NCBI RefSeq assembly: GCF_020009625.1
Contig: NZ_JAIHLP010000002.1
Span: 1,178,001 to 1,242,000, forward strand
Reading direction: 5' to 3'
From: Leifsonia poae
GTDB lineage: Bacteria; Actinomycetota; Actinomycetes; Actinomycetales; Microbacteriaceae
Length of the DNA stretch: 64,000 nt
In this document: in pieces, positions 1 to 64,000 of the stretch
Numbering within the stretch: the first letter of the stretch is position 1
Layout: every line of letters begins with the position of its first letter
Notes under the pieces: generated by a model
What the model saw: the letters and a program-made list of their open reading frames with translations, nothing else
Told to the model about the DNA's origin: nothing
The model's database searches: none
Program-made: the position numbers and the translations under genes

Positions 1-309
1 GGGCAAGTACTCAGTGGTCGCCAGGACCCAACCGCCCCGGCCTTCGGTGCACACGGCTTCAGCTCCGAAGAGGGCGAAGACGAAAACGGCAGGCCGCTTC
101 ACGGCATCACCCAGCACGGGCCGTTCGCTCCGCGGGACGAGCCGAATAGCTACAGCTACCTGGATAGCGACACGAACTCGCTGCACAACACCGCGCGAGC
201 AACGACCGGTCTGGGCGCGAACCTCCCCATAGCGGGCACACCCTCAGAACGCGCGGCGCGGCAACTCGTCGACCGCGCCAACGATCTGGCCAGAAAAGGA
301 CTGCCATGA
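1..309 (+). CDS. C-terminal end of an unknown protein (5' truncated by window edge)
   Basis: Reading in the frame that starts at base 1 gives about 102 codons without a stop, ending in TGA at 307-309. The peptide is hydrophilic and charged. It has an acidic patch (SSEEGEDENGR) and an Arg/Ala-rich end that looks helical. I do not recognise a family. The stop overlaps the start of the downstream lipoprotein gene (ATGA at 306-309), so the two are translationally coupled and probably act together. The start lies outside the window. Confidence 0.6.
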   Translation, partial: GQVLSGRQDPTAPAFGAHGFSSEEGEDENGRPLHGITQHGPFAPRDEPNSYSYLDSDTNSLHNTARATTGLGANLPIAGTPSERAARQLVDRANDLARKGLP

Positions 310-857
310 AAGACAAATGGATAGGGCGCCGCATTGCGGTGGCGACGTCGGTTATCGCTGTCATGGTCCTCTGCGGATGCGGGACTGTGCAGTGGCCCCC
401 CAACACCGAAACAAGATTATCGAAGGAGGCAATGACGATGACGCCAGAAGAAGTCAAACAAGAGGTGCGGGCACTGTACCTCGCATCGAGAGATCTCATC
501 GGAGGTGACTGGATCGAAGACACCGACACATGGGACTGGTGCCGGCTGCCGAACGGCACGGGCGGCGCTCACTACACTCTGGGATCGTTCCGGACAGGTC
601 AGCCGCTCCCCATTCCACCCGACGAACTGGCCGAGAAAGCCCGAGACCTCTGGGCGAAACACGGTCACACCGTCACGGTCGAGCACGATTTCACACTGAC
701 CCCGCACCGCTACATCCTTTCCGATCCGCCCTGGCTCACCGGAACCGGGCCGGACAGGCGCCTGGTGCGACTCAGCATCGGAGAGAATCTCGCCAACTTC
801 ATCGCCGACAGCCGCTGCATCCCCGGCGACTCGTATGAGATCGGCCAGGCCCACTAG
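306..857 (+). CDS. Putative lipoprotein of unknown function
   Basis: A 183-residue protein with a short basic N-terminus, a hydrophobic stretch (about residues 10-24) and a lipobox (LCGC), so it should be exported and lipid-anchored at the Cys. The mature part is soluble and rich in Trp, Pro and charged residues (for example DTDTWDWCRLP). No domain is recognisable. The start ATG overlaps the stop of the upstream unknown gene. A strong internal Shine-Dalgarno (AAGGAGG at 423-429) precedes in-frame ATGs at 432 and 438, so a shorter, non-exported form is conceivable. The following gene is convergent. Confidence 0.7.
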   Translation: MKDKWIGRRIAVATSVIAVMVLCGCGTVQWPPNTETRLSKEAMTMTPEEVKQEVRALYLASRDLIGGDWIEDTDTWDWCRLPNGTGGAHYTLGSFRTGQPLPIPPDELAEKARDLWAKHGHTVTVEHDFTLTPHRYILSDPPWLTGTGPDRRLVRLSIGENLANFIADSRCIPGDSYEIGQAH

Positions 858-869
858 CCGCGTCGGCGA

Positions 870-2764
870 TCAGCGCGCGCTCAGCTCAGCCGGATCGGTC
901 GAAGGCAGGCGGCAGACGAAGTCGCTGCACAGGTAAGCGGTGGGGCGGGCATCCCGGGTCGTGCGCGCGGTGAACAGGGTGAAACCGGCCTCGGCGAAAG
1001 CACGCGCGGCCGGTTCGGTGGCGATCGCGGTGAGATGCGAGGGGCGGCGCCGAACGGCGGCGAGCATCCCCGCCGGGTCGAGGGGGCGTCACCCGAACAG
1101 TGCGAATCGCCCGGCGGCAACACCACGACGAGTTGCTCAGGAACCGCTGCCAGCTCAGACACGAGCTCCAATGCGGCCCCGAACGCGCTCGGCGACCGAA
1201 CGGCCTGGGCGGCGACCACCCGCATCGCCTCGCGGGCGGCCCGCTCGAACCGACGTTCCGCCGTCAGCAGATACAGGGTGTGGGCGGCGGATGCGGCGGC
1301 CGACAAGCCCGACGGATACGCACCCTCCGACGGGTCCACTCGGATGCCCATCCCGCTGCTCTGCAGCACCGGGTCGCCACCGCCCGGAACCTCGAACGGG
1401 CAGTCGGCCTCCCCGGCAGCGCCCAGGCAGAGGTCGATCAGATCGCGGGCCGACACGGCGAAGCGTGGTTCACCGGTGGCGAGTGCCAGGTCGAGCAGCC
1501 CGCCGGCAAAGCCGCCGTAGTCCTCGAGACTGGCGCTCGCGCCGGAAACCCGACCGTCGAGCGACATCCGCACCAGTGTTCCGTCACCCCGGACATGGTG
1601 CGAAAGGAGCGTGACCGCGGCCGTCCGCGCCGCCGACAACCACTCTGGCCGGTCGAACGCGAACCCGGCCCGGGCCAGGGCGCCGATCGCGAAACCGTTC
1701 CAGCCGGTGAGCACTTTGCCGTCGACGGGCGGCGGTGTCAGGTGCGTCCGCGCAGACGGATCGGCACGGTAGAAGGCGCCCTCCACGCGGGCACCGTCGA
1801 CGACGCTCTCCGAATCCTGCGCCGACGCGAAACCGCCGGCCGGGCGACGCAGAACGTCCAGAAGAAACCGAACGATCCCGTCGGCGGCCGTCCGCGCCCA
1901 CTCGGTCTCCTCCCCCGCGGTGACACCGCGCTGCCAGGCGCGCGCATACTCACGCAGCAGCAGGGCGTTGTCGTACAGCATCCGCTCATAGTGGGGCTCA
2001 CTCCAGTCGCGACGGGTCGCGTAGCGGAAGAACCCGCCGTCGACCGGGTCGCGCAACGGGGAGGCGGCCATCCGTTCGAGGCTTCGGGCGGCCAACTCGC
2101 CGCCGTCCTCACGCGCGAGCAGGAAACCGAGAACGGGCGCCACCGGGAACTTGGGTTCGGTGCCGAAACCGCCGAAAACCGGATCTTCAGCGCGGACGAG
2201 CAGCGAGACGGCCTCGGCGAGGGCGCGCTCATCGGGCAGCTCGGAGACAGCGGTAGCGGCACCGGCTGCCTCGCTCAAAGCCTCGACGACCCGAGCGGCG
2301 TTCTCCTCCACTTCTGCTCGGCGTGTGAGCCACGCATCCGAAACGGCGTCGAGAACCTGCCGGAACGAGGCGTGACCGGCCATCGGGGCGCTCGGAAAAT
2401 AGGTTCCCGCGAAGAAGGCCCTTCCGCTCGGCGTGGCGAAGACGGTGAGCGGCCAACCAAGATTTCCGGTGAAAGCGCTGGCGGCGGAGAGATAGCCGGC
2501 GTCGACCTCCGGATGCTCCTCCCGATCCACCTTGACCGCCACGAATTGCGCATTCAGCTCGGCCGCGAGCACCGGATCGGCGAAACTCTCGCGCGCCATC
2601 ACGTGGCACCAGTGGCAGGTGGCATAGCCGATGGAGATCAGCAGCGGCACATCCCGGCGCTGCGCCTCGGCGAACGCCTCTGCGCCCCATGGGAACCAAT
2701 CGACCGGGTTGTCGGCGTGCGAGCGCAGATACGGGCTGATCGCGTCTGCGAGCCGGTTCGCCAT
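870..2764 (-). CDS. YyaL/SSP411-type protein: thioredoxin-like domain plus six-hairpin glycosidase-like domain (C-terminus frameshifted)
   Basis: The N-terminus ([21 protein letters not shown]) and the CHWCHVM motif near residue 50 are hallmarks of the DUF255/YyaL family. These proteins join a thioredoxin-like fold to an (alpha/alpha)6 barrel; their physiological role is poorly defined. The uninterrupted frame runs to 881, but its last ~80 residues are Pro/Arg/Ser junk. The expected family ending ([16 protein letters not shown]) lies in another frame that stops at 870. One extra C in the five-C run (plus-strand G run at 1082-1086) joins the two frames, so I give the repaired extent. The gene is divergent from the desaturase and separated from it by GC-rich tandem repeats. 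Confidence 0.85.
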
Positions 2765-2786
2765 GCGGTCAGCCTACGGCGTCGGC

Positions 2787-2886
2787 GTGCGGGATCGGCC
2801 GCGGCGACCGCGTGCGGGATCGGCCGCGGCGGCCGGGTGCGGGATCGGCCGCGGCGGCCGGGTGCGGGATCGGCCGCGGCGGCCGG
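2787..2886. repeat. Four tandem copies of a 25-bp GC-rich unit
   Basis: Four head-to-tail 25-bp units start at 2787, 2812, 2837 and 2862. Each has the core GTGCGGGATCGGCCGCGGCG. Units 2-4 are identical; unit 1 differs at the 3' side. The core contains near-palindromic CGGCCG blocks, so each unit can fold. The array sits between two divergent genes, before the TAGAAT box that may be the desaturase promoter (2944-2949). Confidence 0.9.
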
Positions 2887-3002
2887 GTTCGGGCGCGTGC
2901 TGCGCGTTCGCTGGCAGCCGGGCCCCCGCGTCCCGGTCACGAGTAGAATGGAGGCAGTGTCCCAGACCCCGGCGCTTGATCTCAAGCGGTGTGGGAGTCG
3001 AC

Positions 3003-4178
3003 ATGAACACGAACCCGGGGGCAGCGGAACTCGTTCCGGCCTCCACTCCTCCGATCGGCGAGCGGGCGAAGCCGACCCACGTCGACGAATTCGTGGAGCT
3101 GGCGGCGATCATCCGCGACTCCGGCCTGCTGCGACGACGCTACGGCTACTACTGGACGAAACTGATCGCCGTTCCGGTGATCACGATCGCCTCGATCGGG
3201 CTGTTCCTGCTGCTCGGCGACAGCTGGTGGCAGCTGGTCACCGCCGCTCTGTTCGCCTTCGTGTTCACCCAGATCGCCTTCCTCGGACACGACGCCGCCC
3301 ACCGACAGATCTTCCGCTCGGGGCGCTGGAACGACTGGATCAGCCTCGTGGTCGGCAATCTGTTCGTGGGGATGAGCTACGGCTGGTGGCAGCACAAACA
3401 CACCCGTCACCACGCCAACCCGAACAAGGAGGGCAGCGACCCCGACATCGACCTCCCGGTCGTGGCGTTCACGCCGGCCCAGGCCACCGCCGAGCGGGCG
3501 CCCCTCCTGCGCTGGGTGATCGGGCATCAGGGGTGGTTCTTCTTCCCGATCCTCCTGCTGGAAGGTCTGTCGTTGCACGCATCGAGCGTTCGCCGGGTCT
3601 TCTCCCGGAGGCCGATGCAGCGGCGCCCGGTGGAGATCGCCTTTCTCGCCGTGCGCATCCTGGGCTACCTCGCCCTGGTGCTCGTCGTGCTCCCACCCGG
3701 GAAGGCGGCCGCGTTCCTCGCGGTGCAGCTCGGACTCTTCGGCGTCTACATGGGCATGTCGTTCGCACCGAACCACAAGGGGATGCCGCTGGTTCCGCAC
3801 GACCTGAAGCTCAGCTTTCTACGTCGCCAGGTGCTGATGAGCCGCAACATCCGTGGGAATCTGCTGCTCGACTTCCTGATGGGCGGTCTGAACTACCAGA
3901 TCGAGCACCACCTCTTCCCGTCGATGCCGCGACCCCACCTGCGGAAAGCCGCACCGACCATCCGGGCGTTCTGCGACGAGAAAGGTGTGCACTACACCGA
4001 GACGACCCTCATCGAGTCGTACGCGATCGTGACGCGCTACATCAACCGGGTCGGACTCGGGAGAAGGATCCCTTCGCCTGCCCCTTGGTCGAGTTGCGCG
4101 CCACCCCCGGCGCTCTCATCGCCACGGGCCCACATGAGGACTCCACCTGAGCCGCTCGACCTGAGCCGCTCGACCTGA
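3003..4178 (+). CDS. Membrane fatty acid desaturase (acyl-lipid type)
   Basis: A di-iron membrane desaturase that introduces a double bond into membrane acyl chains. All three histidine boxes are present: GHDAAH, HKHTRHH and QIEHH, the last followed by LFPSMPR. Hydrophobic segments lie between them as in the family. I chose ATG 3003 because GGGAG at 2993-2997 is well spaced; an in-frame GTG at 2991 is the alternative. The final ~40 residues look wrong. Adding one G to the run at 4059-4061 gives a normal-looking tail (EKDPFACPLVELRA) ending at 4150, so the C-terminus is probably misread. A likely -10 (TAGAAT, 2944-2949) would leave a ~50-nt leader. Confidence 0.92.
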   Translation: MNTNPGAAELVPASTPPIGERAKPTHVDEFVELAAIIRDSGLLRRRYGYYWTKLIAVPVITIASIGLFLLLGDSWWQLVTAALFAFVFTQIAFLGHDAAHRQIFRSGRWNDWISLVVGNLFVGMSYGWWQHKHTRHHANPNKEGSDPDIDLPVVAFTPAQATAERAPLLRWVIGHQGWFFFPILLLEGLSLHASSVRRVFSRRPMQRRPVEIAFLAVRILGYLALVLVVLPPGKAAAFLAVQLGLFGVYMGMSFAPNHKGMPLVPHDLKLSFLRRQVLMSRNIRGNLLLDFLMGGLNYQIEHHLFPSMPRPHLRKAAPTIRAFCDEKGVHYTETTLIESYAIVTRYINRVGLGRRIPSPAPWSSCAPPPALSSPRAHMRTPPEPLDLSRST

Positions 4179-4218
4179 GTCGCTCGACAGCTCGACAACA
4201 GAAAAGGACGACACCACC

Positions 4219-4377
4219 ATGGCCGCCATCATCATCATTCTCGTTGTGTGGGCGGCGCTCGCCGTCGTGGGATTCGCCTTCAAGGGGCTGCTCTGGCTGG
4301 CGATCATCGCCGTCATCCTCTTCGTCGGAACGCTCGCTTTCGCCATCGCTCGTCGCTCGAACAACCGCAAGGCCTGA
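4219..4377 (+). CDS. Small hydrophobic membrane protein (52 aa)
   Basis: A short ORF with ATG at 4219 preceded by AAAAGGA at 4202-4208. It encodes two closely spaced hydrophobic segments (about residues 3-20 and 26-44) and ends in a basic tail, ARRSNNRKA. Small hydrophobic proteins of this form are common in actinobacteria, with no known function. It lies in the same direction as the desaturase, 41 bp downstream, so the two may be co-transcribed. The coding frame is clean and the GC pattern fits a real gene. Confidence 0.7.
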   Translation: MAAIIIILVVWAALAVVGFAFKGLLWLAIIAVILFVGTLAFAIARRSNNRKA

Positions 4378-4387
4378 GCGGCCCCGA

Positions 4388-5824
4388 TCAGGCCGAGGCG
4401 CGCTCGCCGACGATGCCGTCGAATGTGTCGTCGGCGCGGCCGACCCCGCCTTCTGCGCGGTGCAGGTTCCGCGGCCGCCGCAGCCCCAGATGCTCCCGCA
4501 GCGTCGACCCCTCGTAGTCGGTGCGGAAAAGCCCCCGGCGTTGCAGCTCGGGCACCACGAGCGACGTGAACGCGTCGAACGGGGCGCTGAGAAACGGTGT
4601 CAGCACGTTGAAACCGTCGACACCACCGGCACCGAACCACTCCTCCAGATGATCGGCGACCTCCTGCGTGCTGCCGACTACCGCCGCGACGGGAACGGCG
4701 TGCGTCGCCAGCAGATGGCGGTAGGTCACGGCGGAATCGCCGCCGACCAGGCGACCGGTTCGGGCCGCCACCGTCTCGAGCAGACGCTGCCCGCCCTCCG
4801 TGAACCGGCGTGAGACGCGCAGCGGAACCTCGTCGTCGAGTCCGACGCCCCCCAGCGGCACGCCGACGGCACCCGACAACGACCGGATGCTGCGGTTGGT
4901 CGGAAAGTCCGGCGACCGCGACAGCTCCGACCCGTCGTCCAGAGGGAGCAGGCGCAGCAACTCGTCGAAGATCGCGCGCGCCTCAGCCGTCGTCTCGGCG
5001 ACGACCGGGAGCAGCGGCGTGACGACCTTCGGAGCGCCGTCCCGGCCGAGCAGACGGGTCTGTCGGATGAGCTCGGTGCGGAACGCCACCGCCTCGGCGA
5101 GGGTCGGCCAGGCCACGAGGGCGAGATCCGCCTGCTCCCGCGCGAGCTGCCGCGAGCGCGTCGACGTGCCGGCGTGCATGATCGGAAGGTGCCCCTGCAC
5201 CGGGCGGGGGGCGTTCAGCGGACCGGTGACACGCACGTGCTCGCCCACCGCATCCGTTCGATGCAAGCGGTCGGGGTCGATGAGCCTGCCGCCTCGGCGG
5301 TCGCGCACGAAGGCGTCATCCTCCCAGCTGTCCCAGAGCCGGCGCAGCGCCTGGACGAACTCCGCCGCCTGGTCGTAGCGGGGTTCTGTCCCGTCCCGCA
5401 CATCGCGGCCGTGGTTGCCGGCCGCCCGCGGGTCGGCACCGGTGACCACATTGAGCCCGGCTCGTCCCGCGCTCAGCCGGTCGATCGACGCCGTCTGCCG
5501 CGCCAGCGAGTACAGGTCGAAGAAGGAGGTGTTCGCCGTGGCGATCAGCCCGATGCGTTTGGTGACCCCCGCAAGGTATGCGATCGAACTCACCGGGTCG
5601 AGACGCGCGAGGAGGTCGGGGTCGCGGAACTCCAAGTCCGGCCCGGTCGCCAGCCATTCGCCGAAGAAGAGGTAGTCGAATTTGGCTGCCTCCGCCGCCC
5701 GGGCGGTTCGCCGCAACAGGCCCACATCCCGCAGCGGATCGTTGTGGGCACCCGGGTAACGCCAGCCGGACGGGTAGGCGCCGAGCCCGCGGAAGACCGC
5801 GCCGAGGATCAGGTGGTCAGACAT
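4388..5824 (-). CDS. LLM-class FMN-dependent monooxygenase (NtaA/SnaA/DszA family)
   Basis: A 478-residue luciferase-like monooxygenase of the type that uses reduced FMN from a partner reductase to oxidise small organic or organosulfur molecules. Family features include LFFGEW near the N-terminus, the Asn-Val-Val-Thr segment (GLNVVTGADPRAAGN), RYDQAAEFV and a C-terminal GGVDGFNVLTP. The length fits the NtaA/DszA group. The FMN reductase gene lies 32 bp upstream in the same direction, forming the usual two-component pair. The true substrate cannot be read from sequence. Confidence 0.9.
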   Translation of the reverse strand: MSDHLILGAVFRGLGAYPSGWRYPGAHNDPLRDVGLLRRTARAAEAAKFDYLFFGEWLATGPDLEFRDPDLLARLDPVSSIAYLAGVTKRIGLIATANTSFFDLYSLARQTASIDRLSAGRAGLNVVTGADPRAAGNHGRDVRDGTEPRYDQAAEFVQALRRLWDSWEDDAFVRDRRGGRLIDPDRLHRTDAVGEHVRVTGPLNAPRPVQGHLPIMHAGTSTRSRQLAREQADLALVAWPTLAEAVAFRTELIRQTRLLGRDGAPKVVTPLLPVVAETTAEARAIFDELLRLLPLDDGSELSRSPDFPTNRSIRSLSGAVGVPLGGVGLDDEVPLRVSRRFTEGGQRLLETVAARTGRLVGGDSAVTYRHLLATHAVPVAAVVGSTQEVADHLEEWFGAGGVDGFNVLTPFLSAPFDAFTSLVVPELQRRGLFRTDYEGSTLREHLGLRRPRNLHRAEGGVGRADDTFDGIVGERASA

Positions 5825-5856
5825 CCGTCAGCCGCCGGATCGCTCGGTGCGGGGAC

Positions 5857-6450
5857 TCATCGACCCAGGTATTTGGCGATCGAGTCGGCCTCGGCCACAT
5901 TGCTGCGGATCAGCGGCAGCGAGCGAGTGACGGCGAGGTCGATGCGTTCCTGCAGGTCGAGGCTGCTGACCGCCCCATCGGTGAACTCGGCGTCGTTGGC
6001 GTACACGCCGATCGGAAGGGTGAGTGCTTGAAAGAACCCGAACAGCGGCCGGAACTGGTGCTCGATGATGAGCGCGTGCCGGTCCGACCCGCCTGTAGCG
6101 GCGAGCAGTACGGGCTTGTCGACGAGCGCGTACTGGCCGACGAAGTCGAAGAGATGCTTGAAAAGTCCGGTGAAAGAGGCACGGTAGACCGGGCTCGCCA
6201 CGATGAGGAGGTCGGCGTTCTCGATGCGCTGCAGTTCGTCTTCGACCGACGCGGGCAGCTGGTCGCGGCGCAGCGCGCCCGCGAAGTCGGGACCGATCTC
6301 GTTCACGGCGACAAGGTGCGCCTCGACGGTGAGTTCGCGCGCGAATGACGCGAGAATCTCCTTGACGAGCGCCGTCGTCTTCGACGGGGTGTGAAGGCTG
6401 CCGGAGACGGCGACGACACGCAATGGCCGGGTGGTGGAAAGCTGGGGCAT
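5857..6450 (-). CDS. NAD(P)H-dependent FMN reductase (MsuE/SsuE-like)
   Basis: A 197-residue flavodoxin-fold reductase. The phosphate-binding loop SGSLHTPSKT lies near the start, ADLLIVASPVYRASFTGLFK follows, and the Gly-Gly-Ser segment (AATGGSDRHALIIEH) is present, as in MsuE/SsuE proteins that supply FMNH2 to two-component monooxygenases. It is directly upstream of the LLM monooxygenase and almost certainly serves it. Start ATG 6450 is preceded only by a weak purine stretch. Confidence 0.88.
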   Translation of the reverse strand: MPQLSTTRPLRVVAVSGSLHTPSKTTALVKEILASFARELTVEAHLVAVNEIGPDFAGALRRDQLPASVEDELQRIENADLLIVASPVYRASFTGLFKHLFDFVGQYALVDKPVLLAATGGSDRHALIIEHQFRPLFGFFQALTLPIGVYANDAEFTDGAVSSLDLQERIDLAVTRSLPLIRSNVAEADSIAKYLGR

Positions 6451-6517
6451 GGCACGACGCTAGGCCCGCCCACCCCCGGATGCCAGGTCGTGCGTCACAC
6501 GGCGTAAACCTCGGGCG

Positions 6518-7018
6518 TCATCGGACGTCATCTGCGGCGGTGAACGTCTCCACCGTCGGCACGAGCGCGTCGCCGAGCACCTCGGGAACACCGGGCTGGA
6601 AATCTCCCGACAGGTACAGGCGCACGCCGCGCGACGCGTGCTCCGCATCCCGGATCTCGGTGCGATCCCGCAGCGACATCGCGAACCACGAATCCCCCAG
6701 GAGGGCACGCGAGAAGGCGAGAGCCTCGGTCTCCGTCGGTGACACCTCCGCCTCGTGTCGGTCGACCGCGCTCACCCGGGTGGCGATCACGGTGATCGGC
6801 TGCCCCTCGGAGGCGGCGATGCAGATGCAGGAGACGAGGCAGAGCACCCCCTCGCGCACCGGCGACAGGATGCCCACCGTCTCGGTCTGCTGGGGTCCGT
6901 CTTCGTCGGAGGCCGCATCGATGAGTCGGAGCATTCCGTCGCGCACCCGAAGAAGCCGGTCGCCATGCTCCGCCGTCAACTGCCGGGCGAGAGCGTCGAT
7001 CTGTTCACGCGAAGCCAT
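6518..7018 (-). CDS. Conserved-looking protein of unknown function
   Basis: A 166-residue soluble protein (starting MASREQIDALARQL). It mixes helical and beta-type segments, and has two Cys in a hydrophobic core stretch (CLVSCICIAA). No family is recognised and there is no signal peptide. It is divergent from the aldo/keto reductase gene, from which it is separated by about 90 bp. Codon use matches the neighbours, so it is likely a real gene. Confidence 0.6.
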   Translation of the reverse strand: MASREQIDALARQLTAEHGDRLLRVRDGMLRLIDAASDEDGPQQTETVGILSPVREGVLCLVSCICIAASEGQPITVIATRVSAVDRHEAEVSPTETEALAFSRALLGDSWFAMSLRDRTEIRDAEHASRGVRLYLSGDFQPGVPEVLGDALVPTVETFTAADDVR

Positions 7019-7109
7019 GCATCGACGCTACCCGATTGATCGCCGCGGGCACTGAATCCATCGCCGCCGGCAATTGGAATGCGGCCTCGACAGCGATTAT
7101 CTTGGATGA

Positions 7110-7943
<834 letters not shown>

Positions 7944-7956
7944 CCGTCCCCGCCGA

Positions 7957-8006
7957 GGGGCGGCAGCTGCAGCGGAAATCACCCGATTCGGCTGCTTTCG
8001 CCGCCC
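7957..8006 (+). terminator. Possible terminator after the aldo/keto reductase
   Basis: An interrupted stem pairs GGGCGGC (7958-7964) with GCCGCCC (8000-8006). An inner arm pairs GCAGC (7969-7973) with GCTGC (7991-7995). There is no U-run, which is common in this phylum. Confidence 0.4.
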
Positions 8007-8049
8007 TTCGCCAGAGGAATGGGCCAGGTCGGACGGTTAGGCTGGGCGC

Positions 8050-8460
8050 GTGCGTATTGTGTCGATCACCGGCAAGGTCATCTACATCGTCGGCGTTTAC
8101 GCGCTGCTGCTGATCCTGAACGTCTTCCTCTTCCAGCGACTCGTGAACAGCACGATCGACGTCGTGATCGTGGCGATCCTCAATGTCGCCTACATCGTGA
8201 TCGGCGTGCGCACCTTCCGCGGCGCGGACGAGAACCGCGAAGATCCGCGGGTGTGGTGGCGGGCGACCGCTCGCCCGGCTGCCGGTTTCTGGATCGGTTC
8301 CGGCCTCGTCGTCGCCGCTGGGATCGCCCTGCTCGGCGCCCTCGCCTCCAAACCGGACGACGCATTCGTTCCCGCGGTGGCCTGCCTCGTCTACGCGGCG
8401 TTCGGAGCGTTCTACCTGCACTCCTCGTATCGGCTGCGCATCCTCGACGTTGCGCCGTGA
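8050..8460 (+). CDS. Small integral membrane protein (136 aa)
   Basis: Four hydrophobic segments are visible: residues ~8-27, ~34-52, ~76-96 and ~104-122. The loops are charged. I do not recognise the family. GTG 8050 lies seven bases after TTAGGCT (8036-8042), a typical -10 box for a leaderless transcript here. The gene converges on the acyl-CoA ligase. Confidence 0.65.
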   Translation: MRIVSITGKVIYIVGVYALLLILNVFLFQRLVNSTIDVVIVAILNVAYIVIGVRTFRGADENREDPRVWWRATARPAAGFWIGSGLVVAAGIALLGALASKPDDAFVPAVACLVYAAFGAFYLHSSYRLRILDVAP

Positions 8461-8494
8461 GCCGGCGGCCGTGAACGGGACACGCTGAGGCCGG

Positions 8495-10050
8495 TCACAT
8501 CCCGTCGTAGCGCGCGACCAGCTCACGCTTCAGGACTTTGCCGCTCGGGCCGAGGGGCAACGCCTCCAGAATCTCGATGCGGCGCGGGAACTTGTAGGCC
8601 GCGACATGCTCCTTCACGAACGCCACGAGGTCGGTGCCTTCCGCGCTGGCGCCGGGCATCAGCGTGACGACCGCCATGACCTCCTGGCCGTGAGTCTCGT
8701 CGCTCACCCCGAAGACCGCGCACATGGCCACCGCCGGATGGGTGGACAACACCTCCTCCACTTCGCGCGGGTAGACGTTGTAGCCGTTGCGCACGATCAT
8801 GTCCTTCTTGCGGTCGACGATGGTGATGTAATCGTCATCGCTCTTGGTGCCGAGATCGCCGGTGCGGAACCAGCCGTCGACCACGGCTTCGGCGTTCGCC
8901 TTCGGCAGGTTGAGATAGCCCTTCATGAGGTTGTGTCCGCGCACCACGATCTCGCCGAGTTCGCCGCGGGAGAGCAACTCGACCCGGTCGTCGATCTCGG
9001 CGTCGGCGATCTCCACATCCACGCCCCAGATCGGTGTGCCGACGGTGCCGACGCGGGTGGGCAGGCCGCGGTGGTTGAACGAGGCCACCGGCGAGGTCTC
9101 GGTGAGCCCGTACCCTTCGTGCACGTCGATGCCGTACACCTCCTTCATCCGCTCGATGACGGCGACCGGGATCGCCGCCCCGCCCGACATGCCGTACCGC
9201 AGCGGGGGACGCTCCGGGTTGCCTTTGGCCGCCTCCAGGAGCGCGATGTACATGGTGGGCACGCCGGTCATCACCGTGCACCGGTTGGCGTTCATCAATG
9301 CGAGCGCCGTCGCGCCGTCGAACTTGGGCACGAGCACCACGGTGGCTCCGGCCCGGAAGCCCATATTCATGACGCAGGTCTGGCCGAAGGTGTGGAACAG
9401 CGGCAGGCAGCCGAGGATACGATCGCTCGGCTCCAGGTCGAGCGTTCCGGCCAGCAGCACGTTGACCTGCTCGACGAGCGAGAAGTGACACCCTTCCGCC
9501 CCCTTCGGTTTGCCTGTCGTACCGCTCGTGTAGAGGATCGTCGCCGTGTCGAACGGGTCCCGCGGAACGTAGGTGTCGATGGGATGCGCGCTCGCGGCCT
9601 CGTCCTCCAACCGGGCGAACGGCAGAGCCCCCTTCTGCTCGTCGGGCACCAGCACCGACAGCGTCTCCACCCCGGCCATTGTCGCCCCCTTCGCGCCCTC
9701 GCCGAGCAGTGGTGCGGCGCAGATCAGCAGCTTCGCGCCGCTGTCGCGCAGCACGTAGTCGATCTCTTCGGCCTTCAACAGGGCATGCACCGGCACGACG
9801 ACCGCCCGAGGGCGAGCACGGCGTAGTAGGCGCGCGGGAAGTCGGGGACGTTGGGCAGCAGCAGAGCCACCGCATCCCCTTCGCCGATGCCGCGGGACCG
9901 CAGAGCGCCGGCATAGCCCCGGGTCTGCTTCCACAGCTCGCCGTAGGTGATCTGCGCGTCGCCGAAGATCAGCGCGACATTGTCGGGCATCCGGTGCGCG
10001 GTCTCGGCGAGAATACTCGCGACCGACATCGTGGCGTAACCGTGACTCAT
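8495..10050 (-). pseudogene. Long-chain fatty acid-CoA ligase, frame broken near the N-terminus
   Basis: An ANL-superfamily acyl-CoA synthetase that activates fatty acids with ATP and CoA. It has the P-loop-like YTSGTTGKPKGAE, the GYGLTETSP motif, GWFRTGDLG and the C-terminal Lys region (PLGPSGKVLKREL). The true start is ATG 10050 (MSHGYATMSV), with GGGAGA upstream. The N-terminal ~80 residues (to YYAVLALG) are in one frame and the rest (AVVVPVHALL onward) in another. A single missing base in the C run at 9804-9806 explains the break, so this is probably an intact gene with a sequencing error. Confidence 0.85.
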
Positions 10051-10262
10051 GATGGTCTCCCTGTCTTCATCGACAAAAGAACCTGTCGCAGGCGCGAATC
10101 CTGTTCGGGTTGTCTGCAACCTACGGCACCGCCGGTCACGGGGCAATCATCCGGTTCGGGCGGTCGGCCCGCCCCCGGCGAATCAGCAGCCCGCGCTCAG
10201 CCGGGGAGGCGGGGAGGCGGGGAAGAGCTACAGTCGCCGCGACGTCGTAGGATGGAAGGCTC

Positions 10263-13200
10263 ATGTCTTCCGCCCTCTCCCCCGCCGTCCTCCACTTCCC
10301 GCCCGAATTGCCGGTCAGCCAGAAGCGAGAGGAGATCGGGCGCGCCATCCGGGAGAATCAGGTCGTGATCGTGGCGGGTGAGACCGGCTCGGGCAAGACC
10401 ACGCAGCTACCGAAGATCTGCCTGGAGATCGGGCGCGAGAGCATCGGCCACACGCAGCCGCGTCGTCTGGCCGCGCGCACTATCGCCGAACGCATCGCCG
10501 AGGAGCTCGGCGAGGAGGTCGGCGGCCTGGTCGGCTACCAAGTGCGGTTCACCGACCGGGTCGGAGCCGGAACCCGCATCAAGCTCATGACCGACGGCAT
10601 CCTGTTGAACGAGATGCACCGCGACCGGATGCTGCGCAAATACGACACGATCATCATCGACGAGGCGCACGAGCGCAGCCTCAACATCGACTTCCTGCTC
10701 GGCTATCTTCGGCAGCTGCTGCCGAAGCGGCCCGACCTCAAGGTGATCATCACCTCCGCGACGATCGACCCGCAGAGTTTCGCGGCCCACTTCGCCGACA
10801 CCGACGGTCGCCCGGCGCCGATCGTCGAAGTGTCCGGCCGCACCTTCCCCGTGGAAGTGCGCTACCGACCGCTGGTCGCCGAGGCGCTCGAAGACGACGA
10901 GGATGCGGATCCGATCCCCTCGGCCGACCGTGACTATCTGCAGGGCATCACCGAAGCCATCGACGAGCTCGGCCGCGAGGCCGCCGGTGATGTGCTCGTG
11001 TTCCTCTCCGGCGAGAACGAGATCCGGGATGCGGCCGACGCGATCATCGGCCGCAACCTTCCGCACACCGAGGTGCTCCCCCTCTACGGCCGGCTGTCGA
11101 GCGCTGAGCAGCACCGCGTGTTCCAGCCGTCGACGATGCCCGGCGTGCGCCGCCGTATCATCCTCGCGACGAATGTGGCCGAGACGAGTCTCACGGTTCC
11201 CGGCATCAAGTACGTGGTGGATGCCGGCACCGCGCGCATCTCCCGGTACAGCGTGCGCGCCAAAGTCCAGCGGCTCCCGATCGAGGCGATCTCGCAGGCC
11301 AGCGCCAACCAGCGGTCCGGTCGCTCCGGCCGCACCAGCGACGGCATCGCGATCCGACTGTACTCGAAGGAGGATTTCGAGAAGCGGCCCGAGTTCACCG
11401 AACCCGAGATTCTGCGCACCAACCTGGCCGCGGTCATCCTGCAGATGATCTCTCTCGGGCTCGGCGACATCGCCGCGTTCCCGTTCCTCACCCCTCCCGA
11501 TTCGCGCGGCATCAAAGACGGTCTCGACCTTCTGAGCGAACTCGGCGCTGTCACCCGGAACAAAGACGGCGACAACGCACTCACCAAAGTCGGCCGCAAT
11601 CTCGCCCTGCTCCCCATCGACCCGCGGTTCGCCCGGATGGTCGTCGAATCGAAGCAGCACAGCACTTCGCGCGAGGTGATGGCCATCGTCGCCGGCCTCA
11701 CCATCCAGGACCCACGTGAACGTCCGGTCGAGAAGCGCGGCACCGCGGATGCGATGCACGCCCGCTTCGCCGACCCCACCAGCGACTTCCTCACACTGCT
11801 CAACCTGTGGAACTATCTGGAGGAGAAGCAGAGGGAGCTCTCGTCGAGCGCGTTCCGGCGCCTCTGCAAGGCGGAGTTCCTCAACTTCCTGCGCGTGCGC
11901 GAATGGCAGGACGTCTACCGCCAGCTGCGCCAGCTCGCCAAACCGCTCGGCCTGACCATCGGCGAACCCTCGGTCAACCCCGACGGCATCCATCGCTCAC
12001 TGCTCGCCGGGCTGCTCTCCCATCTCGGCCTCAAGGATGCGATGGCCTCGGGCAACAAGGCCGGCTCCGGTCGCGGGCCGGGCCCGGCATCCGCCCGTGC
12101 CGGTCGCAGCGCCGAATACCTGGGCGCACGCCAGACGCGATTCGTGATCTTCCCCGGCTCGACACTGGCCAAGAAGCAGCCGAACGCCCTGATGAGCGCC
12201 GAGCTCGTCGAGACGAGCCGCCTGTTCGCGCGGATGAACGCCGCCGTCGACCCCGCCTGGGCCGAGCCCATCGCCGGCGACCTCTGCAAGCGCTCCTTCA
12301 GCGAGCCGCACTGGGAGAAAACCCAGGGCGCGGTCGTCGCCTACGAACGCGTCACGCTCTACGGGGTGCCGATCATCCCGCGCCGCCGGGTGCAATACTC
12401 CCGGGTCGACCGGGAACTGTCGCGCGAGCTGTTCATCCGACACGCGCTGGTCGACGGGGAGTGGGATTCCAAGCAGGCGTTCGACCGCGCCAACACGAAG
12501 CTCCGCGCCGAGCTGCGCGAGCTGGAGGAGCGCACCCGTCGTCGCGACATCCTGAACGACGACGAGGCGGTCTTCGACTTCTACGATCGGCGCATCCCGG
12601 CCGACGTCACCTCCACGCGAAGCTTCGAAGGCTGGTGGCGCAAGGCCAAGAACGAGACCCCGGACCTGCTCACCATGACGCAGGAGGCTTTGCTCGCCGA
12701 CGACTCGACGGTGGTCGACGACGAGTCGTTCCCGCCGCTGTGGCGGCAGGGCGACCAGCAGCTCACACTGAGCTACCGATTCGAACCGGGCGCCGACGAC
12801 GACGGCGTTACAGTGCAGGTGCCGTTGCCGCTGCTGGCCGGGCTGCTCCCCGACGGCTTCGACTGGCAGGTTCCGGGTCTGAGGCAGGAGCTCGTCACCG
12901 CGATGATCAAGTCGCTGCCCAAAGCCATCCGGCGCCTCGTCGTGCCCGCCGGCGATTGGGCGAGACGTCTGCTCGGCGAGCTGAACGACACAGCGGGAAT
13001 GCGATCCCACACCGGTGAGCGCCCAGCCGCCTCGCTCGCGGAGACACTCGCCGCCACCATCAGCCGGCTCACCGGTTCGCGGGTGAGTGCCGATGACTTC
13101 GACCTCGACCGCATCCCGACCCATCTGCGACCGACGTTCCAGGTGATCGGCGAGCGCGGGCGCCCGGTCGCGAGCGGGAAAGACCTCGCCGAACTGCAGG

Positions 13201-14147
13201 AACGGTTGCGCAGCCGCGCTCGGGATTCCGTGGCCAAGGTGGCCGAAGCCCGCACGCCGAACGCGATCGAACGCTCGGGGCTCACGAGCTGGGACTTCGA
13301 CGAGCTCCCCCGTTACCTCGATACCGAGCAGAAGGGGCCGGGCGGCTCCACCAATGTCATCCGCGCATATCCGTCGCTCGTCGACGACGGCACGAGTGTG
13401 AGCATCCGGCTCATGAGCACGCCGGCCGACCAGGCGCGCGCGCTGCCCGCCGGTGTTCGCCGGCTCCTGCTCGCCTCCGTGCCCTCACCGGTCGCCTATG
13501 TGCAGCAGCATCTGACATCGACCGAGAAACTGACCCTGGCCGCAAGCCCGTACCCGACCACGAAAGCACTGTTCGACGACTGCCTGCTCGCCGTGATCGA
13601 CAGTGTGCTCTACCGCATGAAGCCGGACGGTCAGCTGTTCATGCGGGCCGAGTTCGAGGCGGTGCGCGATCGTGTCTCGGGGATCGTGATGGATTCGATG
13701 TTCGAGACGGTCGCGCTCGTCTCGCGGATCCTCACCGCGGCCCGCACCGCGGAGAAGGCCATCGGCGGGGCAACCAGCATCGTCTTCCTCGCCGCCCTCG
13801 GCGACGCGAAAGCGCAACTCGCCGGGCTGGTGTACCCCGGATTCGTCTCGGCGACCGGGCTGGAGCGGCTCGTGCACCTCCCCCGTTACCTCACCGGGAT
13901 CACCCAGCGCATCGCCGCTCTCCCGGTGAACCCCGGTCGCGACCGGGCGTGGCAGACGCAGGTGGAGACGGCAGTGGCCCTCTACACGGAAGCGGGCGGG
14001 CGCATCCCACTGCCGGCCGACGCCCCCGAGTCGATCGTGCACGCCCGGTGGATGCTCGAAGAGTTTCGGGTGAGCCTTTTCGCGCAGACCCTCGGCACCG
14101 CCGAGACCGTATCCGTGCAGCGCATCCGCAAAGTCCTCGCCGGCTGA
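10263..14147 (+). CDS. hrpA: ATP-dependent RNA helicase HrpA (DEAH-box)
   Basis: A 1294-residue SF2 DEAH helicase. Motif I is GETGSGKTTQLPK (about residues 39-51), motif II is DEAHERS, motif III is TSATID, and motif VI is QRSGRSGRT. The helicase-associated and OB-fold regions follow, then a long HrpA-specific C-terminal domain (DUF3418) through residue ~1290. The length matches full HrpA. The enzyme remodels structured RNA; HrpA homologues act on stalled ribosomes and mRNA. The start follows TAGGAT at 10249-10254 and GGAAGG, so the gene is expressed from its own promoter. A perfect hairpin follows the stop. Confidence 0.97.
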   Translation: MSSALSPAVLHFPPELPVSQKREEIGRAIRENQVVIVAGETGSGKTTQLPKICLEIGRESIGHTQPRRLAARTIAERIAEELGEEVGGLVGYQVRFTDRVGAGTRIKLMTDGILLNEMHRDRMLRKYDTIIIDEAHERSLNIDFLLGYLRQLLPKRPDLKVIITSATIDPQSFAAHFADTDGRPAPIVEVSGRTFPVEVRYRPLVAEALEDDEDADPIPSADRDYLQGITEAIDELGREAAGDVLVFLSGENEIRDAADAIIGRNLPHTEVLPLYGRLSSAEQHRVFQPSTMPGVRRRIILATNVAETSLTVPGIKYVVDAGTARISRYSVRAKVQRLPIEAISQASANQRSGRSGRTSDGIAIRLYSKEDFEKRPEFTEPEILRTNLAAVILQMISLGLGDIAAFPFLTPPDSRGIKDGLDLLSELGAVTRNKDGDNALTKVGRNLALLPIDPRFARMVVESKQHSTSREVMAIVAGLTIQDPRERPVEKRGTADAMHARFADPTSDFLTLLNLWNYLEEKQRELSSSAFRRLCKAEFLNFLRVREWQDVYRQLRQLAKPLGLTIGEPSVNPDGIHRSLLAGLLSHLGLKDAMASGNKAGSGRGPGPASARAGRSAEYLGARQTRFVIFPGSTLAKKQPNALMSAELVETSRLFARMNAAVDPAWAEPIAGDLCKRSFSEPHWEKTQGAVVAYERVTLYGVPIIPRRRVQYSRVDRELSRELFIRHALVDGEWDSKQAFDRANTKLRAELRELEERTRRRDILNDDEAVFDFYDRRIPADVTSTRSFEGWWRKAKNETPDLLTMTQEALLADDSTVVDDESFPPLWRQGDQQLTLSYRFEPGADDDGVTVQVPLPLLAGLLPDGFDWQVPGLRQELVTAMIKSLPKAIRRLVVPAGDWARRLLGELNDTAGMRSHTGERPAASLAETLAATISRLTGSRVSADDFDLDRIPTHLRPTFQVIGERGRPVASGKDLAELQERLRSRARDSVAKVAEARTPNAIERSGLTSWDFDELPRYLDTEQKGPGGSTNVIRAYPSLVDDGTSVSIRLMSTPADQARALPAGVRRLLLASVPSPVAYVQQHLTSTEKLTLAASPYPTTKALFDDCLLAVIDSVLYRMKPDGQLFMRAEFEAVRDRVSGIVMDSMFETVALVSRILTAARTAEKAIGGATSIVFLAALGDAKAQLAGLVYPGFVSATGLERLVHLPRYLTGITQRIAALPVNPGRDRAWQTQVETAVALYTEAGGRIPLPADAPESIVHARWMLEEFRVSLFAQTLGTAETVSVQRIRKVLAG

Positions 14148-14200
14148 CCCCGCCCTCCCACAAACTCTCACCGCCGACTACGCAGGAAGTCGCCGAAAAT

Positions 14201-14235
14201 CCGTCGAGTCCACAGACAATTCGTGGACTCGACGG
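14201..14235 (+). terminator. Strong hairpin terminator downstream of hrpA
   Basis: A perfect 13-bp stem is formed by CCGTCGAGTCCAC (14201-14213) and GTGGACTCGACGG (14223-14235), with a 9-nt loop. It is followed by TTTG. It sits about 50 bp after the hrpA stop. Confidence 0.8.
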
Positions 14236-14241
14236 TTTGCT

Positions 14242-14275
14242 GGGGGGGGGGGGAGAGAGAGATCTGTCCCTCTCC
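14242..14275. repeat. Run of 12 G followed by an AG-rich tract
   Basis: Twelve consecutive G lie at 14242-14253, followed by alternating AG. On the minus strand this reads as a CT-rich tract ending in C12, immediately after the importer permease gene. GGAGAG and CTCTCC segments there can pair, so it may be part of a minus-strand terminator. The exact G count is likely to be unreliable. Confidence 0.7.
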
Positions 14276-14279
14276 GGGC

Positions 14280-15530
14280 TCAGGTCGTGGAGCGGTTCCG
14301 TCGGCTGAGAGCGTCGACGGTGACCGCGGCGAGCAGCACCAGTGCCGTCACCATCAGCTGCGTGGCCGCCGACAGGTTGAGCAGACCCATGCCGTTGTAG
14401 ATCGTGGCGACGATCAGACCACCGAGCAGGGCGTGGACGATCTTGCCGCGACCGCCGAAGAGGCTCGTGCCGCCGATCACCGCCGCGGCCACCGCGAGCA
14501 GCACGTACTGGCCGCCGTCGACGTTGCTGGAGATCGAGCCGAGCCTGGCCGCGTAGAAGATGCCCGCGGCGCCGGCGGTGAGGCTAGCCAAGGCGAATGC
14601 GATCAATCGGATGCGCGACAGGTTGATGCCGGCTCGACGGGCGGCCTCCGCGTTGCCGCCGATCGCGTAGACATACCGCCCGAACCGGGTCTGCGCGAGC
14701 AGGAAGCTCCAGCCGGCGACGATGGCCAGCACGATCGGAACAGCCCACGGCACGCCCTCCCCTGCGCTGCAGGCCAGCACGAGGGCGATCCCCGCCGCGG
14801 CGATCAACGCGATCTTCACGATCCTGAGGCCGACCGGCTGGGTGACGAGCCCTCCCGCACGGCGTTGCCGATCGCCCACCAGCGCGAAGACTGCGTAGGC
14901 CGCCACGACCAGCGCGAGCACCACCCAGGCGAGAACGGTGTTCATGTACCCGTAGGCGATGGCGTTGATCACCGCATTGCTGACCGACATGGTGCCGCCG
15001 CTGCTCGGACCCGCCAGACCGTTGATGACGAAGATCAGCAGACCCTGCAGGCCGAGCAGCCCGGCCAGCGTGACGATGAACGACGGGATGCGGAGCCGTG
15101 TGATGAGGAACCCCCACACCGCGCCGATGATCGTGGCGACAGCGAGCCCGAGGAGCACACCCACATACCAGGGCAGGTTGTAAGGCGGCCCGGTGATCCA
15201 CACCGTGAAGACGGCACCGATGGCGCCGGTGAAGCCCAGCGCCAGGTCGATCTCGCCGAGGAGCAGCACGAACACTTCCGCGACGCCGAACAGTACGAAC
15301 ACCGAGGCCTGCACCATCAGATTGATGATGTTGTTCGGCGACAGGAAGACTGAGTTGTTCAGCTGGAAGATGATGATGATGACGATCAACCCGCCGACGA
15401 CCGGCAGCACCCCGCTCTCGCCGGAGCGGATGCGTGCGATCCAGGCCCGGAAGTAGCCGCCCAGGGTGGCGGCGGGGCGACCGGGCACATCGGCGACGGG
15501 CGGGGTCGCCGGTTCCGTTGAAGTGGACAT
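14280..15530 (-). CDS. Sugar ABC transporter permease (XylH-type)
   Basis: A 416-residue inner-membrane permease of the BPD_transp_2 (ribose/xylose) family with about ten hydrophobic segments. Typical landmarks are SPNNIINLMVQASVFVLFGV, LGEIDLALGF, GGNAEAARRAGIN (the EAA-like loop that contacts the ATPase) and VLLAVAAAVIGGTSLFGGRG. Its ATG overlaps the stop of the ATPase gene (TGATG at 15528-15532), so translation is coupled. It is the last gene of the sugar block. A pyrimidine tract with hairpin potential follows. Confidence 0.92.
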   Translation of the reverse strand: MSTSTEPATPPVADVPGRPAATLGGYFRAWIARIRSGESGVLPVVGGLIVIIIIFQLNNSVFLSPNNIINLMVQASVFVLFGVAEVFVLLLGEIDLALGFTGAIGAVFTVWITGPPYNLPWYVGVLLGLAVATIIGAVWGFLITRLRIPSFIVTLAGLLGLQGLLIFVINGLAGPSSGGTMSVSNAVINAIAYGYMNTVLAWVVLALVVAAYAVFALVGDRQRRAGGLVTQPVGLRIVKIALIAAAGIALVLACSAGEGVPWAVPIVLAIVAGWSFLLAQTRFGRYVYAIGGNAEAARRAGINLSRIRLIAFALASLTAGAAGIFYAARLGSISSNVDGGQYVLLAVAAAVIGGTSLFGGRGKIVHALLGGLIVATIYNGMGLLNLSAATQLMVTALVLLAAVTVDALSRRNRSTT

Positions 15531-16354
15531 CAGTACTCCCGACCGTTGCTGTTCGAGACGGTTCCCGTGGTGATCAGCTCGACGGCCGTGTTCACGGTCA
15601 ACTCGCCGACCGGGGCGGTCCGGGCGAGCGTGCCGAGATACATGACGGCGATCCTGTCGGCCACCTCGAACACGTCATTGAGGTTGTGGGATACGAGCAG
15701 CACGGCGATGCCGTTGGTGCTGAGGCGTTTGATCAGATCCAGCACCATCGAGGTCTGCGAGACACCGAGCGCGGCGGTCGGTTCGTCCATGATGACCAGC
15801 TTCGCGTCCCACATCACGGCTCGGGCGACGGCGACGGCCTGCCGTTGGCCGCCGGAGAGCGACGACACCAATTGGCGGATCGAGCTGACCGTGGTGACGG
15901 AGAGCTCGCTCAGTGTCTGCTTCGCCTTGGTCTCCATGACGGATTCGTTCAGCAGGAGGCCGTCGTGCAGCATCTCGCGCCCGAGGAACATGTTCTGAAC
16001 GATGTCCAGGTTGTCGCACAGGGCGAGATCCTGGTAGACAGTCTCGATCCCGAGCGCGGAGGCGTCGCGCGGTCCACCCATGTGCACAGGCCGACCGTTC
16101 CACAGCATCTCCCCGCCGTCGATCGTATGGATCCCCGCGATGGATTTGATCAGGGTCGATTTGCCGGCGCCGTTGTCACCGACGAGCGCCGTGACCTTAC
16201 CGGCGGGCAGATCGAGATCGATGCCTTTCAGCGCCTGAACGGGACCGAAATGCTTGCTGATCCCTCGCAGGCTCAGCAAGGGCGTCTCGTCGTCGAGCAG
16301 AGCCCGCCCGGCCGGTGTCCCGGCCGGGCGGGCATCCGCTAGCTCCTCGCTCAC
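15530..16354 (-). CDS. Sugar ABC transporter ATPase, single-domain (XylG/FrcA-type)
   Basis: A 274-residue ABC ATPase with Walker A GDNGAGKST, Q-loop VYQDLAL, signature SSLSGGQRQ, Walker B LVIMDEPTAALG and H-loop LVSHNL. It corresponds to only the first half of the usual ~500-residue RbsA/XylG proteins, so a second ATPase copy or another ABC domain must complete the pair. I chose GTG 16354 because it overlaps the TGA of the binding-protein gene (GTGA). The long upstream extension of the frame has no family character. It is sandwiched between the binding protein and the permease. Confidence 0.9.
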   Translation of the reverse strand: MSEELADARPAGTPAGRALLDDETPLLSLRGISKHFGPVQALKGIDLDLPAGKVTALVGDNGAGKSTLIKSIAGIHTIDGGEMLWNGRPVHMGGPRDASALGIETVYQDLALCDNLDIVQNMFLGREMLHDGLLLNESVMETKAKQTLSELSVTTVSSIRQLVSSLSGGQRQAVAVARAVMWDAKLVIMDEPTAALGVSQTSMVLDLIKRLSTNGIAVLLVSHNLNDVFEVADRIAVMYLGTLARTAPVGELTVNTAVELITTGTVSNSNGREY

Positions 16355-17565
16355 GAGGTCGGGATTCCGGCAGCCTTGCACGCCGCCGCGAACGACGAGG
16401 TGCACAGTTGAGCGGCGGTCACGAACTTGTCGGCGATGACCGTAGAGTTCATGTTGCTCGTCGTCACCCATTCCGGCTTCAGCAGCACGGACGGCACGGC
16501 GACTTTGCTGACGGTGTCCATGGTCGACCCGTTGACCAGGCCGGCTGGGGGCGTCACGTCCGCCCGCAGGTACATCGCGAGCGCTGCCGCTGCCTGAGCC
16601 TCGAGATAGATCGGCTTGTAGGCGGTGCCGCATTGGTACCCGGACAGGATGTTCTGCAGCCCCACCAGCGTCGCGTCCTGACCGGTGATCGGGAACGCCT
16701 TCTCCTTGATGCCGTGGTTCTTCAGGTACGTGATGATCGGGGCGGCGTTCTCATCGTTCGGAACGAGTGCGGCATTGGCGTTCGGGTGAGCGGTGTACGC
16801 CTGGGCGAACTCGGTCGCCGCTGTGGGCGGGTCCCAGGTTCCGGCCGGTTCAGCGACCTTGGTCCAGCCCGAGCTGTAGAGCGGGTTGAGCACCGAGTCG
16901 TAGCCCTGCGCGAAGAGTGTCGCGTTGTTGTCGGTCGGGTCACCCTTCATCTCGATGACTGCCGGCTTGCTCACATTCCAGTCCTTCGTGCAGGTCACGA
17001 GCCCGTTGCCGATCAGCTCGCCGACCTTCACATTGTCGAAGCTGACGTAGTAGGCGCGGGTGCCTCCGAGCGTCAACCGGTCGTAGTCGATGACCTTCAC
17101 GCTGTGCTGCTTGGCATACTCCTCGATCTTCGCGCCGACACCGGCGTCGAGCGGGTCGACGACGAGCACCTTGGAGCCGGCGGTGATCGCGGATTGGGCG
17201 TCCGTGAGCTGAGTGGCATCACTGCCTTGCGCGTTCTGGACGGTGAACTGGCTCGACGTCAGGCCGGCAGCCGTGAACGCCTCCTTCAGATACGGGGCGT
17301 CGAACTCCGTGTAGCGCGCCGAGGAAACCGTGTCCGGCAGGATGACCGTCACATTGCCCGTTCCCTTCGAGGCGAGCGGCTTGAGCGCCGCCATGCTCGA
17401 GAAGTCGCGCTTGAACGATGTCGCCGATGTGGCGGCGAGCGCCGCCTCCGTGGTGGACGGACTCGATGACGAACCGGACGACGACCCGGAGCTGGCGCAT
17501 CCGGCCAGCACCACGGCCGTACTCACCAGGACGGCGGCGACGCCCACTGTTTTCTTGATCTGCAT
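16351..17565 (-). CDS. Sugar-binding lipoprotein of the ABC importer (XylF-type)
   Basis: A 404-residue periplasmic-binding-protein-like lipoprotein with lipobox VVLAGC (Cys23) and a Ser/Gly linker. The Peripla_BP_4 fold shows in VTVILPDTVSSARYTEFDAP, SKVLVVDPLDAGVGAKI, VIDYDRLTLGG and FPITGQDATLVGLQNILSG, as in XylF/ChvE. It should capture a monosaccharide, probably D-xylose or a related sugar, outside the membrane. ATG 17565 has an ideal GAGGAG seven bases upstream. It starts the importer part of the block, 180 bp after the response regulator. Confidence 0.92.
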   Translation of the reverse strand: MQIKKTVGVAAVLVSTAVVLAGCASSGSSSGSSSSPSTTEAALAATSATSFKRDFSSMAALKPLASKGTGNVTVILPDTVSSARYTEFDAPYLKEAFTAAGLTSSQFTVQNAQGSDATQLTDAQSAITAGSKVLVVDPLDAGVGAKIEEYAKQHSVKVIDYDRLTLGGTRAYYVSFDNVKVGELIGNGLVTCTKDWNVSKPAVIEMKGDPTDNNATLFAQGYDSVLNPLYSSGWTKVAEPAGTWDPPTAATEFAQAYTAHPNANAALVPNDENAAPIITYLKNHGIKEKAFPITGQDATLVGLQNILSGYQCGTAYKPIYLEAQAAAALAMYLRADVTPPAGLVNGSTMDTVSKVAVPSVLLKPEWVTTSNMNSTVIADKFVTAAQLCTSSFAAACKAAGIPTS

Positions 17566-17659
17566 GGAATGCTCCTCACGATCGCTGTAGCCGCAGCACA
17601 TCGGGCGGGAGCCCGGCACGTCGACACCCGGGGTGTCTTCGTCAGCTGAAACTAAATCG

Positions 17660-17725
17660 AGCCTAAGAATCGCGGCATGAACGAGCCGTAAATAATCGGC
17701 CGCCGGCATCAACAAAACATCAACG
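17660..17725 (-). promoter_or_regulatory. Putative importer promoter with response-regulator direct repeats
   Basis: On the minus strand, GTTGATG occurs twice (plus-strand CATCAAC at 17708-17714 and 17719-17725) with an 11-bp period, the spacing preferred by OmpR/PhoB-family dimers. A TAGGCT -10-like box follows at 17665-17660, about 43 bp downstream. This suggests activation of the binding-protein/ATPase/permease genes by the adjacent response regulator. It is a prediction from spacing only. Confidence 0.5.
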
Positions 17726-17744
17726 CCGAACGGCCGGAGACGGT

Positions 17745-18449
17745 TCAATACGCGGCGAACCGATACCCGGCGCGCGGCTCGGTCAGGATGAGCGTCGGCT
17801 GTCCCCCGACCTCCAGTTTGGAGCGGAGTCGCCGCACGTAGACACGAAGATACTCGGTCTCGGTTTCGTACCCCGGCCCCCAGACCTGCCGCAGCAGGAA
17901 CGCGTGCGAGAGCAGCATCCCGGGCTGAAGCGCGAGCTCGCGCAACAGGGCGAACTCGGTCGGAGTCAGGTGGATCGCGACTCCCTCGCGGCTGACCTGT
18001 TGCTTGCTCAGATCCACCACCAACCCGCTGATCTGGAGCACCGGAGGGGTGTCCTCCGGTGCGGCGGCCGGCCGGGATCGCCTCAGTGTCGCGGTGATCC
18101 GGGCGAGCAGTTCGTCGATGCCGAACGGCTTCGTCATGTAGTCGTCCGCCCCGACGTTCAGGGCGGCGACCTTGTCGCGCTCTCCGCCGCGCGCCGAGAT
18201 GACGATGATACCGATGCTCGAGTGGCCCCGGATCTGCTGGCACAGCTCGATGCCGTCGGCGGCGGGCAGCATCAGGTCCAGGAGCACGATGTCCGGACGC
18301 TCGGTCTCGAGCAGGCGCAGCACCCGCGATCCGTCGGAGGAGACGACGGTGTCGAAGCCCCGAACGGTGAGGTTCGCCCGGATCAGGTCGACGATGTTGG
18401 GGTCGTCCTCGACCATCAGCACCTTGGTCCGCGCGGTGTCGTCACCCAT
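17745..18449 (-). CDS. OmpR/KdpE-family response regulator
   Basis: A 234-residue two-domain regulator. The receiver domain has the acidic pair (VEDDP, residues 14-16), phospho-acceptor Asp58 in VLLDLMLP, and Lys in DDYMTKPFG. The C-terminal winged helix shows LTPTEFALLRELALQPG and the YLRVYVRRLRSKLE recognition region. The N-terminus overlaps the end of the kinase fusion gene by 8 bp, so the two form a cognate pair. Its likely target is the sugar importer downstream, where an 11-bp-spaced direct repeat lies. Confidence 0.93.
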   Translation of the reverse strand: MGDDTARTKVLMVEDDPNIVDLIRANLTVRGFDTVVSSDGSRVLRLLETERPDIVLLDLMLPAADGIELCQQIRGHSSIGIIVISARGGERDKVAALNVGADDYMTKPFGIDELLARITATLRRSRPAAAPEDTPPVLQISGLVVDLSKQQVSREGVAIHLTPTEFALLRELALQPGMLLSHAFLLRQVWGPGYETETEYLRVYVRRLRSKLEVGGQPTLILTEPRAGYRFAAY

Positions 18450-20916
18450 CGTCCGGCTCTGTCATCAAGACGGGCGATTCCACGGGAAGCCGGATCACGG
18501 AACGTGTTCCGGGTTCCATCGGATGCTGTCGGAGCGTCCCGTGGTGCGCATCCACGATGCCGCGCGTGATCGACAGACCGAGGCCGGCGCCGGCGGTGCG
18601 GTCGCGCCACGAATGCGCCGACGTCGGGCCGGCGCCCTCGTTCCTCGGCGGCATGCCGACGCCGTTGTCGACGACCTCGATGACCACATCGTCGGCCCCC
18701 TCAGCCCGGACCTCGACGCGCACGGCCGTGCCCGGCGGGTTGTGCCGGACCGCGTTGTCCATGAGGTTCATCATCACCTGTTCGAGCCGGTCGTGGTCGG
18801 CCCAGACGACAGGGACATCGTCTGCACAGCTGACCTCGATCGCCGCGGCGGCTTGTGGTGACAGACACGCCAGGGCCGCGTCGACCACCAGGGACAGGTC
18901 GACCCAATCGGGTCGCAAGCGCAGCATGCCCGATTCGATCATCGAGAAGTCGAGCAGATCGTCCACGAGCCGGCCCAGCCGTGCCGACTCACCGCTGATC
19001 CTGCTGAGGAACCGACGCTCGGAGTCGTGATCCCACGTCACGTCGGTCTGCATCAAGCTGGACGCCGAGCCGTGGATCGCCGTGAGCGGTGTGCGCAACT
19101 CGTGGGAGAGACGGGCGAGGAACTGGCTCTGCATCTCTTGCGAGCGGCGGAGCGCAGCCATCTCGCGGCGCGCCAGCTCGATGTGCTCCCGCTCCTGGGC
19201 GAGCAGGATCGAATGCCCGGCATCCTCGAGCAGCACCCGATCTTCGGCGCCGACGAGACGGGTGGACCACTCCGCGGCGAGCACGGTGGCCTCAGAGACC
19301 CGAACGAGCAGTCGGCTTCCGCCGTCGGCCAGGGACGAGACGTGCGCATGTCCTCGATCGTCGAGCAGGCTGAGACCCGACTCGACGGCCGACGCGAGCC
19401 GATCCGAGGGCGCGCTACCGAGGGAACCGGCGAACGCCCGGCAGGACACACCCTCGTCGTCGGCGTGCCCGTAGAGGCCGACCTCGTCGGCACCCACCGC
19501 CTCCCGCAGAGCGCTCAGCGCCGTGCTGATCCTGTCGGTGAGCGAGTCCGCCCCCGCCAGCGTTTGGAGAATCGCGCGGATCGTCTCCAATATCTTGTTC
19601 CGCGCGGTCAGCTCTGCCAGCAGCCGTTCCCGTTCGAGCGCCGTCGCCGCATACCCGGCGTAGAGGTTGACCAGATCGAGCTCTTCGCTGTCTGGCGACC
19701 CGATGTCCGGGCGGTAGATGTTGATCACCCCGCGCAGGTCGCCGCCGCTGGAGAAGGGGATGGCCCACCAGCTCGCGATCCCGGACTCGCGGAGCAGCGG
19801 TGCGAAGGGCGCCAGCGCTTCACTCGCCGTCACATCCGCGACGACGACGACGACATTGTCGGCGACAGCCGACGACGGCGGCGGCGGCGGCCCATTCGTG
19901 GTGGCGTTCAGCGGAACGCGGCGCCACGTCTCGTCCAGCGCCCGCGACAGACCGACCGAACCGACACAGCTCAGCGTGGGCCCGTCGAGCACGTGCAGGC
20001 TGAGCTGCTGGGTTCCCAGCGCCGCGCCGAGGGTCGAGAGGATGAGAGTGAGCCCCGCAGACGGCCCGGCCGAGCTGAGACGGCCGGCCGCGGTGAGCTG
20101 GTCGGCCAGGCCGTGCAACCGGCTCAGCTGGCGGCGCGGGGCGGAGGATGCGTCGTGCCCCGCCATGAGAGCGAGCAGCTCGTCCGGATGCGACCAGGCC
20201 GGATCGACCTGCGCCACGACCCGACCGTGTCGCAGCACGATCACCCGACCGGTGAGCCGGAAGAGCTGGTCGACGTCGTGCGAGATCAGCAGGATCGTGG
20301 TGCCGTCGTCGCGGAGCCGAAGGATCAGCTGTTCGACGTGGGCGGAATCGGCGCGACTCAGGACCGCGGTGGGCTCGTCGAGAAGCAATAGCCGCGGAGG
20401 CGGTGAGACGGATCTCGCCACGGCGAGGAGCTGACGTTCCGCCGCGGTGAGCGTTCCCACCATTCGGGTCGAGTCGGCGATCGGAATGCCGAGGTCGTCG
20501 AGGACCGCCCGCGCCCGGGCGTGGAGCCTCGACTCGGACATGAGCAGCCGACGTCGCTCTTTGCCGAGCATGAGGTTGGTCGCGACATCGAGGTTGTCCG
20601 ACAGCGCCAGATGCTGCCACACGACGCCGATCGTGCCGAGGGTGCGCGCCGACGGGTGGGCTGCCGGGTGCTCACCGTCGAGCCAGATCTCGCCCCGCGT
20701 CGCGCTGAGGTCGCCGCAGATGCACCGCAGCAGCGTCGACTTGCCGGCCCCGTTGTCGCCGGCGATGCCGACGATCTCACCGGGATAGACGTCCAAGTCG
20801 ACATCACGGAGAGCCGCCAATGGGCCGTAGTTGACCGCCAATCCACGTGCTCGAAGAACGGCCGACCCCGACCGTGCTTCCCTGACCGCGTGCGCCGCCA
20901 TAGTGGTCATTATCAC
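18442..20916 (-). CDS. Fusion of a sugar-importer ABC ATPase domain, GAF-like domains and a histidine kinase
   Basis: An 824-residue soluble protein with no membrane segment. Residues ~20-250 are a CUT2-type ABC ATPase: Walker A GDNGAGKST (53-61), Q101, signature-like TLTAAERQ (155-162), Walker B LLLLDEP (D180, E181) and H-loop SHD (212-214). Residues ~260-440 and ~445-585 look like two GAF domains; the first has a proline run (343-347). The kinase follows: H-box SHELRTP with His605, N-box near 717-721, G1 DNGVGMP (750-756) and G2 GAGLGLS (776-782). It overlaps the response regulator gene. The start may be GTG 20916 or ATG 20910. All catalytic motifs of both enzymes look intact apart from the weak ABC signature. 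Confidence 0.93.
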   Translation of the reverse strand: MIMTTMAAHAVREARSGSAVLRARGLAVNYGPLAALRDVDLDVYPGEIVGIAGDNGAGKSTLLRCICGDLSATRGEIWLDGEHPAAHPSARTLGTIGVVWQHLALSDNLDVATNLMLGKERRRLLMSESRLHARARAVLDDLGIPIADSTRMVGTLTAAERQLLAVARSVSPPPRLLLLDEPTAVLSRADSAHVEQLILRLRDDGTTILLISHDVDQLFRLTGRVIVLRHGRVVAQVDPAWSHPDELLALMAGHDASSAPRRQLSRLHGLADQLTAAGRLSSAGPSAGLTLILSTLGAALGTQQLSLHVLDGPTLSCVGSVGLSRALDETWRRVPLNATTNGPPPPPSSAVADNVVVVVADVTASEALAPFAPLLRESGIASWWAIPFSSGGDLRGVINIYRPDIGSPDSEELDLVNLYAGYAATALERERLLAELTARNKILETIRAILQTLAGADSLTDRISTALSALREAVGADEVGLYGHADDEGVSCRAFAGSLGSAPSDRLASAVESGLSLLDDRGHAHVSSLADGGSRLLVRVSEATVLAAEWSTRLVGAEDRVLLEDAGHSILLAQEREHIELARREMAALRRSQEMQSQFLARLSHELRTPLTAIHGSASSLMQTDVTWDHDSERRFLSRISGESARLGRLVDDLLDFSMIESGMLRLRPDWVDLSLVVDAALACLSPQAAAAIEVSCADDVPVVWADHDRLEQVMMNLMDNAVRHNPPGTAVRVEVRAEGADDVVIEVVDNGVGMPPRNEGAGPTSAHSWRDRTAGAGLGLSITRGIVDAHHGTLRQHPMEPGTRSVIRLPVESPVLMTEPDDG

Positions 20917-20961
20917 TCGCTCGCCTGCGTTATCGGCGACGGGCGGCTCTCAGCCGGCTGT

Positions 20962-21738
20962 TTAGAGCACCTTCGAGAGGAAGGCCTGCGTTCGCTGGTG
21001 CTGCGGATTGGCGAGCACTTCGCGGGGGTCGCCGGATTCGACGACCACGCCGCCGTCCATGAAGACGAGCTCGTCGGCGACCTCGCGGGCGAACCCCATC
21101 TCGTGCGTGACGACGATCATGGTCATCCCGGATGCGGCGAGACCCTTCATCACGTCGAGGACCTCGCCGACGAGCTCGGGGTCGAGGGCGGAGGTGGGCT
21201 CGTCGAACAGCATCAGCTTCGGGTCCATCGCCAGTGCCCTCGCAATCGCGACGCGCTGCTGCTGTCCGCCCGACAGGTGCGCCGGGTAGTGGTCGCCCTT
21301 CTCGCCGAGACCGACCCGGGTGAGCAGCTCCTTCGCGCGAGCAACAGCTTGCGCCTTCGGCACGCCTTTGACCCGCATCGGCGCTTCGACGATGTTCTCC
21401 AGTGCTGTCATATGCGGGAACAGGTTGAAGCGTTGGAACACCATCCCGATCTCGCGGCGCTGGCGGGAGGCCTCCTTGGGCTTGAGCTCGTAGAGCTTGT
21501 CGCCCTGCTGGCGGTAGCCCACGAGCTGACCGTCGACGGAGAGCCGGCCGGCGTCCACCCGTTCGAGGTGGTTGATGCAGCGCAGGAACGTGGATTTGCC
21601 CGAGCCGCTGGGGCCGACGATGCAGAGCACCGCCCCCGGTTGCACCGACAGGGAGATGCTCTTCAGCACCTCGTTGGAGCCGAAGCTCTTGGAAACGCCT
21701 TCGGCCAGCACCATCGGGGTCGTCGTCGTGTCGCTCAT
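20962..21738 (-). CDS. Polar amino acid ABC transporter ATPase (GlnQ-type)
   Basis: A 258-residue ABC ATPase with Walker [11 protein letters not shown]-loop [12 protein letters not shown], signature [15 protein letters not shown], Walker [15 protein letters not shown] and H-loop VTHEM, all exact PAAT-family forms. GGAGG lies six bases before ATG 21738; an ATG three bases earlier is closer than ideal. The start overlaps the permease stop by one base. The binding protein, permease and this ATPase form a three-gene importer operon. Confidence 0.95.
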
Positions 21739-22733
21739 CATTTGCCTCCGCTGAGCCTGTCGGGGCCGGCTTCGCCGGCGGTGCCGTCGACGGCCGCCAC
21801 CGCGCCGGTCAGCGCGTCGTCGCGCCGTTCGGGTCGGCGCGCGTTGACTCCGCGCGAGAAACGTTTCTCCAGGAAGTACTGTCCGACCATCAGGATCGAG
21901 GTGAACAGCAGATACCAGATGGATGCCACGATCAGCAGCGCCACAGGGGTGTACGTCACTGCCGAGATCCCGCGTGCCACACCATAGAGGTCGGAGGTGA
22001 GCGGGATGGCGGCCACCAGCGACGTGGTCTTCAGCATCGAGATCACCTCGTTGCCGGTCGGCGGGATGATCACCCGCATGGCCTGCGGGATGACGATGCG
22101 CACCATCGTGTGTCCCCACGACATGCCGAGAGCCGTCGCCGCCTCTTCTTGACCGCCGTCGACCGAGAGCAGGCCGGCCCGCACGATCTCCGCCATGTAC
22201 GCGGCCTCGTTCAGCGCCAGGCCGATGATGGCGATGATGAACGCGTTCTGCATGAAACCGAGGTCGAACGACACACCCCAGTCCGTCCACGGGACCCCGA
22301 GGAAGATCTTCGGGTAGATCAGCGAGAACAGACCCCAGAAGACGAGTTGCACGTACACCGGCGTGCCCCGGAAGATCCAGAGGTAGAGCCAGGCGACTGC
22401 TTTGACCACCGGGTTCGGCGAGAGCCGCATGACCGCCAGGCAGAGGCCGAGGATCACGCCGATGACCATCGCGTACACGGTGAGCTGCAGGGTGACGAGC
22501 GCCGCCGCGCTGATCCGCTGATCGAAGAGGTATTTGCCGACGTACGGCCAGTTGTAGTCCTTGCGCTGCGAGGCGTCCACGATGAACCAGACGAGCAGCA
22601 GGACCAATACCACGGCGAAGACGATCCGCCACGGGTGTCGGAGCTTGATCGCTTTGATCGGCTCCGAGGGCGGGGCGCCGGCCGGCGACGGGGTCGACCC
22701 CATCGCCGGCCGGCTCTGGTTGCCCAGAGACAT
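21738..22733 (-). CDS. Polar amino acid ABC transporter permease
   Basis: A 331-residue HisMQ-type permease. A cytoplasmic N-terminus of ~35 residues is followed by about five membrane segments. The [12 protein letters not shown] motif, [19 protein letters not shown] (the EAA loop region) and [17 protein letters not shown] are typical. It probably works as a homodimer, since no second permease gene is present. ATG 22733 lies five bases after the binding-protein stop, so translation is coupled. The charged Arg/Asp C-terminal tail of ~40 residues is longer than usual. Confidence 0.93.
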
Positions 22734-22738
22734 CGGGA

Positions 22739-23641
22739 TCAGCCCTTCGAGGCGGCGTTGATGTCGATCGTCTTCACGGCACCGTCGTCGACGCCCCACT
22801 TCTTGAGGATCGTGCCGTACGTTCCGTCGTCGACGAGAGCCTGCAGGGTCTTCTGGATGACCGGTGTGAGGGCTGACCCCTTGGCGAGAGCGATGCCGTA
22901 TGGGGCGACTTCGAAGGCCTTTCCGGCCGACTGGAGCTTGCCGTTCGACTTCGAGATCGCGTACAGAGTCACCGGCGAGTCGGCGCTGAGCGCGTCGGCC
23001 TTGCCGAGGATCACCGCGTTGGTCGCATCCTGCTGGGCGTCGTAGCGCTGGATCTGGATGGCGGCCTTGCCGGCATCCGTGCACGCCTTCGATTTGGCCG
23101 GAACCTCGTCGGTGTCTTCGGTCGTCGTGGCCTGTACGGCCACTTTGAGACCGCAGGCATTGTTCGGGTCGACCGTCTTGCCCTTCGGCGCAGCCCACTG
23201 GATCCCCGCGGTGTAGTAGTTCACGAAGTCGACCTGCTTCTCGCGTTCGACGGTGTCGGTGAACGAGGAGACGCCGATGTCGTCCTTGCCGCCGGTGATA
23301 CTCGGGATGATGTTGTCGAACGTCGAGATCTGATACGAGATCTTCAGCCCGAGCTTCGCGCCGATGGCATTGGTGAGGTCGACGTCCCAACCGGCGGGGT
23401 TGCCGTTGTCGTCTTTGTACTCGTTGGGCGGATAGGTGTCGTCCATGCCGACGGTGAGCACGCCGGCGGACGCGATGTCCTTGGGCAGTGATGCGGCGAG
23501 GGCGGCGTCTTTCGTCACGGTTCCGGCGCTCGACTTTGAGCTGCCGCCGGAGGGCGTGGAGTTGTCGACACAGCCGGCGAGCGCCAGGGCGGCCACGGCC
23601 ATCAGCGCGGCCGCCGGGGCCACGTATCGGATGCGCTTCAT
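22739..23641 (-). CDS. Amino acid ABC transporter substrate-binding lipoprotein
   Basis: A 300-residue SBP_bac_3 lipoprotein with lipobox LALAGC near residue 24 and a Ser-rich linker. Family hallmarks are [37 protein letters not shown] and the [15 protein letters not shown] region. It should deliver a polar amino acid to the downstream permease and ATPase; the exact ligand is not evident. A TATGCT box (minus strand, 23697-23692) fits a -10 for the operon, about 50 bp upstream of ATG 23641. Confidence 0.93.
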
Positions 23642-23858
23642 GAGGATTTCCTTCTTCCGGGTGCAGGGGGATGCAGGAACGCAGTGAGTGGAGCATACCC
23701 CAGACCGGCCCGGGACCATTCACACGGATTCGCGCGTCCCACGCTCTTTTTCGCCAAGATTTCCGTCTTGTTTCGCAGAAAAATGCATGGATTTCGTTGT
23801 CGACAGCGAACTTCGCCACTCGGTGCAGCGGCACTCCGGGCCCGGCTATCGTCGAAGG

Positions 23859-24365
23859 GTGACCGAGACACCGACCGACTTCGCCGCGAATGCGACCGTG
23901 CTCGTGACGAGCCCCGCCGATCCGCTGGCCGCTCCGCTCGTGGAAGAACTCTCCCGCGAGTACGACGAACGCTACGGGCTCAACGACGGCATCCCGTCAT
24001 CGGTGGAGCTCTCCCGATACCCGGCGGAGCTGTTCTCGGCGGAGCACGGCGGCACATTCATCCTGCTTCTCGCCGACGGCGAGCCCGTGGCGGGTGGCGC
24101 GTTCAAACGCGAAGACGACGACACGGTGGAGGTCAAACGAGTGTGGACCCATTCCGGCTATCGACGCCGTGGCCTCGCCCGTCGGGTGATGGCCGAGCTC
24201 GAGGCGGAAGCCCGGCGGCGCGGTGTGCGCGCTGTCGTGCTCACCACCGGGGCGCGGCAGCCGGAAGCGGTCGCCCTGTACCTCTCGCTCGGCTATCGGC
24301 CGCAGTTCGATCTCGACGCCGATTGGGAGGCGATCTCCTACCTCGCGTTCGAGAAGGCCCTGTAG
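23859..24365 (+). CDS. GNAT-family N-acetyltransferase
   Basis: A 168-residue acetyltransferase. The acetyl-CoA pyrophosphate loop reads VWTHSGYRRRGLARRVMAEL, preceded by GGTFILLLADGEPVAGGAF and followed by the usual ALYLSLGYRP strand. The substrate is unknown. GTG 23859 is chosen because TATCGT (23847-23852) lies 6 bases upstream, a leaderless arrangement seen elsewhere in the window. The frame stays open upstream, so a longer form cannot be excluded. It is convergent with the lyase homologue. Confidence 0.85.
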   Translation: MTETPTDFAANATVLVTSPADPLAAPLVEELSREYDERYGLNDGIPSSVELSRYPAELFSAEHGGTFILLLADGEPVAGGAFKREDDDTVEVKRVWTHSGYRRRGLARRVMAELEAEARRRGVRAVVLTTGARQPEAVALYLSLGYRPQFDLDADWEAISYLAFEKAL

Positions 24366-24383
24366 GCGCGCAGGAGGAGCCGC

Positions 24384-25838
24384 TCAGAACCTCAATGCAG
24401 CGAGGGCCGCCGGCACGAGTTCCGCGGCGGCCAGGTTCGGCAATTCGTCGATGCCTCGGAAGAGGGGGCCGGTTTCCGCGCCGCTCGGGACGGCGCCCGA
24501 GGCGCGGAGCAGTTCCGCCGCGTGCAGCGCCTCGATGGCGAGCACCTCACCCGTGAGCGCGAGGGAGCGCCGCAGCAGCCGGAGCGCGAGCGGGGCGAGC
24601 GAGGCATGGTCCTCCACGCCCGAAAGCGTGGTGATCCCGAGGGTGGCCGGTGCCGCGAGCTGGCGCAGCTCGGCGACGGCAGACGCCGCCGCGTAGAGCA
24701 GCAGCCCCGGCACCCGGGTGGTTCCAGCAGCACGCGCAGGCGCGAGAGACAGCGAGTGGGCCGCACTGCGGCGCTCGGAGGCGGACGCGACATGAGCGAG
24801 CACCAGGCGAAGATTCTCGAACGCGAGTGCGAGCGGGAGCGCCTGGAAGTTGCCGCCGGAGACCATCCGGCCCGAGGCGATGTCCACCACAGGGTTCTCA
24901 CTGCGGGCGCCGAGCTCCCGCTCCAGTTCCCGCACTGTGCGTTCGACGCACTCGCGCAGCGCACCGTGCACCTGCGGCACCGTGCGGAACGAGAGCGGAT
25001 CCTGCACGGTCACCGCACGGTCGGGGCGCTCGAGCGCGCTGCCGGCCAGAGCCGAACGGATGGCGTCGGCCGAGACGAGCTGCCCGTCGCCCCCGCCCGC
25101 ACGCGCGACCGTGTCACTGAACGCGCTCAGGTTGCCGGCCGGGCCGGCCGCACCGACCGCCTCCAGCGACAGGGCGACCGCACGATCGGCCGCGTCGGCC
25201 AGACCTGCTGCCTCGGCCACGGCCAGAGACCCGACTCCGACGCTGTAAGCGTTCGAGCTGAGGACGGCCAGACCCTCGTGCGGAGCGAGCTCCACAGCCT
25301 CCAGCCCCGCCGCGGCCAGCGCTTCGCCGCCCGGCACGATGGCGCCGGAGGCGTCGAATGCACGCCCGGCTCCGGTCACGACCGCCGCGACCTCGGCGAG
25401 GTGGGTCAGATCGGCGGCACCCACCGAACCGCGCTCGGGGATCACCGGATGCACCCCGGCGTCGAGGAGGGCGGCATACGCCTGCGCCAATGCCGGCCGC
25501 ACGCCGGAACCACCCCTCGTGAAGCCGATCAGCCGCACCGCGATCACCGCTCGGGCCTCGCGACGCGTCAACGCATCGCCGACGCCCCCGCGATGGTTCG
25601 CGATGGTTCGACGCTGGAACTCGGCCAGCTCGGCCGGCTCTACCGCCGCATCCCGACCGGCGCCGAGACGGCGATTCAGACCGTAGACCGGCTCCCCCGC
25701 CTCGATGGCACGCTCGACGACCGCCCGCGAGGCCGCAAGCAGGTTCACCGTCTCGGATGCGAGCACGACGGAGGCTCCATCGGCCAGCGCGACCACATCC
25801 GCCACGCTCGGCGATGCCGGTCCGAGGACGACAGGCAT
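24384..25838 (-). CDS. Histidine/aromatic ammonia-lyase homologue lacking the MIO triad
   Basis: A 484-residue member of the HAL/PAL superfold. Conserved active-site landmarks remain: PVYGLNRRLG (Tyr52), QDPLSFRTVPQVHG, SENPVVD, SGGNFQALP and EDHASLAP. The loop that normally reads GSVGASGDLAP is GSVGAADLTHL (137-147), one residue shorter, so the Ala-Ser-Gly triad that cyclises into the MIO electrophile is absent. A classic ammonia-lyase reaction is therefore unlikely. As I recall, ergothionase is a MIO-free relative acting on a trimethylammonium leaving group. The gene overlaps the monooxygenase stop by one base and closes a four-gene run with cysteine synthase and a sulfurtransferase. Confidence 0.85.
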   Translation of the reverse strand: MPVVLGPASPSVADVVALADGASVVLASETVNLLAASRAVVERAIEAGEPVYGLNRRLGAGRDAAVEPAELAEFQRRTIANHRGGVGDALTRREARAVIAVRLIGFTRGGSGVRPALAQAYAALLDAGVHPVIPERGSVGAADLTHLAEVAAVVTGAGRAFDASGAIVPGGEALAAAGLEAVELAPHEGLAVLSSNAYSVGVGSLAVAEAAGLADAADRAVALSLEAVGAAGPAGNLSAFSDTVARAGGGDGQLVSADAIRSALAGSALERPDRAVTVQDPLSFRTVPQVHGALRECVERTVRELERELGARSENPVVDIASGRMVSGGNFQALPLALAFENLRLVLAHVASASERRSAAHSLSLAPARAAGTTRVPGLLLYAAASAVAELRQLAAPATLGITTLSGVEDHASLAPLALRLLRRSLALTGEVLAIEALHAAELLRASGAVPSGAETGPLFRGIDELPNLAAAELVPAALAALRF

Positions 25839-27142
25839 CAGAACGCCAGCAGGTTCTGCCGCAGCCCGCCCCCGCCGAAACCGGTGCGGATCAGTCCGCG
25901 CCGACGCAGCGCCGGCACGAGCGCATCGAGTGTGCGGTGCACATGGGCGGGATGCACCTGCCCCGTGAACAGGAATCCGTCTCCCCCGACCGCCGCACCC
26001 AGCTCACCCAGATGCTCGGCGATCTCGTCGGCGGTGCCGACGATCGCGAGCCCGTCTTTGCGGGCTCGCACCTGCAGGATCTCACGCAGCGTTGAACCCG
26101 CAGGTGCGGACTTCACGAAGTTCTCCAGGGTGCCCTGATTGCTGTTCGTAGTGAGCTCGGGCAGTGGCGCATCCAGGTCGAACGTCTTGAAGTCGACTCC
26201 GGTGAGATACGAGATGGACTGCAGCTGCTCGTCGATCGCCGCCTGTGTGAGCTCGGCGCGGGCCTCGCGCACGCTCGCGGTCTCCTCAGCGTTCGCCGTG
26301 ACCACCGGATTCACCACGAAGAGCACCTTGACACTGTTCGGGTCGCGGCCGTGCGCGAAAGCCACTTCGCGGATGGAGTCTCGGTATTCGCGCATCCGGT
26401 CGGGCGTCGAGGCCAGCGCCAGGATGACATCCGAGTTCTTGCCGGCGAAGTCGCGGCCACGACCGGACGCCCCCGCCTGCACCATCACCGGTTCGTCGGC
26501 GGCCGGAACGGTGTTGAGCGGACCGCGTACGGTGAAGAACCGGCCGTCGTGGTCGATCGTGCGCACCTTGGTGAAGTCGGCGTAGACGCCGCGTTCGGTG
26601 TCCTCGAGCACCGCATCCTGATCCCAACTGCGCCAGAGCTTGCGGACGACCTCCACCCACTCCTCGGCGCGGTCATAGCGCAGATCGTGCTCGATCTGCT
26701 TGTCGAGACCGTAATTCTGGGCTGCAAGGTCGGAGCCGCTCGTCACCACATTGAACCCGAGCCGGCCGTGCGCGAAATGCTGCAGTGTGGTGAGCAGCCG
26801 CGCCGCGGTGAACGGCTCGTAGAAACTGGCGCTGAGGGTCGGCACGATCCCCAGCTCGCTCGTGGCGCCGAGCAGATACGGCACCAGCGGCAGCGGGTCG
26901 TGCTTGGGAACGAACCGCGCCGCCGCCAGATTCACTTCGGCGCTGCCGCCATAGGTGTCAGGAACGGCGACGCCGTCTTCGATGATGAACAGGTCGAACC
27001 CGCTCGCCTCGAAGAGCCGCGCCGCATCCTGGTACACCTGCGGCTGCTTCCAGTCGTAGCCGATGCCGAAGCTGGGGTCCCCCCAACCCTGAACACCGAA
27101 CCCGGCGCCGAGGAACCACCCGAAATGAAGAAGTGAAGACAT
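25838..27142 (-). CDS. LLM-class FMN-dependent monooxygenase (NtaA/DszA family)
   Basis: A 434-residue luciferase-like oxidoreductase with GFNVVTSGSDLAAQNYG, LRYDRAEEWVEVVRKLW, a PVMVQAGASGRGRDFAGK substrate/FMN-loop segment and the C-terminal GGDGFLFTGQVHPAHV. It should oxygenate a small molecule using FMNH2. No reductase is directly attached here, so FMNH2 may come from another locus such as the reductase at 5857-6450. It lies between the lyase homologue and cysteine synthase, which suggests an organosulfur substrate. The start ATG 27142 lies 12 bp after the cysteine synthase stop. Confidence 0.9.
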   Translation of the reverse strand: MSSLLHFGWFLGAGFGVQGWGDPSFGIGYDWKQPQVYQDAARLFEASGFDLFIIEDGVAVPDTYGGSAEVNLAAARFVPKHDPLPLVPYLLGATSELGIVPTLSASFYEPFTAARLLTTLQHFAHGRLGFNVVTSGSDLAAQNYGLDKQIEHDLRYDRAEEWVEVVRKLWRSWDQDAVLEDTERGVYADFTKVRTIDHDGRFFTVRGPLNTVPAADEPVMVQAGASGRGRDFAGKNSDVILALASTPDRMREYRDSIREVAFAHGRDPNSVKVLFVVNPVVTANAEETASVREARAELTQAAIDEQLQSISYLTGVDFKTFDLDAPLPELTTNSNQGTLENFVKSAPAGSTLREILQVRARKDGLAIVGTADEIAEHLGELGAAVGGDGFLFTGQVHPAHVHRTLDALVPALRRRGLIRTGFGGGGLRQNLLAF

Positions 27143-27154
27143 GAGCGCTTTCTC

Positions 27155-28177
27155 TCAGACCCCGAGCCCGGCGGCGTTCAGCCACTCGGCGTCGAAGGCC
27201 TTGGTCAGATAGTTGATGCCGCCGTCCGGGGCGATCGCGACGACCACGGAGCCCGCGGGCGCATCGCGCGCCGTGCGCAGGGCGACGGCCACCGCCAGAC
27301 CCGAGGACGGCCCGAGGAGCAGCGCCTCCTCGGCGGCGAGCCGACGGACGGTCGCGTAGACCTCTCGGTCGTCGACGGTGTGCACAGCATCCACGACCGC
27401 GTGGTCGAAGGTCTCCGGCCAGAAGTCCCGCGACCAGGCCGTGCCGACCCCGTCGACGAGAATGCGGCCGGACGGTCCACCTCCGTAGGTGGAACCGACC
27501 GGGTTCGCGCCGATCACGCGCACCTCGCCCGCACTGACATCCTTCAGAAAACGCCCGGCGCCGCTCACCGTGCCGCCGGTGCCGATCGAGGCGACGAAAT
27601 GGGTGACCTGCGCGGCGGTCTGCCGCCAGATCTCCGGACCGGTGCCCTGATAGTGCGCATCCGGGTTGGCGGTGTTGGCGAACTGAGACGAACGCCAGGC
27701 GCCCGGGATCTCCGCGGCGATGCGATCGGCCACCGCGCGCGGGTTCGCCGGGTCGCTCGGGGCGGCCTCCCAATCGGCGACGACCAGCCGGGCGCCGTAG
27801 GCGGCGAGGATTTTGCGCTTCTCATCGGAGATGTCGGTGCTGTGCACGATCACCACCGGATGCCCGGTCAACCGGCCGATCAGAGCGAGACCGATGCCGG
27901 TGTTGCCGGAGGTCGCCTCGACGATCGTGCCGCCCGGCGCCAACGCACCGGAGCCCTCGGCTGTGCGGATCATGTTGAGCGCGATTCGGTCCTTCGACGA
28001 ACCGCCGGGATTGCGCCCCTCCAGCTTCACCAGCACGCGCGAGCCGAGCCCGCGCGTCACCGACCGCAGCTCGACCACCGGCGTGTTGCCCACGAGGCCG
28101 GCCACCGAGTCGTACACCTCATCCGAGGCGGCCGCCGCACTCAGCGGGCCGGGGCCCAGCACATCCACATCGCTCAT
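27155..28177 (-). CDS. Cysteine synthase family, PLP-dependent
   Basis: A 340-residue fold-type II PLP enzyme of the O-acetylserine sulfhydrylase/cystathionine beta-synthase group. The PLP lysine lies in NPGGSSKDRIALNM, followed by EATSGNTGIGLA (substrate loop) and SIGTGGTVSGAGRFLK (phosphate-binding glycine loop). It would make cysteine from an activated serine and sulfide. ATG 28177 follows TATCGT (28189-28184 on the minus strand) with no Shine-Dalgarno, so a leaderless start is likely. It heads, or is internal to, the run cysteine synthase, monooxygenase, lyase homologue. Confidence 0.92.
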   Translation of the reverse strand: MSDVDVLGPGPLSAAAASDEVYDSVAGLVGNTPVVELRSVTRGLGSRVLVKLEGRNPGGSSKDRIALNMIRTAEGSGALAPGGTIVEATSGNTGIGLALIGRLTGHPVVIVHSTDISDEKRKILAAYGARLVVADWEAAPSDPANPRAVADRIAAEIPGAWRSSQFANTANPDAHYQGTGPEIWRQTAAQVTHFVASIGTGGTVSGAGRFLKDVSAGEVRVIGANPVGSTYGGGPSGRILVDGVGTAWSRDFWPETFDHAVVDAVHTVDDREVYATVRRLAAEEALLLGPSSGLAVAVALRTARDAPAGSVVVAIAPDGGINYLTKAFDAEWLNAAGLGV

Positions 28178-28227
28178 GAACCGACGATATGTCGCCGCTC
28201 CCTGCCCCGCTCGCCTATTGCCCTCTA

Positions 28228-29082
28228 TTACGCTCGCGGATCTCCCCCCGCACCGATCCCGGAGGCGACGGGGCGGGACGGGTCGTTCGACCAGGCGGAC
28301 CAGGAGCCGGGGTAGAGCGAGGCGGCGAACCCTGCCACGTCGAGGGCGAGCGCTTCGTGCGCCGCGGTGACGCCAGAGCCGCAGTAGACGCCGACCGGCG
28401 CATCCGGCGTCACACCGAGCGCGGCGAAGCGGGCGGCGAGAACCGGTGCGGGAAGCATCCGCCCCGCGTTGTCGAGGTTCTCGGCGGTCGGTGCGCTCAC
28501 AGCGCCCGGGATGTGGCCCGCCCGCGGATCCATCGGCTCGACGTCGCCGCGGTACCGCTCGGCGGCGCGGGCATCGAGCAGCACACCCTCTGCAGCCAGC
28601 GCTGCAGCGGCATCCGCGTCGAGAGTCGGAAGCGCACCGAAACGCAGCGTGACGGAACCGGGTCGTGGCGTCACGACACCCGACTCCACGGGCCCCCCGG
28701 CCGCGCGCCAGGCGGAGAGTCCCCCATCGAGAACACGGACCGTGGGGAAACCGGCGTAGCGCAGCAGCCACCAGGCACGGGCGGCCGACTGTCCGAAGAG
28801 ATCGTCGGCGACCACGACATCGTCGCCGTCGTCGACCCCCCACCGGCGCGCCGCCTCCTGGAAGGCGGCGAGGTCGGGGAGCGGATGACGGCCGTCGGCC
28901 GGCTCCCCGTGGCCGGCCAGCTCGGTATCGAGATCCACGTATGCCGCACCGGGAATGTGCCCGCGCTCGTACTCCTGCCGGCCGGGAGGGCCGCCCAGTT
29001 TCCAGCGCACGTCCAGAACACGAATAGGGTCTCCGGCGGCCAGCGCACGCGCGAGCTCACCGGCTTCGATCAACGGTTTCAC
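28228..29082 (-). CDS. sseA: Sulfurtransferase with two rhodanese domains (SseA-type)
   Basis: A 284-residue tandem rhodanese. The N-terminal inactive domain contains VLDVRWKLGG and GHIPGAAYVDLD. The C-terminal catalytic domain has RAGHIPGAVSAPT and the active-site loop VYCGSGVTAAHEAL. The CGSGVTA form is typical of 3-mercaptopyruvate sulfurtransferase rather than thiosulfate sulfurtransferase. It moves sulfane sulfur to acceptors. The gene is 50 bp upstream of cysteine synthase in the same direction, giving a sulfur-metabolism context. Confidence 0.92.
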   Translation of the reverse strand: MKPLIEAGELARALAAGDPIRVLDVRWKLGGPPGRQEYERGHIPGAAYVDLDTELAGHGEPADGRHPLPDLAAFQEAARRWGVDDGDDVVVADDLFGQSAARAWWLLRYAGFPTVRVLDGGLSAWRAAGGPVESGVVTPRPGSVTLRFGALPTLDADAAAALAAEGVLLDARAAERYRGDVEPMDPRAGHIPGAVSAPTAENLDNAGRMLPAPVLAARFAALGVTPDAPVGVYCGSGVTAAHEALALDVAGFAASLYPGSWSAWSNDPSRPVASGIGAGGDPRA

Positions 29083-29178
29083 CCCACCATCATGCCCGAC
29101 CCCGCTGGAGGCAGAAACGACGAGGCCCCGCTCCTCCCTGGGATCAGACGGGGAGGGGCGGGGCCGCGATCGGATCGC

Positions 29179-30168
29179 TCAGTGGCCGCTGGAGGCTTTC
29201 GCGTTCGACTCGTAGGAGGTGTTCGTCGATTCGAAGAAGTTCACGAGCTCCAGGGTGTCGTTGGCGGTCGCCATCCACTTGGCCGGGTTCGCCACCTTGT
29301 ACTCGGCTTCGAAGCCGAGCTCCTCCAGGCGACGGTCGGCCAGGTACTTGACGTACTGGTTGATGTAGTTCGCGTTGAGTCCGAGGATGCCGCCGGGCAG
29401 TAGATCCCGGTTGTACTGCTCCTCCATCTCGACCGCGTCGAGGATCATCTGACGGATCTCGGCCGCGAACTCGGGCGTCTGCAGGTCGGGGTTCTCTTCC
29501 AGCACCGTCAGGATGAGGTTGATGCCGAATTTGAGGTGCAGCGACTCGTCTCGCACCACCCAGTCGATCAGCGAGCCGAAGTTGCGCAGCAGGTTGCGCT
29601 GACGGAACGACAGCGCGACCATGAAGCCCGAATAGAACCAGATCCCCTCGAGGATGACGTTGTACGCCACCAGGTTGCGGATGAAGTCCTGCTTGCCCTC
29701 GGTGGTGGTGATGTCGAGGGTCTGCTCGGTCATCCGCTTGATGAAGCGGATCTCGAACTCCTCCTTCTTCGCCATCGAGGGGACGTCGACGTGGGAGTTG
29801 TAGGCCTGCTCGCGGTCGATCGGGAACGTCTCGAGGACGTACTCGAACGACATGCAGTGGTTGGCCTCCTCCCACATCTGCTTCGCGAGGTAGAGGTGCG
29901 CCTCGGCCGCCTGCAGGTAGGGGTAGACGCCGAACGCGAGAGCCTTGTTCACCAGGAGCTCGTTCGGGTTGAAGTAGCTCATCAGGAAGGTGATGGCGTG
30001 GCGTTCCTCGTCCGTCATCTTCTTGAAGTCGGCGATGTCCTCGCCGAGCTGGATCTCATTGGGGAACCACGTGTTCGCTACGGCCTGGTCGTACAGGTCC
30101 ATCGCCCACTTGTATTTGACCGGCTTCAGCAGCAGGCCCTCTTCGATTCCCGTTCCCAGAATCCCCAT
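29179..30168 (-). CDS. nrdB: Ribonucleotide reductase beta subunit, class Ic-like (Tyr radical site is Phe)
   Basis: A 329-residue ferritin-like R2 subunit. Likely metal ligands are E70 (NPNELL), E101 and H104 (WEEANH), E174 (ILEGIW), E208 and H211 (RDESLH). At the place of E. coli Tyr122, four residues after H104, stands Phe108 (HCMSFEY). The first ligand is Glu rather than Asp. Both are the marks of the class Ic subunits first known from Chlamydia, which use a Mn/Fe cofactor instead of a tyrosyl radical. The segment around DFIRNLVAYNVILEGIWFYS and the C-terminal half are also close to that type. It follows nrdA by 35 bp. Confidence 0.93.
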   Translation of the reverse strand: MGILGTGIEEGLLLKPVKYKWAMDLYDQAVANTWFPNEIQLGEDIADFKKMTDEERHAITFLMSYFNPNELLVNKALAFGVYPYLQAAEAHLYLAKQMWEEANHCMSFEYVLETFPIDREQAYNSHVDVPSMAKKEEFEIRFIKRMTEQTLDITTTEGKQDFIRNLVAYNVILEGIWFYSGFMVALSFRQRNLLRNFGSLIDWVVRDESLHLKFGINLILTVLEENPDLQTPEFAAEIRQMILDAVEMEEQYNRDLLPGGILGLNANYINQYVKYLADRRLEELGFEAEYKVANPAKWMATANDTLELVNFFESTNTSYESNAKASSGH

Positions 30169-30203
30169 CGTGTTTCTCTTCTCCTCAAATTCTCGCGGCG
30201 ACG

Positions 30204-32768
30204 TCAGACGGCTTCTGCTACTGGCAGGACTCGCACTGCAGATCGTCCATCGGGTCGACGGGCACGTAGTATTCCTCGATCTTGGTGTTCATTACTTCTC
30301 ACCACCCGTCGAGAGTCCGCCGAAGCCGAAGCCACGGCGGGCAGGGGCTGCGGGGCGGGGGCAGGGGCTGCGGTCTCGGCCGCCGGAGCGCTGCCGGCGC
30401 CGACCGACGCGAATCCCTTGCGGGCGGAACCGATCTCTTCGGCCTTGTTCACCTTGACGGTCGACTGCTCGGCCTGGTGACGCGGCTTCATGTGCAGGTA
30501 GTAGGTGGTCTTGACGCCACGCTCCCACGCCGCGAAGTAGATGTCCATCATGTCGCCGATGTCCCGGGTCTCCAGGTACATGTTGCGGCTGATCGCCTGG
30601 TCGATCCACTTCTGGGCACGAGCGGCCACCTCGAGGAACGCATACGGCGAGAGCTGGAAGCTGGTCTTGTACGTGGCCTTGATCGCATCCGGGATCTCGG
30701 CGATGCCCTGGATGTCGCCCTGCGAGCGCAGGATCGACTCACGGGTGGTCTCCCAGATGCCCTCGTCGCGCAGAGCGGCCACCAGGTTGCGGTTGACCTC
30801 GAGGAACTTGCCCGAGGAGGTGGAGCGGCTGAAGATCTGCGAGAACTGGGGGTCGAAACCGGGCGTGGTGCCCGCGACGAGACCGATGGATGCGGTGGGC
30901 GCGATCGCCATGAGCGTCGCGTTGCGCATGCCTCCCTTGACCTTTGCGCGCAGCGCATCCCAGTCGAGCCGGGTGGTGCGGTTGACCTTGATGGCGACGC
31001 CACGATCCTGCTCGGTGAGCGCGATCGAGTCGAACGGCACGAGGCCCTGTGACCAGCGCGAGCCCTCGAAGTTCTTGTACGCGCCGCGCTCCTTGGCCAG
31101 GTCGGCGCTCTCGTCGATCGCCGCGTAGGAGACGTGCTCCATGATCTCGTCGATCAGGTCGTAGGCCTCTTCGCTCTCGTAGCTGAAGCCCAGCTTCTCG
31201 ACGATGTCGGTGAAGCCCATCACGCCGAGGCCGATGGCCCGGTTCTGCTGGTTCGAGAAGTCGGCCTCGTCGACGCTCGAGATCGTGATGTCGATCAGGT
31301 TGTCGAGCTGGCGGACCGCACTGCGGGCGCTCTCCTCGATGCGGGCCCAGTCCATCGCGCCGTCGACCAGGTGGCGCGACAGGTTGATCGAGGCCAGGTT
31401 GCAGACCGACACGTTGTCGCGGTCCTGCGGAAGCGTGATCTCGGTGCAGAGGTTGGAGAGGTGGATGGTGCCGGTGTTGTTGTTCAGGGCACGGTTGTTG
31501 ATCGTGTCCTTCCAGGTCAGCCACGGGTGGCTGGTGGTCTGGAGGCTCATCAGGATGTCTTTGAACTGCGAGCGAGCGCTGATCTTCTTGAACATGTGGA
31601 GACGACCGGCCTCGGCTTCGGCCACGTAGAAGGCGTAGCGCTCCGAGAACGCCTGGCCGTAGAGCTCGTTGAGGTCGGCGACCTCCAGCGGGTCGAACAG
31701 GTACCAGTCCTGGTCGTTCTGCACGCGCTTCATGAACTCGTCGCTGATCCACACCGCGGTGTTGGCCGTTCGGGTGCGGCGGTACGGGTCGCCCGAGTTC
31801 TGACGCAGGTCGAGGAACTCCGGGAAGTCCATGTGCCAGTTCTCCATGTAGAAGCAGAGGGCGCCGAACTTCTTGCCGCCGCGGCTGACCGCGCGCAGCA
31901 CCGAGTCGATGGTGTGCATGAACGGGATCGGGCCCGTCGAGGTGGTGTTGTTGGAGCGGATGGGCGAGCCCTGCGCACGCAGCTTGGTGACCGAGAGGCC
32001 GATGCCGCCGGTGCCCTTCGTGAGCCACATGACGTCGCGGACGCTCTTGGCGATGTGCTCGATGTCGTCCTGCATCTCCATGACGAAGCAGTTGGAGAGC
32101 TGAGGGTATGCGGTACCGGCGTTCACGAGGGTCGATCCCGCGGCGAGGTACTCGAGCTTCGACATCTTGTCGTAGAACTCGAGCGCGTGGAGGGTGGGGT
32201 CGGCTTCGTTGAGCGAAAGGCCCATCGCGATGCGCATCCAGAAGTACTGCGGCACTTCGAGCGTCTCGCCGTTGCGGGCTTTGATGCCGTAGCGGTTGTT
32301 GAGGGTGACGACGCCGATGTACTTGAGCAGTTCATCCCGCGAGGGGTCGAGGTGGCCCGCAAGGCGGTCGAGGTCGAAGAGGTTCGTGAACCGCGGGTCG
32401 AGCAGCTGCTCGGCGACACCGCGCTCGATGTAGCCGCGGAAGTGACCGGTGTGCAGCGAGACGAGCTCGTCTTGCGAGGCGTAGTCGCCGAGGACGCGCT
32501 TGTAGATGGTCTTGAGCAGCAGGCGGGCGGCAACGGTGTCGAACGCCGGGTCGTCTTTCACGTTCTGCAGTGCGACCTGGATGACCGCCTCGTCGAGCTG
32601 CTGGGTGGTGATGCCGTCGAACAGCGTCAGCTCCAGCTCGCTCGCGATCTGGGTGACCCAGGTGATGTTCTCGTCGAGACCTTCGGCGGCGTTCTCGATC
32701 GCCAGGTTGATCTTGTTCGCATCGTACGGCTCCCGCTCGCCGTTCCGCTTGACAACAGTGATTGCCAC
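30204..32768 (-). CDS. nrdA: Ribonucleotide reductase alpha subunit (C-terminus frameshifted)
   Basis: The catalytic subunit that reduces ribonucleoside diphosphates. It has an ATP-cone at the N-terminus (VVKRNGEREPYDANKI), the first redox Cys in QLSNCF, the active-site NLCTE and the second redox Cys in VCNLASINLS. GTG 32768 has AGGGAGAGAAAG upstream. After FASVGAG the sequence becomes Ala/Pro-rich, then turns into implausible Arg/Ser. One missing C around 30344-30361 would give RRGFGFGGLSTGG. The expected C-terminal Cys pair (CESC) is encoded at 30218-30292 in a further frame. The uninterrupted frame ends at 30204, but the real end is probably 30292 or 30218. NrdR and DnaA boxes lie upstream. 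Confidence 0.93.
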   Translation of the reverse strand: MAITVVKRNGEREPYDANKINLAIENAAEGLDENITWVTQIASELELTLFDGITTQQLDEAVIQVALQNVKDDPAFDTVAARLLLKTIYKRVLGDYASQDELVSLHTGHFRGYIERGVAEQLLDPRFTNLFDLDRLAGHLDPSRDELLKYIGVVTLNNRYGIKARNGETLEVPQYFWMRIAMGLSLNEADPTLHALEFYDKMSKLEYLAAGSTLVNAGTAYPQLSNCFVMEMQDDIEHIAKSVRDVMWLTKGTGGIGLSVTKLRAQGSPIRSNNTTSTGPIPFMHTIDSVLRAVSRGGKKFGALCFYMENWHMDFPEFLDLRQNSGDPYRRTRTANTAVWISDEFMKRVQNDQDWYLFDPLEVADLNELYGQAFSERYAFYVAEAEAGRLHMFKKISARSQFKDILMSLQTTSHPWLTWKDTINNRALNNNTGTIHLSNLCTEITLPQDRDNVSVCNLASINLSRHLVDGAMDWARIEESARSAVRQLDNLIDITISSVDEADFSNQQNRAIGLGVMGFTDIVEKLGFSYESEEAYDLIDEIMEHVSYAAIDESADLAKERGAYKNFEGSRWSQGLVPFDSIALTEQDRGVAIKVNRTTRLDWDALRAKVKGGMRNATLMAIAPTASIGLVAGTTPGFDPQFSQIFSRSTSSGKFLEVNRNLVAALRDEGIWETTRESILRSQGDIQGIAEIPDAIKATYKTSFQLSPYAFLEVAARAQKWIDQAISRNMYLETRDIGDMMDIYFAAWERGVKTTYYLHMKPRHQAEQSTVKVNKAEEIGSARKGFASVGAGSAPAAETAAPAPAPQPLPAVASASADSRRVVRSNEHQDRGILRARRPDGRSAVRVLPVAEAV
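30218..30292 (-). other. Displaced NrdA tail with the redox Cys pair
   Basis: A 24-codon frame starts with ATG 30292, which overlaps TAA (TAATG), and ends with VDPMDDLQCESCQ and a stop at 30218. A C-terminal Cys-x-x-Cys is the swinging arm that re-reduces the NrdA active site, so these residues should belong to NrdA. Either one more base is missing near 30290-30300, or the arm is translated by coupling as a separate peptide. I favour the first. Confidence 0.6.
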
Positions 32769-32922
32769 TTTCTCTCCCTCTCTTGCGTGCCGTTCTGCGT
32801 GAACGGCGATGCCTGGCGTCCGGTGTGCGGACGACGGGGCCGCCGACCTGCGCGTCCCCACTTAAACCCCTTGTCACGGCCGAAATCAGGGGATCGAGCC
32901 CTCACTGCTTTTCGGCGTGTGA

Positions 32923-32970
32923 CCACTATATAGCGGGGGTTCGACATTTATCGAACCCAACATCTAGTGG
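32923..32970 (-). promoter_or_regulatory. Pair of NrdR boxes upstream of nrdAB
   Basis: Two 16-bp sequences resemble the NrdR consensus (ACACWATATATWGTGT). Box 1 is CCACTATATAGCGGGG at 32923-32938, with a strong left half. Box 2 is ACCCAACATCTAGTGG at 32955-32970, with 12 of 16 matches. Their centres are 32 bp apart, three helical turns, as is usual for paired NrdR sites. NrdR would repress nrdAB when dATP is high. Confidence 0.75.
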
Positions 32971-32975
32971 GCGTG

Positions 32976-33013
32976 TCATCCACAGATGTGCATAACTTGT
33001 CCACTTATCCACA
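32976..33013. promoter_or_regulatory. Cluster of four DnaA-box-like 9-mers
   Basis: Within 38 bp there are TCATCCACA (32976-32984), TTATGCACA on the minus strand (32987-32995), TTGTCCACT (32997-33005) and a perfect TTATCCACA (33005-33013). They lie directly upstream of the NrdR boxes relative to nrdA, and also just upstream of the divergent MFS gene. DnaA control of nrdAB is established in E. coli, so DnaA may tie dNTP supply to replication here. Confidence 0.75.
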
Positions 33014-33063
33014 GGCACTCCGCTCCTTCCCGGAACGTCGCCGGCCGATAGACTTGGCTCCTT

Positions 33064-34275
33064 GTGAGTACCTATTCGAGCCTTCTGAAGACACCGGGCG
33101 TCGGGCGCATCATCGCCGCCCAGCTCACCGCTCGATTCCCGTTCGGGATGCTCTCGCTCGCCTTCCTGCTGCACATCGAACGGGTGCACCACTCCTATGC
33201 CGCCGCCGGCCTCGTGCTCGGCGCCATGAGCATCGGCCAGGCCATCGCCGGACCGATGACCAGCCGGCTGATGGGCGTGCTCGGGATGCGCACCGTCCTC
33301 TGGACGACCCTCGGTCTGTGCACCATCGCGGTCGCCGCCATCGGCGTGTTCGTCATGCCCATCCCGCTGACCATGGCGGTCGCGTTCTTCGCCGGCCTGA
33401 GCATGCCGCCCATCCAGCCCGCCGTGCGCACCATCTATCCCAAGATGGTGAACTCTCGCCAGCTCACGCCACTGTTCTCCCTGGACGCCTCGGCGCAAGA
33501 GATCATCTGGATCGCCGGACCGGTGGCCATCACCTTCGTCTCCACGCAGATCGGCACAGTGGAAGGCATCCTGATGTCGGTGGCGATCATGCTGCTCGGC
33601 GGGCTCTGGTTCATCTCGTCGCCCGAGGTCGGCCGGGTGCGCATCCCGCGCAGCAAACGCCGCCTCGGCGCCGTGCTCGGCCGGCCACCGGTGCTGCTCG
33701 CCACGGTCGTCGGGTTCCTGCTCGTCGGCTCCTGCGCCGCGATCGAGGCGGGCGTCGTCGCCAACTTCGGCGAAGGGTCGCCATTCGCCGGGATCGTCCT
33801 GGCCATCTGGTCACTCGGCTCGCTCGTCGGCGGTCTCGCCTTCGGCCATGTGCCCATCGGCCCGTGGGCGACGGCCCGGCGCATGCTCATCGTCTTCATC
33901 GGCGTCGCGATCTCCACCCTGATGCTCGGCTCGTGGTGGGGGCTGTCGCTCACTCTCATCATCGCCGGACTCGGCATCGCGCCCGCCCTCGCCGTGCTCT
34001 TCGCCATCGTCTCGGCCAGCGTGAAGTTCAGCGATACGGCCGAGGCGTACGGCTGGGTCGGCACCGGGCAGCTCATCGGCGCAGCCCTCGGCTCCGCCCT
34101 CGCCGGTTTTCTGATCGACAGCACCGGGCCGGTCGGAGCCTTCTGGGTCGCCGGCGTGTTCGCCCTCATCGGTTTCATCGTGCCGGCGCTCGCCCACCGC
34201 ATCCACCCCGACCTCCGCGGCCGCGACGCCTCCCCCATCCCCGACACCGAGCCCGTCCCCGTCCAGCCCTCCTGA
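33064..34275 (+). CDS. MFS transporter
   Basis: A 403-residue membrane protein with about 12 hydrophobic segments in two halves separated by a basic loop (VGRVRIPRSKRRLG). This fits the major facilitator fold. The start of the protein (TPGVGRIIAAQLTARFPFGM) and GSLVGGLAFG are typical of sugar-efflux or YcaD-like MFS proteins. The substrate is unknown. GTG 33064 lies about ten bases after TAGACT (33048-33053). The gene is divergent from nrdAB and shares its upstream region. Confidence 0.88.
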   Translation: MSTYSSLLKTPGVGRIIAAQLTARFPFGMLSLAFLLHIERVHHSYAAAGLVLGAMSIGQAIAGPMTSRLMGVLGMRTVLWTTLGLCTIAVAAIGVFVMPIPLTMAVAFFAGLSMPPIQPAVRTIYPKMVNSRQLTPLFSLDASAQEIIWIAGPVAITFVSTQIGTVEGILMSVAIMLLGGLWFISSPEVGRVRIPRSKRRLGAVLGRPPVLLATVVGFLLVGSCAAIEAGVVANFGEGSPFAGIVLAIWSLGSLVGGLAFGHVPIGPWATARRMLIVFIGVAISTLMLGSWWGLSLTLIIAGLGIAPALAVLFAIVSASVKFSDTAEAYGWVGTGQLIGAALGSALAGFLIDSTGPVGAFWVAGVFALIGFIVPALAHRIHPDLRGRDASPIPDTEPVPVQPS

Positions 34276-34295
34276 CCGCGCCCTCCGTCTTCCTC

Positions 34296-34334
34296 CATTG
34301 CGGGCCGGCATTGCGGGCCGCCATTGCGGGCGGC
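34296..34334. repeat. Three tandem 13-bp repeats
   Basis: CATTGCGGGCCGG, CATTGCGGGCCGC and CATTGCGGGCGGC follow each other at 34296-34308, 34309-34321 and 34322-34334. They lie in the gap between two convergent genes and may fold because of the GGGCCG/CGGC segments. No coding role is seen. Confidence 0.85.
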
Positions 34335-34407
34335 AAAGCCATCGACCTCGGAGTCTTCGGCTGCTTTTACGCCGCTCAACGGAGTGTCAGGGCCACCGCG
34401 TGCCGGG

Positions 34408-34967
34408 TCAGCGGAGGGGACGCAGGGCCTCCGCGAGGGTGTGGAGTTCGGTGAGCTGGGCTGCCAGCACATGCTCGTGCTGTTCCGTCGGGGTGAAAGC
34501 GCCGTCGTCACCGATCTGACGGGCGACGTAGGCGATCTCGACATTGGCCATGGTCGGCACGAGGCCGAGGGCGACGACGGTCGGGCGCAGCGCGACGACA
34601 CCGCGCGTTCCACCGGAGATGCCGCCGTAGCTCACGGTGCCGAGCGGCTTGCGTCGCCACTCCGCGCTCAGGTAGTCCAGGGCGTTCTTCACCGACGGCG
34701 CATAGCTGTAGTTGTACTCGGGGTGACGAAGAGGAAGGCGTCGGCCGCATCCACCCGCGCGCTCCAGTCGACCGTGTGCTGGTGCGTGTACCGGCGCAGG
34801 CGCGGATGGTTGGGCTCGTCCATGAAGGGCAGGGCGATCTCGGCGAGATCGGCCAGGTCGATGTCGAACCCCCCGTCAGCCCGGGCGACCGACGCCACCC
34901 ATTGAGCGACCGGCAGACCGACCCGGCCGGGCCGCACGCTCCCGATCAGAATCATCAGAGTGGGCAT
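34408..34967 (-). pseudogene. NAD(P)H-dependent FMN reductase, frame broken mid-gene
   Basis: A flavodoxin-fold quinone/FMN reductase. The first half (MPTLMILIGSVRPGRVGLPV to AFLFVTP) and second half (SVKNALDYLSAEWRRKPLG, SYGGISGGTRGV) lie in different frames. Restoring one base in the G run at 34720-34723 gives the family motif FVTPEYNYSYAPSVKNALDYL, so the gene is almost certainly intact in the cell. ATG 34967 has AAAGGA upstream. The aldo/keto reductase gene lies upstream in the same direction, so they may form a small redox operon. Confidence 0.85.
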
Positions 34968-35040
34968 GGGTGTCCTTTCCGGTCGCGCGCGCGACCGCGG
35001 TTCTGCCCCTCGCGCGGAGCGCGCGAGGGCGGGGATGCGC

Positions 35041-36036
35041 TCACCAACGGTCGTGCACCGCCGCGCGGAAGTAGCGGTCGTAGAGCTCTCGCACGCCCGC
35101 ACCGAACGCCGGGTCGGCGACGGCGGCGAGCGCCTCGGCCGTGCCGGCCGCCGCATTCGCTTCGGCCTGCCGCTGCGAGCGGGCACCCGGGATGACGCTG
35201 CTCACGCCGGGCAGCCCGGCCACCCAGGCGAGCGCAGCCTGGGCGGGGGTGAGGCCGTCGGGCACGAGGGAGGCGAACTCGCGGGCGGCGGCCACGCCGG
35301 CCTGGAAGTCGACACCGGAGAAGGTCTCCCCCACGTCGAAAGCCTCGCCGTGTCGGTTGAAGCTGCGGTGGTCGTCGGCGGCGAACATGGTCTCCGCCGT
35401 GTATCGGCCGCTCAACAGACCGGAGGCGAGCGGGACGCGTGCGATGATGCCGACCCCGGCGCGCTCTGCGGCCGGGAGCACCCGGTCGAGGGGTTTGAGC
35501 CGGAAAGCGTTGAGGATGATCTGAACCGTGGCGGTGCCGGGCCGGATGATGGCCGCGAGCGCCTCTTCGCACGTCTCGACGCTCACGCCGTAGGCCGCGA
35601 TTGCGCCGTCGGCGACGAGAGTGTCGAGGGCGTCGTAGACAGCGTCGCTGGAGAGAACGGATGTGGGCGGGCAGTGCAGCTGCACGAGGTCGAGCCGTTC
35701 GACGCCGAGGGTGCGGCGGGAGCGGTCGGTCCAGCCACGGAACTTCGCGAGCGTGAAGTTCGCGGGATCCTGAGCCTCACGCCGGCCCATCTTCGTGGCG
35801 ACCGTCACCCCGGCGTCGGGCCGAGAAGCGAGGAACCGCCCAATGATCTCTTCGCTGCGACCGTCGCCGTACACATCGGCCGTGTCGAAGAAGGTGACTC
35901 CGGCGTCGGCCGCCGCTTCGAGCACGGCAAGCGCATCCGCTTCGCTCACATCACCCCAGTCGGCGCCGAGCTGCCACGTGCCGAGTCCGATGACCGAGAC
36001 CTCGCGGCCCGTCCTGCCGAGTGTGCGCTTGTCCAT
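35041..36036 (-). CDS. Aldo/keto reductase
   Basis: A 331-residue NADP-dependent reductase of the voltage-channel-beta/YhdN-like group. It starts MDKRTLGRTGREVSVIGLG. The catalytic residues are visible: Asp in FFDTADVYG, Tyr in VYGDGRSE, Lys in VATKMGR and His in LVQLHCPP. GIIARVPLASGLLSGRY is the typical cofactor-side segment, and SSVIPGARSQRQAEANAA ends the fold. The natural substrate is unknown. Confidence 0.9.
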   Translation of the reverse strand: MDKRTLGRTGREVSVIGLGTWQLGADWGDVSEADALAVLEAAADAGVTFFDTADVYGDGRSEEIIGRFLASRPDAGVTVATKMGRREAQDPANFTLAKFRGWTDRSRRTLGVERLDLVQLHCPPTSVLSSDAVYDALDTLVADGAIAAYGVSVETCEEALAAIIRPGTATVQIILNAFRLKPLDRVLPAAERAGVGIIARVPLASGLLSGRYTAETMFAADDHRSFNRHGEAFDVGETFSGVDFQAGVAAAREFASLVPDGLTPAQAALAWVAGLPGVSSVIPGARSQRQAEANAAAGTAEALAAVADPAFGAGVRELYDRYFRAAVHDRW

Positions 36037-36118
36037 GCCCTCAGCGTAGTTGTGCGACCGGTTCGAGATGCGGTGCCGGCGCCGCCGTGCGACCGCTGAC
36101 CCGCGAGCACGCCTGGAC

Positions 36119-36952
36119 TCACGCCCCGGAGTCGACCCCGTCGCGGATCGCGACCCCGCCGACCGCTGCGGCGACGACCCGCGCGAGGCGCTTACGGATG
36201 ATGTGGTCGTTCGCCTCCACGCGGTGCATCGTCACCGAGCGCAGCGCCTCGACGACCGCGAGACTCCCCGGGGCGATGAACGCGTCAAGACTCCCGTACA
36301 CCACCTCGACCGGCACGGTGACGCGGGCGAGATCGCTCACGACGGTCTGCCGTTCGATGCAATTCTCGAGTGATTTGACGAACGGATCCCAGTTCTTCGC
36401 GGTGATCTCGAAGACCCCCTTGATCGGAAGCAGGCGCGCGAGCACCCCCGCGTTGAAGATCGTGAACTCCTTGTTGGTGCGCAGGAACTCGTACGCCCGC
36501 AGGTACGCGCTCACCCGGCTGCGCACCCGGCGATCCCCGATCTCGGCCGGCGTGCCATAGACCGGCGGACCCACCAGCACGAGCCGGGTCAACCGGCCCG
36601 GATGGTCGGCCGCGTAGCGCGCGACGATCAGACTGCCGAGCGAGTGGCCGACGAGCACGAACGGTTGGTGGAGCCGCAACGCGCGGAGCGTGGCCCGGAG
36701 TGCGGCCACATGCTCCTCCATCGTGTACTCGGAGTCCGCGGGCGCCGGTGAGCGGCCGAACCCGAGGATGTCGATCGAGATCACCCGGTGCGTGGGCTCC
36801 AGCAGTGGAACCAGGTTCTGAAAGGTGACCGATGAGGAGGCGATGCCGTGCACGAGAACGACGACCGGCCCGTCGCCGACATCTCCGGCGATGTGCAGCC
36901 GGGGCGCGCGCCGGCCAACGAGCGTGCGAACCGCATCCCTCACCCAGGCCAT
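36119..36952 (-). CDS. Alpha/beta hydrolase
   Basis: A 277-residue alpha/beta hydrolase. The oxyanion region is VVLVHGIASSS, the nucleophile elbow is VGHSLGSL, and the acid and base lie in VYGSLDAFI and EANDHIIRK. It probably cleaves an ester or another small substrate. ATG 36952 follows GATAAT by six bases, which suggests a leaderless message. The frame continues far upstream, but without family resemblance, so I trimmed it. The gene is divergent from the acyl-CoA dehydrogenase operon. Confidence 0.88.
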   Translation of the reverse strand: MAWVRDAVRTLVGRRAPRLHIAGDVGDGPVVVLVHGIASSSVTFQNLVPLLEPTHRVISIDILGFGRSPAPADSEYTMEEHVAALRATLRALRLHQPFVLVGHSLGSLIVARYAADHPGRLTRLVLVGPPVYGTPAEIGDRRVRSRVSAYLRAYEFLRTNKEFTIFNAGVLARLLPIKGVFEITAKNWDPFVKSLENCIERQTVVSDLARVTVPVEVVYGSLDAFIAPGSLAVVEALRSVTMHRVEANDHIIRKRLARVVAAAVGGVAIRDGVDSGA

Positions 36953-37063
36953 GCGCCCATTATCGTCGGCGATCGGGCGTCGCCCGGCGACGGCGCTGCG
37001 CTGCGGGTGCGCTGCCCGAACCGATTCCTGCCGAAACGCCCAGACACACCCTAGGCTGGACGG

Positions 37064-38230
37064 GTGATTGAGCAGACCCCGCTCCTGACCGTCGACCTGC
37101 TGGAGCGCATCCGCTCCCGGGCGGCCGGCTACGACGCCGAGAACGCGTTCTTCGCCGAAGACTTCGACGAGTTGCGGGAGCTCGGGTATCTGAAGGCGCT
37201 CGTCCCGGTGGAGTTCGGCGGGCTGGGTTACGGGCTGGAGCGGGTCGCCCGCGAACAGGTGCTGCTGGCGGGCGCCGCTCCGGCCACCGCGCTGGCGGTC
37301 AATATGCACCTGGTGTGGACCGGGGTCGCCAAGGTGTTGCACGACCGTGGGGACGATTCGCTCGACTTCGTGCTGCGCGAGGCGGGCGCCGGAGAGGTGT
37401 TCGCGTTCGGCCTGAGCGAGGCCGGGAACGACCTCGTGCTCTTCGGCTCGACCACCGAGGCGCACCCCGAGGCCGACGGCTCCTACCGCTACTACGGCAC
37501 CAAGATCTTCACCTCCCTCTCCCCCGGATGGACGAGGCTCGGCACCATGGGCCTCGACACCACGAGCGACGACGCCCCCAAGATCGTCTACGGCTTCATC
37601 GATCGCGACGGCGGCGGCTTCGAGATCCGCGACGACTGGGACACGATCGGGATGCGGGCCAGCCAGAGCAACACGACCGTGCTCGACGGAGCGCGTTCCC
37701 CCGCCGACCGCGTCGTGCGGCGCCTGGATCCCGGCCCCAACCCGGACTCTCTCGTGTTCGCCATCTTCGCGAACTTCGAGATCCTGCTCGCCGCCGTGTA
37801 CACCGGCATCGGCGCCCGGGCACTCGACCTGGCGGTCGCCTCCGCCCACCGACGCACCAGCCTCAAGAACGATGGCCGCAGCTACGCCAGCGACCCGGAC
37901 ATCCGGTGGCGGGTGGCCGACGCGGCGATCGCGCAGGATGCGCTGCTGCCCCAGCTCGACGCTCTCGCCCACGATGTGGATGCTCTGACCGACCATGGGG
38001 CCCTGTGGTTCCCGAAACTGGTGGGGTTGAAGGTGCGGGCGACGGAGACCGCGCGGCAGGTCGTGGACCAGGCGATCCGGGTGTCGGGCGGGTCCAGCTA
38101 TTTCGCCGGCAGCGAGCTCGGGCGACTGTACCGGGATGTGCTCGCCGGCATCTTCCACCCCTCCGACGACGAGTCGGCCCATTCCACGGTCGCGGCCGCG
38201 TGGCTGGGCACCCCGGAACAGGACCGGTGA
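37064..38230 (+). CDS. Acyl-CoA dehydrogenase
   Basis: A 388-residue flavoprotein of the acyl-CoA dehydrogenase family. It has the N-terminal helical domain (residues ~1-110), the beta-domain with AFGLSEAGNDL and YYGTKIFTSLSPG, and the C-terminal FAD domain with VSGGSSYFAGSELGRLYRDV. It should oxidise an acyl-CoA or a related thioester; chain specificity is not evident. GTG 37064 follows TAGGCT (37053-37058) closely. Its stop overlaps the next gene's start, TGATG. It heads a three-gene operon. Confidence 0.92.
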   Translation: MIEQTPLLTVDLLERIRSRAAGYDAENAFFAEDFDELRELGYLKALVPVEFGGLGYGLERVAREQVLLAGAAPATALAVNMHLVWTGVAKVLHDRGDDSLDFVLREAGAGEVFAFGLSEAGNDLVLFGSTTEAHPEADGSYRYYGTKIFTSLSPGWTRLGTMGLDTTSDDAPKIVYGFIDRDGGGFEIRDDWDTIGMRASQSNTTVLDGARSPADRVVRRLDPGPNPDSLVFAIFANFEILLAAVYTGIGARALDLAVASAHRRTSLKNDGRSYASDPDIRWRVADAAIAQDALLPQLDALAHDVDALTDHGALWFPKLVGLKVRATETARQVVDQAIRVSGGSSYFAGSELGRLYRDVLAGIFHPSDDESAHSTVAAAWLGTPEQDR

Positions 38231-39372
38231 TGAAAGAGGTGACGAACCCGGTCTCCGCTTCACCGGCGATCACCCCCGCGCAGTTCGTCGAACGGATGGA
38301 ACGCGGCGCTGCGAGCGCCGCGGCCGCCGGTCTCGACGGGCTGCTGATCGCACCCGGCCCCGATCTCGCCTACTTCGCCGACTACCTGCCGATCGCCACG
38401 ACCGAGCGCATCACTCTGCTCGTGATCCCAGCGGTCGGCGAACCCACGATGGTCGTGCCGCTCCTGGAGCACGACAGCGCGACCGCCACCCGGGCCGCGG
38501 GAGCCTTCGGTATCGTCGACTGGGCCGACGGCACCGACGAGTACGTTCCCACCGCGGCCCTGCTCGAACGCTCCGGCCGTTACGCGATCTCCGACGCGGC
38601 CTGGGCGATGCACCTGCTCGCACTGCAACAGAAGCTGCCGGAGGCCCGCTTCGAATCGATCTCGCGCGCGCTGCCGATGCTGCGCGCGGTGAAGGGCGAC
38701 GACGAGATCGACCGGCTCGCCGCGGCCGGCGCCGCGGCTGACGCCACCTTCGAAGACATCCTCTCCGTGCGGTTCGCCGGTCGCCGGGAGACAGAGGTCG
38801 CTGCCGATCTCGCCCGGCTGCTGCGAGAACACGGTCACTCCCAGGTGGATTTCACGGTGGTGGGCAGCGGCCCGAACGGCGCGAACCCTCATCACGAGGC
38901 CGGCGAACGCACCATCGAGGACGGCGACATGGTCGTGCTCGACTTCGGCGGCATCATGGACGGCTACGGCTCCGACACCACCCGCACGGTGCACGTCGGC
39001 GACCCCACCGACGAGGAGCACGACGTGTTCGAGGCGGTCAAGCGCGCACAGCAGACCGCATTCGACGCCGTCGCCGTCGGTGTCGCCTGTCAGGAGGTCG
39101 ACCGGGCCGCGCGGGCTGTGATCGCCGACGCCGGATACGGTGAGTTCTTCATTCACCGTGTCGGCCACGGTATCGGTATGACGACGCACGAACCGCCCTA
39201 CATGGTGGAGGGCGAGGAGCAGCCCATCCTGCCCGGGATGTGCTTCTCGATCGAGCCGGGCATCTACCTCCCCGGCCGGTTCGGCGTTCGCATCGAAGAC
39301 ATCGTCGTCGCGACCGAGCACGGCGCGCAGCGCCTCAACAACACCAGCCGCGAGCTGCACATCGTGCGGTGA
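38230..39372 (+). CDS. M24-family metallopeptidase (Xaa-Pro aminopeptidase-like)
   Basis: A 380-residue pita-bread peptidase. The creatinase-like N-domain (residues ~10-145) is followed by the catalytic domain with all five metal ligands: Asp in LDFGGIMDGYG, Asp in GSDTTRTVH, His in HRVGHGIGMTTHEPP, Glu in FSIEPGIYL and Glu in RIEDIVV. It removes N-terminal residues before proline, or acts on dipeptides. ATG 38230 overlaps the acyl-CoA dehydrogenase stop. The longer open frame upstream is only the shadow of that gene. Confidence 0.93.
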   Translation: MKEVTNPVSASPAITPAQFVERMERGAASAAAAGLDGLLIAPGPDLAYFADYLPIATTERITLLVIPAVGEPTMVVPLLEHDSATATRAAGAFGIVDWADGTDEYVPTAALLERSGRYAISDAAWAMHLLALQQKLPEARFESISRALPMLRAVKGDDEIDRLAAAGAAADATFEDILSVRFAGRRETEVAADLARLLREHGHSQVDFTVVGSGPNGANPHHEAGERTIEDGDMVVLDFGGIMDGYGSDTTRTVHVGDPTDEEHDVFEAVKRAQQTAFDAVAVGVACQEVDRAARAVIADAGYGEFFIHRVGHGIGMTTHEPPYMVEGEEQPILPGMCFSIEPGIYLPGRFGVRIEDIVVATEHGAQRLNNTSRELHIVR

Positions 39373-40637
39373 TGACGAAGCGACAAGCGCTCTCCCCGGC
39401 CGATCAGGAGCGGCTCCGTGCGCTGCGACGGATGAAGACTCTCGCCCTCGCCCTGCTGATCGGCATGGCGGTGGTGTTCGCGGTGTCGTTCGCGCTGCAG
39501 GGGCGGTATCCCTGGCTGGGCTACGTGCGCGCCGCGAGCGAAGGCGGCATGGTGGGCGCCCTGGCAGACTGGTTCGCCGTGACGGCCCTGTTCCGCTATC
39601 CGTTGGGGCTGCGGATCCCGCACACGGCGATCATCCCGAACCGCAAAGACGAGATCGGCGTGAGTCTCGGCGAGTTCGTGGAGACGAACTTCCTCTCGGA
39701 TGAGGTCGTATCCGGTCGGCTCGCTTCGATCGACATCGCCGGTGCCCTGGGCGGCTGGGTCGCCCGCCCCGAGAATGCCCGGCGTGTGGTGGCCGAGGCG
39801 GCGACGGCCGTGCGCGGTCTCGCCTCGCTCCTCGACGACGATGCCATGCGCGATGCGATCGAGGCGGTCGCGCGCACGCATCTGATCGAACCGGATTGGG
39901 GGCCGCCGCTCGGCCGACTGGGGGCGAAGGTGCTGGAGTCGGGGGGCCACCACGACGCCGTCGACCTGCTGATCGACCGGCTCGACGATTGGGTGGCGGC
40001 AAACCCCGATGCGTTCGGCGCCCTCGTCTCCGGGCGTCTCCCCTCCTGGGTCCCTTCGTTCGTCGACCGGATGGTGGACGATCGGGTGTACACCGAGGCG
40101 CGCCGCTTTCTGGGCGAGGTGCGACAGGATCCCGACCACAAGCTGCGCCGCACGCTCGACGGCTACCTCGCCGAACTCGCCGAGCGGCTGCAGCACGACC
40201 CGGTCACGATCGCCAAGCTGGAGGCGGCTAAAGGCCGGGCCTTCGACGACCCGCGGATGCGCGAGCTCGCGGCCTCCGCCTGGGAGGCCACCCGCGCGGC
40301 GGTCATCGCGGCGCTCACCGATCCGCAGAGCGAATTGCGCCGACGCGCCGAGGCGGCCCTCGCCGACGCGGCGGCCCGCCTGGCAGCCGACCCGGCCCTG
40401 CGCGACCGGGTGAACCGCTGGCTGACCGAGGCGGCGGCCCACCTCGTCACCACCTACCGTCACGATCTCGCGAGTGTCATCAGCGACACCGTGACCGGGT
40501 GGGATGCGCGGGAGACCACCGAGAAGATCGAATTGCAGATCGGCAAAGACCTGCAGTTCATCCGGATCAACGGAACCGTGGTGGGTGCGCTCGCCGGACT
40601 CGCCCTCTTCACTGTCGCGAGTGCCCTGCTTCCTTAG
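39372..40637 (+). CDS. DUF445 membrane protein
   Basis: A 421-residue protein of the DUF445 family (YjiN-like). It has two N-terminal hydrophobic segments (about residues 21-42 and ~48-72) with the motif AASEGGMVGALADWFAVTALFRYPLGL, a long helical middle and a C-terminal membrane segment after LQFIRINGTVVGALAG. The function is unknown. It may be a membrane-anchored helical scaffold. ATG 39372 overlaps the peptidase stop (TGATG), completing a tightly coupled trio with unrelated-looking members. Confidence 0.92.
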   Translation: MTKRQALSPADQERLRALRRMKTLALALLIGMAVVFAVSFALQGRYPWLGYVRAASEGGMVGALADWFAVTALFRYPLGLRIPHTAIIPNRKDEIGVSLGEFVETNFLSDEVVSGRLASIDIAGALGGWVARPENARRVVAEAATAVRGLASLLDDDAMRDAIEAVARTHLIEPDWGPPLGRLGAKVLESGGHHDAVDLLIDRLDDWVAANPDAFGALVSGRLPSWVPSFVDRMVDDRVYTEARRFLGEVRQDPDHKLRRTLDGYLAELAERLQHDPVTIAKLEAAKGRAFDDPRMRELAASAWEATRAAVIAALTDPQSELRRRAEAALADAAARLAADPALRDRVNRWLTEAAAHLVTTYRHDLASVISDTVTGWDARETTEKIELQIGKDLQFIRINGTVVGALAGLALFTVASALLP

Positions 40638-40726
40638 CCCTCACCCGGGAGACGGCCGAACGGCTCGTCGCCGCGGCACGACCGATCGCCCCCGAAAGTT
40701 CCTGAACCTCTTCGCAGCCGCCGACG

Positions 40727-41113
40727 TCACTGTTCGGCGCGGCGGAGCACCCGACGCCGCACGATCGGCAGGGCGATGAGCCGCCAGCCGAGCAGGAAGA
40801 CACCGAGCACGATCGCGGCCACCACGATGAAACTCGGCTCGACGCCCTGACCGACGGAGACGCGCAACAGCATCCCGACCGCCACGGTCATCAGCCAGAC
40901 CGGGATGCCGGGCCACAGGATGACGAGCGGCCGCCGCCACGCCGCCGTCACCAGCCAGCCGAGCAGCAGCCCGAGAAGGAACGGCCAGAGAGTGGTGACG
41001 ATCCCGGACACGCTGGTGGCCTCGCTGTGGCTGCGACGACCCACGAGCACGAAGACGAGCACGAGCACGACGTCGATCACGAACGCCACCGCCGCGGTCC
41101 TCCAGCTTTTCAC
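40727..41113 (-). CDS. DUF3054 membrane protein
   Basis: A 128-residue protein with four predicted membrane segments. It contains RRSHSEATSVSGIVTTLWPF and WLVTAAWRRP, which are typical of the actinobacterial DUF3054 family. No function is established. It is divergent from the large kinase/aminotransferase gene. Confidence 0.85.
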   Translation of the reverse strand: MKSWRTAAVAFVIDVVLVLVFVLVGRRSHSEATSVSGIVTTLWPFLLGLLLGWLVTAAWRRPLVILWPGIPVWLMTVAVGMLLRVSVGQGVEPSFIVVAAIVLGVFLLGWRLIALPIVRRRVLRRAEQ

Positions 41114-41272
41114 GCTCCGATGCTACGGTGCCTCAGCCGTGCGTTGCCTGGCAGCGACAGCGTCGGAACGGCACGCACGGGGTCGGGTGCGCGACGCCGC
41201 CCGGGGGACTGCCGCCCGCCCACCCGCGCTCAGTAGACTGACGAAACGCCCGAACGAGTCCAGGAGTCTTCC

Positions 41273-44173
41273 GTGCCGAACTTCGACTTCCTCGCCCAGC
41301 CGTCGCTTCCACGGCCCGATGTGACCCTCCCCGATGCGGTGCGCATCGCCGGCGAACAGTTCGGTCTGCACGGCGAGCTGAAAGAGCTGGGCAGCCAGCA
41401 GGATCGCAACTTCCTCGTCGACACCGGTCGGGAGCGTTTCGTGCTCAAACTCGCGAACCCCGTCTTCTCGGTGGACGAGCTGCACGCCCAGAACGCGGCG
41501 CTCGCGGCTCTCAGCGGGTCAGGCGTGCGCATCCCCGAGGTCGTCCCCGCGCTCGACGGCAGCGACCTCGTGACGGTCACTGTGCGCGGCCAATCACTGC
41601 ACACCCGCGTGCTCCGCTACCTCGACGGAGAGCCGCTGACCGGGGTCGCTCGGCCGACGCCGGAGCAGCTCGCAACGCTCGGTTCGCTGGCCGGACGCGT
41701 CGCGGCCGGCCTCGCCGCCCTCGACCATCCTGGTCTGGCCCGCACGACCCAGTGGGATGCGCGCATCGCCGGCGAGGTCGTCGCCCTCCTCATCGACCAC
41801 GTGGCCAACCCGGCCAAACGGAGGGCGCTTCGCGAGGCGACGGATGCGGCGCTCACCCGGCTCGACCCACTGCGTCCACGTCTGCGCGTGCAGGCCGTGC
41901 ACGGAGACGTGACCGACGACAACATCGTGCTCGGTCGCCCGGCCGACGGAACCGACCCGGCCGAAGCCCCCGGTGTCATCGACTTCGGCGACGTCGCCAG
42001 TGGCTGGCTGGTGGGCGAGCTCGCCGCCACCGTCGCCTCCGCGCTGCACCATGTTCCCGAGGAACCGCTCGCCGTGCTGGAGACGATCGCCGCTTTCGCC
42101 GCTGAGGCACCCCTCGATGACGCCGACCTCGCCGCCCTCTGGCCGCTCGTCGTGCTGCGCGGCGCAGTGCTGGTCGTGAGCGGCGAACAGCAGGTGATGA
42201 TCGACACCGACAACGCTTACGCCGACCAGAACCGCGACCACGAATGGCTGGCCTTCGACCTCGCCCGCCGGCTCGACGCCGACGAGTTGGAGACATTCAT
42301 CCGGTGGCGGCTTGCCGCAACCGACTCAGCGGAGAGCAGCGTTCCGGCCGGCCGGGTGGTTCCGCTCGACTCCACCGCCGCGAACCTCGTCGACCTCTCC
42401 GCGACGAGCCACTCCCTCGACGGCGGCGCCTGGCTCGACCCCTCGGCCGAACGACGGGCGCTGGCTTCCGAGGCCGCCGCATCCGGGCACGCCCTCACCC
42501 GGTTCGGCGAACACCGCCTCACTCGCTCGACGATCGACCGTCGAACCGCCTCCCCCACCCTCGCTCTGGCCGTCTCGCTTGCCGTGCCCGACGGCACGGC
42601 CGTGCTCGCGCCGTTCGCGGGCGACCTCGACGAGGTCGCCGGATCGTGGCGGTTGCGCGGCCCGGAGGCCGACCTCTGGCTCGACGGGCTTGAGCGGCCG
42701 GCGAGCGCCGCCACGGTCGCCGCCGGTGACCGGCTCGGCCGCGCGACGGTGCTCACCGTTCAACTCTCCCGCCTGCGCGGGTTCCGCCCGCCCGCCTTCG
42801 TCACCCCGCAGTTCCCCGCCGCCGTGTGGCGCGAGATCAGCCCCGACCCGTCCATACTCTTCGGGTTGCCCCTCGCCGCGGCCGAGGCCGACTCCGCGGC
42901 CGTCCTCGACCGCCGCGACGAAACCTTCGCCCGGGTGCAGGAGCACTACTTCACGCAGCCGCCCCTCATCGAACGCGGCTGGCGGCACCACCTCGTCGAC
43001 ACGCAGGGCCAGACCTACATCGACATGGTCAACAATGTGACGGCCGTCGGGCACGCGCATCCGCGGCTCGTCGCTGCGGTGCGCGACCAGTGGGCCCTGC
43101 TCAACACCAACTCGCGCTTCCACTACGAGGAGCTCGCCCGGTTCACCGAACGCCTTGCCGGAATCGCGCCCGCCCCGCTCGACACCGTCTTCCTCGTCAA
43201 CAGCGGAAGCGAGGCCGTCGACCTCGCTCTGCGACTGGCGCAGACCCACACCGCGCGTCGAACGATCCTCGCTGTGACCGAGGCGTACCACGGCTGGACC
43301 CTCGGCGCGGATGCGGTCTCGTCCTCGATCGGCGACAACCCGCGCGCCCGTGAGACACGCCCCGACTGGGTGCGGTTGATCGCCTCGCCGCACACCTTCC
43401 GCGGGCGCCACCGCGGCGCCGGCTCCGCGGCCGCCTACCTGGCCGATCTGGATGCGGACCTCGCCGACCTCGACGACGCTGGCACCGGTATCGCCGGGTT
43501 CATCGCCGAGCCGGTGTTCGGCAACGCCGGCGGGGTCATGCTCCCCGACGGCTACCTGCGCGGCGTCTACGAGCGCATCCGTGCCCGCGGCGGCGTGTGC
43601 ATCGCCGACGAGGTGCAGGTGGGCTACGGCCGTCTCGGCCGCTACTTCTGGGGCTCGGAGCAGCAGGGGGTCGTGCCCGACATCATCACCGTCGCGAAGG
43701 CGATGGGCAACGGCCATCCGCTCGGGGCCGTGCTCACGACCCGGGCCATCGCCGACTCGTTCGCCGCCGAGGGCAGCTTCTTCTCCTCGGCCGGCGGCAG
43801 CCCGGTGAGCGCGCGGGTCGGGCTCACCGTGCTCGACATCATGCGCGACGAACGGTTGCAGCAGAACGCCGAGGAGGTGGGCGGGCACCTGGCCGACCGG
43901 CTGCGCGAACTGGGCTCGCGGCATCCGCTGATCGGTGCCGTGCACGGGCTCGGGCTCTACCTGGGCGTCGAACTCGTCCGCGACCGCACCACGCTGGAGC
44001 CCGCCACCGCCGAGGCGGCACTGATCTGCGAACGGATGCTCGCCGAAGGCAGCGTCGTGCAGCCGACCGGCGATCACAAGAACGTGCTCAAGATCAAGCC
44101 ACCCCTGTGTCTCACGCGCGAAAGCGCCGACCGTTTCGCTGACGCCCTCGACCTGGTTCTGGCGACCCTGTAA
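41273..44173 (+). CDS. Kinase-aminotransferase fusion (APH-like kinase, M23-like remnant, class III PLP enzyme)
   Basis: A 966-residue three-part protein. Residues ~15-340 form an aminoglycoside/hydroxylysine kinase-like domain with Brenner-type VHGDVTDDN and VIDFGDVAS. Residues ~350-520 resemble the degenerate M23-type beta domain that separates the two enzymes in related bacterial fusions (DGTAVLAPFAGDLDEV). Residues ~530-960 are a class III aminotransferase fold with IADEVQVGYGR and PLP Lys809 in TVAKAMGNGHPLG. Homologous human proteins phosphorylate hydroxylysine and then eliminate the phosphate with ammonia release, so a two-step amino-alcohol kinase/phospho-lyase is likely. GTG 41273 has CAGGAG upstream. 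Confidence 0.9.
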   Translation: MPNFDFLAQPSLPRPDVTLPDAVRIAGEQFGLHGELKELGSQQDRNFLVDTGRERFVLKLANPVFSVDELHAQNAALAALSGSGVRIPEVVPALDGSDLVTVTVRGQSLHTRVLRYLDGEPLTGVARPTPEQLATLGSLAGRVAAGLAALDHPGLARTTQWDARIAGEVVALLIDHVANPAKRRALREATDAALTRLDPLRPRLRVQAVHGDVTDDNIVLGRPADGTDPAEAPGVIDFGDVASGWLVGELAATVASALHHVPEEPLAVLETIAAFAAEAPLDDADLAALWPLVVLRGAVLVVSGEQQVMIDTDNAYADQNRDHEWLAFDLARRLDADELETFIRWRLAATDSAESSVPAGRVVPLDSTAANLVDLSATSHSLDGGAWLDPSAERRALASEAAASGHALTRFGEHRLTRSTIDRRTASPTLALAVSLAVPDGTAVLAPFAGDLDEVAGSWRLRGPEADLWLDGLERPASAATVAAGDRLGRATVLTVQLSRLRGFRPPAFVTPQFPAAVWREISPDPSILFGLPLAAAEADSAAVLDRRDETFARVQEHYFTQPPLIERGWRHHLVDTQGQTYIDMVNNVTAVGHAHPRLVAAVRDQWALLNTNSRFHYEELARFTERLAGIAPAPLDTVFLVNSGSEAVDLALRLAQTHTARRTILAVTEAYHGWTLGADAVSSSIGDNPRARETRPDWVRLIASPHTFRGRHRGAGSAAAYLADLDADLADLDDAGTGIAGFIAEPVFGNAGGVMLPDGYLRGVYERIRARGGVCIADEVQVGYGRLGRYFWGSEQQGVVPDIITVAKAMGNGHPLGAVLTTRAIADSFAAEGSFFSSAGGSPVSARVGLTVLDIMRDERLQQNAEEVGGHLADRLRELGSRHPLIGAVHGLGLYLGVELVRDRTTLEPATAEAALICERMLAEGSVVQPTGDHKNVLKIKPPLCLTRESADRFADALDLVLATL

Positions 44174-44239
44174 CGCCCCGCCCGCCCCGCCGACGTCTGC
44201 GGCGAATGTCAGATTCGGTGGCCAGAGATGCGGGAGCGG

Positions 44240-45124
44240 TCAGACGCGCTGGTGCAGGGTGCTGCGCGCGGCTTCGGCGATGGCGGCCGACACCGCCGCC
44301 AGCGTGGACGACGCGACCGACCATTGCTGCCAATACAGAGGAACGTCGAGCACGGCTCTCTCTTCGAGCACGATCAGTCGGCCGTCGGCGATCAGCGGCG
44401 TCGCCTGCAGATCGGGAAGCATCCCCCACCCGAGTCCGAGCTCGGCGGCGCGCACGAACTCCGTCGAGGCGGGCACGACGTGGCGAGGCGGATGCGCGGC
44501 GACCCCACGCGCGGTGAGGTAGCGCTCCTGCAGCGCATCCTTCCGGTCGAAGACGAGCATCGGCGCCCGTGCGAGTGCCTCCGCGGTCGGCCCCTGCGGC
44601 AGCCAGCGCTCCCGGAAGGCCGGGCTGGCGGAAGGCAGGTACCGCATCGATCCCAGGCGGCTCACGACGCATCCGGGCACCGGCTCGGGATCGGAGGTGA
44701 CGGCCGCCATCGCCGTGCCGTCGCGGAGCCGGTCGAGCGTGTGGTCCTGGTCGTCGAGCGTGATCTCGAAGCTCACCTCGGGCAGCGTCGCCAACGCAGG
44801 GAGCGCCCACGTGGCCAGCGAGTCCGCGTTGATCACCAGCGGGATCGTCGTTCGGCCCGCCGCGCTGCCGCCCAGTTCCGTCGCCGCCTCCGACTCGAGA
44901 AGAGCGACCTGCCGGGCGAGGCGGAGCAGGATGCGGCCCGCCTCCGTCGGTTCGATCGGCTTCGTGCGCAGCACCAGCACCCGCCCGGCCTGCTGCTCCA
45001 GCGCTTTCATCCGCTGGCTCACCGCAGACGGTGTGATGCGGAGCGCCTCCGCGGCACGTTCGAAGCTGCCACGGTCGATCACGGCCGCCAGGGTGCGAAG
45101 CGGTTCGCCGGCGATGTCCATCAT
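44240..45124 (-). CDS. lysG: LysR-family regulator of the LysG/ArgP type
   Basis: A 294-residue LysR regulator. The N-terminal winged helix has GSFERAAEALRITPSAVSQRMKALEQ, and the effector domain follows. It is divergent from a LysE-type exporter, exactly as in Corynebacterium lysG/lysE, where LysG activates the exporter when lysine or arginine accumulates. ATG 45121 is an alternative start just inside ATG 45124. The 69-bp gap to the exporter should hold the operator. Confidence 0.92.
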   Translation of the reverse strand: MMDIAGEPLRTLAAVIDRGSFERAAEALRITPSAVSQRMKALEQQAGRVLVLRTKPIEPTEAGRILLRLARQVALLESEAATELGGSAAGRTTIPLVINADSLATWALPALATLPEVSFEITLDDQDHTLDRLRDGTAMAAVTSDPEPVPGCVVSRLGSMRYLPSASPAFRERWLPQGPTAEALARAPMLVFDRKDALQERYLTARGVAAHPPRHVVPASTEFVRAAELGLGWGMLPDLQATPLIADGRLIVLEERAVLDVPLYWQQWSVASSTLAAVSAAIAEAARSTLHQRV

Positions 45125-45193
45125 GAGCGATTCTAATGCTGCATCAGAAACCTGAGCTTCACTGAATCCACTTCTCTGCCTAGAGTCGATCGG

Positions 45194-45811
45194 GTGACCC
45201 CCGCCCTCGTGTTGACGACCCTGCTCACGGGGCTGGGCGCCGGCGCCTCCCTCATCGTGGCCATCGGCGCGCAGAACGCGTACGTGCTCCGTCAGGGGTT
45301 GCGACGCGAGCATGTGCTGCCGATCGTGCTGATCTGCATCGCGAGCGATGCCGTGCTGATCCTCGCCGGTGTCGCCGGCATCGGCGCCGTCATCAGAGCG
45401 GCGCCCGTCGCCCTCGAAGTGGCCCGCTGGGCCGGCTTCGCGTTCCTCCTCTTCTATGCCCTGTTCGCCGCGCGGCGGGCGCTGCGCCCGGAGCACCTCC
45501 GGGCGGCCGCTGGAGCCGGCGCGACGTCGCTGCTCACGGCGGTCGGCACCGTCGCGGCACTCACCTGGTTGAACCCCCACGTGTATCTCGACACCGTGCT
45601 GCTGCTCGGTTCGCTCTCGGCCTCCCACGGCGACCCGGGACGCTGGGTGTTCGGCGCGGGCGCGGTGATCGCCAGCATCCTCTGGTTCAGTCTGCTCGGG
45701 TTCGGTGCCCGCTACCTCGCACCGGTGTTCGCCCGCCCGGCGGCCTGGCGCATCCTGGATGGTGCGATCGCCGTGCTCATGATCGTTCTCGCTGTGCTGC
45801 TCGTCGTCTGA
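45194..45811 (+). CDS. lysE: LysE-type amino acid exporter
   Basis: A 205-residue membrane protein with six hydrophobic segments. It has the LysE/ArgO signature GASLIVAIGAQNAYVLRQGLRREH and TVAALTWLNPHVYLDTVLLLG. It exports basic amino acids (lysine or arginine) out of the cell. GTG 45194 follows TAGAGT (45181-45186), a leaderless arrangement. Regulated by the divergent LysG. A hairpin lies after the stop. Confidence 0.93.
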   Translation: MTPALVLTTLLTGLGAGASLIVAIGAQNAYVLRQGLRREHVLPIVLICIASDAVLILAGVAGIGAVIRAAPVALEVARWAGFAFLLFYALFAARRALRPEHLRAAAGAGATSLLTAVGTVAALTWLNPHVYLDTVLLLGSLSASHGDPGRWVFGAGAVIASILWFSLLGFGARYLAPVFARPAAWRILDGAIAVLMIVLAVLLVV

Positions 45812-45836
45812 TCCTCGGCGTGCCGCCGCCCGGGCT

Positions 45837-45873
45837 CCCTCCGCCGCTCGTTCGTCGAGCGCGTCGCGGAGGG
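45837..45873 (+). terminator. Probable terminator after lysE
   Basis: CCCTCCG (45837-45843) pairs with CGGAGGG (45867-45873), and inner CGCTCG (45845-45850) pairs with CGAGCG, forming a GC-rich hairpin with a short loop about 25 bp after the stop. Confidence 0.5.
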
Positions 45874-45882
45874 CACCTCGTC

Positions 45883-45925
45883 GGCACTCCTGCGGAGTAG
45901 CGTGGGCTTCGGCGGAAGGAGTGCC
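45883..45925 (+). promoter_or_regulatory. Inverted repeat covering the start region of the membrane protein gene
   Basis: GGCACTCCT (45883-45891) and AGGAGTGCC (45917-45925) are perfect 9-bp complements. The right arm contains the AGGAG that precedes ATG 45928, so a fold could hide the ribosome site if the transcript starts upstream of 45883. Confidence 0.4.
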
Positions 45926-45927
45926 CG

Positions 45928-47238
45928 ATGGTCGGTTCCGACAGAGGAAGAGACACCGTCGATGCGAGCCGGCCGACGAAGAACGCATACCGGCGCTGGT
46001 ATGCGACGCTGCATCCGTCGCTGCAGCTGATCGGCCTGCAGCTCTGGCTCCCCCTCTTCTTCATCGTCATGTTCTGCGCCTGCTACGTCGCGGCCTTCCA
46101 CGCCCCCACACCCCACGACGTGCCCGTCGGCGTCGTCGCAACCACGGCGGAGGCCCAGCAGCGCATCGACACTGCGCTCGGCGGTTCTGTGAAGTTCATC
46201 GACTATCCGACCGTGGACGCGGCGAAACAGGCTGTCATCCACGGCGCCGTGGCCGGAGCGTACGACCACACCACCCAGACGATCATCATCGCGAGCGCAC
46301 ACCAGTTCCAGGCGGCGAGCCTGGTGAAGTCGTTGCTCGTGCCCGTGCTCACCCGAACCGAGGGCGCCCCGACGATCACCGACCTCGTTCCGCTTCCCCC
46401 CTGGGATTCGTTCGGAATGACCTCCATGTACCTGATGCTCGCCTGGTGCATCGGCGGCTACATGACCGCGATGTTCATCGGGCTGATGGGCGCACCGCTG
46501 CGGCATCGCACCCGGATGGCCGTGATCGTCGGACTCGGGTTCGTGATCGCACTCGTCACCAACATCCTCGTCGGGCCGGTCATCGGCGCGATCCACGGGC
46601 ACTTCTGGCCGCTGGTGCTCATGGCTTGGGGCTGGATCGTGGCGATCGGCCTCGCCGTCAACGGTCTGAGCTACTTCTTCGGACGGTTCGTGGCGCTGCC
46701 GGCGATGGTCATCTTCGTCTTCCTCTCGGTGCCGTCATCGGGCGCGGCGTACCCGCCGTGGCTGATGCCGGAGCCGTTCGCGTGGCTCAACAACGTCGTC
46801 GTGGGCAGCGGGATCACCGAGATGCTCAAACGCACGCTCTACGGGGTCGGCCCCGGCTCCAGCCGCGGGCTGGTCATGATGGCCTGCTATGCCGCCATCG
46901 GCCTGCTGCTCATGTTCGTCGGCAAACCGTATTGGCAGGCGTTGCGAGTGCGCCGTGTGCTGCGAGGGAAGACCACGATGTTCTCGGATGCGCAGCAGGC
47001 GAACCGCGAATTCCTCGCCCGAGAGCGTGACCACATCCTCGCCCGGCACGGTCTCGAGTCCACGGAGACCGGCACGATCTCCTCCATCGACCTCGCCACG
47101 GTCAGCGCCCAGGACGAGGCACGACGCAGCTTCGAGGACGAACGCGACTCGAGTTCGGTGCTCTTCGGCGACGACGGCTCGTTCGCCCCGCCCGACCGCG
47201 ACGACGACCCGCCGCACACCGACCGCCGAGAAGCCTGA
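45928..47238 (+). CDS. ABC-2/YhgE-like integral membrane protein
   Basis: A 436-residue protein with one membrane segment near residues 38-60, an extracellular domain of about 120 residues (VPVGVVATTAEAQQRIDTAL), then about five segments and a cytoplasmic acidic tail of ~90 residues ending DRDDDPPHTDRREA. The layout matches ABC-2-type or YhgE/Pip-like membrane proteins with a big loop after the first helix. No ATPase partner is nearby. The substrate and role are unknown. Confidence 0.8.
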   Translation: MVGSDRGRDTVDASRPTKNAYRRWYATLHPSLQLIGLQLWLPLFFIVMFCACYVAAFHAPTPHDVPVGVVATTAEAQQRIDTALGGSVKFIDYPTVDAAKQAVIHGAVAGAYDHTTQTIIIASAHQFQAASLVKSLLVPVLTRTEGAPTITDLVPLPPWDSFGMTSMYLMLAWCIGGYMTAMFIGLMGAPLRHRTRMAVIVGLGFVIALVTNILVGPVIGAIHGHFWPLVLMAWGWIVAIGLAVNGLSYFFGRFVALPAMVIFVFLSVPSSGAAYPPWLMPEPFAWLNNVVVGSGITEMLKRTLYGVGPGSSRGLVMMACYAAIGLLLMFVGKPYWQALRVRRVLRGKTTMFSDAQQANREFLARERDHILARHGLESTETGTISSIDLATVSAQDEARRSFEDERDSSSVLFGDDGSFAPPDRDDDPPHTDRREA

Positions 47239-47240
47239 CG

Positions 47241-47786
47241 CTACCGGTTCCGTGCGAGGGCCAGCTCGGCCTGGATCTCGCGGATCGTCGTGGCGAGCAC
47301 GCCCGAAGCGAGCAGCCCCGACCCCAGCGGCCCGGCGGCATCCTCCCCCAGCAGGGGCAAGCGCGCCAGGGCCGTGCGCACAGCGGGCGTCAAATGCTCC
47401 AGCTGCCAGCGGACCTCGTCTGCGCGGGCGGTCTCCTGTCCAGGTGCTGCCAACGCGGCGGCTTTTGCCGCATATGCGGCCGCCCCCAGTGCATGCGCGC
47501 CCATATGCGCGACCCCGGAGGCTTGACCGGCCGCTCGCGCGGCCGCCACCGCGGCGGGCGCCGTCGCCGAGTGCGCCGCACGGCCCGCGACGAATCGCCG
47601 GCGGATCTCCCCCGCCGCGTCGAGCTCGCCACGCCCGAACGCCCTCGCACGCTCGATGCCGTCCCGCGCACGGTCGTCGTCCGGCGCGCCGGCCTCGAAC
47701 AGGGGAAGCACCCGCTCGGCACAGTCCGCCGCCCACGACGCGACGACACGACGATCGGTTTCACTGAGCGCCTGCGGAGATCCCAT
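47241..47786 (-). CDS. Putative immunity protein (Imm-5-like), otherwise unknown
   Basis: A 181-residue alanine-rich helical protein. The N-terminus (LSETDRRVVASWAADCAERV) and the helical Ala repeats (AAARAAGQASGVAHMGAHALG) resemble the Imm-5-like domain often annotated as a putative immunity protein. No cognate toxin gene is adjacent, so it may be an orphan. It converges on the membrane protein gene with only two bases between the stops. Confidence 0.55.
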   Translation of the reverse strand: MGSPQALSETDRRVVASWAADCAERVLPLFEAGAPDDDRARDGIERARAFGRGELDAAGEIRRRFVAGRAAHSATAPAAVAAARAAGQASGVAHMGAHALGAAAYAAKAAALAAPGQETARADEVRWQLEHLTPAVRTALARLPLLGEDAAGPLGSGLLASGVLATTIREIQAELALARNR

Positions 47787-47852
47787 GCCCCCACTCTCGC
47801 ACGCGTGGGAACGGGAATCGAGACACGGGAACGTGCTCTAGAACGTCTGAAA

Positions 47853-47880
47853 TGGTGGACCTGGGCGGATTCGAATCACA
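47853..47880 (-). other. tRNA 3'-end-like fragment (possible attachment-site remnant)
   Basis: On the minus strand the sequence reads GATTCGAATCCGCCCAGG then TCCACCAT, i.e. a T-loop-like element, an acceptor 3' strand and CCA. No matching 5' half exists nearby. It aligns with 20 of 26 bases of the tRNA-Ala 3' region at 49168-49193 in the same orientation, so the two could flank an inserted island. Confidence 0.5.
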
Positions 47881-48035
47881 TGAGCGGAAGCGCGTCGAGC
47901 GGCTGGAAGCGGTGTGGGAACTGGCGAAGCGGGATCTCGCGTCATCTGCTTCCGTAGCCGATTCGGGGCTTGATGAGGCGATGACGGAACCAAAGAGACG
48001 GACTCGAACGCCTCTGGCGGAGAAACAGACGCCAT

Positions 48036-48278
48036 TCAAACGGCACGCGACAACGGCGAGAGCGTCATGTCGATCGCGCGGCGGTTCACGAGTTCGTGTC
48101 CGCTGTCGAAGACCAACACGACCGTCTCCGGCAATCGGCCGCGGGTGTCGAACCCGAGCCGAAGCTGCCCGGCTGGGCTGTTGTCATCGAGGTCCTCGAT
48201 CCAGGTCGCCCAGGTCGCAGCCTGGATCGCGTCCTCGGCATCGACACCGTGCTTGAGCGCCGAGGGGTGGACTCTCAC
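48036..48278 (-). CDS. Toxin of a small toxin-antitoxin pair
   Basis: An 80-residue protein: VRVHPSALKHGVDAEDAIQA, then WIEDLDDNSPAGQLRLGFDT and VVLVFDSGHELV. This matches a small actinobacterial toxin family that sits after ribbon-helix-helix antitoxins. The usual family end, with a short AMKAR-like helix after the ELV strand, is not seen; the last ~15 residues look altered. The toxin may therefore be damaged. GTG 48278 overlaps the antitoxin stop (GTGA). Confidence 0.65.
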   Translation of the reverse strand: MRVHPSALKHGVDAEDAIQAATWATWIEDLDDNSPAGQLRLGFDTRGRLPETVVLVFDSGHELVNRRAIDMTLSPLSRAV

Positions 48279-48532
48279 GCCGAGGCCAGTGCCTCGCGAA
48301 TTACCTCGGAGCGGGACGTGCCTTCGCGCTCCGCCCGCGCATCAAGAGCACTGATCTCGTCCGCCGTGAGACGCAACGCGATGACCTGCGACGGCTCAGC
48401 ACCACGGCCAGGACGCCCGCGACCCCGCTTCTTCAACGTCGCCACGTCGTAGCCAGCCTCCGCTTCGACTGCCCAGGCTGCGATCTGCTCCTCGGTGACA
48501 GGCGTGCCGTTGATCGTCTCGCGCTCACTCAT
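48275..48532 (-). CDS. Ribbon-helix-helix antitoxin
   Basis: An 85-residue protein with a C-terminal ribbon-helix-helix DNA-binding region (VIALRLTADEISALDARAER followed by EGTSRSEVIREAL). The N-terminal half (NGTPVTEEQIAAWAVEAEAG) probably binds the toxin. ATG 48532 lies just after an AT-rich stretch with TATAAC (48546-48541) and the palindromic ACATTAATGG, suggesting a leaderless, self-repressed promoter. The toxin gene follows with a 4-bp overlap. Confidence 0.8.
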   Translation of the reverse strand: MSERETINGTPVTEEQIAAWAVEAEAGYDVATLKKRGRGRPGRGAEPSQVIALRLTADEISALDARAEREGTSRSEVIREALASA

Positions 48533-48727
48533 ACCATTAATGTTATACAAAAATAAGGCCGGTGGCCAGATGCCACCCCAGTCAGATAGTCGCACAGCCA
48601 TCTGCGATCTCGGTGGCGAGTTCCAGATCACGGGCGGTGGCAGGGTCGCGTGGATGAACTGTGACAGCTCTCGACGGTCACCTCCGAGGCACTATGCCCG
48701 ACTAAGCCAGGCCGCTGCATCTGCGAT

Positions 48728-49249
48728 GTGCCTGATCGCGAGGCCCTCCAAGGACAACTCTCCGTCACCACCTCGGATCTCAAGGCCGGTCAAACCCACA
48801 TCGAGACATTCCTCGAGTTGCTCCGCGAACCGCGCGACCTCTATGTGAACTCGACCGATGAAGTCCGCCGTGAACTAAACCAGGCGATATTCAACAACCT
48901 ATACATCGCCCAGGACGACGTCATCGGAGACGAAGTCAAGCAACCCCTGCGGGAACTCCTGGCCGCACAGCGCGGCTGGAAGGCCTTCAACGCAGGTCAG
49001 TCACTCGCCGTGGCATCCACACGTGCGAACGCCGAACGAGCCCGACACGAGGGGCCACAACAAGAAAAGACCGCCAACAACGGCGGTCCTTTCGGATCAG
49101 AACGTGGTGGGCTTACTGACGCTATCCTCACCGGCATCTACGACGATGGTGATTCTAGTAAGCCTCTTATGGTGGAGCTAAGGAGATTCGAACTCCTGAC
49201 CTCTTCGATGCGAACGAAGCGCGCTACCAACTGCGCCATAGCCCCTTGA
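48728..49249 (+). pseudogene. C-terminal remnant of a large serine recombinase
   Basis: The peptide (DLKAGQTHIETFLELLREPRD, EVRRELNQAIFNNLYI, ELLAAQRGWKAFNAG, and NNGGPFGSERGGLTDAILTG) matches the extreme C-terminus of actinobacterial serine integrases. The catalytic N-terminal domain with its serine is absent; the frame opens only at 48665. The last 20 residues are the antisense reading of the tRNA gene. This is the debris of a mobile element that lay beside tRNA-Ala. Confidence 0.8.
49170..49245 (-). tRNA. tRNA-Ala(CGC)
   Basis: A complete cloverleaf on the minus strand. The acceptor GGGGCTA pairs with TAGCTCC, the D-arm is GCGCAGTTGGTAGCGC, and the anticodon stem CTTCG/CGAAG has loop TTCGCAT with anticodon CGC. 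The T-arm is AGGAG-TTCGAAT-CTCCT, with discriminator A at 49173. CCA is encoded at 49170-49172. It would read GCG codons. Confidence 0.97.
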
Positions 49250-49296
49250 ACTGCTTAGAAACGATATCACCCCCTCGGGGTCGATCACGAATCGGG

Positions 49297-50340
49297 TCAG
49301 CTGGCGGCGCGTCGGCGGCGCAGCACCGCATCCAAGTCGATCGCACCGTCGCCGACGCCGTCGACGACGCCCATCGAGGCGTAGCGACTGGGGGCGGTGG
49401 CGACCGGCGCAGCGGGACGCGACGGCGCCACGACAGCCGCCGGCCGCAGCGGGGCGACGGCGGGGACGAGCTCGGCGGCTTTGCGGTCGATCTCCGCCCG
49501 CGCGGCCGCCCGGCGCAGCTCGGTCACGGCGTCGATGGAGGCCATCGCGCCGGCGGCGACGGTTCCGCGGGAGAGGTGCAGCGGCTTGGGGAGCGGCTGC
49601 GGAGTCCACGGCTGCCGCTGGGGTCGGCGCTGCTCCGGCGTCTCGGGCACGGCGTGGTCCGCATGGTCGTACAGCTCGGAGGTGCGCGGTGCGGCTGCCT
49701 GCTGGTGCGCGGCCGGTTCGGCGCGCTGCGGGCGGGCGAGACGGGCGAGCATCCCGACCGAAGCCACCCCGACGACGCCCGTGAGAGCGACGAACGCCCA
49801 GGCGCCGGTCGCGACGGCCACGACGACGCCGACGACCGCGATCACGAAAACGACCGACGAGAAGGCACGGGAACGGCGCAGCCGGCGGCGGCGTGCGGTA
49901 GAGAGCGCGGGAACGCCGGTGGCTGCGGCGAGTGCGCGTGCGCGCTGCGCGGCGGCCGCACGCGAGGCGCGCTCCAGGGAGATGGCGGCCTGGGCGGCCC
50001 GCTCGGCCTCCTCGGCCGCGCGTCGTTCCTCCTCGGCGATCGCCTGTTCGCGCCGGGCGCGGGCCTCAGCGGTCGCACGCGTGTGGGCCAGTGTCATCTG
50101 CTCGGAGCGTTTGAGGATGCGCTGCTGCTCGGCCACCGTGCGGGCGTTCGCCTCGAGGCGCACCGCATCCGGCAGCTCGCTCGTCTCGGCGAGGATGCGC
50201 ATCGTCTGCTGCAGTCGCACGGCATTGCGCTCGGTGGCGAGATACTCGCGCCGACGCGCCCACACCGGGATCAGATACGCCAACCAGAGGGCAGCCGCGA
50301 TCGCGAAGACCACCCCGCCACCCATCGCGTCGCCGTTCAT
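49297..50340 (-). CDS. sepX: Divisome-associated membrane protein SepX/GlpR
   Basis: A 347-residue protein with an N-terminal membrane helix (about residues 8-26) followed by the family signature VWARRREYLATERNAVRLQQ. A charged Ala/Arg/Glu coiled coil (~70-140), two close membrane segments (~158-200) and a Pro/Ala-rich disordered tail follow. This is the architecture of SepX of Streptomyces and GlpR of Corynebacterium, which act with FtsZ and the gephyrin-like protein Glp in septation. The neighbours rimJ-like and galU are the conserved context. The usual glp gene is missing. Confidence 0.8.
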   Translation of the reverse strand: MNGDAMGGGVVFAIAAALWLAYLIPVWARRREYLATERNAVRLQQTMRILAETSELPDAVRLEANARTVAEQQRILKRSEQMTLAHTRATAEARARREQAIAEEERRAAEEAERAAQAAISLERASRAAAAQRARALAAATGVPALSTARRRRLRRSRAFSSVVFVIAVVGVVVAVATGAWAFVALTGVVGVASVGMLARLARPQRAEPAAHQQAAAPRTSELYDHADHAVPETPEQRRPQRQPWTPQPLPKPLHLSRGTVAAGAMASIDAVTELRRAAARAEIDRKAAELVPAVAPLRPAAVVAPSRPAAPVATAPSRYASMGVVDGVGDGAIDLDAVLRRRRAAS

Positions 50341-50404
50341 GTCTCTACGGTAGGGGGCGGCGTGCTTCCAGCGTCGTCAGCCGTGCGGGTGTGTCACCGA
50401 ACGC

Positions 50405-51067
50405 TCAGCGATCTCTCGCGATCGGGATGGGGTTGGCTGCGGCGGCTTTGTCCTCCGCGGTGACCATGGCCGCATCGGCCGGTGCCTGCCCGTCGAGCCA
50501 GCGACGCAGCACCCCCTGGGTCAGCTCCTCCGAGACCAGACCGAAACAGAAGTGGTCGCGCCAGTCGCCGTTGATGTGGATGTAGCGGCGACGCAGACCC
50601 TCATAACGGAAGCCCAGTTTCTCGACCACCCGCAGGCTCGGGCCGTTCTCGGGGCGGATGCAGATCTCGATGCGGTGCAGACCCAGCTGGTAGAAGCAAT
50701 AGTCGGTCGCCAACGCCACCGCCGTCGGTGTGATGTTGCGCCCGGCGAACTTCTCGGAAACCCAATAGCCGATGGTCGCCGACGACAACGAGCCGTAGGT
50801 GATCGACGAGACGTTCAGCTGACCGGCCAGCTCGCCGTCGTACTCGACGATGAATGGCAGACCGTGACCGGCACGCGCGTTCGTCAGCAGCGACCGGATG
50901 CTCGACCGGGTGTCGAACGACATCGGCGCATAGGGGCTCGTGGCCTCCCACTGCCGCAGCCAGCTGCGATTGTCGAGCAGCGAATGTTCGAGGGGGCGTG
51001 CATCCCTCAGCCGGATGGGACGCAACCCCACCCTGCCCTCGCTCAAAGTCGGAACGACGATCGCCAC
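50405..51067 (-). CDS. GNAT acetyltransferase (RimJ/RimL type)
   Basis: A 220-residue acetyltransferase. It has LRPIRLRDARPLEHSLLDNR at the start, the SATIGYWVSEKFAGRNITPT acetyl-CoA loop and the RimJ-like LGLHRIEICIRPENGPSLRVV followed by EKLGFRYEGLRRRYIHINGDW. RimJ/RimL proteins acetylate ribosomal protein N-termini, but the target here is unproven. The gene is between galU and sepX in one direction. Confidence 0.88.
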   Translation of the reverse strand: MAIVVPTLSEGRVGLRPIRLRDARPLEHSLLDNRSWLRQWEATSPYAPMSFDTRSSIRSLLTNARAGHGLPFIVEYDGELAGQLNVSSITYGSLSSATIGYWVSEKFAGRNITPTAVALATDYCFYQLGLHRIEICIRPENGPSLRVVEKLGFRYEGLRRRYIHINGDWRDHFCFGLVSEELTQGVLRRWLDGQAPADAAMVTAEDKAAAANPIPIARDR

Positions 51068-51094
51068 AGACCTTCCCTTTCGTTCCCGTGGGCG

Positions 51095-52063
51095 CTAATT
51101 CTCGCCCGCGGCGAGCGAATCGGACGGCGTGGCCGTCATCTCTTCGACGATCTCGTGCGCCGCGGGCGTGTCCTCGAGTCCGGAGGCGAACTCACGGAGC
51201 CAGGGCCGCAGGTCGGGCCCGAGGTCGGCACGATCCACCGCGAGCTGCACGATGGCTTTGATGTAGTCGAGCCGGTCGCCGGTGTCGTAGCGGCGGCCGC
51301 GGAACACGACGCCGTACACGCCGCCTGCGAGCTCTTCGTCGGCGGCGAGAGTCTGCAGCGCATCCGTCAGCTGGATCTCGCCGCCCTTGCCGGGCTCGGT
51401 GCGCTCCAGAACGTCGAACACCTCGGGACGCAGAACGTATCGGCCGATGATGGCCAGGTTGGAGGGCGCGCTCTCACGGTCCGGCTTCTCGACGAGACCG
51501 GTGATGCGCACCACGTCTTCTTCATCGGTGGACTCCACCGCGGCGGCACCGTATAGGTGGATCGAGTCGGGGTCGACCTCCAGCAGGGCGACAACCGTGG
51601 CGTTCCTCTGCGCCTGCACCTCGAGCATGCGGCTGAGCAGTGGGTCGCGGGCGTCGATGATGTCGTCGCCGAGCAGCACGGCGAACGGCTGGTCGCCGAC
51701 GTGCATGCGGGCACGCAGCACGGCGTGGCCGAGACCCTTCGGGTCGCCCTGCCGCACATAGTGCATATCGGCGAGGTCGGTGGAGTAGTTCACCTTCTCG
51801 AGCCGGTCGGTGTCACCCTTCTTCGCCAGGGAGGCCTCCAGCTCGGTGGCCCTGTCGAAATGGTTCTCCAGCGCGTTCTTGTTGCGGCCCGTCACCATCA
51901 GAACGTCGTGCAGGCCCGCATCCACCGCCTCTTCCACCACGTACTGGATGGCGGGCTTGTCGACGACCGGGAGCATCTCTTTCGGCATCGCCTTGGTGGC
52001 CGGCAGGAAGCGAGTTCCCAGTCCGGCCGCGGGGATGACTGCCTTCGTTACTTGCTGAGCCAT
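51095..52063 (-). CDS. galU: UTP-glucose-1-phosphate uridylyltransferase
   Basis: A 322-residue nucleotidyltransferase that makes UDP-glucose from UTP and glucose-1-phosphate, for cell-wall sugars and polysaccharides. The nucleotide-binding signature is VIPAAGLGTRFLPATKAMPK near the start, with MLPVVDKPAIQYVVEEAVDA, GLGHAVLRARMHVGDQPFAV and GKGGEIQLTDALQTLA later. The length fits GalU. A GATAAC box lies just upstream of ATG 52063. The gene is divergent from the 5-formyl-THF cyclo-ligase, a typical actinobacterial arrangement. Confidence 0.97.
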   Translation of the reverse strand: MAQQVTKAVIPAAGLGTRFLPATKAMPKEMLPVVDKPAIQYVVEEAVDAGLHDVLMVTGRNKNALENHFDRATELEASLAKKGDTDRLEKVNYSTDLADMHYVRQGDPKGLGHAVLRARMHVGDQPFAVLLGDDIIDARDPLLSRMLEVQAQRNATVVALLEVDPDSIHLYGAAAVESTDEEDVVRITGLVEKPDRESAPSNLAIIGRYVLRPEVFDVLERTEPGKGGEIQLTDALQTLAADEELAGGVYGVVFRGRRYDTGDRLDYIKAIVQLAVDRADLGPDLRPWLREFASGLEDTPAAHEIVEEMTATPSDSLAAGEN

Positions 52064-52121
52064 GTTCCACAGGTTATCGGCATAACGGATGCGTCCCGCC
52101 GCAATCTCCTAGGATTGCGTT

Positions 52122-52706
52122 ATGGATTCGGACACTGCCGCCCATCGCAAGCGCGCTCTGCGCGCCGAACTCCGCGAACGACGACAGAACCTCACCGCCC
52201 CCGAGCGGGCGACCGCGACAGCGGGGCTGACCCGCAACCTCGTCGACCTCGCCACCGACCTTTCCGCGCGCTCCCTCTCGTGCTACCTGTCGACGCCGAC
52301 CGAGCCCGACACCCGCCCCTTCCTCAACTGGGCGCACGAACATGGCCTGCGCGTGCTGCTCCCCATCTCCCGCGAAGACGGCCTGCTGGACTGGACCACC
52401 GGCGACGGCGAAAGCGAGACGGAAGGCCTGTTCGGCTTCCCGGAGGCGGTCGGCGACCTGCTCGGACCGATCGCCATCAACGACGTCGACCTCATCATCG
52501 TGCCCGCCGCAGCGGTCGACAGCACCGGAATGCGGATGGGTTGGGGGCGCGGCTATTTCGACAAGACCCTCGGCAGCATGGAAAAATGTCCCCCGGTGTA
52601 CGCCGTTCTGTTCGACGGCGAACTCGTGGACGAGGTGCCGCGCGAGCGGCACGATCAACCGGTGGATGGCGCGGTCACCCCGACCAGGATCGTCCAGTTC
52701 ACGTGA
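52122..52706 (+). CDS. 5-formyltetrahydrofolate cyclo-ligase
   Basis: A 194-residue enzyme that converts 5-formyl-THF to 5,10-methenyl-THF with ATP, recycling a folate storage form. The family motif GMRMGWGRGYFDKTL is present near residue 135, with VDLIIVPAAAVDSTG before it and LVDEVPRERHDQPVD after it. ATG 52122 follows TAGGAT (52109-52114) by seven bases, so the message is probably leaderless. FmdB and mscL follow in the same direction. Confidence 0.93.
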   Translation: MDSDTAAHRKRALRAELRERRQNLTAPERATATAGLTRNLVDLATDLSARSLSCYLSTPTEPDTRPFLNWAHEHGLRVLLPISREDGLLDWTTGDGESETEGLFGFPEAVGDLLGPIAINDVDLIIVPAAAVDSTGMRMGWGRGYFDKTLGSMEKCPPVYAVLFDGELVDEVPRERHDQPVDGAVTPTRIVQFT

Positions 52707-52756
52707 CGTGCGCCCGCAGCGCCGCCCGACATCCCGAACCCTCCGGAGCCTGACAC

Positions 52757-53131
52757 ATGCCCACCTATTCCTACTCGTGCCGCGACTGCGGAACGGCCTT
52801 CGACACCCAGCAGGCATTCACGGATGACGCCCTCACCGTGTGCCCGACCTGCGGCGGCTCGCTCCGCAAGGTGTTCGGCGCCGTCGGGGTGACGTTCAAC
52901 GGCTCCGGCTTCTACCGCACCGACTCGCGGGGAACCAAGTCCAGCTCGACCGCGCCGTCCGGCGGGTCGGGGTCCGGGTCGTCCGGTTCCGGTTCCAGTT
53001 CGTCGGGCGGCAGCTCGTCGGGCTCCGGCTCATCGGGCTCCGGCTCATCGGGCTCCGGCTCATCTGGCTCGAGCGGATCGTCCGCATCCGGTTCGTCTTC
53101 ACCCAGCACCACCTCGTCAAGCCCGTCCTGA
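52757..53131 (+). CDS. FmdB-family zinc ribbon protein with a Ser/Gly tail
   Basis: A 124-residue protein. The first ~55 residues form a zinc ribbon (MPTYSYSCRDCGTAF, then VCPTCGGSLRKVFG), ending in VGVTFNGSGFYRTDSRG. The rest is a low-complexity Ser/Gly tail, partly built from 15-bp DNA repeats. FmdB-type proteins have no firm role, but they are often next to mscL in actinobacteria, as here. It lies 20 bp upstream of mscL and is probably co-transcribed. Confidence 0.9.
   Translation: MPTYSYSCRDCGTAFDTQQAFTDDALTVCPTCGGSLRKVFGAVGVTFNGSGFYRTDSRGTKSSSTAPSGGSGSGSSGSGSSSSGGSSSGSGSSGSGSSGSGSSGSSGSSASGSSSPSTTSSSPS
53021..53065. repeat. Three 15-bp in-frame repeats in the FmdB tail
   Basis: GGCTCCGGCTCATCG occurs at 53021 and 53036, and with one change at 53051. 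Each unit encodes Gly-Ser-Gly-Ser-Ser. Being a multiple of three, gain or loss of units keeps the frame. Confidence 0.9.
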
Positions 53132-53151
53132 CCGACGAAAGGAAAGCTGTC

Positions 53152-53580
53152 ATGATCAAGGGATTCAAGGAGTTCATCCTCCGAGGCAACGTCATCGACC
53201 TCGCTGTCGCGGTTGTCATCGGCGCCGCGTTCACCGCCGTCGTCAACGCGATCGTCAACGGGGTCTTCAACCCGCTGATCAGCGCGATCTTCCAGGCTGA
53301 CAGCCTGGACACGTCACTGGTCGTCACGATCGGCAAAGCGCAGATCACCTTCGGTGCCGTTCTCGGAGCGGTGATCCAGTTCCTCATCGTCGCCGTGGTG
53401 GTCTACTTCGTGTTCGTCTACCCGATCAACATCGCCAAGGAGCGTGCCCAGCGGCTGCGCGACAAGGGCGTCGTCGAACCGGATGCCCCGGTCACCGACA
53501 TCGATCTCCTCACCGAGATCCGCGACCTGCTCCGCAGCCAGCAGGAGCCTCCCGTCGCCTCCGGCAAGCACGCCGAATAG
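53152..53580 (+). CDS. mscL: Large-conductance mechanosensitive channel MscL
   Basis: A 142-residue channel with two membrane helices. The N-terminal helix and TM1 read GFKEFILRGNVIDLAVAVVI, the periplasmic loop follows, then TM2 around AVIQFLIVAVVVYFVFVYPI and a cytoplasmic charged bundle. It opens under membrane tension to release solutes in osmotic downshock. ATG 53152 has AAAGGAAAG upstream. The extended upstream frame is not part of the gene. The 3' end is duplicated in tandem after the stop. Confidence 0.96.
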   Translation: MIKGFKEFILRGNVIDLAVAVVIGAAFTAVVNAIVNGVFNPLISAIFQADSLDTSLVVTIGKAQITFGAVLGAVIQFLIVAVVVYFVFVYPINIAKERAQRLRDKGVVEPDAPVTDIDLLTEIRDLLRSQQEPPVASGKHAE

Positions 53581-53624
53581 TTCCAGCAAGCACGCCGAAT
53601 AGCTCCGGCAAGCACGCCGAGTAG
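53559..53624. repeat. Three 22-bp tandem repeats spanning the mscL stop
   Basis: Units 53559-53580, 53581-53602 and 53603-53624 share CGGCAAGCACGCCGA, each ending in TAG. The first holds the real stop of mscL; the others follow. The duplicated units carry one or two substitutions, so the duplication is not new. Confidence 0.9.
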
Positions 53625-53661
53625 CTCCGCAGGTCCGCCCGCGCCCGATCGTGCTCAGCGG

Positions 53662-53862
53662 TCACCAGTGAGGCGGAACGTCCTGGCGGAGGCGGTCGTC
53701 GTTACTGTCGCCGGGGCGGTCACCCCAGGCGGCGTCGGTGTCCTCGGCGGCGCGCGTCGGCGCATCCGCTCGGCCCGCCGGGCGCGCTTGCGGCGTCGGG
53801 TCGCTTCCCGGCACGGCGGGCAGTTGCGCACGGCGACGCTTGCGGCCAGACTCTTCCTTCAC
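53662..53862 (-). CDS. Small conserved actinobacterial protein (66 aa)
   Basis: A short hydrophilic protein: a basic N-terminus (GRKRRRAQLPAVPGSDPTPQ) and a conserved end, WGDRPGDSNDDRLRQDVPPHW. I recognise the end as a recurrent motif of a small actinobacterial family with unknown function. GTG 53862 follows TAGGCT on the minus strand (53877-53872) with a purine-rich spacer. The large gene downstream is in the same direction but on the other side of a ~100-bp gap. Confidence 0.7.
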   Translation of the reverse strand: MKEESGRKRRRAQLPAVPGSDPTPQARPAGRADAPTRAAEDTDAAWGDRPGDSNDDRLRQDVPPHW

Positions 53863-53960
53863 TCCCCCAGCCTAATTCGTCGCCTGCGCACCGCACTGCC
53901 GCGCGACGAAGCATTCGGGGCATTCGGGGCGGAATACGCGACGCGCGCACGCGCAGCGTG

Positions 53961-56900
53961 TCAGGAAGCGGCGGGGATGACGGGCAGCGTGATCGGGGCC
54001 GTCTCGGTGTTCTCCGCGGCGGCGCCGATGAGGCGGGCGATGCGAGCGGCCACCGCGTCCGGGTCGGCGAAGAGTTCGAAGCTGTGCACGCGCAGGTAGT
54101 GCCAGCCGAGGCGGCGGAGCACATCCGGCCGCAGGCGCAGCGACTCGCGCAGGCTCCCCTGATTCACGTCATCGTCGGTCTCCACGGCCACCGCACGGCC
54201 GGCGTGGGAGGCGACGAGGGCGAGCTTGCCGCGGTACCCGAGCTGCACGTCGAGGCCGCGGCGCACGAGACGCTTGGCGAGGTCGAGCAGCATGGGTTCG
54301 GCGTCGAGGCTGAGGTATTGGGGAACGGAGGCCTGGATCTGGTCGGCTTCGGCGAGCACCTGAGCGAGAGCGGCGATACCGTGCCGCATCCGGGAGTCGT
54401 CGATGTCGTCGGGTTTGAAGCAGGAGACAATGTCCATGGAGCGGCGCGCGCGGGTCATACCGACGGCGAGGAGGCGTTCGCCCCCCGGTTCTGCGAGGGC
54501 GCCGAAGTTCGAGAGCAGGCGGCCGTGCGGGGTGCGGCCGTAACCGATCGAGAAGATGACACGGTCGCGGCTCTGGGCGACGGACTGTTCCAGGGTGACC
54601 ACTGTGAACGGCTCAGCGCGGTCTTTCAGGATGAAGTCGGCGAGCTCGGTTCGTTTGGCGAACGCGGCGAGAACGGCCTGGTTGACGCGCACCGCGTGGC
54701 GTTCGCTCGCGGTGATGACCATGAGGGATTCGCGGGGCCGAGCCGCGGCGTGTTCCAGCACGAGTTCGACGACCTTGGAGACCTCGGCATCCGTGCTCTC
54801 CACAGCGCCGGTGTCGGAGTCGGGCATCCCCTGACCGCCGGTGACGTAGTTGAGAGTGAGGCTGCCGTGTCCGAGGTAGGTTCCCGCCCAGGGCAGGGAA
54901 TCGATCTTGCCGCCGTAGAACCGACGGTTGACGAGGTCGGCGAGATCTTCTCCGCCGGCCCGGTAGCTGCGGGTGAGCGTGTACACGGGGAGCAGTTCCG
55001 AGAGCTGGGCGAGCGCGGAGTCGGCATGGGCCGCATCCACGTCGCCGCTGTCGATGATCTTGCTGTATTCATGCACGCCGATGTCGAACGCCGACGGGGT
55101 CTGCGTGACCGGGTCGCCGAACGCGACGATCTGGCGGGCGCGGCGGATGACCGACACGTTCTCGGCGAGGCTGGAGGCACCGGCGTCGACGAGGAAGACC
55201 GCGTCGAACACGAGATCGGTGCTGATCGCCGGAACCTCATACGGTGAGACGAGCCAGACGGGGGCGAGCGGGCGGGCCAGGTGCGGTGCGGCGGCGTTGA
55301 GGGTCTCAGCGGTGGGCTGGTCGCTCTTGAGCAGTCGTTTGAGCGCGGCGGCCTCGTCTGGCCAGTCGACGATGCCGATCTTCCAGGTCTCGGCCAGCAT
55401 CCAGGCCAGCTGCTGACCGGTCGCGGAGGCGTGCGCCTCGTCCACGAGTCGGAAGTCGGCTTCGAGCCGGTCGAGCACCCCCGTGTTGGCGCTGAGCAGG
55501 GCGCGGTCGGAAGCCAGGAGGGTCTCCAGCACCGACTGCCACCAGGCGAGTTCGAGTTCAGCGCTCACCTGGGTCTCGGGCACGTGACGCTGCGAGAGAT
55601 CGGCGAGCAGCGGGTCGAGTTTGCGCTCACGCAGTGAGGCGAGCAGGGCGGTGCGCTCCTGCAGGTTGGCGAGCACCTCAGACTCCGCGGCGAGCCCCGC
55701 GATCTGCCGGGTCAGTTCGTCGACCGGGAGCATCGAGAGCGAGTTGGCCGCCCCGGTGCGCCGCAGCGGGATGTCGAGGCGCGCGAGATCTTCGGCCACC
55801 CGCTGGTAGGCCACCTGCACATCGGCGATGCCGACGGGCACCTCGGGCACCACGCCCGCGGCCGCGAACCGCTGCCAGAGGATGCGCTGCTGCTGGATGC
55901 GCCGCAGGCTCTCATTGAGGTCGGTGACGTGCACGCCGGGGCGAACGTATTCGAGCGCGAGCTTGCGCAGGCGTCGGCGGTTGGCGCCGGACATGGTCGG
56001 AGACTCGCGACGGGTGGAGGTGGCCGCGATGAGTTCGGCCAGCGAGCGGTCGTAGACCGCCGGCTGGAACTTGTCGAGGGTCTCCCGCACGTCGAGCAGC
56101 AGCCGCAGGTAGACGCCAAGCTCGGCGATGGATTCGAACGGCCGCATCTTCGTCTGGCCGATGAGGGTCTTCGCCCGCTCGATCAACCGGGGCAGTTCGG
56201 CGCGGTTGAGTTTCTTGGCCAGGTCGTGGGCTGCGTTGCCTTCCGCCGTGGTGGCGAAGGAGGCGCCGTACCAGGGCGAATCGTTCGGGCCGTACCGGAA
56301 CTCGCCGAGGCGGGCCGAGCGGATGAGCGCTTCGGCTGCGGCGGTGCGGTCACGGGCGAGCAGCTGGATGGCCTCGCGGTCGAGTCGGGCGGTCGTGGCC
56401 GGCGGGGTCGGCAGCAGGGAGAGCCGGGAGAGCTCGCCGAGCGCTTCCAGCACGGAGACGCCCAGCACAGGGTCGCGGCGGGTCAGGGCGGCTCGATAGT
56501 CGAGGAGGACCTTGCGCAGCCGTACGAGCGCGTCATCGACGTCGGTGACGCGTGGCTGGGCGGCCTTCTCGTTGCGCCCGATCGATTGGATGACGTCGCG
56601 GCGCAGGGTGCGCGGCGTCACCGCGAGACCGGGCAGACCCACCTGGGTGAGCCGATGGGTGATGTCGTCGAGGCTGGAACGGCGCGGGCTGACCACGAGC
56701 ACACGCTTGTGCTGCGAGACGAGCGCGCCGATGGCGTTGACGATGGTCTGGGTTCCGCCGGTGCCGGGCAGGGTTTTGACGACCACCGAGTTGCCGGCAG
56801 CGATCTGGGCGACCACGTTCTCCTGCTCCTCGTCCGCGTCGAGCAGCAGGCTGTCCGTGGCGGGAGGCCGGTCGTCCTGACGCGCGGCGGCGACCGGGTT

Positions 56901-57692
56901 GAAGGCGCTCTCGACGCTGCGGCGGGCGGAGGGGTTGCCTGCCAACGCATCCAGCACCACGGTGTCGAGGTCGTCCGCTTCAGCGCGCATGGCCGCGGCC
57001 ACATCGGCGAACGACGACGCGACCAGTCGCGGCTGCACGTTGAACCAGGCGAGGTGCGAGGTGAGGCCTCGCAGGCGGTCGATCACAGGCTGCGGTTTGA
57101 AGACACCGTTGGTGAGCGCGAGCGCAACGAACGCGTCCGCATCGAGGGTGATCTTGAACTGCTCGGCCAACGCCCGCGCTAGCTCGGGGTTGAGGAACGG
57201 TTTGCCTTTGAGCTTCAGCTCGAAGTCGCGGCCGTAGCGGCGGATCGCCAGCGGGCGCAACAGGATGGGGGCGGTGAACTCCTCGCCGCCGTGCCGCCAC
57301 TGCGCGAGGCCGATGGCCAGGTGCACTGATTCGATGCCGCGCACCGAACGCAACTCGATGCCTTTCGCCGTGATGGCGGTGGCGGCGGCGCGCGCGGTTC
57401 GGAGCGCCAACTCGTCGCGGATCAGGCTGGAGAGCAGAGTGCTCTGCCCGGTGATGAACTGGGGCAGACCGCCCGGATGCGTCGAGCTCAGCTCGATGCG
57501 GGAGCGGGGGCTGTCTTCGAAGTGCAGCAGGGGGGATGCGCCACCGAGCCCTGCGATCTCGTCGCGCCATCGCCGCCAAACGGGGTCGGCGATGTTGCCT
57601 GCGACAAGCCCGGGATCCCCCAGACTCAGAGCGTGCGGTGACGTCGTGTTCTGGGGGTTCAGGGCGTCGTCGTCCGGAATGTCCGACGTCAT
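53961..57692 (-). CDS. Helicase-like protein with missing ATPase residues and a nuclease-like C-terminus
   Basis: A 1243-residue SF1/UPF1-like protein. The Walker A equivalent is TLPGTGGTQTIVNA (about 307-320), where Gly313 and Thr replace the canonical Lys-Ser/Thr. The Walker B region is VFLVDAGASSL, with Asp836 followed by Ala rather than Glu. Motif III (FGDPVTQTPS) and motif VI (VGMTRARRS) remain. The last ~95 residues resemble the MTES_1575/DUF559-type nuclease fold: AVAVETDDDVNQGSLRESLR then LGWHYLRVHSFELF. Loss of both ATPase residues argues against helicase activity. ATG 57692 follows GAGGA; a longer GTG 57728 form is less likely. Such proteins are found in defence contexts, but no partner gene is visible. 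Confidence 0.82.
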   Translation of the reverse strand: MTSDIPDDDALNPQNTTSPHALSLGDPGLVAGNIADPVWRRWRDEIAGLGGASPLLHFEDSPRSRIELSSTHPGGLPQFITGQSTLLSSLIRDELALRTARAAATAITAKGIELRSVRGIESVHLAIGLAQWRHGGEEFTAPILLRPLAIRRYGRDFELKLKGKPFLNPELARALAEQFKITLDADAFVALALTNGVFKPQPVIDRLRGLTSHLAWFNVQPRLVASSFADVAAAMRAEADDLDTVVLDALAGNPSARRSVESAFNPVAAARQDDRPPATDSLLLDADEEQENVVAQIAAGNSVVVKTLPGTGGTQTIVNAIGALVSQHKRVLVVSPRRSSLDDITHRLTQVGLPGLAVTPRTLRRDVIQSIGRNEKAAQPRVTDVDDALVRLRKVLLDYRAALTRRDPVLGVSVLEALGELSRLSLLPTPPATTARLDREAIQLLARDRTAAAEALIRSARLGEFRYGPNDSPWYGASFATTAEGNAAHDLAKKLNRAELPRLIERAKTLIGQTKMRPFESIAELGVYLRLLLDVRETLDKFQPAVYDRSLAELIAATSTRRESPTMSGANRRRLRKLALEYVRPGVHVTDLNESLRRIQQQRILWQRFAAAGVVPEVPVGIADVQVAYQRVAEDLARLDIPLRRTGAANSLSMLPVDELTRQIAGLAAESEVLANLQERTALLASLRERKLDPLLADLSQRHVPETQVSAELELAWWQSVLETLLASDRALLSANTGVLDRLEADFRLVDEAHASATGQQLAWMLAETWKIGIVDWPDEAAALKRLLKSDQPTAETLNAAAPHLARPLAPVWLVSPYEVPAISTDLVFDAVFLVDAGASSLAENVSVIRRARQIVAFGDPVTQTPSAFDIGVHEYSKIIDSGDVDAAHADSALAQLSELLPVYTLTRSYRAGGEDLADLVNRRFYGGKIDSLPWAGTYLGHGSLTLNYVTGGQGMPDSDTGAVESTDAEVSKVVELVLEHAAARPRESLMVITASERHAVRVNQAVLAAFAKRTELADFILKDRAEPFTVVTLEQSVAQSRDRVIFSIGYGRTPHGRLLSNFGALAEPGGERLLAVGMTRARRSMDIVSCFKPDDIDDSRMRHGIAALAQVLAEADQIQASVPQYLSLDAEPMLLDLAKRLVRRGLDVQLGYRGKLALVASHAGRAVAVETDDDVNQGSLRESLRLRPDVLRRLGWHYLRVHSFELFADPDAVAARIARLIGAAAENTETAPITLPVIPAAS

Positions 57693-57797
57693 GTCGTCAT
57701 CCTCGTGTTTCCTGTCGAGTCGCCACACACGGCCACCCTACGGGCAGATGCGGGCAAAACCCCGGCAATCCGGGCGAGTTTCGCGTGAAATCCGTGT

Positions 57798-58625
57798 TCA
57801 TGGCTCGGAGGGCGGGGGGAGCAGCCCGGTGCCGCGGAGCGCTTTGCTCAGGTTGAGTCGTTGACCCGCCCGGAGCGGCATGTCATTCAGCGGGTTGAGA
57901 AACTCGACATCGTCCATGCTGATGCCGAATCGATCGGCGATCGCACTGACGGCATCACCCGCGGCGACGAGATAGGTGGCGGGGGCGCCCGATTCCTGTG
58001 TGACCGTTCCTGTCGCACCCGTGCGGGGGCCGGCGTCGGCGACGTGGAGACCGGGGCGGGTGTCGGGCACCGTCCAGGTGATCGGTGCGGTGGCGAGCGG
58101 GGTGAGCACGCAGCCGTCGCCGTCGACCGCGGCGCCGGTCCTGGGGTTGAGGGCGGGGACGGAGAGAACGAGGGTTCGGAAGATGCTCGGATCGCCGTTC
58201 CACTCGCCGATCGGAAGACCCCGGAGATCGCCGAGGGACGAAATGTCACCGAGCGAGGCGGTGTGCGTGTCTGCGAGACAGGGCGTTCCGATCGCCCACG
58301 GGCTGAGGCCGAGTTGCAGTTCCCCCGGTTCGGTGGAGTGGAATCCACTCAAGGAGACGTGGAAGCCCCCCGGGTCGGCGGTGATGGTCGCCGACCCGAC
58401 GGTCGAACCGTCCGGGGTGGCGAACGCTCCGGTGCCGATCACGCCGATGAGGACGACGTTCGGCAGCGGGGTGGAGGTCGGGGTCGGCGAGGTCGCGGGC
58501 GGTGTGCGGGCTCCCGCTGCCGGCGCCGAAACCGCGCATCCCGAGAGTGCGAGCGCCACGATGGCGAGCAGGGCGACGGCGACCGGTCTCACAGGCCGGG
58601 GCGGCGGGGTGCGGCTCTCGGTCAC
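57798..58625 (-). CDS. Lipoprotein with a C-terminal LysM domain
   Basis: A 275-residue lipoprotein with a basic N-terminus, a hydrophobic stretch and a lipobox (ALSGC). A Thr/Pro linker and an unrecognised beta-rich domain follow. The C-terminal ~45 residues form a LysM fold, YLVAAGDAVSAIADRFGI to LRAGQRLNLSK, which binds peptidoglycan. GTG 58625 overlaps the regulator stop (GTGA). It is a cell-surface protein, possibly a wall-anchored accessory factor. Confidence 0.8.
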   Translation of the reverse strand: MTESRTPPPRPVRPVAVALLAIVALALSGCAVSAPAAGARTPPATSPTPTSTPLPNVVLIGVIGTGAFATPDGSTVGSATITADPGGFHVSLSGFHSTEPGELQLGLSPWAIGTPCLADTHTASLGDISSLGDLRGLPIGEWNGDPSIFRTLVLSVPALNPRTGAAVDGDGCVLTPLATAPITWTVPDTRPGLHVADAGPRTGATGTVTQESGAPATYLVAAGDAVSAIADRFGISMDDVEFLNPLNDMPLRAGQRLNLSKALRGTGLLPPPSEP

Positions 58626-59407
58626 GTCGTCGTGCCCGGGCCGGGCTCGTCGAAACCGACGAACATCGTCGTGTGCAACACGAGGATGTGCTGTTGCGCG
58701 ATCTGCACGGCGCGCACCGGATCATGTCGCCGAAGGGCCTCGACGATGTCGGAATGGTCGCGATTGGCGTCGTGCAGGTAGTCGATGGGGTACGGGATGA
58801 AGTAGCGGTAAAGACGGTAAAGCACGTCGGTGTAGTGCGGGATCGCCCAGTCGAGGCCGGATGCACTGGCCAGGCCGAGGTGGAATCTCTCGTCGGCGGC
58901 GTGATACTCCGTCCAGTTCTGCGCGGCGGCCGCGGCGGCCACGTGTTCGTCGAGTGCGGCGATCTGCTCAGGTGTCGCGGCGAGCGCCGCCTGATGCACG
59001 AGCGCCGATTCGAGCAGAGTCCTCAGCTCGATCAGCCGGTGTACCTCGACGGCGTCGGCCCGGTAGGCCTCGACGGCATTGTCCTCGGTCGCCGGGGCCC
59101 GCTCGGCGACGAAGGTACCGCCGGCGCGTCCGCGTCGGCGCTCGACGACTCCGTCGTCGGCGAGCGAGCGCAGGGCACGTCGCGCTGTGATCTCGCTCAC
59201 GTCGAGAGCCGCGGCGATCTCGGCGTCGGAGGGGAGCTGCTCCCCCGCGCTGAGCATCCCGTGATCGATCGCAAGCACGATTCGGGCTCGAACGGTGTCG
59301 GCCGCTGAGAGCCGGGTGATCCCGGCCAGGACCGGCGCGCTCAGCGGGGCGGCAGAAGGCCCGGCGGAGTTGTCCAGTTCATCGGCGACGGAGCTCACGG
59401 TGACCAC
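58622..59407 (-). CDS. GntR-family regulator (FadR subfamily)
   Basis: A 261-residue regulator. The winged helix contains QLPSDAEIAAALDVSEITAR (DNA recognition), followed by the all-helical FCD effector domain with the metal-binding residues suggested by DERFHLGLA. It probably controls the divergent nitrilase/permease genes, whose intergenic region holds a palindrome. GTG 59398 is an alternative start; both follow TCTAAAGT closely. Confidence 0.9.
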   Translation of the reverse strand: MVTVSSVADELDNSAGPSAAPLSAPVLAGITRLSAADTVRARIVLAIDHGMLSAGEQLPSDAEIAAALDVSEITARRALRSLADDGVVERRRGRAGGTFVAERAPATEDNAVEAYRADAVEVHRLIELRTLLESALVHQAALAATPEQIAALDEHVAAAAAAQNWTEYHAADERFHLGLASASGLDWAIPHYTDVLYRLYRYFIPYPIDYLHDANRDHSDIVEALRRHDPVRAVQIAQQHILVLHTTMFVGFDEPGPGTTT

Positions 59408-59455
59408 TTTAGACTCCCGCGCTGCGTCGTCTGCGGATGCGGGCTAGACAAATTC

Positions 59456-59468
59456 GATCATTATGATC
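59456..59468. promoter_or_regulatory. Palindromic operator candidate GATCATTATGATC
   Basis: A perfect 13-bp palindrome (5-bp arms, 3-bp centre) sits 36 bp upstream of GTG 59504 and near the GntR start. Its AT-rich symmetric form suits FadR-type regulators. Confidence 0.55.
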
Positions 59469-59503
59469 TATTTTATTCCCAGCCTCACCGCAAAGGAGCA
59501 TCC

Positions 59504-60403
59504 GTGGCCAGAAACCTCAGCATCGCCGCCGTTCAGGCGGCGCCTCGCCCGATCGGCGCCGACCTCGCCGGTTTCGCAGAAGACGCCGCCCGAGTCGCCG
59601 CCGACACCGGCGCACAGCTCCTCGTCTACCCCGAACTGCACCTGTTCGGCTGGGAGGGGCTCACTGACGATGAAGGACGCAACGCTCTGCTGAACGAGTC
59701 GGCTATCGCCATCACAGACCCGTTCGTCGCCGCGCTCGGTTCCCTCGCCCGGAGCCTCGGCCGCTGGCTCATCCCCGGCTCGATCTGCGAGCGCGGAGCG
59801 GGCGGAGAGCTCTACAACACCGCGCTCGTGTTCGCACCGGACGGATCTCTCGCGGCGAGCTACCGCAAGGTCTTCCCGTGGCGCCCCTCCGAGCCGTACG
59901 ACCCCGGCGACCGCTTCGTCGTCTTCGACATCGACGGGGTCGGCCGGCTCGGTCTCTCAATCTGCTACGACGCCTGGTTTCCCGAAGTCACCCGGCAGCT
60001 CGCCTGGCAGGGCGCCGAGGCCGTGATCAACATCGTCAAGACCACGACCCCGGACCGCGAACAGGAGGTCGTGCTCGCCCAAGCCAACTCGATCGTCAAC
60101 CAGACCTTCACGGTCAGTGTGAACAGCGCCGGGCCGGTCGGGCGCGGCCGCAGTCTGATCGTCGACCCCGAGGGCGCCGTTCGTGCCGTCTCGCCCGATG
60201 CAGGTGCGACCGTTCTGACAGACACGATCGATCTCGCCGCCGTCGAGCGCGTCCGCGAGAACGGCACGGCCGGCTACAACCGCATGTGGAGCCAGTTCCG
60301 GCCGGGCGACGCACCGATCGAACTCCCCCTCTACGACGGCCGCATCGATCCGTCGACCTGGCAGCCCCGCATCCCCTCCCCCCTCACGACCCCCACCGAT
60401 TAG
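59504..60403 (+). CDS. Carbon-nitrogen hydrolase (nitrilase superfamily)
   Basis: A 299-residue amidohydrolase with the Glu-Lys-Cys triad: Glu in LVYPELHLFG, Lys in AASYRKVFPW and Cys in LSICYDAWFPEV. It cleaves an amide, N-carbamoyl or nitrile group of a small metabolite. GTG 59504 has AAAGGAG upstream. It heads the operon nitrilase, APC permease, nitrilase. Divergent GntR control is likely. Confidence 0.9.
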   Translation: MARNLSIAAVQAAPRPIGADLAGFAEDAARVAADTGAQLLVYPELHLFGWEGLTDDEGRNALLNESAIAITDPFVAALGSLARSLGRWLIPGSICERGAGGELYNTALVFAPDGSLAASYRKVFPWRPSEPYDPGDRFVVFDIDGVGRLGLSICYDAWFPEVTRQLAWQGAEAVINIVKTTTPDREQEVVLAQANSIVNQTFTVSVNSAGPVGRGRSLIVDPEGAVRAVSPDAGATVLTDTIDLAAVERVRENGTAGYNRMWSQFRPGDAPIELPLYDGRIDPSTWQPRIPSPLTTPTD

Positions 60404-60412
60404 GAGACGACA

Positions 60413-61783
60413 ATGGCTGTCGCACCCACCTTGAAGCGCACCCTGACTCTGCGATCCCTCGTGCTGTTCGGGCTCGCATACATGACCCCACTCATCGTTC
60501 TCGGCATTTTCGGCGTCGTCGCCGAGACGACGGGCGGAGCGAGCGCATCCGCCTATCTGGTCGCCCTGATCGCGATGCTCTTCACCGCGTCGAGCTACGG
60601 ACGGATGGCGGCCGCCTACCCGGTCGCCGGATCGGCATACACCTACGTGCGGCGCACGATCGACTCACGGGTCGGCTTCCTGGTGGGCTGGGCTGTGCTG
60701 CTCGACTACCTCTTCCTCCCGATGGTGATCTGGCTGATCGGCGCCGCTTACCTCGAAGCACAGTTCCCGGGCGTTCCCGGCTGGGTCTGGATCATCGGGT
60801 TCATCCTGGTCACGACGCTGCTCAACGTGCTCGGGATCAAGGTGGCCGACCGCACGAACTACGTGCTCATGGCTTTCCAGGTGCTCGTGATCATCGTGTT
60901 CGTCGGGCTCTCCATCGGATCGATCGTGGCCGAGCAGGGAGCGAGCGGGCTGATCAGTGCGAGCCCGTTCGCGAACCCGACGGCGACATTCTCCGGCGTC
61001 ACCGCCGGAGCGGCCATCGCGGCATACTCCTTCCTCGGGTTCGACGCGGTGACGACGTTCACCGAGGAGACGATCGAGCCGCGCAAGACCGTGCCGCGCG
61101 CCATCCTGCTGATCGCTCTGATCGGCGGCGTGATCTTCGTGCTGGTCTCGTACACGACCCAGCTGGTGCATCCGGGCGGCCACTTCACCGACTCGTCGTC
61201 GGCGGCGTTCGATATCGCGCTCAAGATCGGCGGAAACGTCTTCGGGGCCATCTTCATCGCCGGCCTCGTGATCGCCCAATTCGCTTCCGGCCTCGCCGCG
61301 CAGGCGTCGGCCTCCCGGCTGCTGTTCGCGATGGGCCGCGACGGCGCTCTGCCGCGCGCGGTGTTCGGCCGCATCAGCGAGAGGTTCCGCTCGCCGGTGA
61401 TCAACATCGTGCTGATCGGCGTGGTGGGACTCGTCGCACTGTTCCTCAACGTCGCCACTTCCACCTCGTTCATCAACTTCGGCGCGTTCGTGGCTTTCAC
61501 GATGGTCAACGTGTCGGTGATCGTCTACTACTTCCGCCGCCGCCGGGAAGGCACCCGACTGAACCCGGTGATCTATCTCGTGCTCCCGGTCATCGCCGCG
61601 GTGATCACGAGCTACCTCCTCACGCAGCTCGACATCAACGCCATCGTGCTCGGGCTCAGCTGGCTCGCGGTCGGTGTGATCGTGCTCGCATTCGTCACCA
61701 AGGGCTTCCGCAAGCTCCCGCCCGAGCTCGACTACTCGGAGGCCGAACCCGTCGAAGGTTCCCCTTCGCTCGTGCAAGAGTAG
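60413..61783 (+). CDS. APC-superfamily amino acid/amine permease
   Basis: A 456-residue permease with about 12 membrane segments. Hallmarks are FGLAYMTPLIVLGIFGVVAE, SYGRMAAAYPVAGSAYTYV and AYSFLGFDAVTTFTEETIEP in the sixth-helix region. It imports an amino acid or amine that the flanking hydrolases presumably process. It starts nine bases after the first nitrilase stop and ends four bases before the second. Confidence 0.93.
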   Translation: MAVAPTLKRTLTLRSLVLFGLAYMTPLIVLGIFGVVAETTGGASASAYLVALIAMLFTASSYGRMAAAYPVAGSAYTYVRRTIDSRVGFLVGWAVLLDYLFLPMVIWLIGAAYLEAQFPGVPGWVWIIGFILVTTLLNVLGIKVADRTNYVLMAFQVLVIIVFVGLSIGSIVAEQGASGLISASPFANPTATFSGVTAGAAIAAYSFLGFDAVTTFTEETIEPRKTVPRAILLIALIGGVIFVLVSYTTQLVHPGGHFTDSSSAAFDIALKIGGNVFGAIFIAGLVIAQFASGLAAQASASRLLFAMGRDGALPRAVFGRISERFRSPVINIVLIGVVGLVALFLNVATSTSFINFGAFVAFTMVNVSVIVYYFRRRREGTRLNPVIYLVLPVIAAVITSYLLTQLDINAIVLGLSWLAVGVIVLAFVTKGFRKLPPELDYSEAEPVEGSPSLVQE

Positions 61784-61787
61784 GGCC

Positions 61788-62594
61788 GTGCTTCTCAGCC
61801 TCGCTCAGATCGCCTCCGGCACCGACATCCCGCACAACCTGAACCTCGTGCGGGATGCGGTCCGGGGCGCGGCCGACACCGGCTCCGACCTCGTGCTGCT
61901 TCCCGAGTACGCGATGTACGAGAAGAAGATGGTGGACGCCACCTTCGCCTCGGCCGCCGAGCCGCTCGATGGGCCGTTCGGCTCGGCCGTCGCCGACCTC
62001 GCGGCCCGGCACGGCATCGCCGTGGTCGTCGGCATGGTCGAGTCGAACCCGGCGGAGCAGCGGCCCTTCAACACACTCGCCGCCTTCGGCGCAGACGGCT
62101 CGCTGCTCGCCGCGTATCGCAAGATCCACCTCTTCGATTCGTACGGATTCACCGAATCCGCCTGGATAGCGCCGGCGCCGCACGCCGAGGCCGTCACATT
62201 CGAGACGGGCGGGGCGCGGGTCGGTCTGATGACCTGTTACGACCTCCGCTTCCCCGAGCTCGGCCGCCGGCTGGCCGAGGAGGGCGCCGACCTCGTCGCC
62301 CTCTGCTCCTCCTGGGTGCCCGGCGAGCACAAAGTCGACCAGTGGCGCACCCTCACCCGGGCCCGGGCGATCGAGAACGGGTACACCGTCGCCTCCGTGT
62401 CCCAGACCCCACCCGTCTCGATCGGCCGCAGCCTGGTGAGCGGGCCGGCGGGGGAGGTTCTCCTGGAGCTCGGCGACGGTCCGCAACTCGGGTCGGTGAG
62501 GATCGACCCCGACGCGACCCGGATCGCCCGGGAACGTGACCCGATGCTCGCCAACCGGCGTTTCCGGGTCAGCCCCGACGAGCGCCACGCCTGA
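61788..62594 (+). CDS. Second carbon-nitrogen hydrolase (nitrilase superfamily)
   Basis: A 268-residue nitrilase-superfamily enzyme with Glu in LVLLPEYAMYE, Lys in AAYRKIHLFDSYGF and Cys in GLMTCYDLRFPEL. The KIHLFD and RFPEL forms resemble deaminated-glutathione/omega-amidase members. It follows the permease by four bases, so the operon carries two different amidases around one importer. GTG 61788 lacks an obvious strong site, which fits coupled translation. Confidence 0.9.
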   Translation: MLLSLAQIASGTDIPHNLNLVRDAVRGAADTGSDLVLLPEYAMYEKKMVDATFASAAEPLDGPFGSAVADLAARHGIAVVVGMVESNPAEQRPFNTLAAFGADGSLLAAYRKIHLFDSYGFTESAWIAPAPHAEAVTFETGGARVGLMTCYDLRFPELGRRLAEEGADLVALCSSWVPGEHKVDQWRTLTRARAIENGYTVASVSQTPPVSIGRSLVSGPAGEVLLELGDGPQLGSVRIDPDATRIARERDPMLANRRFRVSPDERHA

Positions 62595-62597
62595 TCT

Positions 62598-63320
62598 TCA
62601 GCGCGGACGCAGCGGCGACTCTCTGGCGAGTTCGACGACGATGCGTTTGTCGTCGCCGGGGGCGCCGGCGTCGTACCAGAGCCGGGTCTGCTGACCGTTT
62701 TCGACCGGAGCGGAGATGTGGATGGTCATCATCCGCTGCACCCAGCGCTGCACGCCCTGCAGATCGGTGAAGCCGAAGGTCACCGTCGTGAGAATGCGGT
62801 CGCTCTCCCGAAACCGGGTGTACCCTTTGTCGGTGACCGTCGCCGTCGTGGCCTGCCCGGTTCGCATCGTCGCTACAGCGGTCGCCTCGCGGAGCCGACG
62901 CGTGGCGGCGGCCGCGACGCCGAGGATCAGACAGATCAGCCCGAGCCCGAACGCGATCAGGGCGACCAGCTCCAGAACCGATGCGTTCTCCGCGTTCCGC
63001 GGAACGATGAAGACTCCGGCACCGATGCCGAGCAGTCCCGCCGCATGGCCGTACATGACCCCGATGTCGCTCCGCTTCATGACGATCGCAACCCACGCGA
63101 TCGACGAGATGACGAGGAGGAGCATGCCGAGCGGGATCGCGACGATGGTCGCCACCCCAGGCCCGTCGGGAACATCGATCGATGCTCCGGCCCCGCCCCA
63201 GCCGTACCCGGTGAGGAACCCTCCGACCAGGATGAGGCCCAGCGTCACCAGCACGCGCAGGGTGGACGGGCGACGGGAGGCGCGCTCCCGGCGGACGATG
63301 CTCGGGTCGACGATGCTCAT
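62598..63320 (-). CDS. Membrane protein with a DUF3592-like C-terminal domain
   Basis: A 240-residue protein with about four membrane segments (residues ~22-45, ~55-80, ~88-105, ~113-135). Its soluble C-terminus, TGQATTATVTDKGYTRFRES, then VTFGFTDLQGVQRWVQRMM and the WYDAGAPGDDKRIV ending, matches the DUF3592 style. ATG 63320 is chosen because it follows GAGGGG and the earlier residues are not family-like. The convergent nitrilase stop is three bases away. Confidence 0.75.
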   Translation of the reverse strand: MSIVDPSIVRRERASRRPSTLRVLVTLGLILVGGFLTGYGWGGAGASIDVPDGPGVATIVAIPLGMLLLVISSIAWVAIVMKRSDIGVMYGHAAGLLGIGAGVFIVPRNAENASVLELVALIAFGLGLICLILGVAAAATRRLREATAVATMRTGQATTATVTDKGYTRFRESDRILTTVTFGFTDLQGVQRWVQRMMTIHISAPVENGQQTRLWYDAGAPGDDKRIVVELARESPLRPR

Positions 63321-63324
63321 CCCC

Positions 63325-64000
63325 TCATTGAAGGGCCCGAGCAGGGCGCCGCGCAACCATTGGGCGTTCACCGAGGAGCGCCAGGCCGAGGACACCGCAC
63401 AGGAGGTAGACCCCGGCCTGGCCGTTGAGGATCGCGACGACGTCGAACCGCTCGGCGAGCAGACCCGCCACGAGCAGCCCGGCGCCCTGGGCCGCGCCGC
63501 CGACCGTCGTCACACTCGCAATGACGCGACCGAGCGCATCCGGCGGGGTGACGCGCTGCACGATCGTGATCGTGCCGCTCATCGTGGCGACGGCAGGAAC
63601 ACCGACAGCGACGAACAGGCCGGCGTACACCCAGACGGCGGTGGTGACACCGGACAGGTTCCAGGTGACGAGCGAGATCGCGCCGAAGACCAGATACCCC
63701 CAACCCACCAGGGTGCGCGGTGCGAACCGGCGCAACAGCATGCCGGAGAGCACGCCGCCGACGACCCCGCCGATCGCCTGCACTCCACGAAGCAATCCGA
63801 CCTCGGTGTCGCCCGCTCCCAGGCGTTGCACGACGTAGACGATGAAGAGCACGAGGAAGATCCCCTGCGCGAACTGCGACAGCACGGTGATCACGGCGAC
63901 GGCGCCGAGCGGGCGGATACGTCGGATCGTCGACATACCGTCGAGCCATTGGCGGAAGAACCGCGGAGACGTCCGCGACCGGGCGGCGAGCTCCACTCCT
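63325..64000 (-). CDS. MFS transporter, C-terminal half (5' part outside the window)
   Basis: About six membrane segments are visible over ~220 residues, from IRPLGAVAVITVLSQFAQGI to the stop at 63325. The cytoplasmic FGAISLVTWN region and VTPPDALGRVIASVTTVGGA are typical of the second half of an MFS protein. The reading frame is open to the window edge, so the first half lies beyond 64000. The GTG at 63996 is probably internal. Confidence 0.82.
   Translation of the reverse strand, partial: GVELAARSRTSPRFFRQWLDGMSTIRRIRPLGAVAVITVLSQFAQGIFLVLFIVYVVQRLGAGDTEVGLLRGVQAIGGVVGGVLSGMLLRRFAPRTLVGWGYLVFGAISLVTWNLSGVTTAVWVYAGLFVAVGVPAVATMSGTITIVQRVTPPDALGRVIASVTTVGGAAQGAGLLVAGLLAERFDVVAILNGQAGVYLLCGVLGLALLGERPMVARRPARALQ

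Follow-up and report, generated by a model that had tools for sequence, protein, structure and literature searches.

An ABC ATPase-histidine kinase fusion encoded with a CUT2-type sugar importer in actinobacteria: a candidate sensor of sugar uptake

The 64-kb stretch of DNA analysed here (64,000 nucleotides, referred to as the window) carries a run of five genes on the minus strand, which encode in reading order a histidine kinase fused to an ABC ATPase, a response regulator, a XylF-like binding protein, a single-domain ABC ATPase and a permease. The kinase ORF (18442..20916) has 824 codons from a GTG, and the real start is probably the ATG at 20910, two codons in, because the database copy of the protein (P0002) has 822 aa. 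The regulator gene (17745..18449) overlaps the kinase gene by 8 bp (18442-18449), as stated in a preliminary description of this DNA, and it is followed by the genes of the binding protein (16351..17565), the importer ATPase (15530..16354) and the permease (14280..15530), all on the minus strand. Upstream of the kinase, an ORF on the same strand (20962-22632) ends 45 bp before the kinase ORF and contains a GlnQ-like amino-acid-importer ATPase, so read-through into the kinase gene may occur. No GlnQ-like ATPase was seen upstream of the kinase in another locus with the fusion, L101.

Pfam analysis of the kinase showed ABC_tran (residues 36-184), GAF (290-428), HisKA (595-663) and HATPase_c (707-813) domains. 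On the minus strand, the whole ABC ATPase domain (residues about 20-255) corresponds to 20152..20859, the first GAF domain (residues 286-409 in the predicted model) to 19690..20061, and the HisKA domain with His605 together with HATPase_c (residues 595-813) to 18478..19134. Two GAF-like regions had been proposed; the first is the one found by Pfam, and the second is a GAF-like fold at residues 459-556 (19249..19542, minus strand) that appears in the AlphaFold model only. The model has a mean pLDDT of 78.1 and a pTM of 0.38, and its arrangement of the domains is therefore unreliable. A Foldseek search with the model gave a bacteriophytochrome as the first PDB match, over 637 columns with low TM-scores of 0.19/0.21, and most of the next PDB rows were ABC ATPases. 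The phospho-accepting histidine, N box and G boxes of a HisKA-type histidine kinase are all present. His605 and Asn717 are kept in 249/249 fused sequences (9 from loci and 240 from the database, one of the latter being the window's own copy; some genes are represented twice), which agrees with the complete kinase described earlier. Hydropathy analysis indicated no membrane helix in the kinase, again as described, since the highest 19-residue value was 1.54 compared with 2.73 in the permease.

The regulator contains the receiver and Trans_reg_C domains of the OmpR/PhoB type, with Asp58 as the acceptor. Among its best 25 NCBIfam rows it reaches no equivalog cut-off, and KdpE is among the best regulator profiles; the preliminary description assigned it to the KdpE/OmpR type. 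The Peripla_BP_4 binding protein, the ABC ATPase with a canonical LSGGQ signature and the BPD_transp_2 permease form a CUT2 sugar importer encoded in one operon. As all three proteins score below the NCBIfam cut-offs (xylF, 154.8 of 389.55; xylG, 181.9 of 723.65; best permease row GguB, 221.8 of 450), the importer is called XylFGH-type here and not XylFGH; the label given previously holds in this sense, and the importer ATPase has a single ABC domain as claimed.

The fused ABC domain of the window contains Walker A (residues 53-61), the Q-loop Gln101, Walker B Asp180/Glu181 and the H-loop His213, all canonical, and a degenerate signature, LTAAE, at residues 156-160. It had been called an intact CUT2-type domain. 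The CUT2 type was confirmed, and the full intactness was not, because LTAAE stands in place of LSGGQ and the window copy thereby departs from an active ABC ATPase with all motifs canonical. Across the 249 fused sequences, the nucleotide-binding and catalytic residues are nearly invariant (Lys59 in 248, Gln101 in 246, Asp180 in 249, Glu181 in 249 and His213 in 246); the signature reads LSGGQRQ in 210 and LTAAERQ in 11, the latter being the clade of the window. The catalytic residues are intact in 23 of the 24 independent loci described below. The exception is L127 (10148-13408, minus strand), where the fused ABC has lost the Q-loop Gln and the H-loop His and the operon has no importer ATPase gene; ATP hydrolysis by the fused domain therefore cannot be needed everywhere. 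In double CUT2 ATPases, the first halves have diverged signatures and Walker A is changed in most of the second halves. Since those first halves also diverge in the signature, the fused ABC of the window clade may correspond to one member of an asymmetric pair, the other member possibly being the operon ATPase.

The segment from the Q-loop onward, QDLALCDNL, is closer to importer ATPases than the remainder of the fused domain is. The identities of segment and remainder were 0.63/0.37 against the operon-type ATPase, 0.59/0.36 against single-domain CUT2 ATPases not linked to a kinase, 0.40/0.34 against the first halves of double CUT2 ATPases and 0.24/0.31 against other ABCs. Kinase residues 106, 107 and 109 fall, by counting, in this segment. 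Judged from these comparisons, the segment that faces the permease in importer ATPases has been retained in the fused ABC. Because the ATPases of kinase-free importers have it too, the segment marks the kind of permease that fits and not binding itself. In phylogenetic trees the fused ABC groups with CUT2 ATPases and not with other ABC classes (93/89 in one tree and 91 in a second), and all fused ABCs cluster together, apart from the clade of importer ATPases (86/58 with 22 rows; SH-aLRT 85 with 24 rows). Given this branching, we reject the idea that the fused ABC was recently duplicated from the importer ATPase of the operon; it represents an old lineage of its own within the CUT2 group. One old fusion is the simplest reading of such a group, and a single origin has moderate support.

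A database search for the ABC-GAF-HisKA architecture and its link to response regulators and importers, as the preliminary description proposed, revealed a family with this linkage in 24 loci. Among 7999 candidates scored, 4906 matched the fusion kinase, and all of the best 120 of these 4906 matches, read by eye, had ABC and HisKA Pfam domains. Apart from the window's own copy P0002, the fusion architecture was found at 49-73% identity among the database matches listed. Within the best 120 of the 4906, P0024 (706 aa, on a 3-kb contig) has no HATPase_c and P0015 shows no GAF. In a further listing of 120 members, 2 (P0122 and P0123) are fusions without GAF. P0122 is a natural fusion of 503 aa encoded at L002:9959-11470, and P0123 is 84% identical to it; the GAF domains are dispensable in these two proteins. 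We take the named database matches to be actinobacteria, and the fusion kinase belongs to a large actinobacterial family. Its distribution is patchy: full-length fusions occur in 2/60 relatives, the window's genome included, and fusions occur in 4/396 genomes of the phylum (its own, G218, G314 and G137), in 1/396 genomes of the order (its own only), in 4/30 genomes of the order of G314 and in 16/248 genomes of the order of G137, G850 included. The match of G137 in the phylum scan covers the kinase end only, and the full fusion gene was read separately. A contig scan yielded mostly unrelated kinases among the 80 loci listed; L001, L002 and L003 were used as fusions, and L033 and L072 have separate, weakly similar genes that are not fusions.

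The gene neighborhood was compared in 24 independent loci (the window, L001-L003, L101-L105, L127, L145-L153 and L155-L159). L154 (G850) was dropped because it has the same sequence as L001, as checked on a 400-base piece. A response regulator adjoins the kinase in 24/24 loci, a homologue of the importer binding protein is present in 24/24, and the permease is present in all 23 that could be assessed, L002 ending inside the binding-protein gene. The proposed co-operonic arrangement of kinase, regulator and importer is thus conserved, and the fusion itself recurs with the same architecture in database proteins and in 23 further independent loci. In 19 loci the order is kinase, regulator, binding protein, ATPase and permease, L151 having two binding proteins.

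The usual importer ATPase is absent from four loci (L102, L127, L148 and L149), all of which keep the kinase and the permease. In L102 and L127 the operon lacks an ATPase gene altogether. The genome of L102, G314, has a complete second importer elsewhere with an ATPase of 60-61% identity, which could serve L102 in trans; in G824, the genome of L127, which is 64% complete, no other match above 30% identity was found. L148 and L149, from the same genus, have another importer between the regulator and the binding protein, with an ATPase 40% identical to that of the window, and their genomes contain no full-length match above 40%; one match of 42% over 161 residues was found in G900. At L148:6674-12846, the kinase-regulator pair is followed by two tandem importers, of which the first has a lipoprotein-like binding protein of its own, and L149 resembles L148 in gene order. 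Importers of the same type also occur without a kinase (L106 in the window's own genome, L108, L123, L124 and L125); the kinase and regulator have thus been added to an importer. L106:2839-6209 (minus strand) encodes a binding protein, an ATPase of 57% identity and a permease, with no kinase among the genes recognised there.

Between the regulator and binding-protein genes of the window lies a composite site (17664..17723, minus strand) of two TTNAY-N6-TTNAY pairs and a -10-like TA. The pairs start at 17723 and 17692, 31 bp apart, and the TA follows the last half-site by 11 bp. The repeat of the window alone is weak, as a perfect 7-mer repeat at the same spacing appeared in 20/2000 mononucleotide shuffles, and the signal is strong only across loci. 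Across eight loci, 12 TTNAY-N6-TTNAY sites were counted in the gaps that separate the regulator and binding-protein genes; 1000 dinucleotide shuffles gave 0.08 on average and never as many as 12. A pair was found within 300 bp of the regulator stop in 22/24 loci, including 14/14 held-out loci fetched after the motif had been defined; the held-out test concerns this simple pair and not the composite site. The remaining 821,794 strand-bases contained 8 sites, a background that predicts 0.003 per region. The two loci without the pair are L102 and L127, in which the regulator and binding-protein genes overlap or abut. No such pair was found upstream of the five importers without a kinase.

The spacing of the composite site resembles that in PhoB-class activation. 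All 10 loci with two perfect pairs have them 31 bp apart, with TAnnnT starting exactly 11 bp after the last half-site. A scan with fixed spacings found the composite site in 12/24 loci; once the spacing could vary (11-12 bp inside a pair, 31-32 bp from pair to pair), it was found in 15, 20 and 21 of 24 loci at 0, 1 and 2 mismatches, a scan that is not a held-out test because the spacing options were added after the loci had been seen. With up to 2 of its 16 letters off, the site occurs in 21/24 loci and nowhere else in these loci. Given the conserved regulator-type repeats near the regulator stop, the kinase-regulator pair most likely activates the importer operon. No repeat site was found upstream of the kinase gene in the 7 of 24 loci examined, which leaves autoregulation of that gene unsupported. 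Elsewhere in the 64-kb window one more TTNAY-N6-TTNAY pair occurs, at 58812 (minus strand); it is single and therefore probably due to chance.

The fusion, the conserved gene set, the catalytic and permease-facing residues and the promoter site can be read from the sequence itself, and we infer from them docking, the sign of the signal, phosphotransfer and activation. The reading that we favor, with somewhat more confidence than doubt, is an uptake-sensing unit. The kinase would be soluble and, in the manner of an importer ATPase, its N-terminal ABC would dock on the operon's permease at the cytoplasmic coupling helices, where its partner would be either the separate ATPase or the ABC from a second kinase chain. 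Docking of the sugar-loaded binding protein and ATP-driven movement of the ABC would be passed through helical linkers and the GAF domains, which may modulate or transmit, to the HisKA core; this core would phosphorylate Asp58 of the regulator, and the regulator would bind the two repeat pairs before the binding-protein gene and activate the importer operon. Docking of the kinase ABC on the permease is the best reading in our view, as is transport-linked sensing, and both gain support from the kept permease-facing segment and from the retention of kinase and permease in loci without the usual ATPase. Transport-linked sensing is also favored by the conserved regulator-type site that marks the importer promoter. 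The LTAAE signature of the window, the catalytic losses in L127, the lack of ABC-specific co-evolution with the permease, the old and separate ancestry of the fused ABC and the existence of the same importer type without a kinase argue against a simple form of this reading. In distance matrices of 23 loci, the values were 0.58 for ABC-permease and 0.66 for kinase core-permease, and the partial values were 0.38 (0/2000 permutations as high) and 0.50, respectively; as the kinase core tracks the permease as much as the ABC does, this result is not used as support. A stronger version, which we put forward tentatively, is that the kinase is the importer's own nucleotide-binding subunit, forming a mixed pair with the operon ATPase and acting by itself where the ATPase gene has been lost. 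If so, the transport steps and the kinase activity would belong to one machine. In lineages without the ATPase such as L127, whose fused ABC has lost catalytic residues, the importer may have turned into a pure transmembrane sugar receptor for the kinase.

Other readings assign the fused ABC a different partner or none. It might pair only with the separate importer ATPase and act as a titration sensor of free or idle subunits without docking on the permease, in the way that MalK restrains MalT. The combination of LTAAE and kept Walker motifs in the window clade with LSGGQ in the operon ATPase fits such an asymmetric pair, as do the diverged first halves of double CUT2 ATPases, and the operon ATPase gene stands in the same order in 19 loci; the kinase ABC nevertheless persists in L102 and L127, whose operons have no ATPase gene, and in L148 and L149, which have no ATPase of the cognate type, and we consider titration unlikely. 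Alternatively, the ABC might have no contact with the transporter and serve as a cytosolic sensor of ATP/ADP or energy charge, or as a dimerisation module, with kinase and regulator simply controlling an importer encoded next to them. This would account for the almost invariant nucleotide-binding residues, the separate old lineage and the lack of ABC-specific co-variation with the permease, but not for the strict link to one importer type in 24/24 loci or the kept permease-facing segment, which makes it rather unlikely.

The signal might also be a cytosolic sugar metabolite bound by the GAF domains, with the ABC as a passive leftover. Most members have two GAF-like domains and L127 has lost two ABC catalytic residues, as this would predict; the GAF-less P0122 and P0123 and the near-invariance of the ABC catalytic residues speak against it, and we regard it as quite improbable. 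An assembly or annotation artefact, or a chance neighborhood, was rejected as having a negligible probability: nothing positive favors it, several loci do come from metagenome-assembled genomes, and the 23 further independent loci and the database family contradict it.

If the uptake-sensing reading is true, an ABC ATPase is the sensory input of a two-component system across a large actinobacterial family, and the pairing of kinase and importer suggests that importer levels may be set by the cell's reading of its own sugar uptake. When transporter and kinase are separate membrane proteins, it is difficult to work out how the kinase learns of transport activity. The fusion kinase offers a single-chain form of such a system next to an operon that is its constant partner; its ABC residues can be mutated individually, a predicted promoter can serve as read-out, and the natural variants without GAF or without the importer ATPase offer further material for study.

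Several known systems link transporters to kinases. SLC5/STAC kinases (CbrA, CrbS and RpuS), described as transceptors, combine part of a transporter with a histidine kinase in a single polypeptide (PMC13022988, PMC7096432, PMC9100948, PMC5715377). In them the membrane symporter is itself fused, via the STAC domain; in the present kinase the fused part is a soluble ABC ATPase, a separate gene encodes the membrane part, and the kinase chain contains no symporter with membrane helices. In BceAB-BceS and PstSCAB-PhoU-PhoR, the kinase reads an ABC transporter and the regulator controls the transporter genes (PMC6978683). Transporter and kinase are separate proteins in those systems. By hydropathy, the fusion kinase is not a membrane kinase of the BceS kind. 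BceS and PhoR are membrane proteins, and to our knowledge neither carries an ABC domain. In clostridia, XylFII-LytS/YesN exerts two-component control of a xylose-type importer through the binding protein, which touches the membrane kinase directly. The fusion kinase is similar in its two-component link to a xylose-type importer and differs in having an ABC in the kinase; we know of no ABC domain in the LytS of that system. The S-component fold kinases (5TMR type) provide an evolutionary link between a part of ABC-type (ECF) importers and kinase sensors, and the excerpt names MCP, SpoIIE-like and NRAMP-like domains, not ABC, as new fusions of this fold (PMC11109136). What these kinases share, as described there, is the substrate-binding membrane fold and not the ATPase. 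Our searches of the open-licence PMC literature found no description of an ABC ATPase-histidine kinase fusion. With respect to KdpD/KdpE, the fusion kinase has neither the KdpD sensor domain nor its membrane helices, and its match to the KdpD profile is confined to the kinase core (residues 554-815), the part that is closest in sequence to KdpD among solved structures (6lgq).
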